Assembly (NCBI RefSeq): GCF_024199925.1
Contig: NZ_JANADR010000001.1
Span: forward strand, 3,782,001-3,846,000
Source of the DNA: Bradyrhizobium sp. CCGUVB1N3
GTDB lineage: Bacteria > Pseudomonadota > Alphaproteobacteria > Rhizobiales > Xanthobacteraceae
Reading direction: 5' to 3'
DNA: 64,000 nucleotides
Both the position numbers and the translations under genes were made by a program. Each line of letters starts with the position of its first letter. Positions within the stretch are counted from its first letter, which is position 1. This document shows, in pieces, positions 1 through 64,000 of this stretch. The notes beneath the pieces are model-generated. The model had not been told where the DNA came from. It saw only the letters and a program-made list of their open reading frames with translations, and did not search any database.

Positions 1-219
1 GAAGCAGCGAAGGCGCTTGCCAGGAAAGTCGGTGTCGAGATCAAGGAGGTCTATCTCACCTCCGGCACGCATGACATTCTGGTTGTCGCCGAAGCACCGC
101 TCGGTGACCACATCACAAAATTCGCGCTTGCGCTCGGCTCCCTCGGCAATGTGCGCACCAGCACCTCACGCGCCTGGACAGAGGCCGAGTGGGCCAAGCT
201 GATATCTGAGCTGCCGTAA
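1..219 (+). CDS. GYD domain-containing protein, 3' part only
   Basis: The open frame runs in from the window edge and gives 72 residues ending in TAA at 217-219. The visible part contains a block of the form VGVEIKEVYLTSGTHDILVV followed by LALGSLGNVRTSTSRAW, which matches the pattern of small GYD-domain proteins (about 95-105 residues, ferredoxin-like fold, unknown biochemical role). The missing N-terminus should be about 25-30 residues and lies upstream of the window. No partner gene is visible, and the next gene starts 180 bp downstream with its own ribosome binding site. Family assignment is by motif memory only; function cannot be inferred. Confidence 0.7.
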   Translation, partial: EAAKALARKVGVEIKEVYLTSGTHDILVVAEAPLGDHITKFALALGSLGNVRTSTSRAWTEAEWAKLISELP

Positions 220-398
220 GCGGCTTCGGAGCCAGACAGGCCTGCGCAGAGTCCAGCGGGTTGGCGAGCCGTGATTTCGGCGCCCGGCGATCGGCGCCTC
301 AAGGAGGTGCGATCAACGGGCGCTTCTGACATCGATACCCGGCTCGTCCACCGAAGCTGACGCGAGACTTTGTGCCGACATCATGAGGAGGTCAGGCT

Positions 399-755
399 AT
401 GGAAATCGAAGGCACGACGTTCGGCACGATCACGATTGACGGCAAGACCTATGAACACGACGTGATCATTCGTCTGTCAGGCGAAGTGGCAAAGCGGAAG
501 AAAAAGCTGTCGAAGAAGTACTACGGCACCTCGCACGTCCTTTCGAAGGACGAGGCGAAGTTCGTCTTTGAAGACGGATGCGAGCAGCTCATTCTTGGGA
601 CGGGCCAGATGGGCAATGTGCATCTATCGCCGGAAGCGGAGGCGTTCTTTGCGAGAAAGGGTTGTGCAGTCCTGCTCGAGCCGACCCCCAAGGCAATTCG
701 TACGTTCAACCACTCGCATGCCAGGAAGATTGGACTTTTTCACATAACCTGCTGA
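399..755 (+). CDS. Mth938-like domain protein (MTH938/NDUFAF3 family)
   Basis: This encodes 118 residues preceded by an AGGAGG-type ribosome binding site at about 383-389. The sequence has the family features: an early FGxITIDGKTYEHDVII strand pair, a lysine-rich stretch (KRKKKLSKKYYGTSH), then LILGTGQMGNVHLSPEA and a terminal region with a conserved TPKAIRTFN segment. Relatives are small cytosolic proteins; the mitochondrial member NDUFAF3 is a complex I assembly factor, but bacterial roles are not established. It is convergent with pobA (tail-to-tail, 40 bp gap). The family call is good; the function is unknown. Confidence 0.75.
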   Translation: MEIEGTTFGTITIDGKTYEHDVIIRLSGEVAKRKKKLSKKYYGTSHVLSKDEAKFVFEDGCEQLILGTGQMGNVHLSPEAEAFFARKGCAVLLEPTPKAIRTFNHSHARKIGLFHITC

Positions 756-794
756 ACCATCCACCGTCAGAAGAGCCAAATAGGCCGGCGCGCC

Positions 795-2921
<2,127 letters not shown>

Positions 2922-2957
2922 CAATTGCGAGGGAGCGATTTGACGACCTAATTGCCG

Positions 2958-3497
2958 TTACGTCGCGTGCGGGTTGACGACGGTATAGCCGCGCAGTGAC
3001 CGCGCGTGAATTCGCGTCGAGCGTCGACTTGAGTTGGCATCGTACGCCATCCACATGTCGCCTTGAAGGTGTTGCTCCAGAACAAAGACGTGTCCGCGTC
3101 GGGCCGCAACCATTCCCGGTGCGGGCGATGTCCGTGGGAAGCGCAGCCAATTGGCCGCAAGGTTCAATTCCGGGACGATCCGGCCGAAGACATGCAAGGC
3201 CGCGCCGCAGCCGCAGAAGCTCCGCGGGCATCCGGACGGGCGACCGCCGACGATCTGGGTGCCAGCAACATTCACCTCTGTCGCGGCGGCTGGAGCGCCA
3301 GCGACTGCTCCTCGCATCCCGAGGTGCGTTGGTCGCGTGTCCAACGAAACTCTCTCGTGACGAACTTGAGAAAATGAGAAGTCGCACGGCATCGTCACGT
3401 TGCATTCCGGTGCCGTGTTGGCGCGGGAAGGACGTGCTTCCGAAGCGATCGAACCGGTCACGATAAGAATAGACGCAATAAGAACAGGCTTAAACAT
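2958..3497 (-). CDS. putative secreted protein, cysteine-containing, unknown function
   Basis: This encodes 179 residues beginning MFKPVLIASILIVTGSIASEA, a convincing signal peptide of about 20 residues. The mature region holds GGRPSGCPRSFCGCGAALHVFG, with three closely spaced cysteines, then a basic tail with GMVAARRGHVFVLEQH and a terminal RSLRGYTVVNP. I recall similar short secreted proteins of unknown function in rhizobia, with the same Cys-rich and HVFVLEQH blocks. An upstream in-frame ATG at 3605 was rejected because it would bury the signal peptide. It lies convergent with pobR and has no obvious partner. Confidence 0.65.
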   Translation of the reverse strand: MFKPVLIASILIVTGSIASEARPSRANTAPECNVTMPCDFSFSQVRHERVSLDTRPTHLGMRGAVAGAPAAATEVNVAGTQIVGGRPSGCPRSFCGCGAALHVFGRIVPELNLAANWLRFPRTSPAPGMVAARRGHVFVLEQHLQGDMWMAYDANSSRRSTRIHARSLRGYTVVNPHAT

Positions 3498-3669
3498 GCA
3501 GGACTCCATATTGAACAGTCCTGCCCCGGCGCTTAAGGGCCAATACCAGTTTGGCGAAATTTGGTCTAAACAAAGGCCGATAGCCGTCTTCGGAGCGCTC
3601 GACAACGTTGCTCTGCGCGACGGAAGGAGGTCCGGGTCAAACGGCCCCCATTCATTTTGCAGCGAATTC

Positions 3670-3924
3670 CTACGGCGCTTCGCGCGGCACGATGATGCGG
3701 AATGTCGTTCCGGCGCCCGGCTCCGAGATGAGGCTCAGGACCTCGGCCGTCGCGGCCTGCCGCTCACTCGCTTCCTGGAGCTCGAGAGCAAGCTGCGTTG
3801 CTCCAGGTTTTGCCCGCGCGGAAACGGCGGCGCGCGACGCCTTCGGCGCGCTGCGTCGCTTTTTCGTCTTCGCCGTGCGGCTGCCCGATTTGCTCGGCCC
3901 GCCTGCCCTCGCGCGCTTTCCCAT
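3670..3924 (-). pseudogene. remnant of a sensor histidine kinase, N- and C-terminal ends joined
   Basis: The frame gives 84 residues: a lysine/arginine-rich, low-complexity start (MGKRARAGGPSK), then a segment like the linker before a GAF domain in hybrid sensor kinases (LQEASERQAATAEVLSLIS), and directly after it EPGAGTTFRIIVPREAP, which resembles the very end of an HATPase_c domain (GxGTTFRIxLP). The whole sensor and kinase core, normally several hundred residues, is absent between the two. The simplest reading is an in-frame internal deletion of a large GAF-sensor kinase gene. It could still be translated. Confidence 0.55.
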
Positions 3925-4006
3925 GGCCCTCCTCCGGCCCCAGAATAAGCCATCGTATCGGCTCGGGCGGATTACGGGAATGGTGATCAGCCGCGGGGGC
4001 CTCAGC

Positions 4007-4042
4007 AAAAGGCCGGCCTCACCATCCGATGATGCCGGCCTT
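4007..4042 (-). terminator. rho-independent terminator after pcaHG
   Basis: Read on the minus strand, a 9-bp perfect stem AAGGCCGGC/GCCGGCCTT with a 16-nt loop is followed by a run ending TTTT. It lies about 20 bp beyond the pcaG stop codon. Confidence 0.75.
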
Positions 4043-4060
4043 CGTGGATATCGAGGACTA

Positions 4061-4687
4061 TTACACGTCGAAGAACACAGTCTCCTCGGGCCCCTGTAGA
4101 TTGATCGTGAAGGAGTACACGACCTTGCCGGCGCGCTCGCTGCGCTCAGCGATCAGGGTCGACCGCCGCACCGGCTGCTCGATCAGATTGAGCACGGGGT
4201 CAGCGGCATTGGCGGCCTCTTCATCCGAGAAGTAGAGCCGCGTGTTGAGCCCGATATTGATGCCACGGGCGACGATCCAGACATTGACGTGCGGGGCACA
4301 TTTGCGTCCCGCTTTATCGGTGATCGCGCCCGGCTTGATCGTCTCGAAGGTGATCCGCCCGCTGTCGAAATCCGAACCCGCGCGACCCCAGCCGCGAAAG
4401 TCCTCGTCCAGTGCGCCGGCCGAGCGGTCGGCCGGATGGTTGTAGCGGCCGGCAGCATTGGCCTGCCAGATCTCCAGCAGCACGTCGCGCAGCGGCGTGC
4501 CGCTGCCGTCGAGCACGCGGCCCTCCAGCGTAATGCGCTCGCCTTTGGTGTTCGGCGTAACGAGCACGTTGGAGAAGTTCTTCTCGAAGATGTCGAAGCC
4601 GGCCATGCCCGGGATCAGTCCGATATGGACGTAGGGCCCGGCGGTCTGGGAGGCAGTTTCCTTGAGGTAGTTGAGCGGCTGCGCCAT
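4061..4687 (-). CDS. pcaG: protocatechuate 3,4-dioxygenase, alpha subunit
   Basis: This 208-residue subunit pairs with PcaH in the intradiol ring-cleaving enzyme that converts protocatechuate and O2 to 3-carboxy-cis,cis-muconate. The sequence shows the intradiol fold: LEGRVLDGSGTPLRDVLLEIWQ, NAAGRYNHP, then CAPHVNVWIVARGI and a terminal LQGPEETVFFDV. As in other alpha subunits it lacks the full Tyr2His2 iron set, which PcaH supplies. Start at 4687 follows the pcaH stop by 4 bp, so the two are translated as one unit. Usual length is about 200 residues. Confidence 0.95.
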   Translation of the reverse strand: MAQPLNYLKETASQTAGPYVHIGLIPGMAGFDIFEKNFSNVLVTPNTKGERITLEGRVLDGSGTPLRDVLLEIWQANAAGRYNHPADRSAGALDEDFRGWGRAGSDFDSGRITFETIKPGAITDKAGRKCAPHVNVWIVARGINIGLNTRLYFSDEEAANAADPVLNLIEQPVRRSTLIAERSERAGKVVYSFTINLQGPEETVFFDV

Positions 4688-4691
4688 GACT

Positions 4692-5555
<864 letters not shown>

Positions 5556-5584
5556 CTATTCTCAAGATAAATAGATGAATTATA

Positions 5585-6514
5585 ATGTATTGCATGAAGG
5601 AAATCGATCATTTGGCCCTCGACGGCCACTCGCTGTCGCTGTTCCTCGCCGTGCTGGAAGAAGGTTCGGTGACGGCGGCCGCGACCCGGCTCGGCCTCAC
5701 CCAATCCGCGGTCAGCCATGGGCTGAAAAAGCTGCGGCGCATCGCCGGCGATCCCCTGTTCGCCAAATCCGGCCGCGGCATCGTCGCTACCGCGCACGCC
5801 CAGGCACTGGCCGCCAAGGCGCGCGCACTGATCGATGAGATGCGGAGCTTTGCCGGCGGCGTCACTTTCGAGCCGAAAGCTGCGCACCTGTCGCTGACGA
5901 TCGCCGCCAATGATTTCCAGCGCGACCTGTTGCTGCCGCGCTTCTTCGGTCATGTCGCAGCCCAGGTAAAGAGCCTGAATCTGCGCGTGATCCCCTCGCA
6001 ATCACCCTCGCCTGCCATGTTGCGCGAGAACCGTTGCGACCTCCTGATCAGCCCGCTGCCGCCGTCCGGCATCGACATCGTGCAGAAGCGCCTGCTCAGA
6101 GATCACTACGTCTGCTACTACGACCGAACTGCGCGTTCGGCGCCGGCGACGCGCAATGCCTATCTGGCCGCACGCCACGTCACCGTGGTCTATACCGACA
6201 ACGAGCGGCTCGACTTCGACCGTAGGCTTGCAGCAAACGGCTTCCACCGTGACATCGCGATATCAGTACCGAGCTTCTCCGGCGTGCCGTCTTTCCTGCA
6301 CGGCTCCGACATGCTGGCGAGCATGCCCAGCCTGCTTGCGGACGGCCTGATGCGCGACTTCGCGCATGTGCACATTCCGCTCGCCTCGCGCGCAAGGACG
6401 CTCGCCGAGCTGCCGATGTTCATGGTCTGGCACCAGCGTTACCAGAAGGATCCGGCTCATCGCTGGATCCGCAGCCAGCTCGAGACGGTCGCCACGACCG
6501 CCGCGGGGGCATGA
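5585..6514 (+). CDS. LysR family regulator, divergent from pcaHG
   Basis: This 309-residue protein has the LysR winged HTH in the first 65 residues (FLAVLEEGSVTAAATRLGLTQSAVSHGLKKLR) and a type 2 periplasmic-binding effector domain to the C-terminus. The ending (ELPMFMVWHQRYQKDPAHRWIR) resembles the NodD/NahR-like branch of LysR proteins rather than PcaQ, so I do not assign pcaQ. Its position 92 bp from the divergent pcaH start suggests control of pcaHG. The start could also be the in-frame ATG at 5594; neither has a strong ribosome binding site. The gap holds an AT-rich stretch around 5555-5590 that would suit a LysR binding site. Confidence 0.85.
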   Translation: MYCMKEIDHLALDGHSLSLFLAVLEEGSVTAAATRLGLTQSAVSHGLKKLRRIAGDPLFAKSGRGIVATAHAQALAAKARALIDEMRSFAGGVTFEPKAAHLSLTIAANDFQRDLLLPRFFGHVAAQVKSLNLRVIPSQSPSPAMLRENRCDLLISPLPPSGIDIVQKRLLRDHYVCYYDRTARSAPATRNAYLAARHVTVVYTDNERLDFDRRLAANGFHRDIAISVPSFSGVPSFLHGSDMLASMPSLLADGLMRDFAHVHIPLASRARTLAELPMFMVWHQRYQKDPAHRWIRSQLETVATTAAGA

Positions 6515-6581
6515 ACAGGGGGCGCCCTGCCCCCCGCCAAACCCACTGGTTGCGCCGCATCAGCCACGCTAGAATTCGGCC

Positions 6582-7886
6582 ATGACCGTGACCGATATTG
6601 CGAGCCGAACCTATAATCACAGCTGGCGGCTGGACCCGATCGTCCGCAGCCTGCTCGATACCGACTTCTACAAGCTGTTGATGTTACAGATGATTCGGGA
6701 ATTCTACCCGGATCAGAGGGTGACATTTTCGGTCATCAACCGCTCGCGCCATGTGCGCCTTGCCGAGATCATCGACGAGGGCGAGCTGCGCGCCCAGCTC
6801 GACCACGCCCGCACCATCCGCTTCACCAAGAAGGAGCTGATCTGGCTTGCCGGTAACACCTTCTACGGCAAGACCCACATGTTCTCGGCCGACTTCATCC
6901 GCTGGCTCGCCGAATTCCGCTTGCCCGAATACGAGCTGCGCAAGGTCGAGGGCCAGTACGAATTGCACTTCCACGGACCCTGGACCCACACCACGATGTG
7001 GGAGATCCCGGCGCTCGCGATCCTCAACGAGCTGCGCTCGCGCGCGGCGATCAAGGGCCGCGGCCGTTTCGAGCTCGACGTGCTCTATGCACGCGCCAAG
7101 GCCAAGCTGTGGACCAAGGTGGAGCGGCTGCGCCAACTCGAAAACCTGAGGCTGTCCGACTTCGGCACGCGCCGCCGCCACGGCTTCCTCTGGCAGCGCT
7201 GGTGCGTGGAGGCGGTGAAGGAAGGGCTCGGGCAATCCTTCATCGGCACCTCCAACGTCCTGCTCGCCATGGACAATGATCTCGAGGCGATCGGTACCAA
7301 TGCGCACGAGCTGCCGATGGTGGCGGCCGCGCTCGCCAAGGACGACGAGGAGTTGCGCTTCGCGCCCTATCGCGTTCTCGACCAGTGGCGCCAGACCTAT
7401 GGCGGCAACCTTCTGATCGCGCTGCCCGACGCTTTCGGCACCAAAGCCTTCCTGCGCGATGCGCCGGAGTGGGTTGCCGACTGGACCGGCTTCCGCCCGG
7501 ACAGCGCGCCGCCGATCCAGGCCGGCGAAGAGATCATCAAATGGTGGGAGAAGAAGGGCCGCAATCCCAGGGACAAGCTGCTCGTCTTTTCCGACGCGAT
7601 GGATGTCGGCTCGATCGAGGAGACCTATCATCACTTCTCAGGCCGGGTGCGCCTTTCCTTCGGCTGGGGCACCAACCTCACCAATGATTTCGTCGGCTGC
7701 CCGCCGGACGGCTCGGTCAATCTCGATCCGATCTCGCTGGTCTGCAAGGTGTCGTCGGTCGATGGACAACCGGCCGTCAAGCTCTCCGACAATCCGGAGA
7801 AGGCCACCGGCATGCCGTCCGAGATCGAACGGTATTTGCGCGTCTTCGGCGACGCCGGTCGCGTGCGCAAGGCCGTGCTGGTCTGA
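6582..7886 (+). CDS. pncB: nicotinate phosphoribosyltransferase
   Basis: This 434-residue protein makes nicotinate mononucleotide from nicotinate and PRPP (ATP-assisted), the entry step of the Preiss-Handler NAD salvage pathway. Family landmarks are [15 protein letters not shown] near the N-terminus, [14 protein letters not shown] with the catalytic-region histidine, [34 protein letters not shown], and the phosphate-binding block [13 protein letters not shown] with [11 protein letters not shown] near the C-terminus. Length fits the alphaproteobacterial type (about 430). It appears monocistronic, between a LysR gene and convergent tcuB. Confidence 0.95.
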
Positions 7887-8051
7887 ACCTCGCGGAACTC
7901 CGAGAGCTTTCAACCGGGTAAATGGCGCCTGGACGTTCCGCGGCGTGCGCCAGCAGGTTACGCGATCGGGCCTCCGCGGCCGTTCGATGCGGCATTCTTC
8001 GAGATCGCACCCGCCGAGCTACGACGGCGCGAGGTGGCGTGAGCCGCAAGG

Positions 8052-9152
8052 CTAGCCGGCTTGCCGCCGCTCCTGCGCGTAACGCACCAGGGCCGTGAAA
8101 CGGTAGATGCCGTGCACGAACTTGCCATAGGGCATGGTGATGAACAGCGCGAACACCGCGCCGAGGTGCAGCGCGAGCAGCGGGCCCATCGCAGCAGTTT
8201 CGCGTAAGGCAAGCAGCACGAGGCCCGTGATGCCGGTCAGGCACAGCATGGCGATGAAGCCGACATCCATGCCGTAGCGGCCCTCGTCGAGCAGCTCGCT
8301 ATCTCGCCGCATCTTGGCGGCGAACAGACCGACAGGCCCGACGACGAGGCCGATGCCGCCGAGCGTACCGAGCACGACCGGCAAATCCCACCACGGATAA
8401 GGCGCCTCACGTCCGAGCAGGTAGTGATAGAGCGTGCCGACGCATGTCGCGGCAAAGCACAAGAGGAAGCCGTAGAATGTAAGGTGATGGTAGAGCTTGC
8501 GCCGATCGGTCGGACGGTCGTCCTCATTGTAGCAGCCGACGCCGCCGCCATGGAGATAGCGGAGCTCGCCGGCATCGCGGATCGCCTGAAAGATCGAGCC
8601 ACCATCCGCGCGGCCGCCGATCGGCGCGCCGATGTCGCGCCAGAACGTGCGAACGCTCATCACCAGCGCCAGGATCGCGTAAAGGAACGCGGCACCGAAC
8701 AGTGCCGCCATCGCATTGTGCGGCATCAGCTTGTAGAAGGCGCCGGGGCCGGTGTGAACGCCGAACAGCACGTCACGTTCGTGCGCGGCCGCAAAGCCGA
8801 GGATGAACGCGGCCATGCTGAGCGCGGCCATGACGCTGATGACGAGACCGTTGCGTGCGAACACGCCGGACAGCGCCCGCGGCCAGGCATAGGCTGCATA
8901 GGACTCCGCGCGCGCAACGGCGAGCGTCTTCGGGACGTTGACGTTGAACTCGTGCGGCGGCGAGAACTGGCAATCGACGTAGCAGGCGCCGCAGGCATGA
9001 CAGAGATTGGCGAGATAGTTGAGGTCGCCGTCTGAAAATGCACGGCGCATCTCCATCGCGGGAAACACCGCGCACAAGCCTTCGCAGTAGCGGCAGGAAT
9101 TGCAGACCGTCATCAGTCGGTCGGCTTCGTCGAGAATCCTAGTTCCGTGCAT
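8052..9152 (-). CDS. tcuB: tricarballylate utilization protein TcuB (Fe-S membrane partner)
   Basis: This 366-residue protein has two N-terminal cysteine clusters (CNSCRYCEGLCAVFP near residue 17 and CHACGACYVDCQFSPPHE near 52) of the 4Fe-4S type, followed by about six hydrophobic membrane segments. In Salmonella, TcuB reoxidises the flavin of the tricarballylate dehydrogenase TcuA and passes electrons to the quinone pool. Its start overlaps the 3' end of tcuA by 14 bp, so the two are translationally coupled. No TcuC transporter is adjacent. The natural substrate here may be another tricarboxylate. Confidence 0.88.
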   Translation of the reverse strand: MHGTRILDEADRLMTVCNSCRYCEGLCAVFPAMEMRRAFSDGDLNYLANLCHACGACYVDCQFSPPHEFNVNVPKTLAVARAESYAAYAWPRALSGVFARNGLVISVMAALSMAAFILGFAAAHERDVLFGVHTGPGAFYKLMPHNAMAALFGAAFLYAILALVMSVRTFWRDIGAPIGGRADGGSIFQAIRDAGELRYLHGGGVGCYNEDDRPTDRRKLYHHLTFYGFLLCFAATCVGTLYHYLLGREAPYPWWDLPVVLGTLGGIGLVVGPVGLFAAKMRRDSELLDEGRYGMDVGFIAMLCLTGITGLVLLALRETAAMGPLLALHLGAVFALFITMPYGKFVHGIYRFTALVRYAQERRQAG

Positions 9153-10530
9153 GTTTCGCCGCTTCCCGTCCTGCGATCCGCCCGAACACGCTGCCGATGG
9201 TCATGCCGATGCCCGCGGCGTAACCCTTGCCGAGCACGTTGCCTGCCATGATCTCGCCGGCCGCGAACATGTTGGCCGAGGGCCTGCCGCCCTTCATCAG
9301 CATGCGCGCCTCCTTGTTCACGCGCGTGCCGAGATAGGTGAAGGTGATGCCGGGCCGCACCGGATAGGCGAGATAGGGTGGCGTCTCGATCCGCCGCGCC
9401 CAATGCGTCTTCGCCGGTGTGATGCCCTCGGTGCGGCAATCGTCGAGGATCGTATGATCGAAGGTGCCGGGCCGCACCGCGGCGTTGAAATCGGCGACCG
9501 TCTTTTCCAGCGCTACGGGATCGAGCTCGAGCTTTCCGGCGAGTTCCGCAACGGTCGCGCCGGCGATCGGCGGAAACAGCGTCGGCATGAAGCTCGTGGC
9601 GACGGTCGTATCGAAGATGATGTAGGCGATCTGGTCCGGCTGCGCTGCGACCAGCCGACCCCAGATCGCGTAGCGCTTCGGCCAGATGTCCTCGCCCTCG
9701 TCGTAGAAGCGCTCGGCATGCTTGTTGACGACGATGCCGAACACGACGGAGTCGTGCCGCGTGATGATGCCGCCGTCGAACTTGGGGGCCCGCGCATCGA
9801 TCGCCACCGCATGGCACTGGGTCGGATCACCGATCTCCTGCACGCCCTTGGCGAGCAGCATCTTCAGGATCGAACCCCGGTTATAGGGCGTGCCGCGGAT
9901 CAGGAAATTGTCGGCGGCATCGCCCCAATATTCCTTCAGCCATTCGATGTTGGCCTCGAAGCCGCCGGCGGCGGCGACCAGCGAGGTCGCGCGGATCTCG
10001 TTTACGCCGTCGATCGGCCGCTTGAGACGCGCGGCCAGAAACATGCCGCCCTCGACGACGAGATCGGTGACCTCGGCGTCATAGTGGATTTCGACGCCGA
10101 GCTGCTCGGCGGTGAGGTACAGCGCATTGAGCATCGCCCGGCCGCCGCCGAGAAAAAAGGAGTTGGTACGCCCGAGACTAAGCGTGCCGCCGAGCGAGGG
10201 TTGCCATCGCACACCCTGCTCCACGATCCAGTTCAGGATGTCCTTGGACTCCCGGATCATGTGGCGCGCGAGCTCCTCGTCGGTCCGTCCACCCGTCACC
10301 AGCAGCAGGTCCTTCCAGAACTCCTCTTCGGTATAGGGGCCGGTCAAGATCTCGGTCGCGGCGTCATGGGCGCAGCGCATGTTGCGGGTGTGGCGGGTAT
10401 TGCCGCCGCGATAGAATTTAGGCGCGCCTTCCAGCACGACGACCGAGGCACCGCCGCGACGCGCGGCAATCGCCGCGCAGAGCGCCGCATTGCCGCCGCC
10501 GATCACCAGCACGTCGTATTTTCTGCTCAT
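9139..10530 (-). CDS. tcuA: FAD-dependent tricarballylate dehydrogenase TcuA
   Basis: This 463-residue protein of the fumarate reductase/succinate dehydrogenase flavoprotein family begins MSRKYDVLVIGGGNAALCAA, a Rossmann FAD fingerprint. It carries the TcuA-like FYRGGNTRHTRNMR block and a C-terminal GEIMAGNVLGKGYAAGIGMT segment that closes over FAD. It oxidises tricarballylate to cis-aconitate in Salmonella. Start 10530 places the FAD motif at residue 10; the open frame further upstream runs antisense into the GntR gene and is not used. It is divergent from the GntR regulator, and tcuB follows. Confidence 0.88.
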   Translation of the reverse strand: MSRKYDVLVIGGGNAALCAAIAARRGGASVVVLEGAPKFYRGGNTRHTRNMRCAHDAATEILTGPYTEEEFWKDLLLVTGGRTDEELARHMIRESKDILNWIVEQGVRWQPSLGGTLSLGRTNSFFLGGGRAMLNALYLTAEQLGVEIHYDAEVTDLVVEGGMFLAARLKRPIDGVNEIRATSLVAAAGGFEANIEWLKEYWGDAADNFLIRGTPYNRGSILKMLLAKGVQEIGDPTQCHAVAIDARAPKFDGGIITRHDSVVFGIVVNKHAERFYDEGEDIWPKRYAIWGRLVAAQPDQIAYIIFDTTVATSFMPTLFPPIAGATVAELAGKLELDPVALEKTVADFNAAVRPGTFDHTILDDCRTEGITPAKTHWARRIETPPYLAYPVRPGITFTYLGTRVNKEARMLMKGGRPSANMFAAGEIMAGNVLGKGYAAGIGMTIGSVFGRIAGREAAKHARN

Positions 10531-10597
10531 GCCGCCTGCCAGGTTCCCAGAGCTGGAGCCATTCCATGTTTTCCCGACGCTACCGCCGTTGCGCACG

Positions 10598-10609
10598 TTT
10601 GTATACAAA
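10598..10609. promoter_or_regulatory. perfect palindrome, probable GntR operator
   Basis: TTTGTATACAAA is a perfect 12-bp palindrome in the 144-bp gap between divergent tcuA and the GntR gene, followed at once by a second half-site-like ATATACAAG. TTGTATACAA-type sites with a central TA are typical operators of FadR-subfamily GntR proteins, so autoregulation plus control of tcuAB is likely. Confidence 0.65.
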
Positions 10610-10674
10610 GATATACAAGTATTGCGCAACGTTCCGCTTTGCATGGTAACGATGCGCCGGGATCGGGAGAGAGC

Positions 10675-11355
10675 ATGGCCAGGCGCTCGGCAAAGACAAG
10701 CGGATCGATCGATCGCGGTTCCGGCGTGGCGCTCGGCGAGGCCGTGTTCCGCTCGCTTTGCGAGGCACTCCAGGCCGGCAGCTATCGCGCCGGCGATCGC
10801 TTGCGGGAGGAGGAGGTCGCGCAGCGGCTCAACGTCAGCCGCACGCCGGTGCGCGAAGCATTGGGGCGGCTCGCCGCGCGCGGCTTCGTGCAACCGGCCG
10901 CGGGCCGCGGGGTGATCGTCCGCAATCTCGACATTTCCGAGGTGCTCGAGCTCTACGCCATGCGCGAGATCCTAGAGGGCGCCGCCGCCCGGCTCGCCGC
11001 CGAGCACGCCTCGCGCACCGAGATCGACGCGATGACCGATATCGAGCGGGCCTTTACCGAACACTCCGGCGATGCTGCCGAGATGGCACGGCTCAACCGC
11101 GCCTTCCACGAGGCGATCTGCCGCGCCGCGCGCAACCGCTATCTCGACAATGCATCGAAGGAGCTCCAGGACTGGATCGCGCTGCTCGGCCCGACCACGT
11201 TCTCCGTCACCGGCCGGCCTTCGACCAGTCACAGGGAGCATCAGGCCATCATCAACGCCATTGCCGCCCGCGACGGCGACAAGGCCGAAAACCTGGCGCG
11301 CGCACATATTCGCGAAGCGCTGCGGTGCCGACTGAAACTCTTGCAGAAACAATAG
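10675..11355 (+). CDS. GntR family regulator (FadR subfamily)
   Basis: This 226-residue protein has an N-terminal winged HTH (about 20-85; GDRLREEEVAQRLNVSRTPVREALGRLAARG split across the recognition helix) and an all-helical FCD effector domain (about 95-220) with the metal-binding pattern: LNRAFHEAIC, a downstream SHREHQAIINAI and AHIREAL. The histidines of the FCD site are present, so it probably senses a carboxylate. It is divergent from tcuAB with a palindromic site between them and is therefore the likely regulator. The well-studied Salmonella TcuR is LysR-type, so this locus uses a different regulator class. Confidence 0.87.
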   Translation: MARRSAKTSGSIDRGSGVALGEAVFRSLCEALQAGSYRAGDRLREEEVAQRLNVSRTPVREALGRLAARGFVQPAAGRGVIVRNLDISEVLELYAMREILEGAAARLAAEHASRTEIDAMTDIERAFTEHSGDAAEMARLNRAFHEAICRAARNRYLDNASKELQDWIALLGPTTFSVTGRPSTSHREHQAIINAIAARDGDKAENLARAHIREALRCRLKLLQKQ

Positions 11356-11476
11356 CGAGACGTCACCGAAACGATCGATCACGAAACCTTGTGGGAATGA
11401 GATCGCGGCCGTCGCGATCTCAGGGATGAACGGCGGGCTGTCGGAGCCTGCTGGTACCGCTGCAAGGAGACTTTCC

Positions 11477-11716
11477 ATGACTGTCCGCAAGCCGTACGCC
11501 GCTGTCCTGACACTGACAGCGCTCGTGGTCGGCACAGTAGCATTTGCCGCCGCTCCGGTTGCGGCAACGGCCCGTCCGATCGTCGGCGCGCGAGTTGCGC
11601 CGACGCGGCCAGCCGCACATGCCTATCGGACCGGCGAAACGCCTGCATCGCACGTCCGTGCGCCGCAACCAACCGACCATCCCGATGGGACATTCCCGTT
11701 CATATGGCTCGGATGA
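11477..11716 (+). CDS. small exported protein of unknown function
   Basis: This encodes 79 residues with an AAGGAGA ribosome binding site 7-8 bp upstream of ATG 11477. The N-terminus is a strong signal peptide (VRKPYAAVLTLTALVVGTVA, cut probably after AAPVAATA). The remaining 45 residues are rich in Pro, Ala, Arg and Thr, end in FPFIWLG and have no cysteine. A GC-rich hairpin lies upstream at about 11399-11421. I do not recognise the family. The ribosome binding site and signal peptide make it more likely real than not. Confidence 0.55.
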   Translation: MTVRKPYAAVLTLTALVVGTVAFAAAPVAATARPIVGARVAPTRPAAHAYRTGETPASHVRAPQPTDHPDGTFPFIWLG

Positions 11717-11747
11717 TCGGACAGGTGCCGGCTTGGTCTCGCGCTGA

Positions 11748-12221
11748 TCAAGCTAGCACATCCGCGGCCGTGGCCTTCAACACGTCGCGCACATCGCTCG
11801 GGCTGAGCTGCACCTGCAAGCCGCGCTGTCCGCCATTGACGTAGACGAGGTCGTGCGCGAGTGCGCCCTCGTCGATGATGGTCTTCACCGCGCGCCGTTG
11901 CCCGAACGGGCTGATGCCGCCGACCTTGAAGCCGGTGACGCGCTCGGCCTCGAGCGGCTTCATCATCTGTGCCGACTTGCCGCCCGCGGCCACCGCGAGC
12001 TTCTTCATCGAGACTTCCCGGTCGGAAGGAACGACGACGCAAACCGGCTTGCCGTCGACAAGCGCCATCAGCGTCTTCAACACCCGCGCAGGATCTTCAC
12101 CAAGCGCGGCAGCAGCTTGAAGCCCGATGCTCTCAGCGTCGGGATCATAGTCGTAGGCGTGGACGGTGAAGGATACACCGGCAGCAGAAAGTACGCGCGT
12201 GGCAGGAGTGACTTTGGACAT
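11748..12221 (-). CDS. ybaK: Cys-tRNA(Pro)/aminoacyl-tRNA deacylase, YbaK/EbsC family
   Basis: This 157-residue protein hydrolyses mischarged aminoacyl-tRNAs (Cys-tRNA-Pro in Haemophilus/E. coli YbaK). It has the family core: an N-terminal TPATRVLSAAGVSFTVH, the nucleotide-site lysine region RVLKTLMALVDGKPVCVVVP, then LAVAAGGKSAQMM and GGISPFGQRRAVKTIID, where the GxxSPxG element forms the active site. Start 12221 gives the usual MSKxTPATR opening. It is convergent with the small exported protein gene and monocistronic. Confidence 0.9.
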   Translation of the reverse strand: MSKVTPATRVLSAAGVSFTVHAYDYDPDAESIGLQAAAALGEDPARVLKTLMALVDGKPVCVVVPSDREVSMKKLAVAAGGKSAQMMKPLEAERVTGFKVGGISPFGQRRAVKTIIDEGALAHDLVYVNGGQRGLQVQLSPSDVRDVLKATAADVLA

Positions 12222-12262
12222 GTGCCATCGTTTAGCACTGTCGTCGCGGTGAGCGAAGCGAC

Positions 12263-12307
12263 GAAGCAATCCAGACTATCACCGAGGGGAAACTTCTGGA
12301 TTGCTTC
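12263..12307. repeat. intergenic inverted repeat, 13-bp arms
   Basis: GAAGCAATCCAGA and its exact complement TCTGGATTGCTTC are separated by 19 bp in the non-coding gap between ybaK and fdsA. Repeats of this look (CGAAGCAATCCAG...) are scattered in Bradyrhizobium intergenic DNA. This is probably a REP/MITE-like unit and not a regulatory site of either neighbour. Confidence 0.7.
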
Positions 12308-12357
12308 GCTGCGCTCGCAATGGCGGTGTGCGCACACAAACTACCACACGCTCAGCC

Positions 12358-12484
12358 GTCGTCCCGGCGAAGGCCGGGACCCATAACCACAGGGAGTGGT
12401 TTGGCGAAGACTGGTCGTTCGGGACTAGCACCGCCCCCAGTCGATAAACTACGCGGTTTGGGTCCCGGCCTTCGCCGGGACGAC
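12358..12484. repeat. intergenic inverted repeat, 25-bp perfect arms
   Basis: Arms at 12358-12382 and 12460-12484 are perfect reverse complements built on GTCCCGGCGAAGGCCGGGAC, and each arm is itself nearly palindromic. The 77 bp between them has no open frame of note. This belongs to the GTCCCGG-type repeats common in rhizobial intergenic DNA; on transcription both strands would fold strongly. It lies beyond the fdsA stop and may also act as a terminator. Confidence 0.75.
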
Positions 12485-12529
12485 ACCGAGGATTTGGCAG
12501 GCACGGTGCCGCGAAAAGACGGCTAAGCC

Positions 12530-15298
12530 CTACTCCGCCGCGTCGCGCATCTCGACGCGTTCGGCACGCGCGGCGCAGAACTTGAACTCAGGAATCTTGC
12601 CGAAGGGATCGAGCGCCGGGTTGGTGAGGAGGTTGGCGGCTGCTTCCGCGTAGCAGAACGGCATGAACACCATGTTCTCCGGCACGTCGCGGTCGGAGCG
12701 GACCTTGACCTCGACTGCGCCGCGGCGGGTCTCCAGGCGAATGAAGTCACCGGGTGCAAGCTTCTTCTTGCGCATGTCCTTCGGCGACATGAACGCCACC
12801 GCCTCGGGCTCGATCTGGTCGAGCACCTGCGCGCGGCGCGTCATCGAGCCGGTGTGCCAGTGTTCGAGCACTCGGCCGGTCGAGAGCACCATCGGGTATT
12901 CGTCGTCCGGCAACTCGTCCGGCGGAATGACCTTGGCCGGCACGATCTTGCCGCGGCCGCTCGCGGTCGGGAAGCCCGTGGTGAAGATGATCTCGTTGCC
13001 CGGCTTGTTCGGATCGTCGGCCGGATAGGTGACGGCGCCTTCGCGCACCAGCCGCTCCCAGCTGATGTTTTTGAGCGACGGCATCAGCTCCGCCATCTCG
13101 GTGTAGACGTCGCCGGGGCCCGAATAATTCCACGGCAGCCCCATCCGCTTGCCGACCTCCTGGATGATCCAGAGATCCTGCCGCGCATCGCCCGGCGGCT
13201 TGATGACCTGGCGCGCAAGCTGCACGCGGCGATCGGTGTTGGTGAACGAGCCGTCCTTCTCCGCGAACGCCGAGGCCGGCAGGATGACGTCGGCGTGGAA
13301 CGCGGTCTCCGTGACGAAGAGATCCTGCACCACGAGGTGATCGAGCATCGCCAGCGCCTGGCGCGCGTGCTGGAGATCGGGATCGGACATCGCGGGGTTC
13401 TCGCCCTCGACATACATGCCCTTGATCTCGCCGGCGTGGATCGCGTTCATGATCTCGACCACGGTGAGGCCCCGGACGGGATCGAGTTCCTGGCCCCACA
13501 GCTTCTCGAAATTGCCGCGCATGTCGTCGCGGCCGACCGGCTGATAGTCGGGCAGGAACATCGGGATCAGACCGGCGTCGGACGCGCCCTGCACGTTGTT
13601 CTGGCCGCGCAGCGGATGCAGGCCCGTGCCGGGACGGCCAACCTGGCCGGTGATCAGCGCGAGCGCAATCAGGCAGCGTGCGTTGTCGGTGCCGTGGACA
13701 TGCTGGCTGATGCCCATGCCCCAGAAGATGATCGAGGATTTTGCACGCGCGTAGGTTCTGGCGACCTCGCGCAGGGTTTGTGCCGGGATGCCGCAGATCG
13801 GCGCCATCTTCTCCGGCGTGAATTCCTTGATCTTCTCCTTCAGGTCCTCAAAACCCTCGGTGTAACCGGCGATGTACTGGTCGTCGGTCAGGCCTTCCGT
13901 GATGATCGTGTTGATCATCGCATTCAGCATCGCGACGTCGGAGCCGGGCTTGAACTGCAAATGCTTCGTGGCGTGACGCGACAGCGTCTGCCTGCGCGGA
14001 TCCATGACGAAGAGTTTTGCGCCATTCTGCTTGACCGCGTTCTTGATGAAGGTCGCGGCGACCGGGTGATTCACCGTCGGGTTGGCGCCGATCACCCAGA
14101 TCACTTCTGCGTCCATCGCGGCAGAGAACGGCGCCGACACGGCGCCCGAGCTCAGGCCTTCGAACAGCGCCGCCACCGACGAGGCGTGGCACAGCCGGGT
14201 GCAGTGATCGACATTGTTCGACCCGAAGCCGGTGCGCACCAGCTTCTGGAACAGATAGGCCTCTTCGTTCGATCCCTTGGCCGAGCCGAAGCCGGCCAGC
14301 GCCTTCACGCCCTTGGTATCGCGGATCTTGACTAGGCCCTTGGCCGCGATGTCGAGAGCTTCCTCCCACGACGCCTCGCGGAAATGGGTGAAGGGGTTAG
14401 CGGGATCGACCTGATCGTTGGCGTCCTTCTTCGCGTTCGGCAGCCGCACAAGCGGTTTGGTGAGGCGATGCGGATGATGGATGTAGTCGAAGCCGAAGCG
14501 GCCCTTGACGCAAAGACGATTGTGATTGGCGGGGCCGTCGCGACCCTCGGCATAGATCACCTTCTCGTCCTTGACCTCATAGGTCACCTGGCAGCCGACA
14601 CCGCAGAACGGGCAGAGCGAATCGACCTTCCTGTCGGCATAGGTGACGCGGGTCTGGTTCTCGTCGAGCATCACGGCCGGCATCAGGGCGCCGGTCGGGC
14701 AGGCCTGCACGCATTCGCCGCAGGCCACACAGGTGGACTCGCCCATGGGATCGTCGAAGTCGAACACGATCTTGGCGCCGGCATTGCGGTAGGCCATACC
14801 GATGACGTCGTTGACCTGCACCTCGCGGCAGGCGCGCACGCACAGGCCGCACTGGATGCAGGCATCGAGATTGACGCGCATCGCCGGATGGCTGGCGTCG
14901 GTCTCCCAGCGCTCGGCGGCCGGGAAGCGGCTCTCGGTGACGCCAGTCGCCTCGGCCCAGTTCCAGAACTTCGAATCCGGATCGTGCGAGGTCTCGCGCG
15001 CCGGCTGGTCGGCAACGAGCAGCTCCATCACCATCTTCTGCGCCGCGACCGCGCGGGCGCTCTCGGTCTTGACCTTCATGCCGACCGACGGCGTGCGCTT
15101 GCAGGAGGCGGCGAGCACGCGCTCGCCTTCGATCTCGACCATGCAGGCGCGGCAATTGCCGTCGGGTCGATAATCGGGCGCCGGTGAATAGCAGAGATGC
15201 GGGATATCGCGGCCCTGACGTTTTGCGACTTGCCAGATGGTCTCGCCGGGAACAGCTTCGACCTGCTTGCCGTCGAGCTCGAACGTAATCCTGGTCAT
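12530..15298 (-). CDS. fdsA: NAD-dependent formate dehydrogenase, catalytic alpha subunit
   Basis: This 922-residue molybdo-bis-MGD protein oxidises formate to CO2 in the cytosol. In order it has an N-terminal NuoG-like [2Fe-2S] domain (HLCYSPAPDYRPDGNCRACM, residues about 34-53), the His-ligated cluster region, a two-cluster ferredoxin (CIQCGLCVRAC and CVACGECVQACP, about 147-205), a further 4Fe-4S motif CPFCGVGC (about 230) and the bis-MGD domain. The active-site residue is cysteine (NNVDHCTRLCHASSV), not selenocysteine, and is followed by the usual histidine. Its ATG overlaps the fdsB stop by 4 bp. The fdsC/fdhD-type maturation function is supplied at 21740; no fdsD is seen next to fdsA. 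Confidence 0.95.
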   Translation of the reverse strand: MTRITFELDGKQVEAVPGETIWQVAKRQGRDIPHLCYSPAPDYRPDGNCRACMVEIEGERVLAASCKRTPSVGMKVKTESARAVAAQKMVMELLVADQPARETSHDPDSKFWNWAEATGVTESRFPAAERWETDASHPAMRVNLDACIQCGLCVRACREVQVNDVIGMAYRNAGAKIVFDFDDPMGESTCVACGECVQACPTGALMPAVMLDENQTRVTYADRKVDSLCPFCGVGCQVTYEVKDEKVIYAEGRDGPANHNRLCVKGRFGFDYIHHPHRLTKPLVRLPNAKKDANDQVDPANPFTHFREASWEEALDIAAKGLVKIRDTKGVKALAGFGSAKGSNEEAYLFQKLVRTGFGSNNVDHCTRLCHASSVAALFEGLSSGAVSAPFSAAMDAEVIWVIGANPTVNHPVAATFIKNAVKQNGAKLFVMDPRRQTLSRHATKHLQFKPGSDVAMLNAMINTIITEGLTDDQYIAGYTEGFEDLKEKIKEFTPEKMAPICGIPAQTLREVARTYARAKSSIIFWGMGISQHVHGTDNARCLIALALITGQVGRPGTGLHPLRGQNNVQGASDAGLIPMFLPDYQPVGRDDMRGNFEKLWGQELDPVRGLTVVEIMNAIHAGEIKGMYVEGENPAMSDPDLQHARQALAMLDHLVVQDLFVTETAFHADVILPASAFAEKDGSFTNTDRRVQLARQVIKPPGDARQDLWIIQEVGKRMGLPWNYSGPGDVYTEMAELMPSLKNISWERLVREGAVTYPADDPNKPGNEIIFTTGFPTASGRGKIVPAKVIPPDELPDDEYPMVLSTGRVLEHWHTGSMTRRAQVLDQIEPEAVAFMSPKDMRKKKLAPGDFIRLETRRGAVEVKVRSDRDVPENMVFMPFCYAEAAANLLTNPALDPFGKIPEFKFCAARAERVEMRDAAE

Positions 15299-16998
15299 TC
15301 GGCCGCTTCCTTGAACTCGTCAGGGAAATATTTGATCACGGATGTAAGCGGATTCGATGCCGCCTGTCCGAGCCCGCAGATCGAGGCATCGCGCATCGCT
15401 TGGCTCAATTCGTCCAGGAGGGCACGGTTCCAGACTGGCCGCTGCATCAAGAGTGCCGCCTTCTGGGTTCCGACACGGCACGGCGTGCACTGGCCGCAGC
15501 TCTCGTCCTCGAAGAACTTCATCAGGTTCAGCGCGGCAGACCTGACGCTGTCCTTTTGCGACAGGATCACGATCGCGGCAGAGCCGATGAAGCAGCCGTA
15601 CTTTTCCAGCGTCCCGAAATCGAGCGGGATGTCGTCCATCGACGCCGGCAGGATGCCGCCGGACGCACCGCCCGGCAAATAGGCGTAGAACGTGTGGCCG
15701 TCCGCCATGCCGCAGCAATATTCGTCGATCAGCTCGCGCACGGTGATGCCTGATGGCGCGAGCTTCATGCCGGGGCTCTTGACGCGACCCGAGACCGAGA
15801 AGCTGCGCAGACCATGGCGCTCATGACGGCCGTGGCTCTTCCACCAGTCGGCGCCCTTCTCGACGATGTCGCGCACCCACCACAACGTCTCGATATTGTT
15901 GATCAGCGTCGGCAGGCCGAACAGGCCGACCTGGAACGGATATGGCGGCTTGTGCCGGGGCAGGCCGCGCTTGCCCTCAATGCTTTCGAGCAGCGAGGAT
16001 TCCTCGCCGCAGATATAGGCACCGGCGCCGCGCCGCATGTGCAGCGTCGGACCGCTGGCCGGCAGCTTTGCGAGCTCGCGCTCGAGAATCTCGCGGCCGG
16101 CGGGATATTCGTCACGCAGATAGATGTAGACGTCGGTGGCCTCGACCACATGGGCGCCGATCAGCATGCCCTCGATGAAACGATGCGGATCGGTTTCGAG
16201 ATAATAGCGATCCTTGAACGTGCCGGGCTCGCCCTCGTCGCCATTGATCGCCATCAGCCGCGGACCGGGCTCGCCTAACACCGCGCGCCATTTGCGTCCG
16301 GTCGGAAAGCCAGCGCCACCGAGGCCGCGCAGCGACGCATCGTCGAGCGCCTTCAGCAGATCCTCCTTCGGCATTTCGCCGGAGCGTAGGCGGTTCAGCA
16401 GCTTGTAGCCACCGGCGGCGACATAGGCGTCGTAGTCGACATATTTCGGCAGATGCGCATGCGTGTCGCCGGCCTTCGCTGCCGCCAGCACGTTCCCGAC
16501 TGTGGCGTGGTCGACGAAATTGTGGCCGACCTCGGCGGCGGGCGCGGTGTCGCAGCGGCCGACACAGGGCGCGCGCACCACGCGGATGCCGGGGCCGCTC
16601 GCGCTCTGGAGGTCCTCGAGCAGCTTTTCGCCGCCCAACATTGCACAGGTCAGGGAATCGCAGACGCGGATGGTGAGCGGCGCGATGTCGGGCTCGCCCT
16701 CCTTCACGACGTCGAAATGCGCATAGAAGGTCGCGGTCTCGAACACCTCGGCGAAGGCGAGCTTCATCTCGTCGGCAAGCGCGGCAAGATGCGCGGCCGA
16801 GATCTGGTGATACTTGTCCTGGATCAGGTGGAGATATTCGATGAGCAGGTCGCGCCGGCGCGGCCTGTCGCCGAGCAATTGCTCGATCTCGTGCGCGGCG
16901 GTCGGGTCGACCTGCCGCCCCTTGGGCGTGGCCTTGGCTCGCTTCCGTCCCTCGCCCGGATGTTCGAACGAGCGGACCTGGTGCACGTCGTGGCTCAT
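15295..16998 (-). CDS. fdsB: formate dehydrogenase diaphorase subunit, fused FdsG-FdsB (NuoE-NuoF type)
   Basis: This 567-residue protein passes electrons from FdsA to NAD+. Residues about 30-185 are a NuoE-like thioredoxin-fold [2Fe-2S] domain with the four-cysteine pattern CDSLTCAMLG ... CVGRCDTAP. From about 225 on it is NuoF-like: LRGLGGAGFPTGRKW (FMN/NADH site), NGDEGEPGTFKDRY, GAGAYICGEESSLLESIEG, and a C-terminal 4Fe-4S motif SCGQCTPCRVG. In Cupriavidus and Rhodobacter these are separate fdsG and fdsB genes; here they are one continuous frame. It is the first gene of the operon, overlapping fdsA by 4 bp. Confidence 0.95.
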   Translation of the reverse strand: MSHDVHQVRSFEHPGEGRKRAKATPKGRQVDPTAAHEIEQLLGDRPRRRDLLIEYLHLIQDKYHQISAAHLAALADEMKLAFAEVFETATFYAHFDVVKEGEPDIAPLTIRVCDSLTCAMLGGEKLLEDLQSASGPGIRVVRAPCVGRCDTAPAAEVGHNFVDHATVGNVLAAAKAGDTHAHLPKYVDYDAYVAAGGYKLLNRLRSGEMPKEDLLKALDDASLRGLGGAGFPTGRKWRAVLGEPGPRLMAINGDEGEPGTFKDRYYLETDPHRFIEGMLIGAHVVEATDVYIYLRDEYPAGREILERELAKLPASGPTLHMRRGAGAYICGEESSLLESIEGKRGLPRHKPPYPFQVGLFGLPTLINNIETLWWVRDIVEKGADWWKSHGRHERHGLRSFSVSGRVKSPGMKLAPSGITVRELIDEYCCGMADGHTFYAYLPGGASGGILPASMDDIPLDFGTLEKYGCFIGSAAIVILSQKDSVRSAALNLMKFFEDESCGQCTPCRVGTQKAALLMQRPVWNRALLDELSQAMRDASICGLGQAASNPLTSVIKYFPDEFKEAAE

Positions 16999-17042
16999 CG
17001 ATGCGTCTTGGTCCCTACTTTAGAATAGCTCCAATCTTAATC

Positions 17043-17056
17043 TCTGGCATGCCAGA
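17043..17056. promoter_or_regulatory. perfect palindrome upstream of fds operon
   Basis: TCTGGCATGCCAGA is a perfect 14-bp palindrome 45 bp upstream of the fdsB start, in the only sizeable upstream gap of the operon. It is a candidate operator. No regulator gene is adjacent, so the binding protein is unknown. Confidence 0.35.
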
Positions 17057-17164
17057 TGCCAACACAATTCTTGTCGTTCACTGAAGCAGTTAAGGGGCAT
17101 GTAGCCGACGCTTCATGCCCCCAACGCAAACCGATTCACGGCTTTGCAAAGCCTAAGCGGCTCT

Positions 17165-17437
17165 TCAGCTCTTGCCCATGCAGTCTTCAATGTAGAACCA
17201 GCGGTCGTCACCGGCGAGGCCCTTGGCCTTGACCTCGGCACGGCAGGTCTTGAGCTTAGGCTTGTTGGCGGACCACTTGGCCTTCATGTCCTTCAGCTTC
17301 TGCACCGTCAGCTTGATCTTTCCGGACGGCTTGGCGTCGGTCGTCGCGGCGGGCGCCGGCGCGGTCTGTGCGGAAGCGGAGTGCATTGCGCCCGCCACGA
17401 TCAGCGCGGCGGCAACACAAACGAGTTTGCGAACCAT
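17165..17437 (-). CDS. small secreted protein, PsiF-like
   Basis: This encodes 90 residues: a signal peptide (VRKLVCVAAALIVAGAMHSASA), an Ala/Pro-rich linker, then a basic domain KLKDMKAKWSANKPKLKTCR ... AKGLAGDDRWFYIEDCMGKS. The two cysteines about 24 residues apart and the AxxKAKGLAGDxR pattern recall PsiF repeats of secreted phosphate-starvation proteins, but only weakly. It is transcribed in the same direction as the fds operon, after the MFS gene and 95 bp downstream of it, and may be cotranscribed with the transporter. Function unknown. Confidence 0.65.
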   Translation of the reverse strand: MVRKLVCVAAALIVAGAMHSASAQTAPAPAATTDAKPSGKIKLTVQKLKDMKAKWSANKPKLKTCRAEVKAKGLAGDDRWFYIEDCMGKS

Positions 17438-17532
17438 CGATATCCCCCGGATGTTCTTTTCAATCGATCGAGAAAACGAGGCCGCGGGAACGCGCGCATG
17501 TCGCGCGCCCCCGCGGCAATTTCATGAGACGG

Positions 17533-19188
17533 TCAGAAGATCTTGACTGCGCTCTCCAGCGTCTTCCACACGCCCCAGGCCAGCGGAACGCCGACGAAAG
17601 CCCAGAACAGCACGGCCCTGACATCAAGCCCGCCCTTGCCGATGCCGAACGAACCATGCTGGATGCTGGCTTCGCTCTTGGCGCTCGCGGCCTGGAGCTT
17701 GGCGACCTCCTCATTGCTCATGTTCCACTTCGGATCGACCGGCTTGATCAGATAGTTGCAGATCAAGCCCGCGATCAGCATCGCACAGAGGATATACATG
17801 GTGGTGTTGTAGAGCTGATCGCGCGGCACGCCGGCCGCGAGCTGGAACTCGCGGATGTAGTTCACCACCACCGGGCCGATGATGCCCGCCGTCGACCAGG
17901 CCGTCAGCAGCCTTCCGTGGATGGCGCCGACGAACTGGGTGCCGAACATGTCGGCGAGATAGGCCGGCACGGTCGCAAAGCCCCCGCCATACATCGAGAG
18001 AATGATGCCGAAGCCGAGCACGAAGAGCAGCTTAGAGCCCATCGCCGCAAACGTCGGCGCCAACGCGTAGAGCACGATGCCGAGCAGGAAGAACGTGTAG
18101 TAGGTGTTCTTGCGGCCCATATAGTCGGACAGCGACGCCCAGAAGAACCGGCCGCCGATGTTGAACAGCGACAACAGGCCGGCGAAGCCCGCTGCGATTC
18201 CTGCGATGACCGTCTTCTGTTCGGCCGAGAGCTGGCTAAAGGTCAGGTCGGGCAGGCCAATCAGCTTGCCTGCGAATATCTCCTGCAGCATGGGCGATGC
18301 CATGCCGATCACGCCGATGCCCGCCGACACATTCAAGCAGAGCACCCACCAGATCAGCCAGAACTGAGGCGTCTTGTGCGCATTGTTCAGATGCACGTGA
18401 TGCTCGGTGATCATTGACTTCTTTTCGCTCGGCGGCGTCCAGCCTTCCGGCTGCCAGCCCGTCGGCGAGACGCGATAGGCAAAGGCACCGATCATCATGA
18501 AGACGAAGTAGATGACGCCCATCGCGACGAACGTCTCCCAGACGCCAACCGAAGTCGGTGTCTTGAAATAGTTGATCAGGAGGTTGGCGAGCGGCGCACC
18601 GATCATGGCGCCTCCCCCGAAACCCATGATCGCCATGCCCGTCGCCATGCCGCGACGATCTGGGAACCATTTCACCAGCGTCGACACCGGCGAGATGTAG
18701 CCAAGGCCGAGACCGACACCACCGATCACGCCGCAGCCGAGCCACATGATCCAGAGCTGGTGGACGTAAACGCCGAAGGCGCCGATCAAAAGACCACCGC
18801 CCCAGCAGCAGGCGGCGACGACGCCCGCCTTGCGTGGACCGGAGCGTTCGAGCCATCCGCCCCAGATTGCCGCGGAAACGCCGAGCAGCACGAAGAATAG
18901 CGTGTACATCCACCCCAGGCTCGCGACCTTCCAGTCGCAAGTCGTGGTGAAGAGTTCCTGCCACAGCGAAATGTCCGGACACGCCTTGCTCTGGCTGATG
19001 CCGATGGCGCGCGACAGCGGCAGCCAGAACACCGAGAAGCCATAGGCCATGCCGATGCAGAGATGGATGCAGAGCGCGGCCGGCGGCACCAGCCAGCGAT
19101 TGAAGCCAGCCTTCGCGACCGTGTGCTCGCGATCGAGAATGCCCGCGCCGGCGCCCGCCAGTCTTCCTGCGCTTTCAATTGTAGCCAT
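17533..19188 (-). CDS. oxlT: MFS antiporter, oxalate/formate antiporter (OxlT) family
   Basis: This 551-residue inner-membrane carrier has twelve predicted helices. It is longer than most MFS members because of an extended loop after helix 1 (SQSKACPDISLWQELFTTTCDW) and a C-terminal tail with two last helices. OxlT-family motifs include the MAYGFSVFWLPLSRA first helix and GLGLGYISPVSTLVKWFPDRRGMATG. In Oxalobacter OxlT exchanges oxalate for formate. The position behind fds formate dehydrogenase suggests a formate- or oxalate-linked substrate, but no frc/oxc genes are in the window. Start 19188 follows an AGGAGGATTTGT ribosome binding region on the minus strand. Confidence 0.83.
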   Translation of the reverse strand: MATIESAGRLAGAGAGILDREHTVAKAGFNRWLVPPAALCIHLCIGMAYGFSVFWLPLSRAIGISQSKACPDISLWQELFTTTCDWKVASLGWMYTLFFVLLGVSAAIWGGWLERSGPRKAGVVAACCWGGGLLIGAFGVYVHQLWIMWLGCGVIGGVGLGLGYISPVSTLVKWFPDRRGMATGMAIMGFGGGAMIGAPLANLLINYFKTPTSVGVWETFVAMGVIYFVFMMIGAFAYRVSPTGWQPEGWTPPSEKKSMITEHHVHLNNAHKTPQFWLIWWVLCLNVSAGIGVIGMASPMLQEIFAGKLIGLPDLTFSQLSAEQKTVIAGIAAGFAGLLSLFNIGGRFFWASLSDYMGRKNTYYTFFLLGIVLYALAPTFAAMGSKLLFVLGFGIILSMYGGGFATVPAYLADMFGTQFVGAIHGRLLTAWSTAGIIGPVVVNYIREFQLAAGVPRDQLYNTTMYILCAMLIAGLICNYLIKPVDPKWNMSNEEVAKLQAASAKSEASIQHGSFGIGKGGLDVRAVLFWAFVGVPLAWGVWKTLESAVKIF

Positions 19189-19508
19189 ACAAATCCTCCC
19201 CTGCAGACCGCCCTTCTGAGCAACCCTGCTGCTACGATCCTTGTCCTCAGCCCGTAGCGGCGCAACCGTCCCTGCTGCTCCGCACAATCTATCGACGCGC
19301 GCCAGGATCACGACGCACATTCGAGAAGTCTAACCCCTTGGGTCGGACTCTATGCCCGACACCACGCGGCGTGGCTTCACATCAACCCGCTTGTTCCGCG
19401 TATCGCGGGCGCGAGTCAACCTCCGCGTCTCCACAGATGAAGCCAATTGGGACAGAAGCGCACATCGATGTCGATAGACAAATGGTCGGTATCGTCGAGG
19501 TGACAGCC

Positions 19509-19772
19509 TTAAGAACGCGCCGCACCATTGACGTTTCCTATCGGCGCATTCGTCTTTTCTATCAGGAACACGATGCGCGCGTCGTTGCGCTCCGTGATTT
19601 CGACCTTGTCGCCGGTCTCGCGGATCAGATTCGGGATGTCGATCACCGACAGGGGATCGGTGCAGTAAACTTCGAGCTGGTCTCCCACCCGCAACGGCTT
19701 CAGCGCCTTGCGCGTCTTCAAGGCCGGCAACGGGCATTTAAGCCCGGTGAGATCGAGTGTCGTTCTGGTCAT
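19509..19772 (-). CDS. TusA-like sulfur carrier protein
   Basis: This 87-residue protein has the TusA signature: LDLTGLKCPLPALKTRKAL, with the CPxP motif at about residues 14-17, whose cysteine carries persulfide sulfur. It continues with LEVYCTDPLSVIDIPNLI and the usual EITERND C-terminal strand. The start at 19772 puts the CPxP at the normal position. It lies directly after moeA and mobB on the same strand, and fdhD is close by; TusA-type proteins supply sulfur for Mo-bis-MGD insertion into formate dehydrogenases in E. coli, which fits. Longer upstream frames overlap moeA and are shadows. Confidence 0.85.
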   Translation of the reverse strand: MTRTTLDLTGLKCPLPALKTRKALKPLRVGDQLEVYCTDPLSVIDIPNLIRETGDKVEITERNDARIVFLIEKTNAPIGNVNGAARS

Positions 19773-19813
19773 GATCGCAACATGGCGGGGCGAGCGGAGG
19801 GCGTCAACGCGGG

Positions 19814-21070
19814 TCAGATCAGGTTTGCATAGGACAGAAATCCAATGCTCTGTCCGCGCTCGACCCGCGTCATCGCCTCGCCGAGTTCGACCAACCCATC
19901 GGTTTCGACGAGAGAGGACAGAAGCCCTGCTCCCTCGCGTGGAAACTTGATGGCTTCGAGCGCACCGTCCTCGGCCTTGCGCAGGGAGACGCGGACATAT
20001 TCGCGCCGGCCCTCTTTTTTCTTGTAGGTGAAGGCGGCGCGCACCGGAATCGGGACAAGCGGCTCCGGCAGGCTGCCTGCGAGCGCCAGCACCGTCGGCC
20101 GCACCACGTGGACGAAGGTCACGAAGCTCGCGACCGGATTGCCGGGCAGGCCGATCAGCGGCGTGCCGCCGATGATGCCCATGGCGACCGGCCGGCCCGG
20201 CTTGATCGCCATCCGCCACAGCACTAGCGTGCCGATGCTCTCGACCGCGGACTTGACGTGATCCTCCTCGCCGGTCGACACGCCGCCAGTGGTGAGGATC
20301 AGGTCGTGCTGGCCTGCGACCTGCTTCAGCCCGTCCGCGAGCAAGGCTTGCTCGTCGCGCAAGATACCGAGATCAGAGACCGCGCAGCCGAGCCGGCGCA
20401 GCATCGCCATCAGCATGAAGCGGTTGGAGTCGAAGAGTTGCGAGGGCGCGCGCGCATCGCCCGGTGAGACCAGCTCGTCGCCGGTCGAGAACACCGCAAC
20501 GCGGATGCGTCTGATGACGTCGAGCGCGGTCAGGCCGAAGGCAGCGGCGAGTGCGACGTGTTGTGGCCGCAAGCGCTGGCCGGTGCGCAAGGCGACGTGG
20601 CCTTGCTGAATGTCCTCGCCGGCAGGCCGGACGTTCGCGCCGGCCTTCAGCCCAGGCGGCAGCACGATCTTGCTGCTCTCATCGATACGCACGTCCTCCT
20701 GCATGAAGACGGTCTCGGCCCCCTTCGGCATCGGCGCGCCGGTGAAGATGCGTGCGGTGTGGCCGGGCTTGATCGGATGATCGACGGTGCTGCCGGCCGC
20801 GATACGGCCGTCGAGTGGAAACGCTTCTTCGTTCGCTTGCGGCAGGTCCGCATTGCGCACCGCATAGCCGTCGACCGCGGAATTGGTGAACGGCGGCAGC
20901 GGCAGCGGCGCGGCGATGTCGCGCGCGAGCACCCGCCCGTCGGCATCGACCAGCGCCACGGTCTCGATGTCGGCGATCGCGTTGACGCGAGCCGCGATCA
21001 GGCCGACGGCGTCGTCGACCGACATCATCGGTCCACCGAAGGCAAAGCAATCGTCGGACAGTTGCGCCAT
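19814..21070 (-). CDS. moeA: molybdopterin molybdenumtransferase
   Basis: This 418-residue protein inserts molybdate into adenylylated molybdopterin. MoeA motifs are in order: LPPFTNSAVDGYAVR (about 70-85), ARIFTGAPMPKGAETVFMQE, RPAGEDIQQG, VAVFSTGDELV (domain III entry), LILTTGGVSTGEEDHVK, the active-site loop, and PLIGLPGNPVASFVTF. Length is the usual 400-420. It follows mobB by 9 bp and is followed by the TusA-like gene, so all three probably form one transcript. Of the three MoeA-type proteins in the window this is the canonical one. Confidence 0.95.
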   Translation of the reverse strand: MAQLSDDCFAFGGPMMSVDDAVGLIAARVNAIADIETVALVDADGRVLARDIAAPLPLPPFTNSAVDGYAVRNADLPQANEEAFPLDGRIAAGSTVDHPIKPGHTARIFTGAPMPKGAETVFMQEDVRIDESSKIVLPPGLKAGANVRPAGEDIQQGHVALRTGQRLRPQHVALAAAFGLTALDVIRRIRVAVFSTGDELVSPGDARAPSQLFDSNRFMLMAMLRRLGCAVSDLGILRDEQALLADGLKQVAGQHDLILTTGGVSTGEEDHVKSAVESIGTLVLWRMAIKPGRPVAMGIIGGTPLIGLPGNPVASFVTFVHVVRPTVLALAGSLPEPLVPIPVRAAFTYKKKEGRREYVRVSLRKAEDGALEAIKFPREGAGLLSSLVETDGLVELGEAMTRVERGQSIGFLSYANLI

Positions 21071-21079
21071 GATGCCTCG

Positions 21080-21607
21080 TCAGCGCGGAAGCGCGCTCTT
21101 CGCCATCGCCTCGTCGGCCGTCATCGCGGAGCGCAAGAGGAGCGCGGCAACGGCCGGAATATCATCGAGATGGACCGTCGGCAGCCTGGTTTCAACCGCA
21201 ACGTCGGTCGCAATCCCGACAATGCCGGGATCGTCGGGAAACAGCAGCGGCTTGCCGTTGGCGGCGCGGTGCACCTCGATCTTGCGATGCGGCTCGCGCT
21301 TGAAACCTTCGACCACGACGAGGTCGACCGCCGACAGCCTTGCGAGCAGTTCCGGCAGCCGCGGCTCGGCCGCACCGCGCAGCTCATGCATCAGCGCCCA
21401 GCGATTTGCCGAGGACACCAGCACCTCGGCCGCACCCGCCTCGCGATGGCGCCAGGAATCCTTGCCCGGCACGTCGACGTCGAAATGATGATGGGCGTGC
21501 TTGATCACGGAGACGCGCAGGCCTTGCGCGTTGAAATGCGGAATCAGCCGCGTCAACAGCGTGGTCTTGCCCGCTCCGCTCCATCCCGCAAGGCCGATGA
21601 TTTTCAT
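21080..21607 (-). CDS. mobB: molybdopterin-guanine dinucleotide biosynthesis protein B
   Basis: This 175-residue GTP-binding protein begins MKIIGLAGWSGAGKTTLLTR, a P-loop at residues 9-16. It contains the MobB blocks VSVIKHAHHHFDVDVPGKDS and DLVVVEGFKREPHRKIEVHR (Walker B region). It assists MobA in attaching GMP to molybdopterin. It heads the minus-strand mobB-moeA-tusA-like unit and is divergent from fdhD, 132 bp away. Confidence 0.93.
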   Translation of the reverse strand: MKIIGLAGWSGAGKTTLLTRLIPHFNAQGLRVSVIKHAHHHFDVDVPGKDSWRHREAGAAEVLVSSANRWALMHELRGAAEPRLPELLARLSAVDLVVVEGFKREPHRKIEVHRAANGKPLLFPDDPGIVGIATDVAVETRLPTVHLDDIPAVAALLLRSAMTADEAMAKSALPR

Positions 21608-21739
21608 TCCAGTTCGATCTCCGTCAGCCGTTTCACGCGGCCGGAACCACCATCTCCGTCATTGCGAGCGGAGGCATTTCCTTCATTCCCTCACATGCTT
21701 ATATCGGCCTGAGCCGAATGTCATGCTAACCTCGCGCCC

Positions 21740-22630
21740 ATGATGAAGATCGACAAAGCCCCGGTCCCCCTGATCGTTCCGAACCCGGACGACCCGCGCC
21801 TGACACAAAGCGTCGTCGGCGTCGACCAGACCGGCGCGAGGGTCGAGACCAAGGTGCCGATGGAGCGGCCGCTGACGCTCTATCTCAACGCCCAGGAGAT
21901 CGTCACCATGATGACGATCGGCGACTATCCGGAGTATCTGGCGCTCGGCTATCTCCTCAACCAGAACATGCTGAAATACAGCGACGTCGTCACCGAGGTC
22001 GAATATGACGACGACCTCCAGGTCGTCGTGGTGCGCACCTCACATCACACCAATTTCGAGGCCAAGCTGAAGAAGCGCACGCAGACCTCGGGCTGCGCGC
22101 AGGGTACCGCGTTCGGCGACCTGCTCGAAGCGGTGGAAAGCGTGGCGCTGCCGAAGGCCGAGCTGCGCACCTCCTGGCTCTATCAGATGACGCAGACCAT
22201 CAACACCATGCCCTCGCTCTATCTGGAGGCCGGCGCGATCCATGGCTGCGTGCTGTGCAAGGAAGGCACGCCGCTCTGCTACACCGAGGATGTCGGCCGC
22301 CACAATGCGGTCGACAAGATCGCGGGCTGGATGTACCGCCACGGCGTCGAGGCCTCCGACAAGATCCTCTACACCACGGGCCGGCTCACCTCGGAGATGG
22401 TGATCAAGACGGTGCGGATGGGCATCCCCATCCTGGTGTCGCGCTCGGGCTTCACCGCCTGGGGCGTCGATCTCGCCCGTCAGGTCGGGCTGACGCTGAT
22501 CGGGCGCACGCGCGGCAAGCGCTTCATCGCGCTCGCTGGCGAGGAACGTATCGTCTACGACCAAAACCTCGCTTACGTCGAGGAAGAGTCGGCCAGGCAC
22601 AAGCGCAAGGGTGAAGGTGGTGACGACTGA
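21740..22630 (+). CDS. fdhD: formate dehydrogenase accessory sulfurtransferase FdhD, variant cysteine motif
   Basis: This 296-residue protein is needed for sulfuration of the formate dehydrogenase Mo cofactor. Family blocks are clear: [20 protein letters not shown], the [11 protein letters not shown] segment, [29 protein letters not shown] and [16 protein letters not shown]. The sulfur-transfer loop reads [11 protein letters not shown], so the first cysteine of the E. coli CxxC is present but the second is Gly. A separate CVLC motif lies just before the EDVGRHN block. The start may be ATG 21740 or 21743. The gene overlaps mobA by 20 bp. Confidence 0.92.
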
Positions 22631-23255
22631 GATTCCGCCGACCGTGGGCGTGCTGCTCGCAGGCGGCCTGGCGCGGCGCATGGGCGGCGGCGACAAGCCA
22701 ATGCGCACGATCGGCGGCCGCACCATTCTGGAGCGCGTGATCGCGCGGCTCAAGCCGCAATGTGACGGGCTGATCCTCAACGCCAATGGCGAGCCTTCGC
22801 GGTTTTCCGCGTTCGGATTGACCGTCGTCGCCGACGACGTGCCGGGCTATCCCGGACCGCTCGCCGGCATTCTCGCGGCGCTCGACTGGACCGCGGCGAA
22901 TCGGCCCGGCATCGAATGGGTCGTAAGCGCCGCCGGCGACTGCCCGTTCCTGCCGCGCGACCTCGTCGCACGGTTGCACGCGGCACGCGCGGCGGAAGAC
23001 GCACAGCTCGCCGTCGCCGCTTCCGGCGAGCAATCGCATCCGGTGATTGGATTGTGGCGCGTCGCCTTGCGCGACGAATTACGCCAAGCCCTCGTCGTCG
23101 AGGATGTCCGCAAGATCGACCGCTGGACCGCGCGCTATCCGCTCGCCACGGTGACATGGGCGATCACACCGCTCGATCCGTTCTTCAATGCCAACACGGT
23201 CGAGGACATCGCGGAAGCCGAGCGGCTGGCCGCTCTGGACGAGCGTTCGGCCTAA
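22611..23255 (+). CDS. mobA: molybdenum cofactor guanylyltransferase
   Basis: This 214-residue enzyme transfers GMP from GTP to Mo-molybdopterin to give the MGD form used by FdsA. It has the nucleotidyltransferase signature [19 protein letters not shown] near residue 12-30, followed by LQ-type [19 protein letters not shown], the [15 protein letters not shown] segment and [13 protein letters not shown] with the metal-binding Asp. Translation probably starts at GTG 22611, inside the end of fdhD, indicating coupling; GTG 22617/22620 are alternatives. Confidence 0.93.
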
Positions 23256-23560
23256 TAAAGCTGAGCCTTGGGGAATTCGTTCAGCAATTGCGCCCACACG
23301 ACCGCGAAGGCGATCAGGCCGCAGAGGCCGAAAAGCGTTGTGAAGCGCGGCAGCCGGCCGATCGCGACGAGCAGCCAGGCCGGCAGGAAGAACACGCCAA
23401 AGATCATGCCAAGCGGGAAGACGGCGAGCCATTGGAAGCCGGAGCCGTCACCCATCGGGACGTGCGCGATGGCATAGAAGGTGTAGAGCCAGAACAGGGT
23501 GCCGGTGGCCGCGACGAGAGTGGCGATCTTCCGGAAATGGAGCTGGGACGAAAGGGGCAT
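23252..23560 (-). CDS. small integral membrane protein, unknown
   Basis: This encodes 102 residues with three hydrophobic segments (about 13-33, 43-66, 75-95) separated by short polar loops. The stop overlaps the mobA stop by 4 bp tail-to-tail. No enzymatic or transport motif is evident. Hydrophobic periodicity and the lack of competing frames support a real gene; family not recognised. Confidence 0.65.
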
Positions 23561-23684
23561 AGTCTGATCCTCGCCACATTAGTCGTGGTGGCAGGGCGGC
23601 AAGTTCACTGCGGCGGGTCGTCCTGAACCGGCTTGGGCCAGGCTGCGACCAACCACCGTTCGATGGCTTTACCGGTTAACGGCG

Positions 23685-23945
23685 ATGATCGAGATGGTCT
23701 GGGGCTTCCTGGTTTTCCTTGTCCGCGCTGTCAACGTCGCGCTCGACATCGCGATCTTCATCGCCGACACGAAATACCTTGCGCGGCTGGCCACCGGCGC
23801 CGACAAGCTCGTCAAGGTCCCACCGGCCCCCCAGCCGCTCCCGGGCGCGGCACAGCGCGCGCTTACAGAGGCGGAAGAGCGCGAACGCCTGGGGAGGCAG
23901 GCAAATCTGGCGGCGAGCGGCACGGTCCAGGCGTCATTGCCGTAG
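23685..23945 (+). CDS. small protein with one membrane segment, unknown
   Basis: This encodes 86 residues: an N-terminal hydrophobic helix (MVWGFLVFLVRAVNVALDIAIF), then a soluble, Pro/Ala/Glu-rich tail with RALTEAEERERLGRQANLA that looks helical. It sits between two minus-strand genes. No known domain was recognised. The upstream sequence does not show a strong ribosome binding site, so confidence is moderate. Confidence 0.5.
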   Translation: MIEMVWGFLVFLVRAVNVALDIAIFIADTKYLARLATGADKLVKVPPAPQPLPGAAQRALTEAEERERLGRQANLAASGTVQASLP

Positions 23946-23975
23946 ACCTGACGCTACCGGCTCTCTCCCTCGGTT

Positions 23976-25937
23976 CTACGCCGGCCGGAATCCGGCCCGT
24001 GCCAGTGCCGCGCGGCTTTCGTCCGAGGCAAGCGCATCCAGAAAAGCCCGCACCGCCGGGCGCTCCTTGCGCGCGCTCACCAACGCGAAATCATAATGCT
24101 CTTCTGCGAGCGGAATGAAACCGAGGCCGGAGGCATGGGCGACCGGTGCGATGGTCATGCCCCAGTCGGCGCGATGCTGCGCCACCGCGGCGGCCACCGC
24201 ATTGTGCGAGCGCGGCTGATTCCAGTAGCCTTCGGGCCGCACGCCGCCGAGCAGGCGGTCGATCAGGATGCGTGTGCCGGCGCCCTGGTTGCGGTTGACC
24301 ATGATGCAGGCAGGATCGGCGAGCGCAGCGGCGACGGCATCCTTTGCGCTCAGGCTCTCGAAGCGCCTGTCGCCCTTGCGGAACACGATGCCCTGCATGC
24401 GCCGCCAGCCCGGCACGAGCTCGAGACCGTCGGCGAGGTACGGCGTGTTGTAGGTCTCGGTCTTGTCGTCGAACAGATGGATCGGCGCCAGATCGCACTC
24501 GCCACGCCGCGCCGCCGCCAATCCGCCGAGACTGCCGACCGCAATCGAGCGCACGGAGAGGCCCGCATGCGCGAGCGGCGCGGTGACGAGATCAAGCCCG
24601 GTGCAATGGCTGCCGATGATGACGAGATCGGGCACACGCACATGCGGCGTGAACAACGTGACCTCGGCTTCAGTGCCCGCCGGCATCTGGTCGGCGAGCG
24701 CATCGATGCGCAAGAATCCGTCGGCCTGCGCGAAGGACGTGATCGCGCCGGAGCCCTTTCCGGAGGGGTACGCGATCAATCCGTCCTTGCCATCGACCAG
24801 CGACACCATCACGAACTCGGTGCGACCGAGCTCGGAGGCGATCCGCACCGGCACCTTCGCACTCACTTTGGCATCCGCGCGTGGCGGCAGGCCCGCCATC
24901 CGCCGCAGCACCGGCACGATCATGTCGTGGAAGGTGAACATGGCCGAGGTCGGAAAGCCCGGCAGGATCACCACCGGCTTGCCATCGCAGACCGCTAGGC
25001 ACAGCGGTTTGCCGGGCTTGAGCGCGACGCCGTGGGCGATGATGCCGGGCTGGCCGAGGCGTCCGATGATACGATGGGACACATCGCCCGCGCCTTTCGA
25101 CGTGCCGCCCGACAACACCAGCATATCGGCCTCCGCCAGCGCCTTGCGCATCGCGGCCTCGAGCTTGAGCTCGTCATCCGCAATGGCGCCGACGAAATAC
25201 GCCGCGCCGCCGTTCTCGTCGATCGCCGCGGTGACGATCGCGCCATTGGTGTCGTAGATCGCAGCGGGCGCGAGCACCTCGCCGGGCTGCACCAGCTCGT
25301 CGCCAGTCGAGACGACTGCAACGCACGGCTTGCGCACGACCTTGACCTCGGCGATGCCGCAGGCAGCTAACATTCCGATCTCGCGCGAGCCGATGATGGT
25401 GCAACCGCGCAGCAGAGCTTCGCCGCGCGCGATGTCCGAGCCGGCATGGGACACGAACTGGCCCGGCGAAGCCGCGCGGCGGACCTCGATCGCCCTCGTC
25501 CCCGCCGGCTGGGTGTGCTCGACCATGACCACCGCATCGGCGCCGCGCGGCAGCGGGCCGCCGGTGGCAATTGGCGTCGCCGTGCCTGAGCCGACCTGAT
25601 GTGTCGGCGCCTTGCCGCAGGCGATGATCTCGCTGTTGAGCTCGAGCCGCACGGGCGCGGCCTCGCTCGCCGCGGCAAGATCTGCGGAGCGAACCGCAAA
25701 ACCGTCGACGTTGGAGCGGTCGAAGGGCGGCACGTCGATCGGCGCAAGGATGTCTTCGGCGAGCGCGCTTCCGAGCGCAGCCGCAAGCGTGCGCATCTCG
25801 CCCGGCAGCGCGCGGGGGAACAGCGCCGCCTCGAAGCGCGCCAGCGCCTCCTCGCGGGAGAGGATCTTGAGGAACTGCTCCTGGTCGACCGAACTGCGGT
25901 CGTTCGGCTGCGGAATCTCGTTCATGCCGGAACCCAT
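23976..25937 (-). CDS. MoeA-type molybdopterin biosynthesis protein fused to a periplasmic-binding-like domain
   Basis: This 653-residue, two-part protein has a MoeA-like module (about 20-420: VPPFDRSNVDGFAVR, GGPLPRGADAVVMVEHTQ, VAVVSTGDELVQPGE, LVLSGGTSKGAGDVSH, PVVILPGFPTSAMFTF) and a PBP-like domain (about 440-650: VIIGSHCTGLDLV, AARRGECDLAPIHLFD, MVNRNQGAGTRILIDRLL) of the kind also found in oxyanion-sensing regulators. Known relatives are annotated as MoeA/LysR-substrate-binding fusions and may supply metal to a specific enzyme or sense the anion. Start may be 25937 or 25925. It follows the 368-residue MoeA-like gene with a 1-bp gap, implying coupled translation. Confidence 0.87.
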   Translation of the reverse strand: MGSGMNEIPQPNDRSSVDQEQFLKILSREEALARFEAALFPRALPGEMRTLAAALGSALAEDILAPIDVPPFDRSNVDGFAVRSADLAAASEAAPVRLELNSEIIACGKAPTHQVGSGTATPIATGGPLPRGADAVVMVEHTQPAGTRAIEVRRAASPGQFVSHAGSDIARGEALLRGCTIIGSREIGMLAACGIAEVKVVRKPCVAVVSTGDELVQPGEVLAPAAIYDTNGAIVTAAIDENGGAAYFVGAIADDELKLEAAMRKALAEADMLVLSGGTSKGAGDVSHRIIGRLGQPGIIAHGVALKPGKPLCLAVCDGKPVVILPGFPTSAMFTFHDMIVPVLRRMAGLPPRADAKVSAKVPVRIASELGRTEFVMVSLVDGKDGLIAYPSGKGSGAITSFAQADGFLRIDALADQMPAGTEAEVTLFTPHVRVPDLVIIGSHCTGLDLVTAPLAHAGLSVRSIAVGSLGGLAAARRGECDLAPIHLFDDKTETYNTPYLADGLELVPGWRRMQGIVFRKGDRRFESLSAKDAVAAALADPACIMVNRNQGAGTRILIDRLLGGVRPEGYWNQPRSHNAVAAAVAQHRADWGMTIAPVAHASGLGFIPLAEEHYDFALVSARKERPAVRAFLDALASDESRAALARAGFRPA

Positions 25938-25938
25938 A

Positions 25939-27045
25939 TCATTCCCGCATCAGATAGGCATCGACCGGCGCGCCCGCCGCAAAGCCTTCACTGTCGCCGG
26001 GAACGAGCAGCCATGCATCGGCATGGGCGATCGCCCGCAAGGACAGCTCACCGACCGCAAGCGGCAGCCAGGCGCCTTGTTCCTCGCCCAGCAGCGCGAT
26101 CTCCGCCATGCCGACGTTTGATGCGATCTTGCGGGCAAGCGGCAAGCTGACGGACTTACGCGAGGCCCGCACCGACAGATGATCCAGCACCGGACGAACC
26201 AGCGCGAGCCAAACCGCCAATGCCTGATCCGGCGCGCCCGGCAGCGCGACGACCGGAACTGATCTCAGCTTTCCGATCGCGGCCGTTCGTCCCGGCTGCA
26301 TCGCAATGCCGTGGGCCAGGACCTCGCCGCGATCAGCCAGCGCGGTGACGGCAGCATCCTTGCGGCCGACGCCGGTGCCGCCGACGGTCAGCAGCAGGTC
26401 GCAGGCCGTGACGTCGAGCGCGTTCGCGATCGACGCCGCATCGCGTCCAACTGCGTCTGCCACCGTCACTTCGGCACCCGCGGCTCGCGCCAGGTCCACA
26501 ACAAGCTGCGCAGCGGTCATGCCACCAGGCGTGTTGACCACGCGCAGCCGCGGACGTCGCACGCTCAACGTCTCCAGTGCTGCCGCTCGCGCCAGCAGCA
26601 GATCGCCGGTGCGAACAGGCATGCCCTCCGCGACGATCGAGGTACCGGCGGCCATGTCGCTGCCCGCGCACCGCACGCCCTGCCCCGGCAAGCCTTCCGC
26701 CAGCACCTGGCCGATCGGCCCCACAGTGTCGAGCGCATCAGCATCGAGCACGCAGTCGCATCCCTCAGGGATCGCATCGCCGGGCTCGACCCAGACCGGA
26801 GACGCAGTCAAAGGCAACGGCGAGTAGGAGGACGCGCCGACGAGATCGCTGGCGCGCAGCGCCCAACCGTCCGTGGCAGCGACATCATGAGGCGGATAAG
26901 CACCAAGCTGCGGCATCCCGGCCGCGACGCAGCCGAGCGCCTCGGCGAGCGGCAAATCGACCGGCGCAACCGGCTCAACGCCGCGCAGGATCGCAACAAG
27001 CGTGAGCTCGAGCGGCGTGAGCGATAGCGGCAGGCGCTGGGTCAT
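25939..27045 (-). CDS. molybdopterin-binding protein, divergent MoeA-like
   Basis: This 368-residue protein has a degenerate MoeA domain arrangement: an N-terminal LPLAEALGCVAAGMPQL segment, DVAATDGWALRASDL in place of the SAVDGYA motif, GCDCVLDADAL, a molybdopterin-binding MoaB/Mog-like region (LLLTVGGTGVGRKDAAVTALA) and VVALPGAPDQALAVW. It is shorter than MoeA (about 400-420). It is the first gene of a two-gene unit with the MoeA-PBP fusion and probably acts with it. Tungstate-type transporter genes lie just upstream on the same strand. Confidence 0.82.
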   Translation of the reverse strand: MTQRLPLSLTPLELTLVAILRGVEPVAPVDLPLAEALGCVAAGMPQLGAYPPHDVAATDGWALRASDLVGASSYSPLPLTASPVWVEPGDAIPEGCDCVLDADALDTVGPIGQVLAEGLPGQGVRCAGSDMAAGTSIVAEGMPVRTGDLLLARAAALETLSVRRPRLRVVNTPGGMTAAQLVVDLARAAGAEVTVADAVGRDAASIANALDVTACDLLLTVGGTGVGRKDAAVTALADRGEVLAHGIAMQPGRTAAIGKLRSVPVVALPGAPDQALAVWLALVRPVLDHLSVRASRKSVSLPLARKIASNVGMAEIALLGEEQGAWLPLAVGELSLRAIAHADAWLLVPGDSEGFAAGAPVDAYLMRE

Positions 27046-27101
27046 CCCTCAGGTGGATCACGCAGCGCTCCGTTTGGCAACTCGCCTGGTCGGGCTACTT
27101 G

Positions 27102-27935
27102 CTAGTCAGGCTTCTTGGCCGCATCCGGAAAGAACAACTGTTGACCGTCGATCTTGTAGCCGGCGATTGCGGCCTGGCCCTCCGGCGAGATCAGCCAGTC
27201 GACGAAGGTCTGCCCCAACTCTTTTTTCACCGACGGATACTTTTCCGGATTCACCAGCATCACGCCATATTGGTTGAACAGCCGTTTGTCGCCCTCGACG
27301 ACGACGTCGAGATCGCCACGATTCTTGAACGCAATCCAAGTGCCGCGATCGGAGAGCACATAGGCATTCATCGCGCTCGCGGTGTTGAGCGCCGCACCCA
27401 TGCCCTGCCCGATCTCGCGATACCAGGCCCCCTTGTTGCTCGCGACATCGATGCCGGCGATGATCCAGAGCGCAAGCTCGGCGGCATGTGTGCCGGAGCG
27501 GTCGCCGCGCGAGACGAACGGCGCTCCCTTGGCCTCGATCGCCTTCAACGCGGTCGCGATGTCCTTGCCCTTGACGCCGGCGGGATCGCTCTTCGGCCCG
27601 ATCAGTACGAAGTCGTTGTACATCACGTCGAAACGCTTCACGCCAAATCCGTCGGCGACGAATCTCTCTTCCTGGGGTTTTGCGTGCACGAACACGACAT
27701 CGGCATCACCGCGGCGCGCGGTGTCGAGCGCCTGGCCGGTGCCTTGCGCGATCACCTTCACGTCGATGCCGGTCTTGGCCTTGAACATCGGCAGGAGATA
27801 ACCGAACAGGCCGGAGTCCTGCGTCGACGTCGTCGAGGCCACGACGATCGAGCGATCCTCGGCCGACGAAGTCGAACTGACCGAGGCGATGCCCAGCAAC
27901 ATCGCGAGCGCAAGGAACGGGCGGCGAGAGGCCAT
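27102..27935 (-). CDS. tupA: tungstate/molybdate-type ABC transporter, periplasmic binding protein
   Basis: This 277-residue protein has a signal peptide (RRPFLALAMLLGIASVSSTSSA) and the TupA fingerprint IVVASTTSTQDSGLFGYLLP, in which the TTSTxDSG loop contacts the oxyanion. Further family blocks are VIAQGTGQALDTARRGDADVVF split around residue 65, PFVSRGDRSGTHAAELALW and SDRGTWIAF. TupA proteins prefer tungstate strongly over molybdate. The specificity here is inferred from TupA-like rather than ModA-like motifs. It is followed on the minus strand by the MoeA-like pair and preceded by tupC and tupB. Confidence 0.88.
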   Translation of the reverse strand: MASRRPFLALAMLLGIASVSSTSSAEDRSIVVASTTSTQDSGLFGYLLPMFKAKTGIDVKVIAQGTGQALDTARRGDADVVFVHAKPQEERFVADGFGVKRFDVMYNDFVLIGPKSDPAGVKGKDIATALKAIEAKGAPFVSRGDRSGTHAAELALWIIAGIDVASNKGAWYREIGQGMGAALNTASAMNAYVLSDRGTWIAFKNRGDLDVVVEGDKRLFNQYGVMLVNPEKYPSVKKELGQTFVDWLISPEGQAAIAGYKIDGQQLFFPDAAKKPD

Positions 27936-27949
27936 CAGAAAACTCCACT

Positions 27950-28672
27950 TCAAATCACGAGATCGCCGCGCAGGAAGGCCTGCGCCTCCGGCGTCGACGG
28001 ATGGTCCAAGAATTCGCTCGCTTGCGCGCGCTCGCACAGCGTCCCGCGCGCTAGGAATACCACCTCGCCCGCAAGCCGCCGCACCTGGCCGAGATCGTGC
28101 GAGGCCATCACGATCTTGATGCCGGATTGCGCCGCGCTCGTGACGATCTCCTCCACCGCGCGCGTCGCGGCAGGATCGAGATTGGCGGTCGGCTCGTCCA
28201 GCAGGAGAAGCTCGGGATCACGCGCGAGGGCGCGGGCGAGCGCCAGCCGCTGCTGCTCACCGCCGGACAGGAGCCGCGCCGGGCGGTGCGCAAGATCGGC
28301 AAGGCCGACCCGTTCCAGCAGCGCCGCCGCGCGCATCGTCCGGTGCGCGCGCGGCGCGCCGGCCTGCGCCAGGGCGTAGGTGACGTTGGCCGCAGCCGTG
28401 CGCCGCAACATCACCGGGCGCTGGAACACGAAGGCGCGGCGCGTCGGCGCCGGATCGCTGCGGCCGGCCCAACTGATGCGACCACGCGTCGGCGCCACAA
28501 GTCCCATGCACAGACGCAAAAGGCTGGTCTTGCCGGAGCCGTTGGGCCCGACCAGCAGTGTCGGCGCACCCGGTGAGATGGTGAGGCTGATGCGATCGAG
28601 GATCACAGCCGCGCCTCTCTGTAAGGAGACGTCCTCGAGCACCACGGGAAGATCGCTGATCGGCGCCCGCAT
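27950..28672 (-). CDS. tupC: tungstate-type ABC transporter ATP-binding protein
   Basis: This 240-residue ATPase has Walker A LVGPNGSGKTSLLR (about 41-54), a Q-loop VFQRPVMLRRT, the signature LLSGGEQQRLALARAL, Walker B ELLLLDEPTANLD and the switch histidine in VMASHDLGQVRR. It lies between tupB (3-bp gap) and tupA (15-bp gap), so all three are one transcript in the order tupB-tupC-tupA. It is shorter than ModC and lacks its C-terminal oxyanion-binding domain, in line with Tup rather than Mod transporters. Confidence 0.88.
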   Translation of the reverse strand: MRAPISDLPVVLEDVSLQRGAAVILDRISLTISPGAPTLLVGPNGSGKTSLLRLCMGLVAPTRGRISWAGRSDPAPTRRAFVFQRPVMLRRTAAANVTYALAQAGAPRAHRTMRAAALLERVGLADLAHRPARLLSGGEQQRLALARALARDPELLLLDEPTANLDPAATRAVEEIVTSAAQSGIKIVMASHDLGQVRRLAGEVVFLARGTLCERAQASEFLDHPSTPEAQAFLRGDLVI

Positions 28673-28674
28673 GG

Positions 28675-29376
28675 TCACCCCGTCACCCGTTGCGACCAGA
28701 CGCGCGTACCCCAGGCGGCCGCGTTGATGGCGAGCACGATGACGATCAGGATCGCACCGAGGCCCATTGCCAGCGGCAGATTGCCTTTGGACGTCTCCAG
28801 CGCCACGGTGGTGGTCATGGTGCGGGTAAAGCCGTCGATATTGCCGCCGACGATCATGACCGCGCCGACTTCCGCCGCAGCGCGGCCGAAGCCGGCCAGC
28901 ACTGCCGTGAGCAGGCTGAAGCGCGCATCCCACAACAGCGTCGTCATGCGGCCGACCGCGCCGACATTCATGGCGCGAAGCTCATCGCGATACTCGACCC
29001 AGAGGTCCTCCACCGTCTGCCGCGTCAGCGCGGCGATGATCGGCACGATCAGGACCGTCTGCGCGACCACCATCGCCATCGGCGTGAAGAGGATGCCAAG
29101 CTCGCCGAGCGGCCCCGCGCGCGACAGCAGCAGATAAAGCGCAAGCCCGACCACGACCGGCGGCAGGCCCATCATCGCGTTGAGCAGCACGACCAGGACC
29201 GCGCGGCCCGGGACGTGCGTCAGCGCCAGCAATGCGCCGAGCGGCATACCGATTGCAGACGCCAGCGCGACCGCCGCAAGGCTCACACCAAGTGAGAGCC
29301 GTACGATCGCCAGCAACGCGGGATCGCCGCTGAGGATGAGTTGCAAAGCACTGAGATGATCGGGCATGGTTCCCAT
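28675..29376 (-). CDS. tupB: tungstate-type ABC transporter permease
   Basis: This protein of about 233 residues has five to six membrane helices and the inner-membrane component EAA-like loop (EYRDELRAMNVGAVGRMTTL followed by GFGRAAAEVGAVMIVGGNI). It includes the TupB-typical GLPPVVVGLALYLLLSRAGPLGELG. Start may be ATG 29376 (MGTMPDH) or 29367. It is the first gene of tupBCA and divergent from the HTH/binding-domain regulator at 29455, with a 78-bp AT-rich gap that should carry both promoters. Confidence 0.88.
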   Translation of the reverse strand: MGTMPDHLSALQLILSGDPALLAIVRLSLGVSLAAVALASAIGMPLGALLALTHVPGRAVLVVLLNAMMGLPPVVVGLALYLLLSRAGPLGELGILFTPMAMVVAQTVLIVPIIAALTRQTVEDLWVEYRDELRAMNVGAVGRMTTLLWDARFSLLTAVLAGFGRAAAEVGAVMIVGGNIDGFTRTMTTTVALETSKGNLPLAMGLGAILIVIVLAINAAAWGTRVWSQRVTG

Positions 29377-29454
29377 AAGACGACATTGAACTGCAAAAAT
29401 TCCGGCCTGCGTCAAATGCCAAAATACAAACAAAGATATGCATAGGGATGCAGA

Positions 29455-30348
29455 ATGGAATTTCTGACGACAAGTGAAGCTGCCGACTACCTCCGGCTGG
29501 GGGAGCGCAAGCTCTATGAGCTCGTCACCACCGGGGCGATCCCCTGTAGCAAGGTGACGGGGAAGTGGCTGTTCCCGCGCCATGAGCTCGATTTATGGGT
29601 GCTGTCGGGCCTGGCGCGCCCGGCCGGCATGCGGGCGACCGAGCCGCCACCGATCGTCGGCGGCAGTCAGGACAGCCTGCTGGAATGGAGCCTGCGGGAA
29701 TCCGGCTCGGGCCTTGCCTCGCTCAACGAAGGCACGGCGCGGGGACTGGAACGGTTGCAGCGCCACGAGGTGATGGCGGCGGCGCTGCATTTTCACAGCC
29801 TCGACAGCTCGGACAATCTCGCCAATGACGCCAACGCCGCAGCCTTGCGCACCGCACCGGACCTGCACGACGCCGTGCTGGTCGGCCTGATGCGCCGCGA
29901 GCAGGGCCTCTTGGTGTCGCCGGGCAACCCGAAGCGGCTGCGCAGCTTGCCGGACGTGCTGGCGCTCGGCGCCAGGATCGCGCTGCGACAAGAGGGCGCA
30001 GGCGCACAGATGCTACTCGACGTGCTGCTCAAGCGTGCGGGCGCCTCATTTCGGGATCTGCGCCGGCTGGATACGCCGAGCCTCACCGGGCCCGACCTCG
30101 CCGCCACGATCCGCGCCGGCCATGCCGATTGCGGCGTCGCCACGCGCGCGGCGGCCAAGTCGGCCGGGCTCGATTTCGTCCCGCTGCTCTGGGAGAATTT
30201 CGATCTTGCGATGCGGCAGCGCAGCTACTTCCGCCCGCCGATGCAGGCGCTGATCCGGTTCCTCAACGAGAAAAAGCTGCGCCAGCATGCCGAGGAGCTG
30301 ACCGGCTACGATACCTCGCCGGCCGGCCAGATCCGCTTCGCCGCCTGA
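29455..30348 (+). CDS. HTH regulator with periplasmic-binding-like domain, probable Mo/W-responsive regulator
   Basis: This 297-residue protein starts with an excisionase/MerR-like winged helix (MEFLTTSEAADYLRLGERKLYELVTTG, then KWLFPRHELDLWV). From about residue 75 it has a PBP-like domain (NEGTARGLERLQRHEVMAAA, LALRQEGAGAQMLLDVLL in slightly varied form, GHADCGVATRAAAKSAGLDFVP) related to the C-terminal half of the MoeA fusion at 23976. Such proteins regulate oxyanion uptake or molybdoenzyme genes. Being divergent from tupBCA, it most likely represses or activates that operon in response to tungstate or molybdate. The regulatory role is inference. Confidence 0.82.
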   Translation: MEFLTTSEAADYLRLGERKLYELVTTGAIPCSKVTGKWLFPRHELDLWVLSGLARPAGMRATEPPPIVGGSQDSLLEWSLRESGSGLASLNEGTARGLERLQRHEVMAAALHFHSLDSSDNLANDANAAALRTAPDLHDAVLVGLMRREQGLLVSPGNPKRLRSLPDVLALGARIALRQEGAGAQMLLDVLLKRAGASFRDLRRLDTPSLTGPDLAATIRAGHADCGVATRAAAKSAGLDFVPLLWENFDLAMRQRSYFRPPMQALIRFLNEKKLRQHAEELTGYDTSPAGQIRFAA

Positions 30349-30461
30349 CCAACGTTGACGCCCGGCCCCAAATAGTTGCAAAAGAAACCAATTCAGCCGG
30401 GCCATACCCGACCGCAATCATGGGAACAGCGGCCAACGAGCCGCATGAGGGGAGGAATAGC

Positions 30462-31679
30462 GTGACTCCAGGCAGAACAGGACTGTCCGTCGTGGCCGCG
30501 ATCGCGGCCGTGACGCTGCTGTCGGGCGCAGCTTTCGCGCAAGTGTCCGACGACGTCGTCAAGATCGGCGTGCTCACCGACATGAACGGCCCGGCCTCGA
30601 CGCCGACCGGCCAGGGCTCGGTGACGGCGGCGCAGATGGCGATCGACGATTTCGGCGGCACGGTGCTCGGCAAGCCGATCAGCGTGGTGGTCGGCGACCA
30701 CCAGCTCAAGGCCGATATCGGCGCGGCGCTGGCACGGCGCTGGTACGACGTCGAACAGGTCGACCTCATCGTCGACGTCCCCGTGTCCGCGGTGGGGCTC
30801 GCCGTGCAGAACATCGCCAACGAGAAGAAGAAGCTGTTCATCGCCCATTCGACCGGGACGGCCGACTTCCACGGCAAATTCTGCTCGCCCTACGCCATGC
30901 AGTGGGTGTTCGACACCCGCGCGCTCGCGGTCGGCACCGCGCAGGCGGTGGTCAAGCGCGGCGGCGACAGCTGGTTCTTCATCACCGACGACTACGCTTT
31001 CGGACACTCTTTGGAGCGCGATGCGTCCACGGTCGTGACGGCGAGTGGCGGCAAGGTGCTGGGCTCGGTGCGGCCGCCCTTGGCGACGCCCGACCTGTCC
31101 TCCTTCGTGCTCCAGGCGCAGGCCTCGAAGGCGAAGATCATCGGCATTGCCGCCGGTCCCCCGAACAACATGAACGAGATCAAGACCGGCGCCGAGTTCG
31201 GCGTGTTCAAGGGCGGCCAGCAGATGGCGGCGCTGCTCGCGTTGATCACCGACATTCACGGCCTCGGTCTTCAAGCGGCGCAGGGCCTGCTGCTGACGAC
31301 CTCGTTCTATTGGGACATGGACGACAAGACCCGCGAATGGGCAAAGCGCTATTTCGCCAAGATGAACCGGATGCCGACGATGTGGCAGGCCGGAGTCTAT
31401 TCGTCGGTGATGCACTATCTCAACGCCATCAAGGAGACCGGCACCGACGATCCGCTCAAGGTCGCAGCGAAGATGCGGGAAAAGCCGATCGAGGACTTCT
31501 TCGCCCGCAACGGCAAGCTGCGCGAGGACAATCTGATGGTGCACGACCTCTGGCTGGTGCAGGTCAAGTCGCCGGAGGAGAGCAAATATCCCTGGGACTA
31601 TTACAAGATCCTGGCGACGATTTCCGGTGACCAGGCGTTCGGCCCGCCCGATCCGGCGTGCGCGATGGTGAAGAAATAG
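30462..31679 (+). CDS. branched-chain amino acid-type ABC transporter substrate-binding protein
   Basis: This 405-residue exported protein is of the LivJ-like type 1 periplasmic-binding family: a signal peptide (LSVVAAIAAVTLLSGAAFAQ), then DDVVKIGVLTDMNGPASTPTG, a DWYDVEQVDLI-like region, and AHSTGTADFHGKFCSPYA. The start is set at GTG 30462 because it has a GGGGAGGAA ribosome binding site and begins right at the signal peptide; an ATG at 30420 is in frame but less likely. No permease or ATPase genes are adjacent, so it is an orphan binding protein. The ligand is unknown; relatives are often tied to aromatic acids or urea rather than Leu/Ile/Val. Confidence 0.87.
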   Translation: MTPGRTGLSVVAAIAAVTLLSGAAFAQVSDDVVKIGVLTDMNGPASTPTGQGSVTAAQMAIDDFGGTVLGKPISVVVGDHQLKADIGAALARRWYDVEQVDLIVDVPVSAVGLAVQNIANEKKKLFIAHSTGTADFHGKFCSPYAMQWVFDTRALAVGTAQAVVKRGGDSWFFITDDYAFGHSLERDASTVVTASGGKVLGSVRPPLATPDLSSFVLQAQASKAKIIGIAAGPPNNMNEIKTGAEFGVFKGGQQMAALLALITDIHGLGLQAAQGLLLTTSFYWDMDDKTREWAKRYFAKMNRMPTMWQAGVYSSVMHYLNAIKETGTDDPLKVAAKMREKPIEDFFARNGKLREDNLMVHDLWLVQVKSPEESKYPWDYYKILATISGDQAFGPPDPACAMVKK

Positions 31680-31703
31680 AATCGAGGCCAACTTTATCAA
31701 CGC

Positions 31704-31789
31704 CGTCATGCCCGGGCTTGTCCCGGGCATCCACGTCTTTCCTCACAGGCCGAAGCACGTGGATGGCCGGGACAAGCCCGGCCATGACG
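31704..31789. repeat. intergenic inverted repeat, about 33-bp arms
   Basis: Arms at 31704-31736 and 31757-31789, with a few mismatches, are built on CGTCATGCCCGGGCTTGTCC and its complement. The unit fills the convergent gap between the LivJ-like gene and the TAXI gene. It is of the CGTCATGGCCGGGCTTGTCCC type common between rhizobial genes and may double as a bidirectional terminator. Confidence 0.75.
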
Positions 31790-31803
31790 AGCGCGGTCGT
31801 GCG

Positions 31804-32778
31804 CTACTTCATCACACCGATCTCGCGGAAATATCTCGCGACAGCGGGATGAATCAACTCCGGCTTCGGCGCGGCCGCAACCGTGTTCGCGGCCGTGGTC
31901 TCGCAGGCCTGCGGTAGCTTCTTGCAGAACTCGCCCTCGACGCCGTGCAGCGTCTTCGCCAGGCGATACGCGACATCGTCGGGCAGGTCCTCGCGCGTGA
32001 GCACAAAGCTCCAGGAGCCGAGCGAGGCGATCGGCGCGGTCTGCGTCGGATAGGAGCCGGCCGGCACCGTCAGCGGCTTGAGGAAGGAATGCTTTGCGCG
32101 GATACGCGCGATCTCGTCGGCGTTGGGCGCAATGAAGCGCGCGCCCGACGCGCTCGATGCGACCGCGGCAAAGCCCGGCCAGCCGATGCCGGCGCCCCAG
32201 AGCGCGGCGACGCGGCCGTCTTCCACCATCGCGGGACCGTCGCCGGCGCGGTCGAGATAGATCGCCTTGAAGTCCTCGTCCTGCTTGAGGCCGAGGCCGT
32301 CGAGCACGTAGCGCGCAAGGATCGGCAGGCCCGAGCCCTTCGCGCCGAACGCCACCGGCTGGCCGACGAGATCGCGGATGGTCTTGTACGGGCTATCCGC
32401 CCGCACCACGAACATGCCGGGGTTGGAATAGATCGCGGTAAGAATCTTCAGCGCTACCTTCGCGCGGCCGATGCCGGCGAAGGCCTCATAGGCCGGCTCG
32501 CCGGCGACCAAAGCGAGGTCGAGCTCGCCCTTCTCCAGCAGCGGAATGTTCTCGTTGCTGCCCTTGGTGTTGCGCGGGGCGATGATGAGCTGCGGATCGG
32601 CCGCGTTCATCATTTCGGCAAAGGCATTGCCATAGAGTGGGAAGCCGCCGCCGGGCGTCGCGGTGCCGAGACTGATTGTGGTTTTCGAGATGGCCTTGTC
32701 TCCGTCTTCTTGGCTTTGGGCCGAGGCTGCGCCTGCAAACAGCACCACACCCAGCATGATCAGCGAACGAAGTTTCAT
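31804..32778 (-). CDS. TAXI-family TRAP transporter solute-binding protein
   Basis: This 324-residue exported protein has a signal peptide (KLRSLIMLGVVLFAGAASAQ) and the TAXI pattern: TTISLGTATPGGGFPLYGNA, RNTKGSNENIPLLEKGELDLALV, an internal SPYKTIRDLVGQPVAFGAKG, and a terminal region ending HPAVARYFREIGV. TAXI proteins normally work with a fused DctQM-type membrane protein; none is nearby, so this is an orphan. The ligand is unknown (glutamate/2-oxoglutarate are documented for some relatives). Start 32778 follows a GAGGAGCCCTG region on the minus strand. Confidence 0.86.
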   Translation of the reverse strand: MKLRSLIMLGVVLFAGAASAQSQEDGDKAISKTTISLGTATPGGGFPLYGNAFAEMMNAADPQLIIAPRNTKGSNENIPLLEKGELDLALVAGEPAYEAFAGIGRAKVALKILTAIYSNPGMFVVRADSPYKTIRDLVGQPVAFGAKGSGLPILARYVLDGLGLKQDEDFKAIYLDRAGDGPAMVEDGRVAALWGAGIGWPGFAAVASSASGARFIAPNADEIARIRAKHSFLKPLTVPAGSYPTQTAPIASLGSWSFVLTREDLPDDVAYRLAKTLHGVEGEFCKKLPQACETTAANTVAAAPKPELIHPAVARYFREIGVMK

Positions 32779-32890
32779 CAGGGCTCCTCGGCAAACGGCT
32801 GCTGCGTCAAGCTGAACTTGTGACGATGTAGGCAGCCGCTCGATTTTATGGAAGCATGACGGCAACGACAATAAAGCAATGGGAGGCGTC

Positions 32891-33868
32891 ATGCTGGGAG
32901 TTTTGCGTCGCGGTCTTTTCGGTCTTGCTCTTCTGTCCAGCCTCGCCGGCGCTTCACCCGCAGCCTCCGCCGCCGACTACCCGAACCGCCCCGTGCACTG
33001 GCTGATCGGCTTCGCCGCCGGCGGCCCCGTGGACATCGTGGCACGGATCATGGCGCAGTGGCTGTCGGATCGTTTCGGCCAGCAGTTCATCGTCGAGAAC
33101 CGCACTGGAAGCGGCGGCAACATCGCGGCCGCCGCGGCGATCAACTCTGCGCCCGACGGCTACACGCTGCTGTTCGTCGCGCCCAACAACGCGATCTCGA
33201 CCTCGCTGTACAAGAAGCTGCCATTCGACTTCCTGCGTGACACCACGCCGGTCGCGAGCATCATGCAGCTCACCAACATGCTGGTCGTCTCCAATGCCAT
33301 GCCGGTGAAGACCGTCCAGGAGTTCATCGACTATTGCAAGGCCAATCCCGGCCAGATCTCCTATGCGTCCTCCGGCAACGGCACCTCGGTGCACATGTCG
33401 GCGGAGCTGTTCAAGGCGATGACCAAATGCGACATGGTGCACGTGCCCTATAGGGGATCGGCGATCGCCTTCCCCGACATCATCTCCAACAAGGTGCAGC
33501 TGATCTTCGACAACCTGCCCTCCGCGCTGGAGCAGGCGCGCGGCGGCAATGTCCGCGCGCTCGGCGTCACCTCGCCAAAACGCTGGCCGAGCGTGCCTGA
33601 CGTTCCCGCCATCGCCGAGACGGTGCCGGGATTCGAATCGGTCGGCTTCTACGGCATCTCGGCGCCCAAGGGCACGCCAGGCGAGATCGTCGATCTCCTC
33701 AACAAGGCCGTCGGCGAGGCGCTGAAAGACCCGAAGCTGGTGGCGCGGCTCGCCGAGACCGGCGGCATCCCCAGGCCAATGACATCAGCCGAGTTCGGCA
33801 AGCTGGTCACCGACGAGACGGAGAAATGGCGCAAGGTGGTCGAGTTCGCCGGGGTGTCGGTGGACTGA
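32891..33868 (+). CDS. tripartite tricarboxylate transporter (Bug/TctC) family solute-binding protein
   Basis: This 325-residue exported protein has a signal peptide (VLRRGLFGLALLSSLAGASPA), then YPNRPVHWLIGFAAGGPVDI, the beta-hairpin contact region of Bug proteins. VENRTGSGGNIAAAAAINSAPDGYTLLF and a KTVQEFIDYCKANPGQISYAS-like block follow. The start at ATG 32891 has GGGAGG 7 bp upstream; ATG 32879 is in frame but sits on that site. No TctA/TctB genes accompany it, the usual situation for the many orphan Bug proteins of Bradyrhizobium-like genomes. The ligand is unknown; typically a small carboxylate or amide. Confidence 0.9.
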   Translation: MLGVLRRGLFGLALLSSLAGASPAASAADYPNRPVHWLIGFAAGGPVDIVARIMAQWLSDRFGQQFIVENRTGSGGNIAAAAAINSAPDGYTLLFVAPNNAISTSLYKKLPFDFLRDTTPVASIMQLTNMLVVSNAMPVKTVQEFIDYCKANPGQISYASSGNGTSVHMSAELFKAMTKCDMVHVPYRGSAIAFPDIISNKVQLIFDNLPSALEQARGGNVRALGVTSPKRWPSVPDVPAIAETVPGFESVGFYGISAPKGTPGEIVDLLNKAVGEALKDPKLVARLAETGGIPRPMTSAEFGKLVTDETEKWRKVVEFAGVSVD

Positions 33869-34192
33869 TTGGCGGGATTGCGCCCTGGCCGAGGCCCGTG
33901 AACGGGCGGAGCAGACCCCACCCCGATCAAAATGTCGAAAACAACCCCATGCAAAGTAGAAGTGGCGGTGTGGACGGATGCGAGCGACGCCCGGACAGTT
34001 GACACGTCGGGCAAAACAGGAGCATAAGCGCAACATCGCAAATTTCGGTAATTCGTAAGCGACAGGTCAGGTATCGCTCGGGGGCGATGCCTGCGCTTCG
34101 GTCGTCGGGGTCGGCATTGCACCCTCGGCTCAGGCCCTGTAAACGGACGGCGCACCGTTGCCGGCCGCTACCAAAGCGGCCGCCTCGCGGCG
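33869..34192. other. intergenic stretch, 324 bp, no gene seen
   Basis: I see no credible frame or repeat here. It runs from the Bug-type gene to the tRNA and should contain the tRNA promoter; several short open frames exist but lack ribosome binding sites and look like chance. Confidence 0.5.
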
Positions 34193-34268
34193 GGGCCTGT
34201 AGCTCAATGGTTAGAGCCGGCCGCTCATAACGGTCTGGTTGCAGGTTCGAGTCCTGCCGGGCCCACCA
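34193..34268 (+). tRNA. tRNA-Ile (anticodon CAT, lysidine-type)
   Basis: This 76-nt gene encodes CCA. Acceptor stem GGGCCTG pairs with CGGGCCC (one G-T pair), the discriminator is A, the D-arm contains AGCTCAATGGTTAGAGC and the T-arm is GCAGG TTCGAGT CCTGC. The anticodon loop CTCATAA gives CAT at 34226-34228. The anticodon-stem and D-arm layout matches the minor tRNA-Ile2, whose C34 is converted to lysidine by TilS so that it reads AUA; elongator tRNA-Met is the alternative. Its last 47 bp recur exactly at 42356-42402, marking it as an integration site. Confidence 0.92.
34222..34268 (+). repeat. left attachment-site repeat (47 bp) within the tRNA gene
   Basis: This is the 3' part of the tRNA from the anticodon stem to CCA, identical over 47 bp to 42356-42402, in direct orientation. 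Together the copies bracket 8.1 kb of accessory DNA. Integration into the anticodon-loop-to-CCA half of a tRNA is classical for tyrosine recombinases. Confidence 0.9.
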
Positions 34269-34518
34269 GCCTTCGCTCGCTTCGCGAGCTTCGGCTCGGC
34301 AAGCCAGCGCCACAAGCGACCAGCGAAGGGTGTCACGCCGAAGCGCGCAGGGCGAAGATGGACTGGCGCAAGATCAGAGGCACCGCACCAGCAATGCCCC
34401 ACTTCAATACTCATCCAGTAGTCTGCAGACTACCGCTCCACAGCTGGTCCGAATACCGTGTCTGTCACTCGATCGTAGATCCGGCTGCTTGCGCATACGA
34501 GAACGACATCAATGGGCA

Positions 34519-34540
34519 TGCCGGCCGCCTGAGGCCGGCA
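34519..34540 (-). terminator. hairpin downstream of the peptide gene
   Basis: TGCCGGCC and GGCCGGCA form an 8-bp perfect stem with a 6-nt loop, about 32 bp beyond the stop codon of the minus-strand peptide gene. There is no clear T-run, so it is a weak terminator candidate or a transcript-stabilising hairpin. The rest of 34269-34572 contains nothing I can name. Confidence 0.4.
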
Positions 34541-34572
34541 CTGAGCTTCGTATTTCCAGGATCAGATGGAGA

Positions 34573-34761
34573 TTAACCGGCGATGCCGGTGTTGACGTAC
34601 GTGGTAATGACCATCGGGTAAGCGCCGCCGCCTGTGACGTCGAGCTGATCGTCCGGCAGCGCATCAGTCATGGAAGCGACCGGCGCCTTTGCCTGCGCGG
34701 GTTCGCTGGGTTGGATAGTCTCGGAACGCGCTCCATTCGTCTCAGACGTATTTTCGGCCAT
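34573..34761 (-). CDS. double-glycine leader peptide, putative precursor/cargo of the NHLP exporter
   Basis: This encodes 62 residues. Start ATG 34761 has a textbook AAGGAG 6 bp upstream; an in-frame ATG at 34779 would sit before that site. Residues 1-45 form an acidic/polar, Cys-free leader ending in LPDDQLDVTGG, which fits the double-glycine consensus (acidic residues, hydrophobic at -7 and -4, GG at -2/-1) cut by C39 peptidases. Cleavage would release GAYPMVITTYVNTGIAG or the form lacking the first Gly: short, hydrophobic, with Tyr and Thr but no Cys. It is transcribed away from the exporter operon that starts 312 bp away. No homologue is recalled; its role as cargo is inference from leader and location. 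Confidence 0.7.
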   Translation of the reverse strand: MAENTSETNGARSETIQPSEPAQAKAPVASMTDALPDDQLDVTGGGAYPMVITTYVNTGIAG

Positions 34762-35072
34762 TCGCAGCTCCTTTTGCATCCGATCTCGTTGCCCGCGACG
34801 GGAGTCTATGCCGCCGCATTTCGATGTGTCTGGGCCGGCAAGGCAAGGTTCAACATCCAGCCCGGGACTCGAGCGTCCTTGCTGGTAATTCAGCCCGCAT
34901 GCCCTTCACATTCCAGTGAGGAATTTATACCTGCAGTCCTCCCAATTCAAGTAAAGGTTGCAGCACGCCGGGTCCGGGTGCCGCAAGTGCAGATAGTGAC
35001 TTGAAAGCGTTGGTCTTTTGAGGCCAAATCCGATGGGGCGGGGGTCGGGGTCCCGCCGTTGGTGGGGGCTGC
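34762..35072. promoter_or_regulatory. divergent intergenic region between peptide gene and exporter operon
   Basis: These 311 bp separate the peptide ATG from the start of the exporter operon and must contain both promoters. The middle (about 34870-34990) is clearly more AT-rich than its surroundings, as expected of promoters, with segments such as GAGGAATTTATACC. I could not assign convincing -35/-10 pairs or a regulator site. Confidence 0.4.
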
Positions 35073-36341
35073 ATGAGGGGCGGGATCAATCGGATGTTTC
35101 GGGAGGCCGCGATCGAGCGGTTGTCCCATCCCGATCAACTCGATCATGTCGTTGGCATTACGCGGCCATACGACTGGGTCGCTGCCCTGGCGCTCGCTGC
35201 CGGAATCGTGGTGCTGCTGGCCTGGGGAGTGCTGGGCCGCATTCCCACCCGGGTTTCGGGCGAAGGCATCCTGCTCAGCAGCGGCGGCCGACTGGTCGAT
35301 GCCGTTTCGGCCGTCAGAGGGCGACTCGCATCTATCGATGTGCGGATCGGAGACGAGGTCCGCAGTGACCAGGAAATCGCGCGTGTCGTGCAGCCGGACG
35401 TCGAGCTGCGACTGCAGCAGGCACGAGATGTGCTTAAGGAGCGCGAGCGCGAACATTCCGATTTGATCGCGGCGATCTCGCGCGAGATCGAAGCCAAGCT
35501 CGGCAATTTCGCAGCGCAGGAGTCGGGCCTGCGCGAAGTCGCCGCCTTTGCCGAGCGGCGCGCCGCCTATCTGGTCGATGAGGTCGCCAAGCTCGAGCCC
35601 GCTGCCGCCGGCGGCTATGTGACCAGGAAATACCTCGAGGACCGTCGCGTCGAGCTCAATGCGGCGCGCGAACGGATCACCGATTCCAAAAACGAGATTC
35701 TCAAATTGAATGCGCAGCGGCTCGAGCTGCAGAGCCAGCGCGAGCGAGACCGATTGCAATCGGAATTCAAGGTGAATGATGCGAGACGCACGGTCGAGCA
35801 GCTTGCGGGTGAGCTCGAACGCGGATCGCGCATCCTCAGCCCGGCCGATGGCCGGATCGTCGAGGTGAAGGTTTCCAATGCGGTGGTACTGGCCGTGGGC
35901 ACGCCGGTCGTCCAGATCGAAACCGCGAGCCCGACATTGGAGGCGACGATCTACATGCCGCCCGACCTCGGCAAGTCGATCAAGCCGGGAATGGAGGTCC
36001 GGGTCGAGCCGAACCCGGTCAAGCGCGAGGAGTACGGCGCGATCATCGGAACGGTCGCCGCGGTGTCCGACTTCCCGGTGACCCCCGAAGGAATGGCTGC
36101 CGAACTGCATAACGACACGCTGGTGAAACGCTTTTCGGAGAAGGGCGCACCCTACGCCATGCGCGTGGCGCTGGAGCGCGACGGCTTGACATCAAGCGGC
36201 TATCGATGGACGTCGGGCAAGGGTCCGGCGCTCGTGCTGTCCAGCGGCACGCTGGCTCGTGCCGAAGTGACCACGCGCGAGCAAGCGCCGATCAATCTCC
36301 TGGTCCCGACGGTCAGGCGGTTGACCGGGATCGGCGGCTAG
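35073..36341 (+). CDS. NHLP-type bacteriocin/peptide system secretion protein (HlyD-like adaptor)
   Basis: This 422-residue membrane-fusion protein starts with the family-typical MFREAAIERLSHPDQLDHVV (ATG 35094 is an alternative start). One membrane helix lies at about 37-56 (WVAALALAAGIVVLLAWGVL), then a first half of the biotinyl/lipoyl-like domain, a long coiled-coil hairpin (about 115-250, rich in Arg/Glu/Leu), the second lipoyl half (SPADGRIVEVKVSNAVVLAVG) and a beta-barrel. It should bridge the inner-membrane ABC exporters to the periplasm. It is the first gene of a four-gene unit with gaps of 8, -4 and 2 bp. Confidence 0.88.
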   Translation: MRGGINRMFREAAIERLSHPDQLDHVVGITRPYDWVAALALAAGIVVLLAWGVLGRIPTRVSGEGILLSSGGRLVDAVSAVRGRLASIDVRIGDEVRSDQEIARVVQPDVELRLQQARDVLKEREREHSDLIAAISREIEAKLGNFAAQESGLREVAAFAERRAAYLVDEVAKLEPAAAGGYVTRKYLEDRRVELNAARERITDSKNEILKLNAQRLELQSQRERDRLQSEFKVNDARRTVEQLAGELERGSRILSPADGRIVEVKVSNAVVLAVGTPVVQIETASPTLEATIYMPPDLGKSIKPGMEVRVEPNPVKREEYGAIIGTVAAVSDFPVTPEGMAAELHNDTLVKRFSEKGAPYAMRVALERDGLTSSGYRWTSGKGPALVLSSGTLARAEVTTREQAPINLLVPTVRRLTGIGG

Positions 36342-36349
36342 GATTGCGC

Positions 36350-38590
36350 ATGAGCGCATCATCCGCACCACCGCGCCGAGCTGGAGGAAGCCCGTTGCTC
36401 CGCTTGCGTGATCTTCTCCAGGCAATGGCCTTTCGTGCGCGCCGACGATCGATCACGCCGACCGTTCTACAGATGGAAGCACTGGAATGCGGAGCGGCAT
36501 CGCTGGCGATGGTGCTTGCGCATTACGGGCGATGGGTACCGCTGGAGACACTGCGGGTCGCGTGCGGTGTATCCCGTGACGGCAGCAAGGCCAGCAACCT
36601 TCTGAAAGCCGCGCGGAGTTTTGGATTGGAAGCGAAAGGTTTTCGCAAGGAGCCGGAAGCGCTGAACGACCTGCCGATGCCGGCAATTCTCTTCTGGAAC
36701 TTCAATCATTTCGTGGTGCTGGAGCGAATCGACGCAGATTGCGCCGAAATCAACGACCCTGCAGTCGGACGTTGCAAGGTCGAGCGCGCGGAGTTCAATC
36801 TTGCCTTCACCGGCGTCGTGCTGGCGATGGAGCCGGGCTCGGACTTCAAGACCGGTGGCGCGAAGCCGAATTTCTCCGCGATGCTATGGCGGTTGCTCCA
36901 GGGATCCCAGCGTGCCGTGATGCTGCTGATCGTCCTGAGCATGGCTTTGGCGATCCCGACGATCCTTGTGCCTACCTTCGTCAAGATATTCATCGATCAT
37001 GTTCTGATCATGCACGTGGAAGGGTGGTTCAGGCCGCTCCTGATCGGTCTCGCACTGACGGCCCTCGGGCGCGCCCTGATCACGGCTTTCCAGCAGTCGC
37101 TGCTGCTGAGGCTCCAGACCAAGCTGACCGTGACCATGGTCGGAAAGCTGCTGTGGCATCTCATGGCAGTGCCCATGGACTTCTTCACCCAGCGTCATGC
37201 CGGCGAGATTGCCAGCCGCGTCAGCGCCAGCGAGGAGATCGCGGAATTGGTATCGAGCGGGCTTGCGACCAGCGCGCTCAATTTGGTTTCGATGATCTTC
37301 ATCGCAGCGGCCATGGCGCTGTACGACCCCCTGCTGGCCGCGATCAGCATTGCGGTTGCGCTGGTGAATGTGCTGTTGCTTGCGTTCATCGCTCGTGAGC
37401 GTGAAGGGCTCAATCGCAAGCTTGCGATAGACAAGGCGAAGTTGACCGCGAACACGATCGAGATCGTCCGGTCTATCGAAACGATCAAGGCTGGCGGGCT
37501 CGAGAACGACGCGTTCGCCCGCTGGAGCGGCTTCCAAGCCAAGGTTCTGAATGCGGAACGAGATCTTGGACTGTATTCCACCATTCTCGAGATCTGTCCC
37601 GTAGTTCTGACCGGCTTGTCCTGTGCCATCGTGCTCGGGCTCGGCAGCCTTCGCATCATGGAGGGCGCCTTGACGATCGGGGGCCTGGTCGCGTTGCAGG
37701 CCTTGCTGCTGAGCCTGGTCGAGCCGGTCAATGCGTTGGTGCAGCAGACCTCCGCACTCCCTGCAATCAAGGCCAACTTGCTCCGGGTCGAAGACGTCTT
37801 CAATTATGCGAATGATGCGGCGCGGCCAACCATCGCGACGGAGCGTAAGCCGCCGGAAATGCCTGCCAAGCTCTCCGGGCACATCAGGTTGGTCGATGTG
37901 TCGTTTGGTTATTCCGCCCTTGAGCCACCGCTCATCGCGGGCCTGTCGCTCGAGATCGAACCCGGCCGCCGGATTGCGTTTGTCGGCGCGTCGGGCAGCG
38001 GCAAATCCACGATTGGTCGCCTGATGAGCGGGCTTTATCGTCCTTGGTCGGGCGAGATCCTCATTGACGGTTGGTCGATCGATCACATCCCCCGGCAGGT
38101 GTTTTCAGGCTCGGTTGCGTATGTCGATCAGGACATCCTGCTATTCGAGGGAACGGCCCGCAGCAATGTGACGCTCTGGGACGACACCATTGCGCAGGCT
38201 GGCCTGTCGCGCGCTGTCAGGGACGCGTCCATTCACGAGGATCTCTCGGTCCGCGCCGGCAATTACGACTGTCATGTTGCAGAGGACGGCCGCAATTTCA
38301 GCGGCGGCCAGCGCCAGCGGCTCGAAATCGCGCGGGCGCTCGCCGGAAATCCTTCCATTCTCATTCTTGATGAAGCCACTTCGGCACTCGATCCCGGCGT
38401 CGAGAAGATGATCGACGACAATCTGCTCCGACGGGCGTGCACTTGTATCATCGTTGCGCACCGGCTCAGCACCATCCGCGACTGCGACGAGATCCTGGTC
38501 ATGAGCCAGGGGCGCGTGGTGCAGCGGGGCACTCATCGGGATCTGCTCGCCGAAGGTGGCGAATATCTTCGCCTGCTGACCGCCGAATGA
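36350..38590 (+). CDS. NHLP-family export ABC transporter with C39 peptidase domain
   Basis: This 746-residue, three-domain protein has a C39 peptidase (about 35-160) with the triad visible as C47 (in MEALECGAAS, with oxyanion Gln at Q41), H120 (FNHFVVLE) and D136 (INDPAVG). A six-helix ABC membrane domain follows (about 185-480), then an ATPase domain with Walker A GASGSGKST, signature FSGGQRQRLEIARAL and Walker B ILILDEATSALD. It should cut double-glycine leaders and export the core peptide. All catalytic residues are intact. Start ATG 36350 lies 8 bp after the adaptor gene; the stop overlaps the next start as ATGA. Confidence 0.93.
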   Translation: MSASSAPPRRAGGSPLLRLRDLLQAMAFRARRRSITPTVLQMEALECGAASLAMVLAHYGRWVPLETLRVACGVSRDGSKASNLLKAARSFGLEAKGFRKEPEALNDLPMPAILFWNFNHFVVLERIDADCAEINDPAVGRCKVERAEFNLAFTGVVLAMEPGSDFKTGGAKPNFSAMLWRLLQGSQRAVMLLIVLSMALAIPTILVPTFVKIFIDHVLIMHVEGWFRPLLIGLALTALGRALITAFQQSLLLRLQTKLTVTMVGKLLWHLMAVPMDFFTQRHAGEIASRVSASEEIAELVSSGLATSALNLVSMIFIAAAMALYDPLLAAISIAVALVNVLLLAFIAREREGLNRKLAIDKAKLTANTIEIVRSIETIKAGGLENDAFARWSGFQAKVLNAERDLGLYSTILEICPVVLTGLSCAIVLGLGSLRIMEGALTIGGLVALQALLLSLVEPVNALVQQTSALPAIKANLLRVEDVFNYANDAARPTIATERKPPEMPAKLSGHIRLVDVSFGYSALEPPLIAGLSLEIEPGRRIAFVGASGSGKSTIGRLMSGLYRPWSGEILIDGWSIDHIPRQVFSGSVAYVDQDILLFEGTARSNVTLWDDTIAQAGLSRAVRDASIHEDLSVRAGNYDCHVAEDGRNFSGGQRQRLEIARALAGNPSILILDEATSALDPGVEKMIDDNLLRRACTCIIVAHRLSTIRDCDEILVMSQGRVVQRGTHRDLLAEGGEYLRLLTAE

Positions 38591-41493
38591 CCCGCGCCTT
38601 CCCACCATCGAATCTGGAGACACCGTGGACCGGAGCTGGGCAGGACCGGTTCGCGCTTGAGAGCCATCGGCCGTTGACGATTGGTCAGACTGATCGGACC
38701 TATCTGGTCGCTCGCGGCCATGTCGACCTGTTTGCCGTCATGCCCCCGGGCGATGACTCGCCGCCGCGCCGCTGGCATTTGTTTCGCGTCGCAAGTGGGG
38801 GATTGATCATTGGCCTGCCTGCATCGGCTCGTGGCGGGCGCGGCCTCGAAGTGATTGCGGTCGGTGGCCTCGATGCGGAGGTGATCTCTTGTTCTCGCCG
38901 CGAGGTGACCGACCGAGCGATGCTCGAAAAATGGTCCACGCTGCTGCTGGCGACGGTCGCGACGCTTCCGGGCGATATCTCTGCCTCTCACATCGATCTC
39001 GATGTCGAAGGCGAACTGGCACCCGGCGAGCTGCTGCGCATGTCGGGCGGGCAGGTCAGTTGGCTCAGCGTCGAGGAGGGGGCAATCGGGATCGTCGGCG
39101 TGGATCAGGCGATCACCGCGATCGATCCGCCCTGCCCGCTGTCACCGGGTACGTGCTTGGTGGCTGAGCGTCAAACGAAACTGCGCGTCAGGGACGGCGC
39201 AATGCTCACCGTCGCCGAGATCCACGCTGGCCTTGACGTCTTGCACACCTTGGTCGTGAACGCGCTCGCTGACAAATTCGACATGGAATGGACGGCCGAC
39301 GTGGCGCGCCTGCAACGGCGCGCCACGCAGGAGGACTCGCGGGCTGAAGCCACGATTGGCCGCCTCGCGGGGATCATCGATCCGGGGGCTCTCGCGCCGG
39401 AGGACCTCGCCGAGGGGACCGACCGGGTATTGTTGGCCTGCCGGGCCGTGGCGGAAGCGATGGGAGTAGAGCTTGCACCGGCCGGCAAGCGCCTGCCTGA
39501 TACCGACGATCTCACTGCGGTGCTCAAACTCGCGGAGGCATCGGGGCTTCGCAGCCGTCGCCTGCTGCTTCGAGCCGGCTGGTGGGCCAACAGCGCAAGC
39601 CCGTTTCTCGTGTTTCTCGGCCAGGAGCGCCGCGCGGCGGCGATCCTTCCCGGTCCCCGCGGCGGACATCTCCTGCTCGATCCCGCGACCGGGACGCGCA
39701 AGCCACTGACGCCAGATATCATTGCCGAGCTCGCGCCGGAGGCCGTGATGTTCTACCATTCACTGCCGGCGCGCTCCCTGGCCTTTCGCGATCTTGCGTC
39801 CTTCGTTGCGCCGATGCTTCGCGTCGATCTGTCGCGAATTATCGTCGCGTCACTCGGCCTTGGCGTGCTCGCGATGGCGACGCCGCTGGTGACCAAGGTC
39901 CTGATCGATTCGGTGCTGCCGCGCGCGGAGGCCGACCAATTGCTGATCTGTACGGCGGCTCTCGTCGTGGTGACGCTGATGGCGGGGGGCGTCCAGTTCA
40001 TGCAGGGCGTCGCAGTGCTGCGGCTCGAGAGCAGGTTAGACTGGATGGTGCAGGCCGCCGTCGCCGATCGGCTGCTGCGCATGCCGATCGAGTTCTTCCG
40101 GAGCTACTCGGCTGGCGACCTTGCAGATCGTGCGCTGGGCATCGAAGCGATCAGGGTGATGATAACCACCCGGGCGATACGCGGAATGTTGGCGCTTGCC
40201 TCGTTCGTGTTCGCCTTCGCGGTGATGCTCTATCTCGACGCCCCACTGGGCCTATTCGCAGCCGTGCTTGCCCTCATTCGCTTCGTGATCGTCGGCGGCC
40301 TCAGCTTCGCCCGGGTGAAGCACGAGAGAGCGAACTTCGGCCTCAGAGGCTGGCTTCAGGGCGCAATCGTGCAGTTCGTGACGGGCATCGGTAAGCTGCG
40401 GGCCGCCAATGCAACGATCAATGCCCTCAATGTCTGGGTCGAGCGCTTCAGTCGCCAAAAGCGGCACTTCATCGCCTCCCAGCATGCGGCCAACGCGATG
40501 AAGAGCTTCGAAGCGGGCTTTCCCGCGATCGCGACGCTCCTGATCTTCGCGGGCTCCGAAGGGCTGGCGGCGACCAGCCCGATACATGATCTCGGCAGTT
40601 TCCTGGCGTTCTATGCCGCATTCGGGATTGCGTTGGGTGCCGCCGGGGAATGGGCGCAGGCTGCGGCCCAACTCGTTACTGTCATTCCCCGCATCGAGCG
40701 GCTGGGTCCGATTATTGCGACACCGATCGAAACCCCCGACGATGCGAAAGCGGTGGGCGAGATCGAAGGCACCATCGAATTCGCCGAAGTGTCGTTTCGC
40801 TACGGCACAGCCGGGCCGGCCATCGTGGATGGCGTCAGCCTGAGCGTCGCGCGTGGCGAATATCTTGCCATCGTGGGCCCCTCGGGCAGCGGCAAGTCGA
40901 CGCTGTTCCGTCTTCTGCTCGGGTTCGAGAAGCCGCAGTCGGGCGTGATCTTCGTGGATGGTAAATCGCTCGAGACCATCGACCTCAGCTCCCTGCGGCG
41001 CCAAGTGGGCGTCGTGCTGCAAAATTCCAAGCTTTCTTCGGGCAATCTGTATGAGAACATCTGCGGTGGTGTCCATCTGCCGATCGACCGGGTTTGGGAT
41101 ATCGCGGGGGCCGCGGGGCTCGATCGCGACATCGAGGCGATGCCGATGGGAATGCACACTTTCGTCGCCGAAGGTATCAATACCTTGTCCGGCGGTCAGC
41201 GTCAGCGGCTGATGATCGCGCGGGCACTCGCACACAATCCGCGCCTGCTATTGATGGATGAGGCCACCAGTGCGCTCGACAACCGCAGTCAGGCCATCGT
41301 TACCGCCTCCATCAGGCGCCTCAACGTGACCAGGATCGTCATCGCGCATCGGCTCAGCACGGTGCAGTCTGCGGACCGGATCATCGTGCTCGACAAGGGA
41401 CGGATCGTGCAGTCGGGCCGCTTCGATGAGCTCATCGCAGCCCCTGGCTTGTTTGCCGAATTCGCCCGCCGCCAGCTGCTGCAGGAGAACTAA
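38587..41493 (+). CDS. NHLP-family export ABC transporter, permease/ATPase without peptidase
   Basis: This 968-residue protein has a large N-terminal region (about 1-400) without a C39 protease. It includes a cupin/CNB-like beta-rich part and a helical segment. An ABC membrane domain follows (about 410-700; LRVDLSRIIVASLGLGVLAM onward), then an ATPase with Walker A GPSGSGKST, signature LSGGQRQRLMIARAL and Walker B LLLMDEATSALD. In NHLP systems this second exporter pairs with the peptidase-type one, perhaps as a heterodimer. It is translationally coupled to the preceding gene (ATGA). Typical length is 900-1000. Substrate cannot be read from sequence. Confidence 0.92.
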   Translation: MTRAFPPSNLETPWTGAGQDRFALESHRPLTIGQTDRTYLVARGHVDLFAVMPPGDDSPPRRWHLFRVASGGLIIGLPASARGGRGLEVIAVGGLDAEVISCSRREVTDRAMLEKWSTLLLATVATLPGDISASHIDLDVEGELAPGELLRMSGGQVSWLSVEEGAIGIVGVDQAITAIDPPCPLSPGTCLVAERQTKLRVRDGAMLTVAEIHAGLDVLHTLVVNALADKFDMEWTADVARLQRRATQEDSRAEATIGRLAGIIDPGALAPEDLAEGTDRVLLACRAVAEAMGVELAPAGKRLPDTDDLTAVLKLAEASGLRSRRLLLRAGWWANSASPFLVFLGQERRAAAILPGPRGGHLLLDPATGTRKPLTPDIIAELAPEAVMFYHSLPARSLAFRDLASFVAPMLRVDLSRIIVASLGLGVLAMATPLVTKVLIDSVLPRAEADQLLICTAALVVVTLMAGGVQFMQGVAVLRLESRLDWMVQAAVADRLLRMPIEFFRSYSAGDLADRALGIEAIRVMITTRAIRGMLALASFVFAFAVMLYLDAPLGLFAAVLALIRFVIVGGLSFARVKHERANFGLRGWLQGAIVQFVTGIGKLRAANATINALNVWVERFSRQKRHFIASQHAANAMKSFEAGFPAIATLLIFAGSEGLAATSPIHDLGSFLAFYAAFGIALGAAGEWAQAAAQLVTVIPRIERLGPIIATPIETPDDAKAVGEIEGTIEFAEVSFRYGTAGPAIVDGVSLSVARGEYLAIVGPSGSGKSTLFRLLLGFEKPQSGVIFVDGKSLETIDLSSLRRQVGVVLQNSKLSSGNLYENICGGVHLPIDRVWDIAGAAGLDRDIEAMPMGMHTFVAEGINTLSGGQRQRLMIARALAHNPRLLLMDEATSALDNRSQAIVTASIRRLNVTRIVIAHRLSTVQSADRIIVLDKGRIVQSGRFDELIAAPGLFAEFARRQLLQEN

Positions 41494-41495
41494 CC

Positions 41496-42056
41496 ATGCG
41501 CAAGGTCCTTTTCATGTTCGGGGTGCTGAACGATTCCGACATCGAATGGATGGTCCGGTCCGGTCAGCGGCGCACGATCCGTGGCGGAGAGACCGTCATT
41601 CAGGAGGGCGTGCCGATCGAATCCATCATCCTGGTGCTGCAGGGGCGCATGGGGGTCGAGATCGACCGAGCCGGCGAGATCGCCCAGATCGAGGAGGGGG
41701 ATGTCATCGGCGAGATGTCAATGGTCGATTCCGCGCCACCTTCCGCGACTGTTGTGGCGAAGATCGACGCGGTCGCACTGTTCCTCGATAAGACGATCTT
41801 GCAGCAGAAGTTGGCTGGCGATGCTCATTTTGCAAGCCGCTTCTATCGGGCACTTGCGATCCTGCTCTCGGATCGGCTGCGTGCAACCGAACGCCGGATG
41901 GCCTATGGCCAGGGCGCGGATCTTGCGGACGAGAACGCCCGCCTCAAAGACGAGCTGGACCCTGACGTGTTGGACCACCTTGCGATTGCGGGCGAACGAT
42001 TCGACCGCCTGCGTAAGCAGGTCGAGGCCGCGGAGATAAGGAAGCATCACCGCTAA
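41496..42056 (+). CDS. cyclic nucleotide-binding-fold protein, no DNA-binding domain
   Basis: This 186-residue protein has a CRP-type beta-roll (about 5-125) followed by a helical tail (about 130-186) rich in Glu, Arg and Asp, without an HTH. The phosphate-binding cassette reads GEMSMVDSAPPSATVVA: the GE pair is kept, but the arginine that pairs with the cyclic phosphate is replaced by Pro/Ser, so cAMP binding is doubtful. It begins 2 bp after the exporter stop and closes the operon. Such proteins accompany NHLP exporters repeatedly; the role is unknown, possibly a scaffold or sensor for the exporter. Confidence 0.82.
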   Translation: MRKVLFMFGVLNDSDIEWMVRSGQRRTIRGGETVIQEGVPIESIILVLQGRMGVEIDRAGEIAQIEEGDVIGEMSMVDSAPPSATVVAKIDAVALFLDKTILQQKLAGDAHFASRFYRALAILLSDRLRATERRMAYGQGADLADENARLKDELDPDVLDHLAIAGERFDRLRKQVEAAEIRKHHR

Positions 42057-42355
42057 GAGCTGTAGACGCAAAGATCGCGACCTCGGCAAGTGCCGCTTTG
42101 TCGGAAATTCCGCGTCATCGGATTCCTGATGATTTACACGATGTAGTCTGTTTCGGGTCGCGAGCGGAAAGTCTCAACTTGAGTGGATGATTCCCGCTTC
42201 TCATCTGACAGCGGATGCGCAGCTCGGGCTCGCGAACCGGCGGAAGCTTGGACCGCACCAGTTTCACACCAGAAACAACCTGAATGAACCACAACAAACG
42301 CGAACGAGACCAAACAAAAACAAAGCGAAATCAACGAAATTGACCGTTATCCCGT
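42057..42355. other. non-coding stretch between exporter operon and right repeat
   Basis: This stretch of about 300 bp becomes distinctly A-rich towards 42280-42345 (runs such as CAAACAAAAACAAAGCG). No gene, tRNA or clear hairpin is seen. It belongs to the island and ends where the 47-bp tRNA repeat begins. Confidence 0.5.
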
Positions 42356-42402
42356 CGCTCATAACGGTCTGGTTGCAGGTTCGAGTCCTGCCGGGCCCAC
42401 CA
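42356..42402 (+). repeat. right attachment-site repeat, exact copy of the tRNA-Ile 3' half
   Basis: These 47 bp are identical to 34222-34268, including the T-arm, acceptor 3' strand and CCA. Upstream the match stops in the anticodon stem, so this is not a functional tRNA. It marks the right end of the exporter segment; the integrase gene begins 184 bp further on. Confidence 0.92.
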
Positions 42403-42531
42403 CATTGTTAGTCCGTCAGCATTCGCAACGATGCGTCCTCATCCGCTGAAGCGACATTTCCGCTGTTTTTGTAATGACTTTCAACGTGCAAACGTTCGCC
42501 GATGTTCGTAGGGTGTTTGCTAACATCCCGC

Positions 42532-42585
42532 CGTTTTGTTGGCATATTTGTTGGTATCTTATCGAAGCCGAAGCGAGATACCAAC
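42532..42585. promoter_or_regulatory. direct and inverted repeats just before the integrase start
   Basis: Two tandem copies of TTTGTTGG(C/T)AT lie at about 42536-42558. The second begins an inverted repeat, GTTGGTATCT (42550-42559) and AGATACCAAC (42576-42585), whose right arm ends at the integrase ATG. Such repeats near integrase genes usually are recombinase arm-binding or autoregulatory sites; the hairpin would also cover the ribosome binding region. Confidence 0.5.
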
Positions 42586-43809
42586 ATGCCGCTCACGGAT
42601 ACGAAGTGTCGGAATGCCAAGAGGCAAGTCAAGCCACGCAAGCTCTCCGACGGCGGCGGCTTGCACCTCTTAATCAATCCTGACGGAGCTAAATACTGGC
42701 GCTTGGCCTATCGGTGGCATGGCAAGCAACGCACCCTTGCAATCGGCGTTTATCCGGCCATTGGGTTGATGGAGGCGCGCGCTGCGCGGGATGAAGCCAA
42801 ACGTAACCTTGCTGCTGACATCGATCCTTCAGTAGTGAAACGGGAGCGTAAGCGGGCCGCAAAGATTGCAATTGACAATACCTTCGAAGCCGTCGCGCGC
42901 GAGTGGCACGAAAACTGGAAAGGTGCACGTAGCCCCTACTACGCTGCCCAGATCCTCCGACGTCTGGAGGCGAATGCTTTCCCGGCCATCGGTCGCCGTC
43001 CGGTTGCGGCGATTGAGCCGCCGGAACTTCTGGACATGCTGCGCAAGGTCGAGAAGCGCGGGGTGAACGAAACGGCGCGACGGCTAAAGCAACTCGTCGG
43101 ACAAATATTCCGTTTCGCTATCGTGACCGGCCGAGCGAAGCGGGACCCCTCCGTTGATCTCAAGGACGCTTTACGAGCTACGGGAGAACCGCAACGTCAC
43201 AGAGCGATGCCGCTTTCGGAGCTGCCAACCTTCTTGCAGAAGTTGGAATGTTACAGCGGCGAGCAGCAGACCAAACTTGCATTGAAGCTGGTAACCCTGA
43301 CGTTTCTTCGAACGACTGAGCTGCGCGCCGGCAAGTGGGGCGAACTGGAGAACCTGGATGAGAATTCCGCTGTGTGGCGCATTCCGGCCGAACGTATGAA
43401 AATGCGCCTGGAGCATCTGGTGCCTCTGTCACGCCAAGCAGTCGCGGTATTGCGCGAGCTGCGCGCGCTTTGTGGCGGTAGTCCCTACATCTTTCCTTCG
43501 CCCGGAAAAGGCGACTGCATGTCCAGCAACACCATGCTCTATGCCATCTACCGGATGGGATATCACGGTCGCGCCACGACCCACGGTTTCCGCACCGTCG
43601 CTTCCACGATCTTAAACGAAACCAACTTGTTCAACCGAGATTGGATCGAACGCCAGCTTTCGCACGTAGAACGAAACGAAGTGCGACGCGCGTACAACGC
43701 CGCGGAGTGGATGCCTGATCGTCGAAGAATGATGCAGTGGTGGGCAGACCATATTACAGCGTTGGCTCTCGAAGGCGACAAAATCATTCCGTTGTCGCGC
43801 GCGGGCTAA
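42586..43809 (+). CDS. tyrosine-type site-specific integrase (P4-like, N-terminal DUF4102)
   Basis: This 407-residue protein has an N-terminal arm-binding domain (MPLTDTKCRNAKRQVKPRKL, then GGGLHLLINPDGAKYWRLAY), a core-binding domain (about 95-195) and a catalytic domain. The catalytic residues can all be placed: R247 (RTTELRAG), H333 and R336 (THGFRT), H360 (LSHVERN) and the nucleophile Y370 (RRAYNAAEW). It therefore looks active. The start at 42586 is used rather than an upstream frame at 42502. It lies between the tRNA-Ile repeat and a tRNA-Arg 3' fragment, so its target could be either site. Confidence 0.93.
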   Translation: MPLTDTKCRNAKRQVKPRKLSDGGGLHLLINPDGAKYWRLAYRWHGKQRTLAIGVYPAIGLMEARAARDEAKRNLAADIDPSVVKRERKRAAKIAIDNTFEAVAREWHENWKGARSPYYAAQILRRLEANAFPAIGRRPVAAIEPPELLDMLRKVEKRGVNETARRLKQLVGQIFRFAIVTGRAKRDPSVDLKDALRATGEPQRHRAMPLSELPTFLQKLECYSGEQQTKLALKLVTLTFLRTTELRAGKWGELENLDENSAVWRIPAERMKMRLEHLVPLSRQAVAVLRELRALCGGSPYIFPSPGKGDCMSSNTMLYAIYRMGYHGRATTHGFRTVASTILNETNLFNRDWIERQLSHVERNEVRRAYNAAEWMPDRRRMMQWWADHITALALEGDKIIPLSRAG

Positions 43810-43823
43810 CTAAATGCCTTATT

Positions 43824-43868
43824 CTCCGAAGGGGGAGGCCACACGTTCGAATCGTGTCGGGTGCGCCA
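43824..43868 (+). repeat. 3' fragment of a tRNA-Arg(CCG)-like gene, likely attachment-site remnant
   Basis: From the anticodon loop CTCCGAA through a variable loop, a perfect T-arm (ACACG TTCGAAT CGTGT) and the 3' acceptor strand CGGGTGC-G-CCA, this is the last 45 nt of a tRNA. The 5' half is missing: the sequence before it does not pair and is the integrase tail. The CCG anticodon position and acceptor suggest tRNA-Arg. It sits 15 bp after the integrase stop, the typical place of an attachment-site copy. Confidence 0.75.
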
Positions 43869-44141
43869 TCGTTCCCGATGGCAGTCAGGCAACACGCATC
43901 TAGGCCTTGCGCAGTGGCGGTCGCGGACCACTGACAAATACATCCAGCTCCCGCACGCTTATGGGTCAGCGTGATGCCCATGATGTTGATGCGCCGCCTT
44001 GGGTTGCGCTCCATCGGGAGACGCATTCGCCGATGTGCCAGCGCATTTACTATTACAAGGGGCAGAGCGCCTTCACTCGTTGGCATGCGGTGCTCGCGCT
44101 CGAAGGTGGCAGACCGTCCAAATACGGCCGTTCATTCGGCG

Positions 44142-45312
44142 TAATACCAATCCTCATAATGATCGACCGATGTAAGCCCAATCGCGGAGCCCGATCGACA
44201 TGATCTTCCACGGCTGCGCGATGAGGGTGTTCCAGGCGTAACAGCAGTGGTCGACGATGTCGTCGTAGGATTTGAAGACGCGGTTTGACAGCCAATTTTG
44301 GCGCATGAACTGCCAGATGTTCTCCTGGCTGTTCAGCTCGGGCGAACGCGGCGGCAATGGCAGCAGCGAGATGTTGTGCGGAACGCTCAGCTGCTTCGCT
44401 CCGTGCCATCCAGCCTGATCGAGGATGATGATGGCGTGGGCACCATGGCTGACCTTGGTGGATATCTCATCGAGATGAAGCTGCATTGCTTCGGTGTTGC
44501 AGAAAGGTAGTACCAGAGCGGCGCCAGTTCCGAGTTCAGGACATACGGCACCGAACAGGTACGTCGATTGCGTACGCTGGTCATGGGCTGCCCGCGGCCG
44601 CGATCCCTTTCTGGCCCAGCGATAGGTGAGCTTATTCTTCTGGCCCACCCGCATCTCATCCTGGAACCACACCTCTACCGGCGTGTCCGGCGCAAGGCTG
44701 CTGCGGATGTCCTCCACGCTGGAGTGGAAGTTTTTTTATATGCCTCGATCGCATCGGGATCCTGCTTGTAAGCTCTCGGCCGGGCGCTGACGTGTGAGAA
44801 GCCGAGGTCCTTGAGGGCGCGATAGACCGTGTCGTCTGATACCGAGATGCCAAACTCCTCGTGCAGCCGCATGATCAGGTCACACGCCCGCCAGCGCACC
44901 ACGCCATGGATGGCCGGGATCGGCCCTTCGTCCACGATCTGCGCCAGAAACGCCCGATGCTCCTCGTTGAGCTTCGCCGGCGCACCTGGCGCGGGGACAT
45001 TGATCAAACCATCCGGCCCTTGCTCGTTGAACCGGATCACCCAGTCGCGTAGCGTCTGCCGGTCCATCCCGCCGACCTTGGCGGCCTCCGTGCGCGAGGC
45101 GCCATCGAGCACCGCAGCAATCGCCAGAAGCCGCCGAACCTGATCGCTGTCCTTCGCCCGCCGCGCTAACCGGCGCACCTCAACCGCCGTCAAATCCGTC
45201 CGAACCGCAATCGGCTGGCCCATGGCAACTCCCTCCAATTGCCATGTTGAATCATCGACCCGCTGATTTGGAAAGCCCCACCGTGAGTCACCACCTCAGC
45301 GGATTAGTATAA
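44142..45312 (-). mobile_element. IS630-family insertion sequence
   Basis: Terminal inverted repeats ATACCAATCC (44144-44153) and GGATTAGTAT (45301-45310) match at 9 of 10 positions and are flanked by T/A-rich bases that would fit the TA target of this family. The element is about 1.17 kb and holds one transposase gene split over two frames. It ends about 3 bp past the dadA stop codon, so dadA is intact. To the left, 43869-44141 shows only a short frame with no recognisable function. Confidence 0.85.
44154..45223 (-). CDS. IS630-family transposase, two frames joined by probable -1 frameshift
   Basis: The first frame (44675-45223) starts with GGAGGGAGTTGCC before its ATG and encodes the HTH part (VGGMDRQTLRDWVIRFNEQG). 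The second (through 44154) encodes the DDE catalytic part: D in VWFQDEMRVGQ, D in IIILDQAGWHG, E in PPRSPELNSQENIW. They overlap, and at TAT-AAAAAAA-C a -1 slip on the seven adenines changes AYKKTST to AYKKNFH and continues directly into VEDIRSSLAPDTP, restoring a protein of about 356 residues. Programmed -1 slippage at A-runs is documented in this family, so the gene is probably functional, not broken. Confidence 0.85.
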
Positions 45313-45314
45313 GA

Positions 45315-46565
45315 CTATTGGTAACGGGCTAGGCCGAGATCCTCTGTTTCGATGTCGGGCTTCCGCCCCGACACAAGGTCCGCTATGACCCGAGAGGACC
45401 CGCAACTCATTGTCCAACCGAGAGTGCCATGCCCGGTATTCACGAAAAGATTTCTAATTCTGGTCCGGCCGATAATTGGAGTCCCATCCGGCGTCATCGG
45501 TCGTAGCCCTGACCAGAAGGACGCGTTCTTGGGGTCTCCACCGGGAAACAGATCCATCACGGAATACTCCAGCGTTCGCCGGCGTGCCTCGACGAGATCA
45601 TTGGTGTAACCTGAGATTTCAGCCATTCCACCGACACGAATGCGGTCCCCGAGGCGGGTAATCGCAATCTTGTATGTCTCGTCCATGACCGTCGATTCGG
45701 GGGCGCGCGAAGTGTCGGTAATGGGAATCGTCAGCGAGTATCCCTTGACAGGATAAACTGGCAGCTTGATTCCTATCTTCTTGAGGAGAAGCGGTGAATA
45801 ACTTCCCAGTGCGACAACGACCGCGTCCGAACGAATAGCCCCGCGATCGGTGATCACACCACGCACTTGGCCGGCTTCGATGTCCAGTCCATTGATGCAA
45901 TGTCCGTAACGGAAATCGACACCCAATGCCGCGGCTTTCTGCTCCAGCGCATTGGTGAACTTGAAGCAATCGCCGGTCTCGTCCTTCGGAGTTAAAAGCC
46001 CTCCGACTATTCGGTCGCGAACGTGGCGCAATGCGGGTTCGACCCGAACACAACCGTCTCGATCGAGCACCTCAAATGGAACGCCATCCGCTGCAAGAGC
46101 CTTCATGTCCTTTGCCGATGCATCGAGCTGCTGTTGTGTTCGAAACAACTGCAGGGTCCCCTGCATACGCTCGTCATAGTGCAACGAGGTCTCTTCCCTC
46201 ACCTCGGCAAGTGCCTTGCGACTGTAGTCCGCCAGGCGGAGCATCCGTCCCTTGTTAAGGGCATACCGGCTGGCTGTGCAGTTGGACAACATGCGGACAA
46301 GCCAAGAGAGCATGGCGGCATCAAGCTTCGGACGAAGGATCAATGGCGCATGCCGCATAAGCATCCACTTGACGGCCTTCATAGGGATTCCGGGGGCAGC
46401 CCACGGCGAACAGTAGCCAAAGGAGACCTCCCCGGCGTTCGCATAACTGGTCTCCAGTGCTGGACCCGGTTGCCTATCGACAACGACGACTTCGTGCCCG
46501 AGCTTTGCAAGTTGATATGCGGTTGTGACGCCGATAATGCCCGCGCCTAAAATGGTGACTTTCAT
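45315..46565 (-). CDS. dadA: D-amino acid dehydrogenase
   Basis: This 416-residue FAD protein oxidises D-amino acids (D-alanine and others) to 2-oxo acids, passing electrons to the respiratory chain. It starts [20 protein letters not shown] with a GxGxxG FAD site. DadA features follow: [35 protein letters not shown] and the C-terminal FAD-closing block [19 protein letters not shown]. Length is typical (about 415-430). Next on the same strand upstream is the alanine racemase remnant and then a divergent Lrp gene, the usual set for D/L-alanine catabolism. An IS630 copy abuts its 3' end. Confidence 0.93.
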
Positions 46566-46623
46566 TCCTTTGGTCCAACGTTCTGCTTGACGATATTGAT
46601 GCGGGGTGTTTGCCGGGAACGCA

Positions 46624-47048
46624 TTAGCGATACTCTCTGCGGAAGCGATGACCGAGGCCCGTGAGAATTTCGTAGGCGATCGTGCCCGCGTCCGCTGCCA
46701 GCGCCTCGATTGTCTGATGAAGACCGATCACTTCGACGAGGCTTCCACAAAGAGCTGAGCGTTGTTCGGAAGTTGAGGCCGCAGCGCAATGGCTTCCTCC
46801 GCTTGCGCCACAAAAAAGTGTCTGCAGCCAGCATCAAGCAATGACCCCGCCACCTGGATGGCACCCAGACCATAGGCGAGGGCCTTGACGACTGCCGCAA
46901 CGCTGGCCGGGTTCGCCAAGGCTGCGATACGCTCAAAATTCCGGCGCAGTGCGGTCAAATCGACGGTCATGTATCCGGGGAAGCCCTGTGCTTCCCCATC
47001 TACGAGCGCCTGCGGAGCAGTTCGGTCGAATTTCTTTTCGCTTTTCAT
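46624..47048 (-). pseudogene. dadX: alanine racemase remnant (internal deletion)
   Basis: From ATG 47048 the frame gives the racemase N-terminus: PGYMTVDLTALRRNFERIAA, VAAVVKALAYGLG (the KAxAYGxG block around the PLP lysine) and FVAQAEEAIALR, then a stop at about residue 107. In another frame the minus strand continues with [20 protein letters not shown] and ends in a [23 protein letters not shown] tail at 46624, which is the C-terminus of the same family. Roughly 230 residues between are gone, including the C-terminal domain catalytic tyrosine. Note that the lysine block has LAYG rather than the usual DAYG. It lies between dadA and lrp, where a catabolic racemase is expected. Confidence 0.8.
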
Positions 47049-47165
47049 GACGAAAGGCGTAGCGCAATAATCGAGCAAATGCTGCGCATTCGTTGCTTGA
47101 TTATTCTGCGGAACCAGCAAAATTGGAATGATCAGCGATATTTTCGCACAAACTGGATTTCAGCG

Positions 47166-47621
47166 ATGGACAGCATAGATCGCAATATCTTGCGCGCGCT
47201 GCGTGTGAATGCCCGGGTCAGCAATGTCAATCTGGCGGAGGAAGTTGGGCTTTCTCCTTCGGCTTGTCTGCGGCGCATCAAGCTTCTCGAGAAGGCCGGC
47301 GTCATTCGCGGATACACGGCGCTCGTCGAGACCGGCGCCGATTCGCAGGGGCTTGCCGTGCTGATCAACATCACGCTGGAACGGCAGACCGTGGAGTATC
47401 TCAATAAATTCGAGGCTGCGGTCCGCAAGTATCCGGAGATCCAGGAGTGCTACCTCATGACGGGTGGCGCGGATTACTTCCTGCGCGTGGAAGCAGCCAA
47501 TGCTGTTGAGTTCGAGCGGATCCACAAGGAAATCCTCTCGACCCTTCCAGGCGTCTCACGCATCCATTCCAGCTTTTCGATTAGAAATGTGCTTGCAAAC
47601 CGGCCAAAGGGCCGGCGCTGA
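47166..47621 (+). CDS. Lrp/AsnC family regulator, likely controls dadA
   Basis: This 151-residue protein has an N-terminal winged HTH (MDSIDRNILRALRVNARVSN; recognition region LAEEVGLSPSACLRRIKLLE) and a C-terminal RAM effector domain (YLMTGGADYFLRVEA, SSFSIRNVL). Start ATG 47166 gives the canonical opening; an upstream frame to 47079 is rejected. It is divergent from the dadX remnant and dadA. Lrp-type regulators next to dadA normally activate D/L-alanine catabolism in response to alanine, so that role is inferred. Confidence 0.88.
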   Translation: MDSIDRNILRALRVNARVSNVNLAEEVGLSPSACLRRIKLLEKAGVIRGYTALVETGADSQGLAVLINITLERQTVEYLNKFEAAVRKYPEIQECYLMTGGADYFLRVEAANAVEFERIHKEILSTLPGVSRIHSSFSIRNVLANRPKGRR

Positions 47622-47844
47622 TATGCATCTTTTGCGGTCGAGCAGGCCGCGTATCGATGAATCTCCGCCGCCTTCCTCGGTCCGCAGTTAGCAACTAGAT
47701 TGGTCGACAACTCGGCATATTCGAAGCCGGCCAGTGGGGCGCCGAGACTTAACCACCGATCCCGTCCCCTGCGCCGCAAATTCGGTGAACATCTTCCCAG
47801 ATATTGATTTTTCTTGGTATGGCGGGCGCTTCCGCCCGTTTCAT

Positions 47845-48167
47845 GGTCGCCGTCGCCACCGCTAAGCTAAGGCGTCACTGGCAAAACCGCTGGATAGCGC
47901 AAAATAGGCTGTGCAATCTCACGCTTCCTCACCGAGCGCACGGGGGGCGGGTCTGGATGCCTAAACAAGATTGGACCTGGCCAACGCGTCCAGCAACCGC
48001 TGCAATAGCTTTCACCAAACTAATCCGCTGAGAACCCTCAGTAATTGGAATGGGCGCCTCAGGGCGCGCATATGGGCTTGCGAGCACATGTTGCATATGC
48101 TACTGATATTTTTACCACTGTAGCATTTACAACATACCGAGTCTTGAGGGCCTTTCAAGACTAAGTC
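47845..48167 (+). repeat. degenerate direct copy of 56341-56655 (gatase end plus rpiR promoter)
   Basis: This non-coding stretch aligns along its length with 56341-56655: shared blocks include GGATAGCGCAAAA, TCTCACGCTTCCTCACCG, GGGCGCCTCA and CCTTTCAAGA. In the other copy it encodes the amidotransferase C-terminus, the intergenic promoter and the first codons of rpiR. Here the coding parts carry indels and stops, so it is a relic. It stands directly in front of the M20 operon (48211). The preceding 47622-47844 shows nothing I can assign. Confidence 0.85.
48090..48133. promoter_or_regulatory. 14+16+14 bp inverted repeat, probable RpiR-type operator (M20 operon)
   Basis: Arms GTTGCATATGCTAC and GTAGCATTTACAAC are complementary at 12 of 14 positions, with a 16-bp spacer. 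The same structure and spacing occur at 56578-56621. Arms are largely kept while spacers differ, which points to selection. It is 77 bp upstream of the M20 hydrolase start and would regulate 48211-56440. Confidence 0.7.
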
Positions 48168-48210
48168 ATCGGGATCGGCCATCCGCGCCAACAGAATTGA
48201 GCCATTGTAA

Positions 48211-49527
48211 ATGGTTTCCCCATCGCCAGGCCCAAGGCAGACCAGCCCGACGCTGGCCGACGGGTTCGCTGAAATCGAGCGCACGGCCGAACATGCGGTC
48301 GACGATCTCGCGCGGATGGTGGCGGTCGACACGACCTTCCCACCCGGCGCAGGATATGAAGCGTTTGCCGAATTGATGGACAGCACTGTTGCGGCCCTTG
48401 GGCTGGAGTGTCAGCCCGTCGATGTGCCCGAGCACTTGTGGCGTGTGACGGGCGGCCCGGCCTATGGCCGCAGAGCCAATCTCACCGCGCGACGCCGATC
48501 CGGCAAGCCGGTGCTCGGACTTTACTTCCATGTCGACACCGTGCCGGCAGCGCCGGGCTGGACAACCAATCCGTTCCAATTGACGCGCGACGGCGATCGT
48601 CTGATCGGCCTTGGCGCCGCCGACATGAAGGGCACCATCGCAGCCGTTCTGCTGGCCCTGCGCGCCGCCGACGCAATCGGCCTTCCGCTCGGTTACGACC
48701 CGATGCTGCTGCTCTGCACCGACGAGGAAGGCGGGCTCTATCCCGGCGTGCGATATGTCGCCGAGCAGGGTTTACTCGAAGGCCACATTCTCAACTTCAA
48801 CGGCACCGCGGCGCCGCGGATCTGGGCCGGCTGCTTCGGCCTCTTCACGCTTCTGCTGCGCGTGCACGGCAAGACCGTTCACGCAAGCGCGGCCGGGACC
48901 GCGGGTTCGGGTGCCAATGCCATCGAGGCCGCACTTCCGATCCTCAATGCACTTACGGCGTTGAAGCCGAAAATCGCCGCGCGGACGTCAGCCCTGCCTG
49001 CGCCACCGGGCGCAACGAGTCCGCTCGCGGCCCAACTCGATATTTCCGCCGCCCATGGCGGCCAATGCGGCGGCCAGATTCCGTCGCTCTTCGAAGTCCT
49101 CGTCTGTCGGCGTTATGCGCCGGAGGAAGATTTTCTGGCCGCGCGAGCCGAAATCGAGGATGCCATCGCCGCGGCCGCGCCTGGAGCCGACGTCGACGTG
49201 GTCCTCACCGGCCACCTGATGCCGACGTCAGATCCTACGGGTCCGCACTGGCCTCGCTGGCAGGAGGCACTGTCGGCCGGGTTCGGCTACGCGCCGGACG
49301 ATTTCGCCAAATGGGGCGCGACGAGTTGTTCCGATTTCGGCTGGGTGCAACAGACCGGCATGCAGGAGATCCTGCTCACCGGCGTCGGCCGGCCGGACAA
49401 CCGAGTTCACGCCCCCGGCGAATTCACCACGCGCGCCGACATCGTCGCGCTGGCGAAATCGGTGCTCGCCTATCTGTCCGCTGAATTCCGTTCGGACCTA
49501 TCTCCCGAAACACCCGCTGCCCGCTAA
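48211..49527 (+). CDS. M20 family metallohydrolase (ArgE/DapE-like)
   Basis: This 438-residue protein has intact dinuclear-zinc motifs: LYFHVDTVPA (His and Asp ligands), GLGAADMKGTIAA (bridging Asp) and CTDEEGGLYP (catalytic and metal Glu), with a dimerisation/lid domain (about 190-310) and a C-terminal histidine in RPDNRVHAPGEF. M20 enzymes remove acyl or peptidyl groups from amino acids. The leading 25 residues before the family region are weakly supported and the true start could be further in. It is the first gene of an operon with a dipeptide-type ABC importer (17-bp gap), so it probably acts on the imported compound. No signal peptide: cytosolic. Confidence 0.88.
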   Translation: MVSPSPGPRQTSPTLADGFAEIERTAEHAVDDLARMVAVDTTFPPGAGYEAFAELMDSTVAALGLECQPVDVPEHLWRVTGGPAYGRRANLTARRRSGKPVLGLYFHVDTVPAAPGWTTNPFQLTRDGDRLIGLGAADMKGTIAAVLLALRAADAIGLPLGYDPMLLLCTDEEGGLYPGVRYVAEQGLLEGHILNFNGTAAPRIWAGCFGLFTLLLRVHGKTVHASAAGTAGSGANAIEAALPILNALTALKPKIAARTSALPAPPGATSPLAAQLDISAAHGGQCGGQIPSLFEVLVCRRYAPEEDFLAARAEIEDAIAAAAPGADVDVVLTGHLMPTSDPTGPHWPRWQEALSAGFGYAPDDFAKWGATSCSDFGWVQQTGMQEILLTGVGRPDNRVHAPGEFTTRADIVALAKSVLAYLSAEFRSDLSPETPAAR

Positions 49528-49544
49528 CCGAAGGAACCCGCTCC

Positions 49545-51092
49545 ATGCTGTCTGTCACTCGCCGTCTTTTCCTTGCCGGAACCGCGATCAGCCTCGTCAA
49601 CGCGCCGAAGATCACCTTCGCCGAAGCACCGAAGCGCGGCGGCGTCCTGCGCATGTCGGTGGATCAGGCGATGTCGGTGATTCATCCGATGCTGGCGCGC
49701 GTGAACCCCGAATACCTCCTGACCGAACTGCTGTACTCCAACCTCACGAGGCTGAAGCCGGACATGACCGTCGAGCCGGACCTCGCCCTTTCATGGGAGT
49801 CAAATGCCGCGCTGACCGAATGGACCTTCAAGCTGCGCCCGGGCGTGACGTTTCATGACGGCTCGCCACTGACCGCCGACGATGTCGTCGCCACGATCAA
49901 TGCCATCCTCAATCCGAAGACCGCCTCCCCCGGCCGCACCAATGTCGGCCCGATCAAGGAGGTCGCGGCGCTCGATCCGTTGACTGTCAAATTCACGCTC
50001 TCCGGCGCTTATGCCGACCTTCCGGTGGCACTCACCTATCTCAATGCGCGCATCGTTCCGGCCAAGATCGTCGCCGGCGACCTCGCCAGCCTTTCGATCA
50101 CCGCCAACGGCACCGGCCCCTTCAAGCTCACGTCCTACGAGCCTGATCGCCGGATCATCGTCGAACGCAATCCTGTCTATTATGATCCGATGCGGCCTTA
50201 CCTCGACCGGATAGAACTGCTGGTCTATCCGGACCGCACCGCCGAGGCCTCGGCGATGATCTCCGGCGAGATCGATCTACTGCTTACGACCACGCCCGGC
50301 GAATATGAGCGCCTGGTCAAGGCCGACGGCGTCAAAGCGCTGCGCACGCCCTCAGGCCAATTCCTGAACATCAACCTCGGCTGCGACCAGAAGCCGTTCA
50401 ACGACGTGCGCGTGCGCCAGGCGCTGGCCCTAGCGGTTGATCGCGAGGCGACCGTCGGCTTCGTCGCGGGCGGCTACGGCACGCCAGGCAACGATACGCC
50501 GCTGAGCTCCGCCTATCACTTCTACAAGAACATTCCATTGAAGAAGCCCGATATCGCCAAGGCGAAGCAGCTTCTGGCCGACGCGGGCTATCCCAACGGC
50601 ATCGACCTGACACTGATCGCTTCCGACAAGCCGGCGACCCGAACGCAGCTCGGCGTCGCCGTGCGCGAGATGGCGGCGACCGCCGGATTCCGCATCAACG
50701 TGCAGACCATGCCGCACGCGACCTATCTCGACCAGGTCTGGAAGAAGGGCAATTTCTACGTCGGCTTCTACAACATGCAGCCGACCGCGGACGCGATCTT
50801 CAACCTGCTATACACCTCGAACGCGGCCTGGAACGAAACCCGCTGGAACAACAGCGAGTTTGACGCCGTCATCAATGCCGCGCGCGTCGAGAACGATGAA
50901 GCCAAGCGTACCGCGCTCTATGCAAAGGCCCAGAACATGATGAATGCTGAAGTCCCGACGGTGATTTCGGCGTTCTTTGACCTGCTCGCAGCGCAACGGT
51001 CCTACGTCGACGGCTACATCCTGCATCCGCGCGGCTCGGTGTTCCGTCTCGACATGGTCTCGCTCGGCGCCGGCGCGCCGAAGCGCGCCTGA
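49545..51092 (+). CDS. peptide/nickel/opine-type ABC transporter substrate-binding protein
   Basis: This 515-residue type 2 (SBP_bac_5, DppA-like) periplasmic protein has a twin-Arg-like signal (VTRRLFLAGTAISLVNAPKITFA), then GGVLRMSVDQAMSVIHPML, LALSWESNAALTEWTFKLRP, FHDGSPLTADDVVATI and YDPMRPYLDRIELLVYPD. In this family cargo ranges from dipeptides to opines, glycans and conjugated amino acids, so the ligand is open. It lies in an operon with two permeases and a fused double ATPase. Confidence 0.92.
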   Translation: MLSVTRRLFLAGTAISLVNAPKITFAEAPKRGGVLRMSVDQAMSVIHPMLARVNPEYLLTELLYSNLTRLKPDMTVEPDLALSWESNAALTEWTFKLRPGVTFHDGSPLTADDVVATINAILNPKTASPGRTNVGPIKEVAALDPLTVKFTLSGAYADLPVALTYLNARIVPAKIVAGDLASLSITANGTGPFKLTSYEPDRRIIVERNPVYYDPMRPYLDRIELLVYPDRTAEASAMISGEIDLLLTTTPGEYERLVKADGVKALRTPSGQFLNINLGCDQKPFNDVRVRQALALAVDREATVGFVAGGYGTPGNDTPLSSAYHFYKNIPLKKPDIAKAKQLLADAGYPNGIDLTLIASDKPATRTQLGVAVREMAATAGFRINVQTMPHATYLDQVWKKGNFYVGFYNMQPTADAIFNLLYTSNAAWNETRWNNSEFDAVINAARVENDEAKRTALYAKAQNMMNAEVPTVISAFFDLLAAQRSYVDGYILHPRGSVFRLDMVSLGAGAPKRA

Positions 51093-51107
51093 GGCTGGAG
51101 AGGTTCG

Positions 51108-52047
<940 letters not shown>

Positions 52048-52055
<8 letters not shown>

Positions 52056-52878
52056 GCCGTTCATCCGCCTGCTGCGGAAGCCGCAGGGCTTTGTCGGCAT
52101 CGTGTTGCTCGCGCTCGTCGCGATCGCCTGCCTGTTCGGGCCGGCATTGGCGCCCTATGCGCCGGAAAAGATCGATTTTCTCGGCAGGTTCCGCGCGCCT
52201 GGCTGGCAGAATTGGCTCGGCGCGGATCAATTCGGACGCGACATCCTGAGCCGTCTGATGGTCGGGGCGCGGTCGACCGTACCGATGGCCCTCCTCGCCA
52301 CCCTCATCGGCAGCGCGGCCGGCGCGATCATCGGTGTCGGCTCCGCCTATCTCGGCGGACGCACTGACGAAGCGATCATGCGCACCAACGATGCCGTGAT
52401 GGCGATCCCCGGTCTGCTGATGGCCCTGCTCCTGGTCTCGACGCTCGGCAATGGTGCCAGCAACGCCGTCATTGCCATCGCGATCGCCTTTGCACCCGGC
52501 ATGGCACGGGTAACGCGCTCGGTGGCGCTCAACGTGCGCAATCAGGACTACGTGAAAGCCGCAATCGCGCGCGGCGATGGCGCGCTGTGGGTCGTCTTCC
52601 GCGAGATGCTGCCCAATGTCATGGCGCCGATCGTGATCGAATCCACCATCCGCGTGTCCTTCGCCGTCATGCTGTTCGCAACGCTGAGCTTCCTTGGCGT
52701 CGGCGCCCAGCCGCCCGCATCCGAATGGGGGCTGATGGTGGCGGATGCGCGCCAATACATGCATCAGGCGCCGTGGGGGCTGATCGCGCCATCGGTCGCA
52801 ATCGCCCTCACTGCCATTGCCTTCAATCTAGTCGGCGATGGCCTGCGCGACGCGCTCAATCCAAAGGACGAGCGGTGA
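52048..52878 (+). CDS. dipeptide-type ABC transporter permease 2 (DppC-like)
   Basis: This 276-residue protein starts at ATG 52048, inside the end of the preceding gene. It contains WLGADQFGRDILSRLMVGAR, the DppC hallmark after helix 1, and the EAA loop QDYVKAAIARGDGALWVVFR with VMAPIVIESTI. It ends GDGLRDALNPKDER. It forms the channel with the DppB-like subunit. The end overlaps the ATPase start by 4 bp. Confidence 0.92.
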
Positions 52879-54449
52879 CCCCTGCACTTTCGATTCAGAA
52901 CTATACGCTTGACTATATCACGTCCGCCGGACCGGTCCGCGTGCTGCAGGACATCTCGCTTGAGATCGCACGGGGCGAGGTGCTCGGGCTCGTCGGAGAA
53001 TCCGGATCCGGCAAGAGCTCGCTGGCCTGGGCCCTGATGCGCCATTTGCCCGCCAATGCAAGGGAAGTCGCAGGCTCCTTGCGGCTCGGTGATGTCGACC
53101 TCCAACGCCTCGGTCCGCGCGAGCTCACCGGGATCCGGGGACGCCGCATCGGGATGGTGTTTCAGGACCCGTCGACCGCGCTCAACCCAACACTCACCAT
53201 CGGCGGCCAGATCACCGAAGCGCTCATCCGGCATCGCGACCTCAAGCCGCGCAAGGCCACTGCGCTCGCCATCGAGCTGCTCGACCACGTCGATCTCAAC
53301 AATCCGGCCGCGGTGATGCGGCGCTATCCGCACGAAATCTCCGGCGGCGAGAAGCAGCGCGTCGTCATTGCCACTGCCTTCGGCTGCCGGCCCAACGTGA
53401 TCCTGTTCGACGAGCCGACGACTGCGCTCGACGTCATCACCGGCGCGCGCATCCTCGAATTGTTCGCAAGGTTGCGACAAGAGACCGGCGTTGCCGCTCT
53501 CTATATCTCCCACGACCTCGCGCTCGTGACGCGGGTCGCCGATCGCGTCGCCGTCCTGAAGCGCGGCCGCCTGGTCGAACAGGCCCCGGCCGCGGAGATT
53601 TTTGGCGCACCGCGCCATGCCGAGACGCGCGCCCTCGTCGACGCCGTTCCGCGGCCCGAACGCCGCCTCGTCGATGACAGGCCGCGTGACGAAATTCTGC
53701 TCGCAGCCTCCGACATCGAGGTTCACTATGGCAGCACGGGACTGTTGCGTGCTGCTCCTGCCCCGGCAACGAACAAGATCACTCTGGATGTTCGCGCCGG
53801 TGAGATCCTCGGCCTCGTCGGCGAGTCCGGCTCGGGCAAATCGTCGATGGCACGCGCACTCACCGGACTTGCCCGTTTCTCGGGCAGGATCTCCTTCGAC
53901 AATCAGCTGATCCATTCTGCGCGCGAGATGAACGCCGCCTATCGCCGCGACGTCCAGATCGTGTTCCAGCACCCGGATTCCTCGCTCAATCCGCGTCACA
54001 GGATCGCCGAGATCCTGTCGCGTCCCCTCAAGCTCTATGGCCGCAGTCTTGCCGACATTCCGCGCCTGCTCGATCAGGTCCGCCTGCCGGCACCTTACGC
54101 CGATCGTTGGCCGCACCAGCTTTCAGGCGGCGAGAAGCAGCGCATCGCCATCGCGCGGGCCTTCGCGGCGCGGCCGAAGCTGGTGATCTGCGACGAGATC
54201 ACTGCGCCGCTGGATGTTTCCGTTCAGGCCCAGATCATCGAGTTGCTGCTCGCACTGCGCGCGGAGACCGGCACAGCCTTCCTGTTCATCACCCATGATC
54301 TCAACCTCATCCGCCAGATCGCGCACCGTATCGCGGTGATGCGCCGGGGCGAGTTGGTCGACCTGCTTCCGATCGAAGATTTCGATGCGAACCACATTCA
54401 TCCCTACACCCGCGAACTGATGGCAGCCTCCCCCGTACCGGTCGGCTGA
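52875..54449 (+). CDS. dipeptide-type ABC transporter, fused double ATPase (DppD-DppF in one chain)
   Basis: This 524-residue protein has two complete ABC cassettes in tandem: Walker A GESGSGKSS at about 40 and again at about 318. The signature SGGEKQRVVIATAF belongs to the first and LSGGEKQRIAIARAF to the second, with Walker B VILFDEPTTALD and LVICDEITAPLD. The second cassette has Ala-Pro-Leu after its Walker B Glu. The start is GTG 52875, coupled to the permease. Many transporters have two separate genes here; the fusion is common in Rhizobiales. Confidence 0.92.
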   Translation: MTPALSIQNYTLDYITSAGPVRVLQDISLEIARGEVLGLVGESGSGKSSLAWALMRHLPANAREVAGSLRLGDVDLQRLGPRELTGIRGRRIGMVFQDPSTALNPTLTIGGQITEALIRHRDLKPRKATALAIELLDHVDLNNPAAVMRRYPHEISGGEKQRVVIATAFGCRPNVILFDEPTTALDVITGARILELFARLRQETGVAALYISHDLALVTRVADRVAVLKRGRLVEQAPAAEIFGAPRHAETRALVDAVPRPERRLVDDRPRDEILLAASDIEVHYGSTGLLRAAPAPATNKITLDVRAGEILGLVGESGSGKSSMARALTGLARFSGRISFDNQLIHSAREMNAAYRRDVQIVFQHPDSSLNPRHRIAEILSRPLKLYGRSLADIPRLLDQVRLPAPYADRWPHQLSGGEKQRIAIARAFAARPKLVICDEITAPLDVSVQAQIIELLLALRAETGTAFLFITHDLNLIRQIAHRIAVMRRGELVDLLPIEDFDANHIHPYTRELMAASPVPVG

Positions 54450-54466
54450 CGACAAGGATTGCTTCG

Positions 54467-55681
54467 ATGGATCACAACGCACTTCTCGCCCGGATCGACG
54501 TTCCAGCGGCCCTCGACCTCCTATCCCGCATTGTGCAGCACAAGAGCTACTCGAAGTCCGATGGTGAGAAGCAGCTCGCCGCCTTCATGGCTGGCCGCAT
54601 GCACGAGATCGGCCTCGAGACCGAGCTCGCCTCTTTCGGCGATGAGGGCCGGGTCAATGCCGTCGGGCGCTGGAAAGGCGTGGGCGGCGGCAAGAGCCTG
54701 CTGTTCAACGGCCACCTCGACACCAACCCAGTGACCGAGGGCTGGACTGTCGATCCCTGGGCCGGCAAGGTCGACGACGCCTTCATCTTCGGCATCGGCG
54801 TCTCCAACATGAAGGCCGGCGATGCCGCCTATTTCTGCGCCGTCAAGACGCTGGTCGATGCCGGCATCAAGCTCAAAGGCGACGTCATCCTGACCTACGT
54901 CGTCGGCGAGCTGCAAGGCGGCGTCGGTACCTACTCGCTGGTCGAGCAAGGGCTGCGCGCGGACTACTTCATCAACTCCGAGCCGACCGACCTGAAGGCG
55001 ATGACCATGCACGCTGCCGCGTTCATGTTCATCATCGAACTGACCGGCAACACCCGCCACCTCTCCAAGCGCGAAGAGGCGGTCGACGCGATCGCCGCCG
55101 CGTGCGACCTCATTCCGCGTCTCAACGCGATGAAGTTCACCGGTGCGCTTTCGCCGGAGCATGAAGGCATCAACCGCGTCCATGTCGGCGTCGTCCATGG
55201 CGCGCTCGGCCGCGAGCTGCACGAATGGCGCGCGCCCCAGGTCGCGGACTACGTGCGGATCAAGGGCTCGGGCCGCTATGCGCCGGGCCAGACCGAAGCG
55301 GGAGCGCTGGCCGACCTGCGCGGCGAGCTCGACGCGCTTGAGGCGCGCTTTCCGGGCCTCAAGGCCGAGATCATGTCAGAAGACCGCGCCGGCATACCCA
55401 CAATGCCGCCGTTCGAGGTGGCGCACACCAGCCCGATCGTAGCTGCGGTCAACCGCGCCTATCGCACGGTGCGCGGCGAAGACCAGGCGACCGGGCCGGT
55501 CGCGCCAAGCTGCTTCTACGGCACCGACGCCGGTCATCTGCACTATTTCGGCGGCATGGAAGGCATCGTCTGCGGCCCCGGCGGCCGCTACAACACGATG
55601 CCCGACGAGCGCGTCGACATCGTCGATTTCGTCGACATGATCCGCATCTACATGCTCGCCATTCTGGAAATTTGCGCCTGA
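54467..55681 (+). CDS. M20 family protein with altered metal-binding motifs
   Basis: This 404-residue protein has the M20 fold order: LLFNGHLDTNPVTEGW (H83, D85), then GVSNMKAGDAAYF where the usual bridging Asp is Asn (N114), then VVGELQGGVGT where the usual Glu-Glu pair is Glu-Leu (E148). C-terminal motifs include CFYGTDAGHLHYFG. Relatives with the same SNMK and GELQGG motifs exist, so this is a subfamily trait rather than damage. Activity may differ (one metal, or a binding role). It is 17 bp after the ATPase, same operon, with gatase next. Confidence 0.85.
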   Translation: MDHNALLARIDVPAALDLLSRIVQHKSYSKSDGEKQLAAFMAGRMHEIGLETELASFGDEGRVNAVGRWKGVGGGKSLLFNGHLDTNPVTEGWTVDPWAGKVDDAFIFGIGVSNMKAGDAAYFCAVKTLVDAGIKLKGDVILTYVVGELQGGVGTYSLVEQGLRADYFINSEPTDLKAMTMHAAAFMFIIELTGNTRHLSKREEAVDAIAAACDLIPRLNAMKFTGALSPEHEGINRVHVGVVHGALGRELHEWRAPQVADYVRIKGSGRYAPGQTEAGALADLRGELDALEARFPGLKAEIMSEDRAGIPTMPPFEVAHTSPIVAAVNRAYRTVRGEDQATGPVAPSCFYGTDAGHLHYFGGMEGIVCGPGGRYNTMPDERVDIVDFVDMIRIYMLAILEICA

Positions 55682-55726
55682 TGCGATGCATCATCAGACA
55701 TCCTTTTCTTGCGTTGAGGACACTTC

Positions 55727-56440
55727 ATGCCGCGCATTACGATCATAGAAACCGGACTCGTCCTGCCTCAGTTGCGGGGACGCCATGGATCCTATCCAGA
55801 GATGTTCCAGCGCATGATCGGCGCGGTCGATGATTCGATCGACTTTGATGTCGTGGAAATTGCCAATGGTGAGCAAGTTCCCAACGCCACGGGCCTGGAG
55901 GCGATCCTTATCACCGGGTCGTCGGCCGGCGTTTACGAGAAACTCGGCTGGATCCCACCGCTCGAAGATTTCGTAAGGGCCGCCCATGCACGCCAAGTTC
56001 CGATGGTCGGAGTCTGTTTCGGCCATCAACTGATCGCGCAGGCGCTAGGCGGCACGGTGCGTAAATCGGAGAACGGCTGGGGAATCGGACGACATGTCTA
56101 CGAGGTGGTTCCAGACAACGGCATCATCGAGGGGCGGCATTTGGCCATTGCTTGCTCGCATCAAGACCAGGTCGTAGAGGCGCCACGTGAGGCGCGCTCC
56201 ATTCTTTTCTCGGACTTCACACCGTATGCCGGACTGCTCTACGCGAACGGCACAACATTGACCGTGCAACCGCATCCGGAGTTCGATGTGAACTACGCCA
56301 CTGCGCTGTGTGACGCACGCAAGGGGATCGCGCCGGATGCGGTCGTCGCCGCAGCTAAGGCGTCGCTGGCGAAACCCCTGGATAGCGCAAAACTGGGCGG
56401 AGTGATCTCACGCTTCCTCACCGGGCGCATGGCGCCTTGA
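55727..56440 (+). CDS. class I glutamine amidotransferase-like protein
   Basis: This 237-residue protein has the catalytic triad of the GATase1 fold: C97 in VGVCFGHQLIAQALGG, H183 and E185 in VQPHPEFDVNY. It stands alone without a synthetase partner, which fits members acting as gamma-glutamyl hydrolases/peptidases on imported conjugates. It is 45 bp after the M20 gene and closes the operon. Its last about 33 codons and the following promoter are duplicated in degenerate form at 47845-48167. Confidence 0.87.
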   Translation: MPRITIIETGLVLPQLRGRHGSYPEMFQRMIGAVDDSIDFDVVEIANGEQVPNATGLEAILITGSSAGVYEKLGWIPPLEDFVRAAHARQVPMVGVCFGHQLIAQALGGTVRKSENGWGIGRHVYEVVPDNGIIEGRHLAIACSHQDQVVEAPREARSILFSDFTPYAGLLYANGTTLTVQPHPEFDVNYATALCDARKGIAPDAVVAAAKASLAKPLDSAKLGGVISRFLTGRMAP

Positions 56441-56655
56441 TGCCGGCCGGGTCTGGATCGGATCCCGGGCGACACGTCCAGGAACCCTTGGAATAGCTTT
56501 CACTAGCTAACCAGCCCCAGAACCTCAGGTAATCGCAATGGGCGCCTCACTGCGCGCATTTGGGCTTGCGGGCTAATGTTGTATATGCTACTAACTCAGA
56601 AATAATTGTAGCGTTTGCAACAGGACGAATCTTGGTGGCCTTTCAAGATCAAGTC
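56341..56655 (+). repeat. intact partner of the degenerate duplicate at 47845-48167
   Basis: This covers the amidotransferase 3' end, the intergenic region and the first codons of rpiR. Coding continuity here shows this is the functional copy. The two copies are in the same orientation and bracket the 8-kb M20/ABC/gatase unit. Confidence 0.85.
56578..56621. promoter_or_regulatory. 14+16+14 bp inverted repeat, probable RpiR-type operator (rpiR gene)
   Basis: Arms GTTGTATATGCTAC and GTAGCGTTTGCAAC are complementary at 11 of 14 positions, with a 16-bp spacer, 13 bp before the rpiR start. Same architecture as 48090-48133. Probably the binding site of the adjacent RpiR protein (autoregulation). 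Confidence 0.7.
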
Positions 56656-57591
56656 TCAGCAAATTTCGACCAGCTCACGGTGGCGCAACAGGATCTGGCG
56701 CGTCGCGCCCTGGAGCTCGGCGAGCGCATGGCGTTCATGACAAGCCGTCAGCTCGCTGAGGCCGTCGGCCAGAGCGACGCTGCGATCATCCGTTTTGCAA
56801 AGGCTTTGGGCTACGACGGCTTTCCGGAAATGCGGGATGCGGTGCGTGCGCGCCTGCTGGACGAGGTCGGTTCCAGCGGAATGCGACAATCAGAAACCAG
56901 CGATATTAGCGCATTCCAGCAAGCACTGGTCACCAGCGGGACGTCTCTGATCGAGGAGACTGAACGTCTTAACGCTCACGGCAAGATCAGCGCGGTGGTC
57001 GATCTCCTCATTTCTGCCCGGCAGATCTTCGTCACTGGCCACGGTACGACTTATCCGATGGCCGTCTACCTCGCCATGCATCTCCGTCAGTCGCTCGACA
57101 AGGCGCAGGTCTTCAACATCGAACACGGCGACCTCGCCGATCGGTTTCGTTCCGTTGGTCCCCAGGACGTGTTCATCGGCATCGGCTATCCGCGCTACCT
57201 ACCCTATACGACCGATATCTTGAAACTCGCCCGCGAGGCAGGTGCCACTGTTGTGGCGATTACGGATCGAGGCTCCTCGCCGCTGGCTCGGATCGCACAG
57301 CATACCCTTTACGTAGCGCGCGCCAGCAGCGCTTCCGCGTGGTGGTCCCAGCTCGGCACCATGTTCATTGCCGACTGGCTCAACGCGCTGGTGCTAGCTC
57401 GCGACGAAACCACAATCACGCATTTGCGGCGCTCGGATGAGGAATGGAAGCGCCTCGGTCACTGGAAGAACGACAGCAACAATGCGCGCGAACCATCACT
57501 TGAACAGCATCGCCTGAGGGGCCTTCGCAACGGCAACGGGAAAGGTCCCAATAGCTCTAGCGCCACCGCCCCCCGCCATCCACGCAAGTAG
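56635..57591 (+). CDS. RpiR family regulator (HTH plus SIS domain)
   Basis: This 318-residue protein starts at GTG 56635, just after the inverted repeat. The N-terminal HTH_6 domain (about 5-80; MAFMTSRQLAEAVGQSDAAI) and SIS domain (about 125-260; ARQIFVTGHGTTYPMAVYLA, FIGIGYPRYLPYTTDILKLA, GATVVAITDRGSSPLARIA) are clear. SIS domains bind phosphosugars or related anions. The final 30 residues are low-complexity. Two copies of the putative operator suggest control of both the M20/ABC operon and its own gene together with the downstream importer. Confidence 0.88.
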   Translation: MAFQDQVSANFDQLTVAQQDLARRALELGERMAFMTSRQLAEAVGQSDAAIIRFAKALGYDGFPEMRDAVRARLLDEVGSSGMRQSETSDISAFQQALVTSGTSLIEETERLNAHGKISAVVDLLISARQIFVTGHGTTYPMAVYLAMHLRQSLDKAQVFNIEHGDLADRFRSVGPQDVFIGIGYPRYLPYTTDILKLAREAGATVVAITDRGSSPLARIAQHTLYVARASSASAWWSQLGTMFIADWLNALVLARDETTITHLRRSDEEWKRLGHWKNDSNNAREPSLEQHRLRGLRNGNGKGPNSSSATAPRHPRK

Positions 57592-57613
57592 CCAAGTGAA
57601 GGGAGTCCGCAAA

Positions 57614-57862
57614 ATGTCAGAAAAGATGCGTTTGTCCCGTCGCTGCTTCCTCAAGTCCTTGGCCGCAGCCGGCCCCGGGGCCGCTGGAGGCCAGGTGGTC
57701 GTGCGAGGCCTGGGCGGCGCTTACCAGGACGCGATGACCGCCGCCATCTACGGGCCACCTACTGCAACGACCGGCATCGAAATCGTTGTCCAGCCCGCAA
57801 CAGCGGCATAGGTGTCGGCCATGGTCGAAGCCGCACCCTACACGCGACCCGAATTGTTCTGA
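57614..57862 (+). pseudogene. truncated ABC substrate-binding protein (PotD-like), amber-interrupted
   Basis: The frame opens with a Tat-like signal (LSRRCFLKSLAAAGPGAAGG), then VVVRGLGGAYQDAMTAAIYG and TGIEIVVQPATAA, and meets TAG at 57809 where a Gln codon would be expected. Beyond it, the same frame continues VSAMVEA, as in intact relatives, for 16 codons to TGA at 57860. The remaining about 270 residues of such a binding protein are missing. It is the first of three binding-protein genes in a row. Confidence 0.8.
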
Positions 57863-57889
57863 ATAGATCGAACCGAAGAGAGTATGTAG

Positions 57890-58996
57890 ATGTCGAACGC
57901 GTGCGATGCCACTCTCAGCCGCCGTCAGCTAATGCGGACTGCCGCTGGAGGACTCGCGCTCACGCTTGCAGCGCCGACCATTGCTCGCGCACAGACCAAT
58001 GCCACGATCGTCATTGCGGCCGGTGGCGGAGCCTACGAGCAGGCCATGAAAGAAACGGTCATCCAACCCTTTATGGAGGCCACGGGCATTGAGGTCCTCT
58101 ATAAGACGCAACTAGCCGAGTCTCACATCAAGGCACAGGTAAATGGCGGCAATGTCGAAGTCGACGCCGCTGAGCTAACCGGTACTCCGTTTAGGCCTCA
58201 CCCGGAAGAACTTCTCGAGGAAATTGACTACGCTTTCTTCGAAAAGGAGACGATGAGTGGCCTGCTGCCCGAAGCCAAAGCGAAGTACGGTGTCGGATCT
58301 TACATTTATTCCTCGGTAATGGCTTATTCACTAGCCGATTGGCCCAGCGGAAAACCAAGACCTCAAACGTGGATGGAGTTCTGGGACCTGAAACGGTACC
58401 CTGGCCTCCGCACTCTGCAGGAGGCTGGCGCTGGGCATCCGGCCACTTTGGCATTTGCACTTATCGCCGCAGGCGCCGATCCGAACAATCTTTATCCCCT
58501 CGACCTTGATCGAGCTTTCAAAAGCTTAGACGCGATAAAATCTCATATACCTAAGTTTTGGACCGCCGGAGCTGAGCCGGCGCAACTCCTTTCTGATCGT
58601 CAAGTCGTTATCGGCTCTGCCTGGAATGGCCGCATCCAGACGCTCAAGGACCAGGGTGCGTCGGTTGACCTGACATGGAACCAGGGCGAACTCTCTGCCA
58701 CTTACTGGGTCGTGCCTCGTGGTACTCGACGCAAAGAGGCCGTCATGCGCTTCTTGGCTTACGCAAGCGCGGCCTCGACCCAAGCACGGCTTCAGAGCCG
58801 AATGGCTTACGGTCCTACGAACGTCAACGCGCTTCATCTGATGGACCAGAAGGTGGCCACTCAACTTCCGACCGCCCCTGGCAATATTGACAAGCAGTTC
58901 TGGCGCAACGACCAGTGGTTGAACGCAATCGGATCGAGCGGAAAATCCAACCGCGACACTCTTATCGATCGCTGGACAAAGTGGGTTGCCAGCTAA
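57890..58996 (+). CDS. ABC transporter substrate-binding protein, polyamine/PotD-like
   Basis: This 368-residue exported protein has a twin-Arg-like signal (LSRRQLMRTAAGGLALTLAA, cut after IARA), NATIVIAAGGGAYEQAMKET, VEVDAAELTGTPFRPHPEEL and the domain-2 block YSSVMAYSLADWPSGKPRPQ. It belongs to the SBP_bac_6/8 group (polyamines, thiamine, iron chelates, opines). Codon use is visibly less GC-rich than in the genes before it. It follows the dead paralogue by 27 bp. The ligand is unknown; the permease system it uses is probably that at 60372-63176. Confidence 0.87.
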   Translation: MSNACDATLSRRQLMRTAAGGLALTLAAPTIARAQTNATIVIAAGGGAYEQAMKETVIQPFMEATGIEVLYKTQLAESHIKAQVNGGNVEVDAAELTGTPFRPHPEELLEEIDYAFFEKETMSGLLPEAKAKYGVGSYIYSSVMAYSLADWPSGKPRPQTWMEFWDLKRYPGLRTLQEAGAGHPATLAFALIAAGADPNNLYPLDLDRAFKSLDAIKSHIPKFWTAGAEPAQLLSDRQVVIGSAWNGRIQTLKDQGASVDLTWNQGELSATYWVVPRGTRRKEAVMRFLAYASAASTQARLQSRMAYGPTNVNALHLMDQKVATQLPTAPGNIDKQFWRNDQWLNAIGSSGKSNRDTLIDRWTKWVAS

Positions 58997-59255
58997 TGGA
59001 GGAAAGCAACTGCCGCCAAGTTGATTGAGGCCGGAGCGCGCAACACTTTCCGATCGTCCCTACCGAGATTGTCGTGGTGGGCAGCCCAGGTCACCGGCAG
59101 GGCGACCATGAAAGCGAGAACAGATTCATTTTTGGTCGATCCGCTGAATTCGAAATATCGAAAACGCTACGTCGCCGAGCTAGCAGGAAGTGTTCGCTAA
59201 ACAGTCGAAAGACACGGACAACTTCCAACACCGATCACAGTAAGGGAGTGCAAAC

Positions 59256-60287
59256 ATGAACCGCAGAGACTTTTTGAAGCTTTCAGCAGCCGCGACCATC
59301 ATCAGCTGTCCTTCAGTCCTTAGAGCGCAAGACAAGAAATTTGCTGGCGTCACGCTTAGTATCAATGGATACGGCGGTGACTGGGACCGCATCATACAAG
59401 AACGCATCGTCGCGCCGCTGGAGCGCAAAACCGGTTTGCAGGTTGTCTTCACGCCCGGAACCTCGCCTGCAGCGCTCGCGAAGGTTCTTGCCGCGCCAGA
59501 GAACCCGGCGTTCGACATTCTGATGGTTGACAGCCCCGTAATGCCGGAGATTCTCAGGACGCAGGCGGCTGCGCCCGTCACAAGCTCCGACGTCAAGAGC
59601 ATCACTAAGGCGTTGCCTGGTACACGTGAATTTGGCGACTACGGCGTGCCGCTCGGCATGCCGTCAATTGTACTCGCGCGCAACACGAAAAGTGTCAAAG
59701 CGACCATAAAGTCGTTCGCTGATCTCGCTCGTCCGGATCTGAAGGACCGGGTCGGACTCTTCAACATCGAGAACACGGTCGGGCTCATGCAATTGATCGC
59801 TATGGCCGAGGCGAATGGCGGTAGCGTTGACAACATCGATCCAGGTTTCGTGGCGCTTGCAAAGCTGAAGCCAAATGTGGCGACTATCACGAGCTCTACC
59901 GTGAACATGCTCCAACTCTTGGAACAAGACGAGGTCTGGGCGGCACCATTTTTCGATGGTCGCGTAATCTCACTGCAAAAGGCAGGCAAGCCGTTCGAAA
60001 TGGTGGAGCCAGCCGAGGGGACGTACTCGGTGGTGTCATACCTAAACCCCGTGAAGACATCCAAAAAACCGGAAGCGATTTATGCGTTTATGGAGGAAGC
60101 GCTCTCGGGCGAGTACCCAGCGGCCCTCGCGAGCTTCTTCGGCTATCGCCCGGCGGTAGATGTCAACATGCCAACTGAGGTCGCGGACAGGATGCTCAAA
60201 CCCAAAAACCAAAAGTCAGTTGATTGGACCAAGGTTGCAGCGAACCGTGGAGCCTGGCTCAACCGCTTCAACAAAGAATTTCGCTGA
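59256..60287 (+). CDS. second ABC transporter substrate-binding protein, PotD-like
   Basis: This 343-residue exported protein has signal NRRDFLKLSAAATIISCPSV (twin-Arg-like), then VTLSINGYGGDWDRIIQERI, FTPGTSPAALAKVLAAPENP, FDILMVDSPVMPEILRTQ and a YGVPLGMPSIVLARNTKSV block. It is only distantly similar to the gene before it, so this is not a recent duplicate. It lies directly before the permease genes (84 bp) and is therefore the more likely partner. The 259-bp gap before it contains no gene I can support. Confidence 0.87.
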   Translation: MNRRDFLKLSAAATIISCPSVLRAQDKKFAGVTLSINGYGGDWDRIIQERIVAPLERKTGLQVVFTPGTSPAALAKVLAAPENPAFDILMVDSPVMPEILRTQAAAPVTSSDVKSITKALPGTREFGDYGVPLGMPSIVLARNTKSVKATIKSFADLARPDLKDRVGLFNIENTVGLMQLIAMAEANGGSVDNIDPGFVALAKLKPNVATITSSTVNMLQLLEQDEVWAAPFFDGRVISLQKAGKPFEMVEPAEGTYSVVSYLNPVKTSKKPEAIYAFMEEALSGEYPAALASFFGYRPAVDVNMPTEVADRMLKPKNQKSVDWTKVAANRGAWLNRFNKEFR

Positions 60288-60371
60288 CCGAGCTGGCTGT
60301 TCCTCATGGGTATGAGGATGTCATCTAGGCTAGATGCCTCCAATGAACTTCTATGACAGAGGGTAATTGCG

Positions 60372-61274
60372 TTGGGTCACTCGAAGCTCACAAGAATTGC
60401 GACGCATTCGCCACTGATCCCGCCGACGCGGCAATGGGTCTGGTTCGCTATTCTAATGGCACCATCTTTCATATTCCTTCTGACCTTTCTCATAGTTCCA
60501 TTCTGCGGATTGGTCAGGGTAAGTCTGTATCCTGGATCCACCGCCGTTGGCGCTACCGGCTACAGCCTGCAACAGTACGCGTTGATATTGTCAGACGGTT
60601 ACTTCGCATCGGTGCTGGTTCAAACTTTCATAATCAGTGCCGAGGTCGCGTTGATATGCCTCGTGATCGGCTTCCCAGTTGGCTATTCACTTGCGCGACT
60701 GCCGCCACATCGCCGCAAGTGGCGGCTGATCGCCGTGGTCCTGCCGCTGACGCTTAGCCTCGTGGTCATCGTGTTTGGGTGGATGGTTGTGCTCGGCCGT
60801 AACGGCCTGCTGAATCAAGCGCTTGAGTTCCTAGGGATCGTGGATTCGCCGTTGCGACTCCTGTTCAACAGGGGAGCGGTAATCTTTGTGCTGGTACAGC
60901 AGTTCATTCCATTCATGATTCTATCAATCATGGGCGTTGTGTCGCAGATTTCACCAGCTCTCGAGGAAGCGGCGGCAAATTTAGGGGCAAATCGGTTGAT
61001 AACGTTTGGCCGCGTCCTCATTCCACTCGCAGCTCCAGGCATTGCTACCGGTCTACTGCTCGTTTTCATCTTGTCGATGTCAGCCTTTATTACTCCCCGC
61101 TTGATTGGCGGCAATAAGGTGCAAATGATCGGCAGTCTGATCTATGAGCAAATTCTCGTCGTGCTGAACTGGCCACTAGGTGCTGCGCTCTCAGTTTGCT
61201 TGCTAATCGTGACATTCGTTTTGCTGACGGCAATCCGGGCTCTAAGTTTGTTGCTCGGAGAAACGAGGCAATGA
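60372..61274 (+). CDS. polyamine-type ABC transporter permease 1 (PotB-like)
   Basis: This 300-residue protein has six membrane helices (WVWFAILMAPSFIFLLTFLI first) and the EAA loop EEAAANLGANRLITFGRVLI near residue 195-215. The start appears to be TTG 60372 after a GAGGG element; the upstream in-frame sequence gives no better choice. The stop overlaps the next start (ATGA). Confidence 0.87.
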   Translation: MGHSKLTRIATHSPLIPPTRQWVWFAILMAPSFIFLLTFLIVPFCGLVRVSLYPGSTAVGATGYSLQQYALILSDGYFASVLVQTFIISAEVALICLVIGFPVGYSLARLPPHRRKWRLIAVVLPLTLSLVVIVFGWMVVLGRNGLLNQALEFLGIVDSPLRLLFNRGAVIFVLVQQFIPFMILSIMGVVSQISPALEEAAANLGANRLITFGRVLIPLAAPGIATGLLLVFILSMSAFITPRLIGGNKVQMIGSLIYEQILVVLNWPLGAALSVCLLIVTFVLLTAIRALSLLLGETRQ

Positions 61275-62080
61275 TGAAGCGTGATCTTTCCGACCATGCG
61301 CTTTCGGTCGCCGGAATTATCGTCCGGACCTGTGTGTACGCAATGATGCTCGCGCCCGCGATCATTGTTATAGGCGCATCGTTCACCCGCGGATCAATAC
61401 TGCAGTTCCCGCCCGATGGCATATCGCTAGCGTGGTATCTCCGTGCTTGGCACAGTCAAGAATTTATGTCTGCCATGTGGGCCAGCGCCTATATCGCGCT
61501 CTTGGCGTCTGCAGTCTCGCTTGCCCTCGGGTTTTCAGCTGCTTTTGTGATCGACCGGTTTGCGTTTCCAGGACGGGCGGCATTCCAGTCACTGTTACTC
61601 TCGCCGATCGTGATACCCATCGTTGTTCTTGGTCTCGCACTGCTTTACCTCATGTCTGCTCTACGAATAGGCCCATCTCTTGAGGCTCTGTTGGTCGGGC
61701 ACATTTTGGTTTCGCTGCCCTATGTCGTGCGAGCGTTGCTGAACGGATTGTCCCTTTTAAATACTGCCCTCGAAGAGGCCGCGCTCAATCTCGGTGCTTC
61801 GCCATTGCGAGTGGTGATGCGAGTGACTGTTCCCATGCTCGTGCCAAATCTCGTAGCGGGCGCAATCTTTGCTTTCGTAACTTCGTTTGGGAACATCACG
61901 CTATCGATCTTTCTCTCGGGCGCTTCTACCGTGACGCTACCCGTCCGGATCTTCTCGTTTGTGGAAAGCAGCTACGACCCAACGGTTGCAGCAATTTCCA
62001 GCTTGGTAATTTTCATTACGCTGGCGGTCATTCTGATTTCGGAGCGCCTCGTCGGGATGAGCAAGATCATCGGAAAATGA
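61271..62080 (+). CDS. polyamine-type ABC transporter permease 2 (PotC-like)
   Basis: This 269-residue protein starts at ATG 61271, overlapping the previous stop. It has six helices and the EAA loop EEAALNLGASPLRVVMRVTV. PotC-like features include FAFVTSFGNITLSIFLSG before the last helices. It forms the pore with the PotB-like subunit. Confidence 0.88.
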   Translation: MMKRDLSDHALSVAGIIVRTCVYAMMLAPAIIVIGASFTRGSILQFPPDGISLAWYLRAWHSQEFMSAMWASAYIALLASAVSLALGFSAAFVIDRFAFPGRAAFQSLLLSPIVIPIVVLGLALLYLMSALRIGPSLEALLVGHILVSLPYVVRALLNGLSLLNTALEEAALNLGASPLRVVMRVTVPMLVPNLVAGAIFAFVTSFGNITLSIFLSGASTVTLPVRIFSFVESSYDPTVAAISSLVIFITLAVILISERLVGMSKIIGK

Positions 62081-62099
62081 AGGGTTGGAGCTATCCGGC

Positions 62100-63176
62100 A
62101 TGTCAAAAATAGACGTCTCGCTGAAAAGCATTCGAAAAGAATACGGCAGCCATGTTGTCGTTGAAGATTTTTCCATCGACATGTCGCATGGAGAGATCGT
62201 TTGTCTGCTCGGACCATCCGGTTGCGGAAAGACAACCACTTTGCGAATGGTCGCCGGGTTTATTCAGCCGACCGCCGGCCGTATTTGCATCGGCGGCGCA
62301 GACGTCACCGAAGCCCCTCCCTACAGGCGCAACACGGGCATGGTGTTTCAAGCTTACGCGCTCTTCCCGCACCGAACTGTGGAGCAGAATATCGCGTTCG
62401 GCCTTGAGTGCAGGAAGCTGCCGACTGATGTAAGGCGGCAGCGAGTCGGAGAAATGCTCGAACTGATCGAGATGCCGCACCTTCGCCATCGGCTACCTAA
62501 AGAGTTGTCGGGAGGCCAGCAGCAGCGAGTTGCCCTTGCGCGCGCTCTAGCGATTCAGCCGAATGTCTTGCTCCTCGACGAACCATTCTCGAATCTGGAC
62601 GCGCAGTTGCGCGTGCGTCTTCGAGAGGAACTCCGCGAACTAATTAAGCGGGTGAACATAACGACATTGTTCGTGACGCACGATCAGGAGGAAGCGTTGT
62701 CTATCGCAGATCGCGTGGTCGTTATGAACAAGGGTATCGTGGAGCAGGTCGGGCGCCCAAGTGAGATATACGAGTACCCCCAGACAGAATTTGTTGCGAG
62801 TTTTATAGGAACGTGTTCGTCCCTAAAAGGGCGCTTGGACGGCAGCGGCCGCTTGCAGCTGAATGGAGACATCTGGCTACCGTGCGATGGTCCTGCGGGC
62901 GAAGTGACAGCGATTATTCGGCCCGAGTTCGTTCGGCCCGCCGCCAATGGGGAAACAGGATTCGTGCTCGCGGGACGAGTCGTTGGATCGAGCTATCTGG
63001 GACACATGAGCAGAGTAATCGTCGACGTAGCAGGCGAGAAGCTCGTAATGGATGCTCGGTTTCCGAATGATTCTACACCGGCGTGCGGCCAGCCACTAAA
63101 TGTTGCCATCGATCCAAGCGGATTGCGGGTAATTGGCGGGTATAAAAGCCCTCAAATGGCGGAGCTCCGAAAGTGA
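62100..63176 (+). CDS. polyamine-type ABC transporter ATP-binding protein (PotA-like)
   Basis: This 358-residue protein has Walker A LLGPSGCGKTTTLR, a Q-loop VFQAYALFPHRTV, signature LSGGQQQRVALARAL, Walker B LLLDEPFSNLD and the H-loop TLFVTHDQEEAL. A C-terminal TOBE domain (about 270-350) as in PotA/FbpC follows. The start is ATG 62100; an in-frame TTG at 62085 is weaker. A 20-bp gap follows the permease stop. It energises the permease pair. Confidence 0.9.
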   Translation: MSKIDVSLKSIRKEYGSHVVVEDFSIDMSHGEIVCLLGPSGCGKTTTLRMVAGFIQPTAGRICIGGADVTEAPPYRRNTGMVFQAYALFPHRTVEQNIAFGLECRKLPTDVRRQRVGEMLELIEMPHLRHRLPKELSGGQQQRVALARALAIQPNVLLLDEPFSNLDAQLRVRLREELRELIKRVNITTLFVTHDQEEALSIADRVVVMNKGIVEQVGRPSEIYEYPQTEFVASFIGTCSSLKGRLDGSGRLQLNGDIWLPCDGPAGEVTAIIRPEFVRPAANGETGFVLAGRVVGSSYLGHMSRVIVDVAGEKLVMDARFPNDSTPACGQPLNVAIDPSGLRVIGGYKSPQMAELRK

Positions 63177-63244
63177 GATGTTTCGCCAAGCGCTTTTGAA
63201 CGCTCGAAATCCTGAATGACTGAAGATCTTCTGGAGCACCTGAA

Positions 63245-63937
63245 ATGACTGAAAAAGCCTTGGGCATCCTGATGCTCGAAAACTCAGCCGAGCTTCCCGG
63301 CTATATGGCAGATCCCCGAACGTTCCCCTTTCCGACTAAGCGGATTACGGTCCCGGGCGCAACGACGGAGAAGGTTGTTGCAGGTGACCCGTCGCTGAGA
63401 GACGCTTACGCCCAATGCGCTCGCCAGCTTGAGAGCGAAGGCGTCTCGGCCATCACCGCGAACTGCGGGTTCACCGCGCTATTCCAGGACGCGGTATCCG
63501 GGGCAGTTTCCGTACCTGTAGGTCTATCAAACCTCATGCTCGTCCCTCATGTCGCGAAGATGCTGCCGTCTGGGAAAAGGATCGGTCTCGTCACCTTCGA
63601 CTCGGGCAACCTGAAGGAGGATCATTTCAAGGCCGCAGGGTGGTCGTCAAAGGAAATTCCTGTTGCGATTGCCGGCATCGACGGCTCCGAATCGTGGCGC
63701 GAAATGATGGCGCCTATTCCCCTTCCAAAGATCCCCACCATGATCAGCGACGTGATGGCCGCTGTTAAATCGATCTTGGATTCACATCGTGATATTGGAG
63801 CATTGGTATTCGAATGCACCGGCTTTCCGGTTACTTCAGATGCCGTGCGCCGACAAACGGGATTGCCCGTGGCTGACATCCTCACACTTGCAGACATCCT
63901 GTTCGCGTTGGGTCCTCCTCGCAAATACAAGGATTAG
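63245..63937 (+). CDS. Asp/Glu/hydantoin racemase superfamily protein
   Basis: This 230-residue protein shows the two catalytic cysteines of the family: C74 (AITANCGFTAL) and C191 (LVFECTGFPVT), each followed by a small-residue loop. The N-terminus (KALGILMLENSAELPGYMAD) lacks the usual DSGxGG of glutamate racemase, so it is closer to the broad-specificity aspartate/glutamate racemase or maleate isomerase branch. It is 68 bp after the transporter ATPase and probably processes the imported compound. The window ends 63 bp later. Confidence 0.82.
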   Translation: MTEKALGILMLENSAELPGYMADPRTFPFPTKRITVPGATTEKVVAGDPSLRDAYAQCARQLESEGVSAITANCGFTALFQDAVSGAVSVPVGLSNLMLVPHVAKMLPSGKRIGLVTFDSGNLKEDHFKAAGWSSKEIPVAIAGIDGSESWREMMAPIPLPKIPTMISDVMAAVKSILDSHRDIGALVFECTGFPVTSDAVRRQTGLPVADILTLADILFALGPPRKYKD

Positions 63938-64000
63938 TTTCAGCTGTGCTTGGACAGCACCGGGCAAGGAGAGCAAACGAACCTCATCTCCAAAATATCG

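Follow-up and report, generated by a model that had tools for sequence, protein, structure and literature searches.

The window analysed here, a stretch of 64,000 nt from a Bradyrhizobium genome, contains at positions 34573..34761 a very short open reading frame beside an exporter operon, which raises the question of whether this frame is a gene and, if it is, what its product might do. The initial annotation had described a 62-residue peptide with an AAGGAG site and a double-glycine leader, encoded head-to-head with a C39-peptidase exporter operon. Inspection of the locus confirmed the coordinates and placed the gene on the minus strand, where 62 codons extend from an ATG at 34761 to the stop codon at 34575-34573. 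The AAGGAG ribosome-binding site is present 6 nt ahead of this ATG (34768..34773, minus strand). An alternative ATG at 34779 would give a product of 68 aa, and the AAGGAG would then fall within the gene. The divergent arrangement was found as described: the reading frame of the HlyD-type adaptor begins at 35073 and runs in the opposite direction. A promoter scan of the intergenic region between both genes (34762..35072) gave no sigma-70-like match. Directly past the peptide stop codon, in the gap 34269-34572, lies a G+C-rich 9-bp hairpin without a T run. This gap may contain an additional small gene; comparison with the related genome G248 revealed no meaningful DNA match for a second gene here or in the gap 42057-42350.

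The shortness of the gene, the lack of any Pfam or NCBIfam match at E ≤ 1 and the negative promoter scan would all fit a spurious ORF. A direct search with the window peptide retrieved four other proteins of 85, 85, 68 and 51% identity, and clear matches were found in three other genomes (G248, G110 and G211) among 265 genomes of the genus. The initial annotation had held that its claim would be refuted if genomes carrying this operon had no conserved homologue; homologues do exist near the operon. In G248, a 65%-identical peptide is encoded head-to-head with the same type of exporter, whose HlyD is 92% identical, and the reading frame, start, ribosome-binding site (AGGAG) and stop are conserved. 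Changes in the leader between the window genome (G000) and G248 are mostly synonymous (pS 0.56, pN 0.15), indicating purifying selection on the leader at the peptide level. The core by itself shows no purifying selection over its 16 codons, pN (0.33) exceeding pS (0.27) in this single pair. Homologues, selection on the leader and conservation in G248 led us to reject a chance ORF, which is hardly credible. Judged by sequence, homologues, alignment and selection, the short gene looks real, its probable product being a precursor for a small secreted peptide.

The predicted leader comprises 46 residues (34624..34761, minus strand) and ends in LPDDQLDVTGGG, with Leu at -12 and -7 and glycines at -2 and -1. 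As hallmarks of a C39-type leader we took GG (or GA/GS) at the end and hydrophobic residues at -4, -7 and -12. In an alignment of 30 family members, Leu -7 and both glycines are invariant and Leu -12 occurs in at least 90%. The window peptide departs from this rule at -4, where it has Thr, and Val is found at -5 instead. Although the double-glycine type of the leader proposed initially holds, the translated stretch LPDDQLDVTGGGAYPMVITTYVNTGIAG contains three glycines and would yield a core of either 16 (AYPM...) or 17 residues (GAYPM...). From the alignment with relatives, cleavage behind the third Gly is favoured; Leu then falls at -7 and -12, the positions recognised in C39 substrate leaders according to the available text of PMC6363468. 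The resulting core AYPMVITTYVNTGIAG (16 aa; 34576..34623, minus strand) has a monoisotopic mass of 1669.84 if unmodified (m/z 835.93, 2+) and, as had been noted, is free of Cys; for the 17-residue alternative the m/z would be 864.44.

The adjoining operon, located entirely on the plus strand, encodes a complete NHLM exporter, as all three characteristic families scored above their cut-offs. The HlyD-type adaptor (35073..36341) matched TIGR03794 with 296.5 bits (cut-off 156.2) and is followed by a C39 peptidase/permease/ATPase, here called ABC1 (36206..38590; TIGR03796, 998.8 bits, cut-off 853.3). The match to TIGR03796 starts at residue 84, and the true start of ABC1 is uncertain. Its C39 peptidase domain (36440..36850) aligned with 6MPZ (LahT150) at E 4.5e-48, including the Gln, Cys, His and Asp active-site motifs. 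A second ABC permease/ATPase, ABC2, whose true start is also uncertain, extends from 38437 to 41493 (TIGR03797, 770.5 bits, cut-off 709.4). The last gene (41496..42056) encodes a cyclic-nucleotide-binding, CRP-like protein with 148.2 bits to TIGR03896, under the cut-off of 161.05.

Exporter loci of other Bradyrhizobium genomes contain more small genes whose products have a VSGG end followed by a short core. A family profile built from the 30 aligned members and searched at E ≤ 0.01 gave matches in 20 of the 265 genomes, 13 of them clear (best E 5.1e-11 or lower) and seven at about 1e-3. The seven genomes with weak matches all possess ABC1 and encode other small double-glycine peptides with different, unrelated-looking cores (stretches L125, L126, L127, L128, L129, L130, L131 and L141), three of which lie close together in L127. 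In a protein database, 448 sequences matched the profile at E ≤ 0.01; a precomputed Pfam domain was recorded for none of the 120 matches listed. Together with five further proteins, these 120 made up the 125 proteins compared by reading. Of 341 genomes drawn from the taxonomic family (47 genera), only three had a match at E ≤ 1e-5, and all were Bradyrhizobium. The initial annotation had placed the core in no known family, in agreement with the empty Pfam and NCBIfam searches, and no paper describing the peptide family by its title or the start of its abstract was found in the open-licence PMC literature.

Within 19 stretches from the 13 clear genomes, which were covered in place of the entire genomes, the profile matched 47 times, including 12 matches in G099; some copies look truncated or broken. 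Core statistics were obtained from 40 of these matches, after exclusion of three without a recognised GG and four with a short leader or long core. The cores are 8-19 aa long and usually start with x-[W/Y]-P: at position 2, W occurs in 28 cores, V in seven and Y in three, and position 3 is P in 37. They end in GG in 17 and in TI in 10 cases, and only two contain Cys. Leaders and cores differ clearly in their conservation. In the 36 members of the W-P group, median pairwise identity is 58% in the leader compared to 25% in the core, and pN/pS is 0.44 in the leader compared to 0.80 in the core (268 pairs with a leader identity above 0.6). The N-terminus of the W-P leaders is conserved as well (MTNxQDTNSK type). 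From these comparisons, the window peptide is one member of an unnamed, multi-copy Bradyrhizobium family that has no entry in Pfam or NCBIfam and combines a conserved leader with a hypervariable core.

Identical cores were found on different leaders. The peptide of G110 and the window peptide share 81% identity in the core with a pS of 0.04, whereas their leaders are 54% identical with a pS of 0.45. At the DNA level, positions 34281-34722 of the window are 87% identical to G110 over 454 columns, covering the 3' part of the peptide gene and about 290 bp beyond it. Part of this shared stretch also matches G211. The G110 peptide with its hybrid leader and window-like core (L103:7321-7767) is located near a W-P type exporter. 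Since the two cores are nearly alike while the leaders have diverged, and since the similarity continues about 290 bp past the gene, we read the shared stretch as a recombined module and the exchange of cores as the result of recombination.

Co-occurrence of peptide and exporter in other genomes, a check suggested by the initial annotation, was pronounced. ABC1 (TIGR03796, E ≤ 1e-200) was found at 73 places in 69 of the 265 genomes; of the 13 genomes with a clear peptide, 12 possess it, compared with 57 of the 252 others (Fisher p 4.7e-7). G018 is the one genome with a clear peptide and no ABC1 at this threshold. In 11 genomes a peptide is encoded within about 10 kb of the exporter, while that of G146 lies on a different contig and one extra copy in G211 is 1.2 Mb away. 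Each of the 11 linked loci (the window and ten relatives) encodes HlyD, the CRP-like protein and both ABC proteins. In a phylogeny of 38 ABC1 sequences, representing 34 of the 73 places and four from other genera, all 11 peptide-linked exporters fell into a single clade (100/100), within which the window and G248 pair together, and the 23 other Bradyrhizobium exporters examined lay outside. The distribution requires one change, and none of 500 label shuffles gave a value as low; the rows are related and their labels are not independent events, so that one ancestral pairing could account for all 11. A motif scan of the stretches around the 23 outside-clade exporters did not detect the family, and two of three other matches resemble longer double-glycine peptides. 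These sequence relationships show a peptide family co-inherited with one clade of NHLM-type exporters. The single clade of linked exporters is the main evidence for regarding the peptide as cargo, and the original interpretation as a coding double-glycine peptide paired with its exporter is supported by sequence.

The locus also shows signs of mobility. A tRNA-Met gene (34193..34268, plus strand) forms the left edge of an insertion: in ten relatives the orthologous left flank ends at the tRNA 3' end or up to 90 nt beyond, and the DNA that follows differs. The right edge is marked by a direct repeat of 52 nt (96%; 42351..42402, plus strand) that corresponds to the tRNA-Met 3' end. The break in the flank and the repeated 3' end delimit an 8.1-kb cassette, made up of peptide and exporter, in an integration hotspot. 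A tyrosine integrase gene (42502..43809, plus strand) begins 100 nt past the repeat and is possibly part of the adjacent element. Partial copies of the tRNA-Met end also occur in relatives. A similar tRNA fragment is located about 200 bp from the peptide of G216; at the edges of the other nine linked loci tRNA-Met was not found. In a search for the cassette on plasmids, none of 165 matching records covered 80% of it.

Considered as a whole, the locus is well explained by an exported short-peptide precursor that is the cargo of this exporter clade, and we regard this explanation as likely; its precursor-and-cargo part is held with high confidence. The divergently encoded C39 transporter would bind the leader and cut the precursor after the last Gly, and the core of about 16 residues would leave the cell through HlyD and a putative outer-membrane channel encoded elsewhere. 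The core is probably exported without further modification, because only the exporter-operon genes and the peptides are common to all 11 loci. More tentatively, it may act outside the cell on other strains. As up to 12 genes occur per genome and cores are found on different leaders, antagonism or recognition fits better than one fixed pheromone. We favour a role in strain-level competition or recognition, in which antagonism has roughly even chances and signalling is possible with a smaller probability, the two not being separable.

The neighbourhood of the loci bears on three other explanations, one of which is a peptide signal sensed through a two-component system. Eight of nine W-P exporter loci, G216 being the exception, have genes for a hybrid histidine kinase and a TauE/SafE membrane protein nearby, and seven of these eight also one for a LuxR-type regulator (in G071 the stretch ends inside the kinase gene). 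All three genes are likewise found close to the G018 and G146 peptides. Among 117 sampled genomes, a TauE with 87% identity or more occurred in 5/5 W-P genomes but in 2/112 others; being rare elsewhere, though not exclusive to the W-P genomes, it does not fit the idea, which we dismissed, that TauE and kinase are ordinary core-genome neighbours. In G194, a 1438-aa autotransporter is encoded between the kinase and TauE genes (L145:10863-15176). A general signalling role is opposed by the finding that none of these three genes was detected in the stretches around the peptides of the window, G248 and G216, and by the occurrence of the kinase/TauE/LuxR trio without peptides in G244 and G224. Moreover, many variants per locus are unlike systems of one receptor and one pheromone. 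A signal of this kind is conceivable but on the unlikely side.

A classical unmodified bacteriocin, of the class II microcin type and accompanied by a dedicated immunity protein, would share the double-glycine leader, the C39/HlyD exporter, the diversifying cores and the location in an integration hotspot. It would, however, call for an immunity gene, and no candidate common to the 11 loci was found among ORFs of at least 90 aa, where only exporter-operon genes are shared, or among 327 small ORFs of 25-89 aa that lie outside known genes and are preceded by a ribosome-binding site. Beyond the family itself, the most widespread group of these small ORFs occurs in seven of 11 genomes, and the six of its members listed run antisense across peptide genes. 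In G099, the array of ten genes leaves less than 80 bp in five of its nine gaps; the four others (111-218 bp) could fit a very small gene. Cores of 8-19 aa are also short for class II microcins. The immunity gene may be distant or not common to the loci, but we consider a microcin of this type unlikely. Rather improbable is a modified RiPP, either with D-residues introduced by a PoyD-type epimerase or with a cyclophane like XyeA. PoyD (TIGR04517) is encoded in three of the 11 loci (L106:10183-11929, L142:14662-16411 and L144:5379-7156) and once in the window genome, and 11 of the 30 members match XyeA (TIGR04495) weakly (best E 0.059; the window peptide does not match). In all three loci, however, PoyD is directly followed by another small gene, Nif11-like by eye, and a role of PoyD as maturase of the window peptide finds no support. 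The homologue in the window genome (L199:948-2964, C1:8645420) is 4.8 Mb away and has its own small upstream ORF, rich in Thr, Val and Ala, that resembles an epimerase precursor. The best XyeB match there, 0.4 Mb away, reaches 171 bits compared with a cut-off of 450, and the search was also positive in six of 14 control genomes; the weak XyeA matches probably reflect the shared VSGG leader end. No maturase is among the genes common to the 11 loci, though one may be encoded elsewhere in the genome.

Returning to exported, unmodified cargo, a broader and tentative proposal is a combinatorial library of peptides confined to the genus. A single exporter clade would secrete sets of unmodified peptides of 8-19 residues, usually with an x-[W/Y]-P start and a GG or TI end; their cores would be exchanged between leaders, the peptides would spread partly by insertion at tRNA genes, and strains would use them for recognition or competition without dedicated immunity proteins. 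Many records label NHLM-type exporters 'NHLP bacteriocin', frequently naming no cargo. For one exporter clade, a likely cargo can now be named; its core mass, its leader rule and the many variants found in nature make export, cleavage and function of the peptide directly testable in Bradyrhizobium, a soil and root bacterium whose genus includes legume symbionts.

Several known peptide classes were compared with the family. The annotation had excluded lanthipeptides and disulfide bacteriocins, which agrees with the Cys-free window core and with the genes shared between loci, which include no lanthionine synthetase. A comparison with NHLP leaders, which it had proposed, assigned the window peptide to neither an NHLP nor a Nif11 family: NHLP (TIGR03793) was matched by one of the 30 members at E 0.23, and Nif11 (TIGR03798) is absent from the four families that the 30 members match at E ≤ 1. 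With leader profiles unmatched or weak and XyeB far under its cut-off, membership in NHLP, Nif11 and XyeA was rejected.

In its general design the family follows other C39/double-glycine peptide systems. Among described systems, a pneumococcal locus, rtg, resembles the Bradyrhizobium family in that a set of double-glycine peptides is preferred by one C39 transporter; there the leader N-terminus contributes to specificity, as far as the available text of PMC7018657 describes it; the W-P leader N-terminus is conserved too. In contrast, rtg is Gram-positive and pheromone-controlled, and no sequence similarity is claimed. Of solved structures, LahT150 (6MPZ) is nearest to the C39 domain in sequence and, according to the accessible part of PMC6363468, shares the reading of Leu -7 and Leu -12, but stems from a Lachnospiraceae transporter. 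Cyanobacterial double-glycine bacteriocin clusters likewise combine a C39 ABC protein, a second ABC protein and HlyD with diverse short precursors nearby, whereas their leaders are of the NHLP and N11P types; where the consulted text of PMC3140520 names Bradyrhizobium, it appears as an outgroup only. A parallel in gene content is found in the NHLM/NHLP systems, whose exporter families have been tied to NHLP and Nif11 precursors; the number of NHLPs in a genome there ranges from one to 12 (Haft et al. 2010, PMC2887384, as far as its text was available). TIGR03794, TIGR03796 and TIGR03797, a leader with a variable core and several precursors per genome are common to both. The Bradyrhizobium family differs from the systems described in that part of PMC2887384 by a leader that is neither NHLP nor Nif11, by cores of 8-19 aa with Cys in 2/40, and by the genes common to the loci, which comprise neither a heterocyclase nor a lanthionine synthetase. 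The peptide-linked exporter clade appears to carry cargo other than NHLP/Nif11 precursors.
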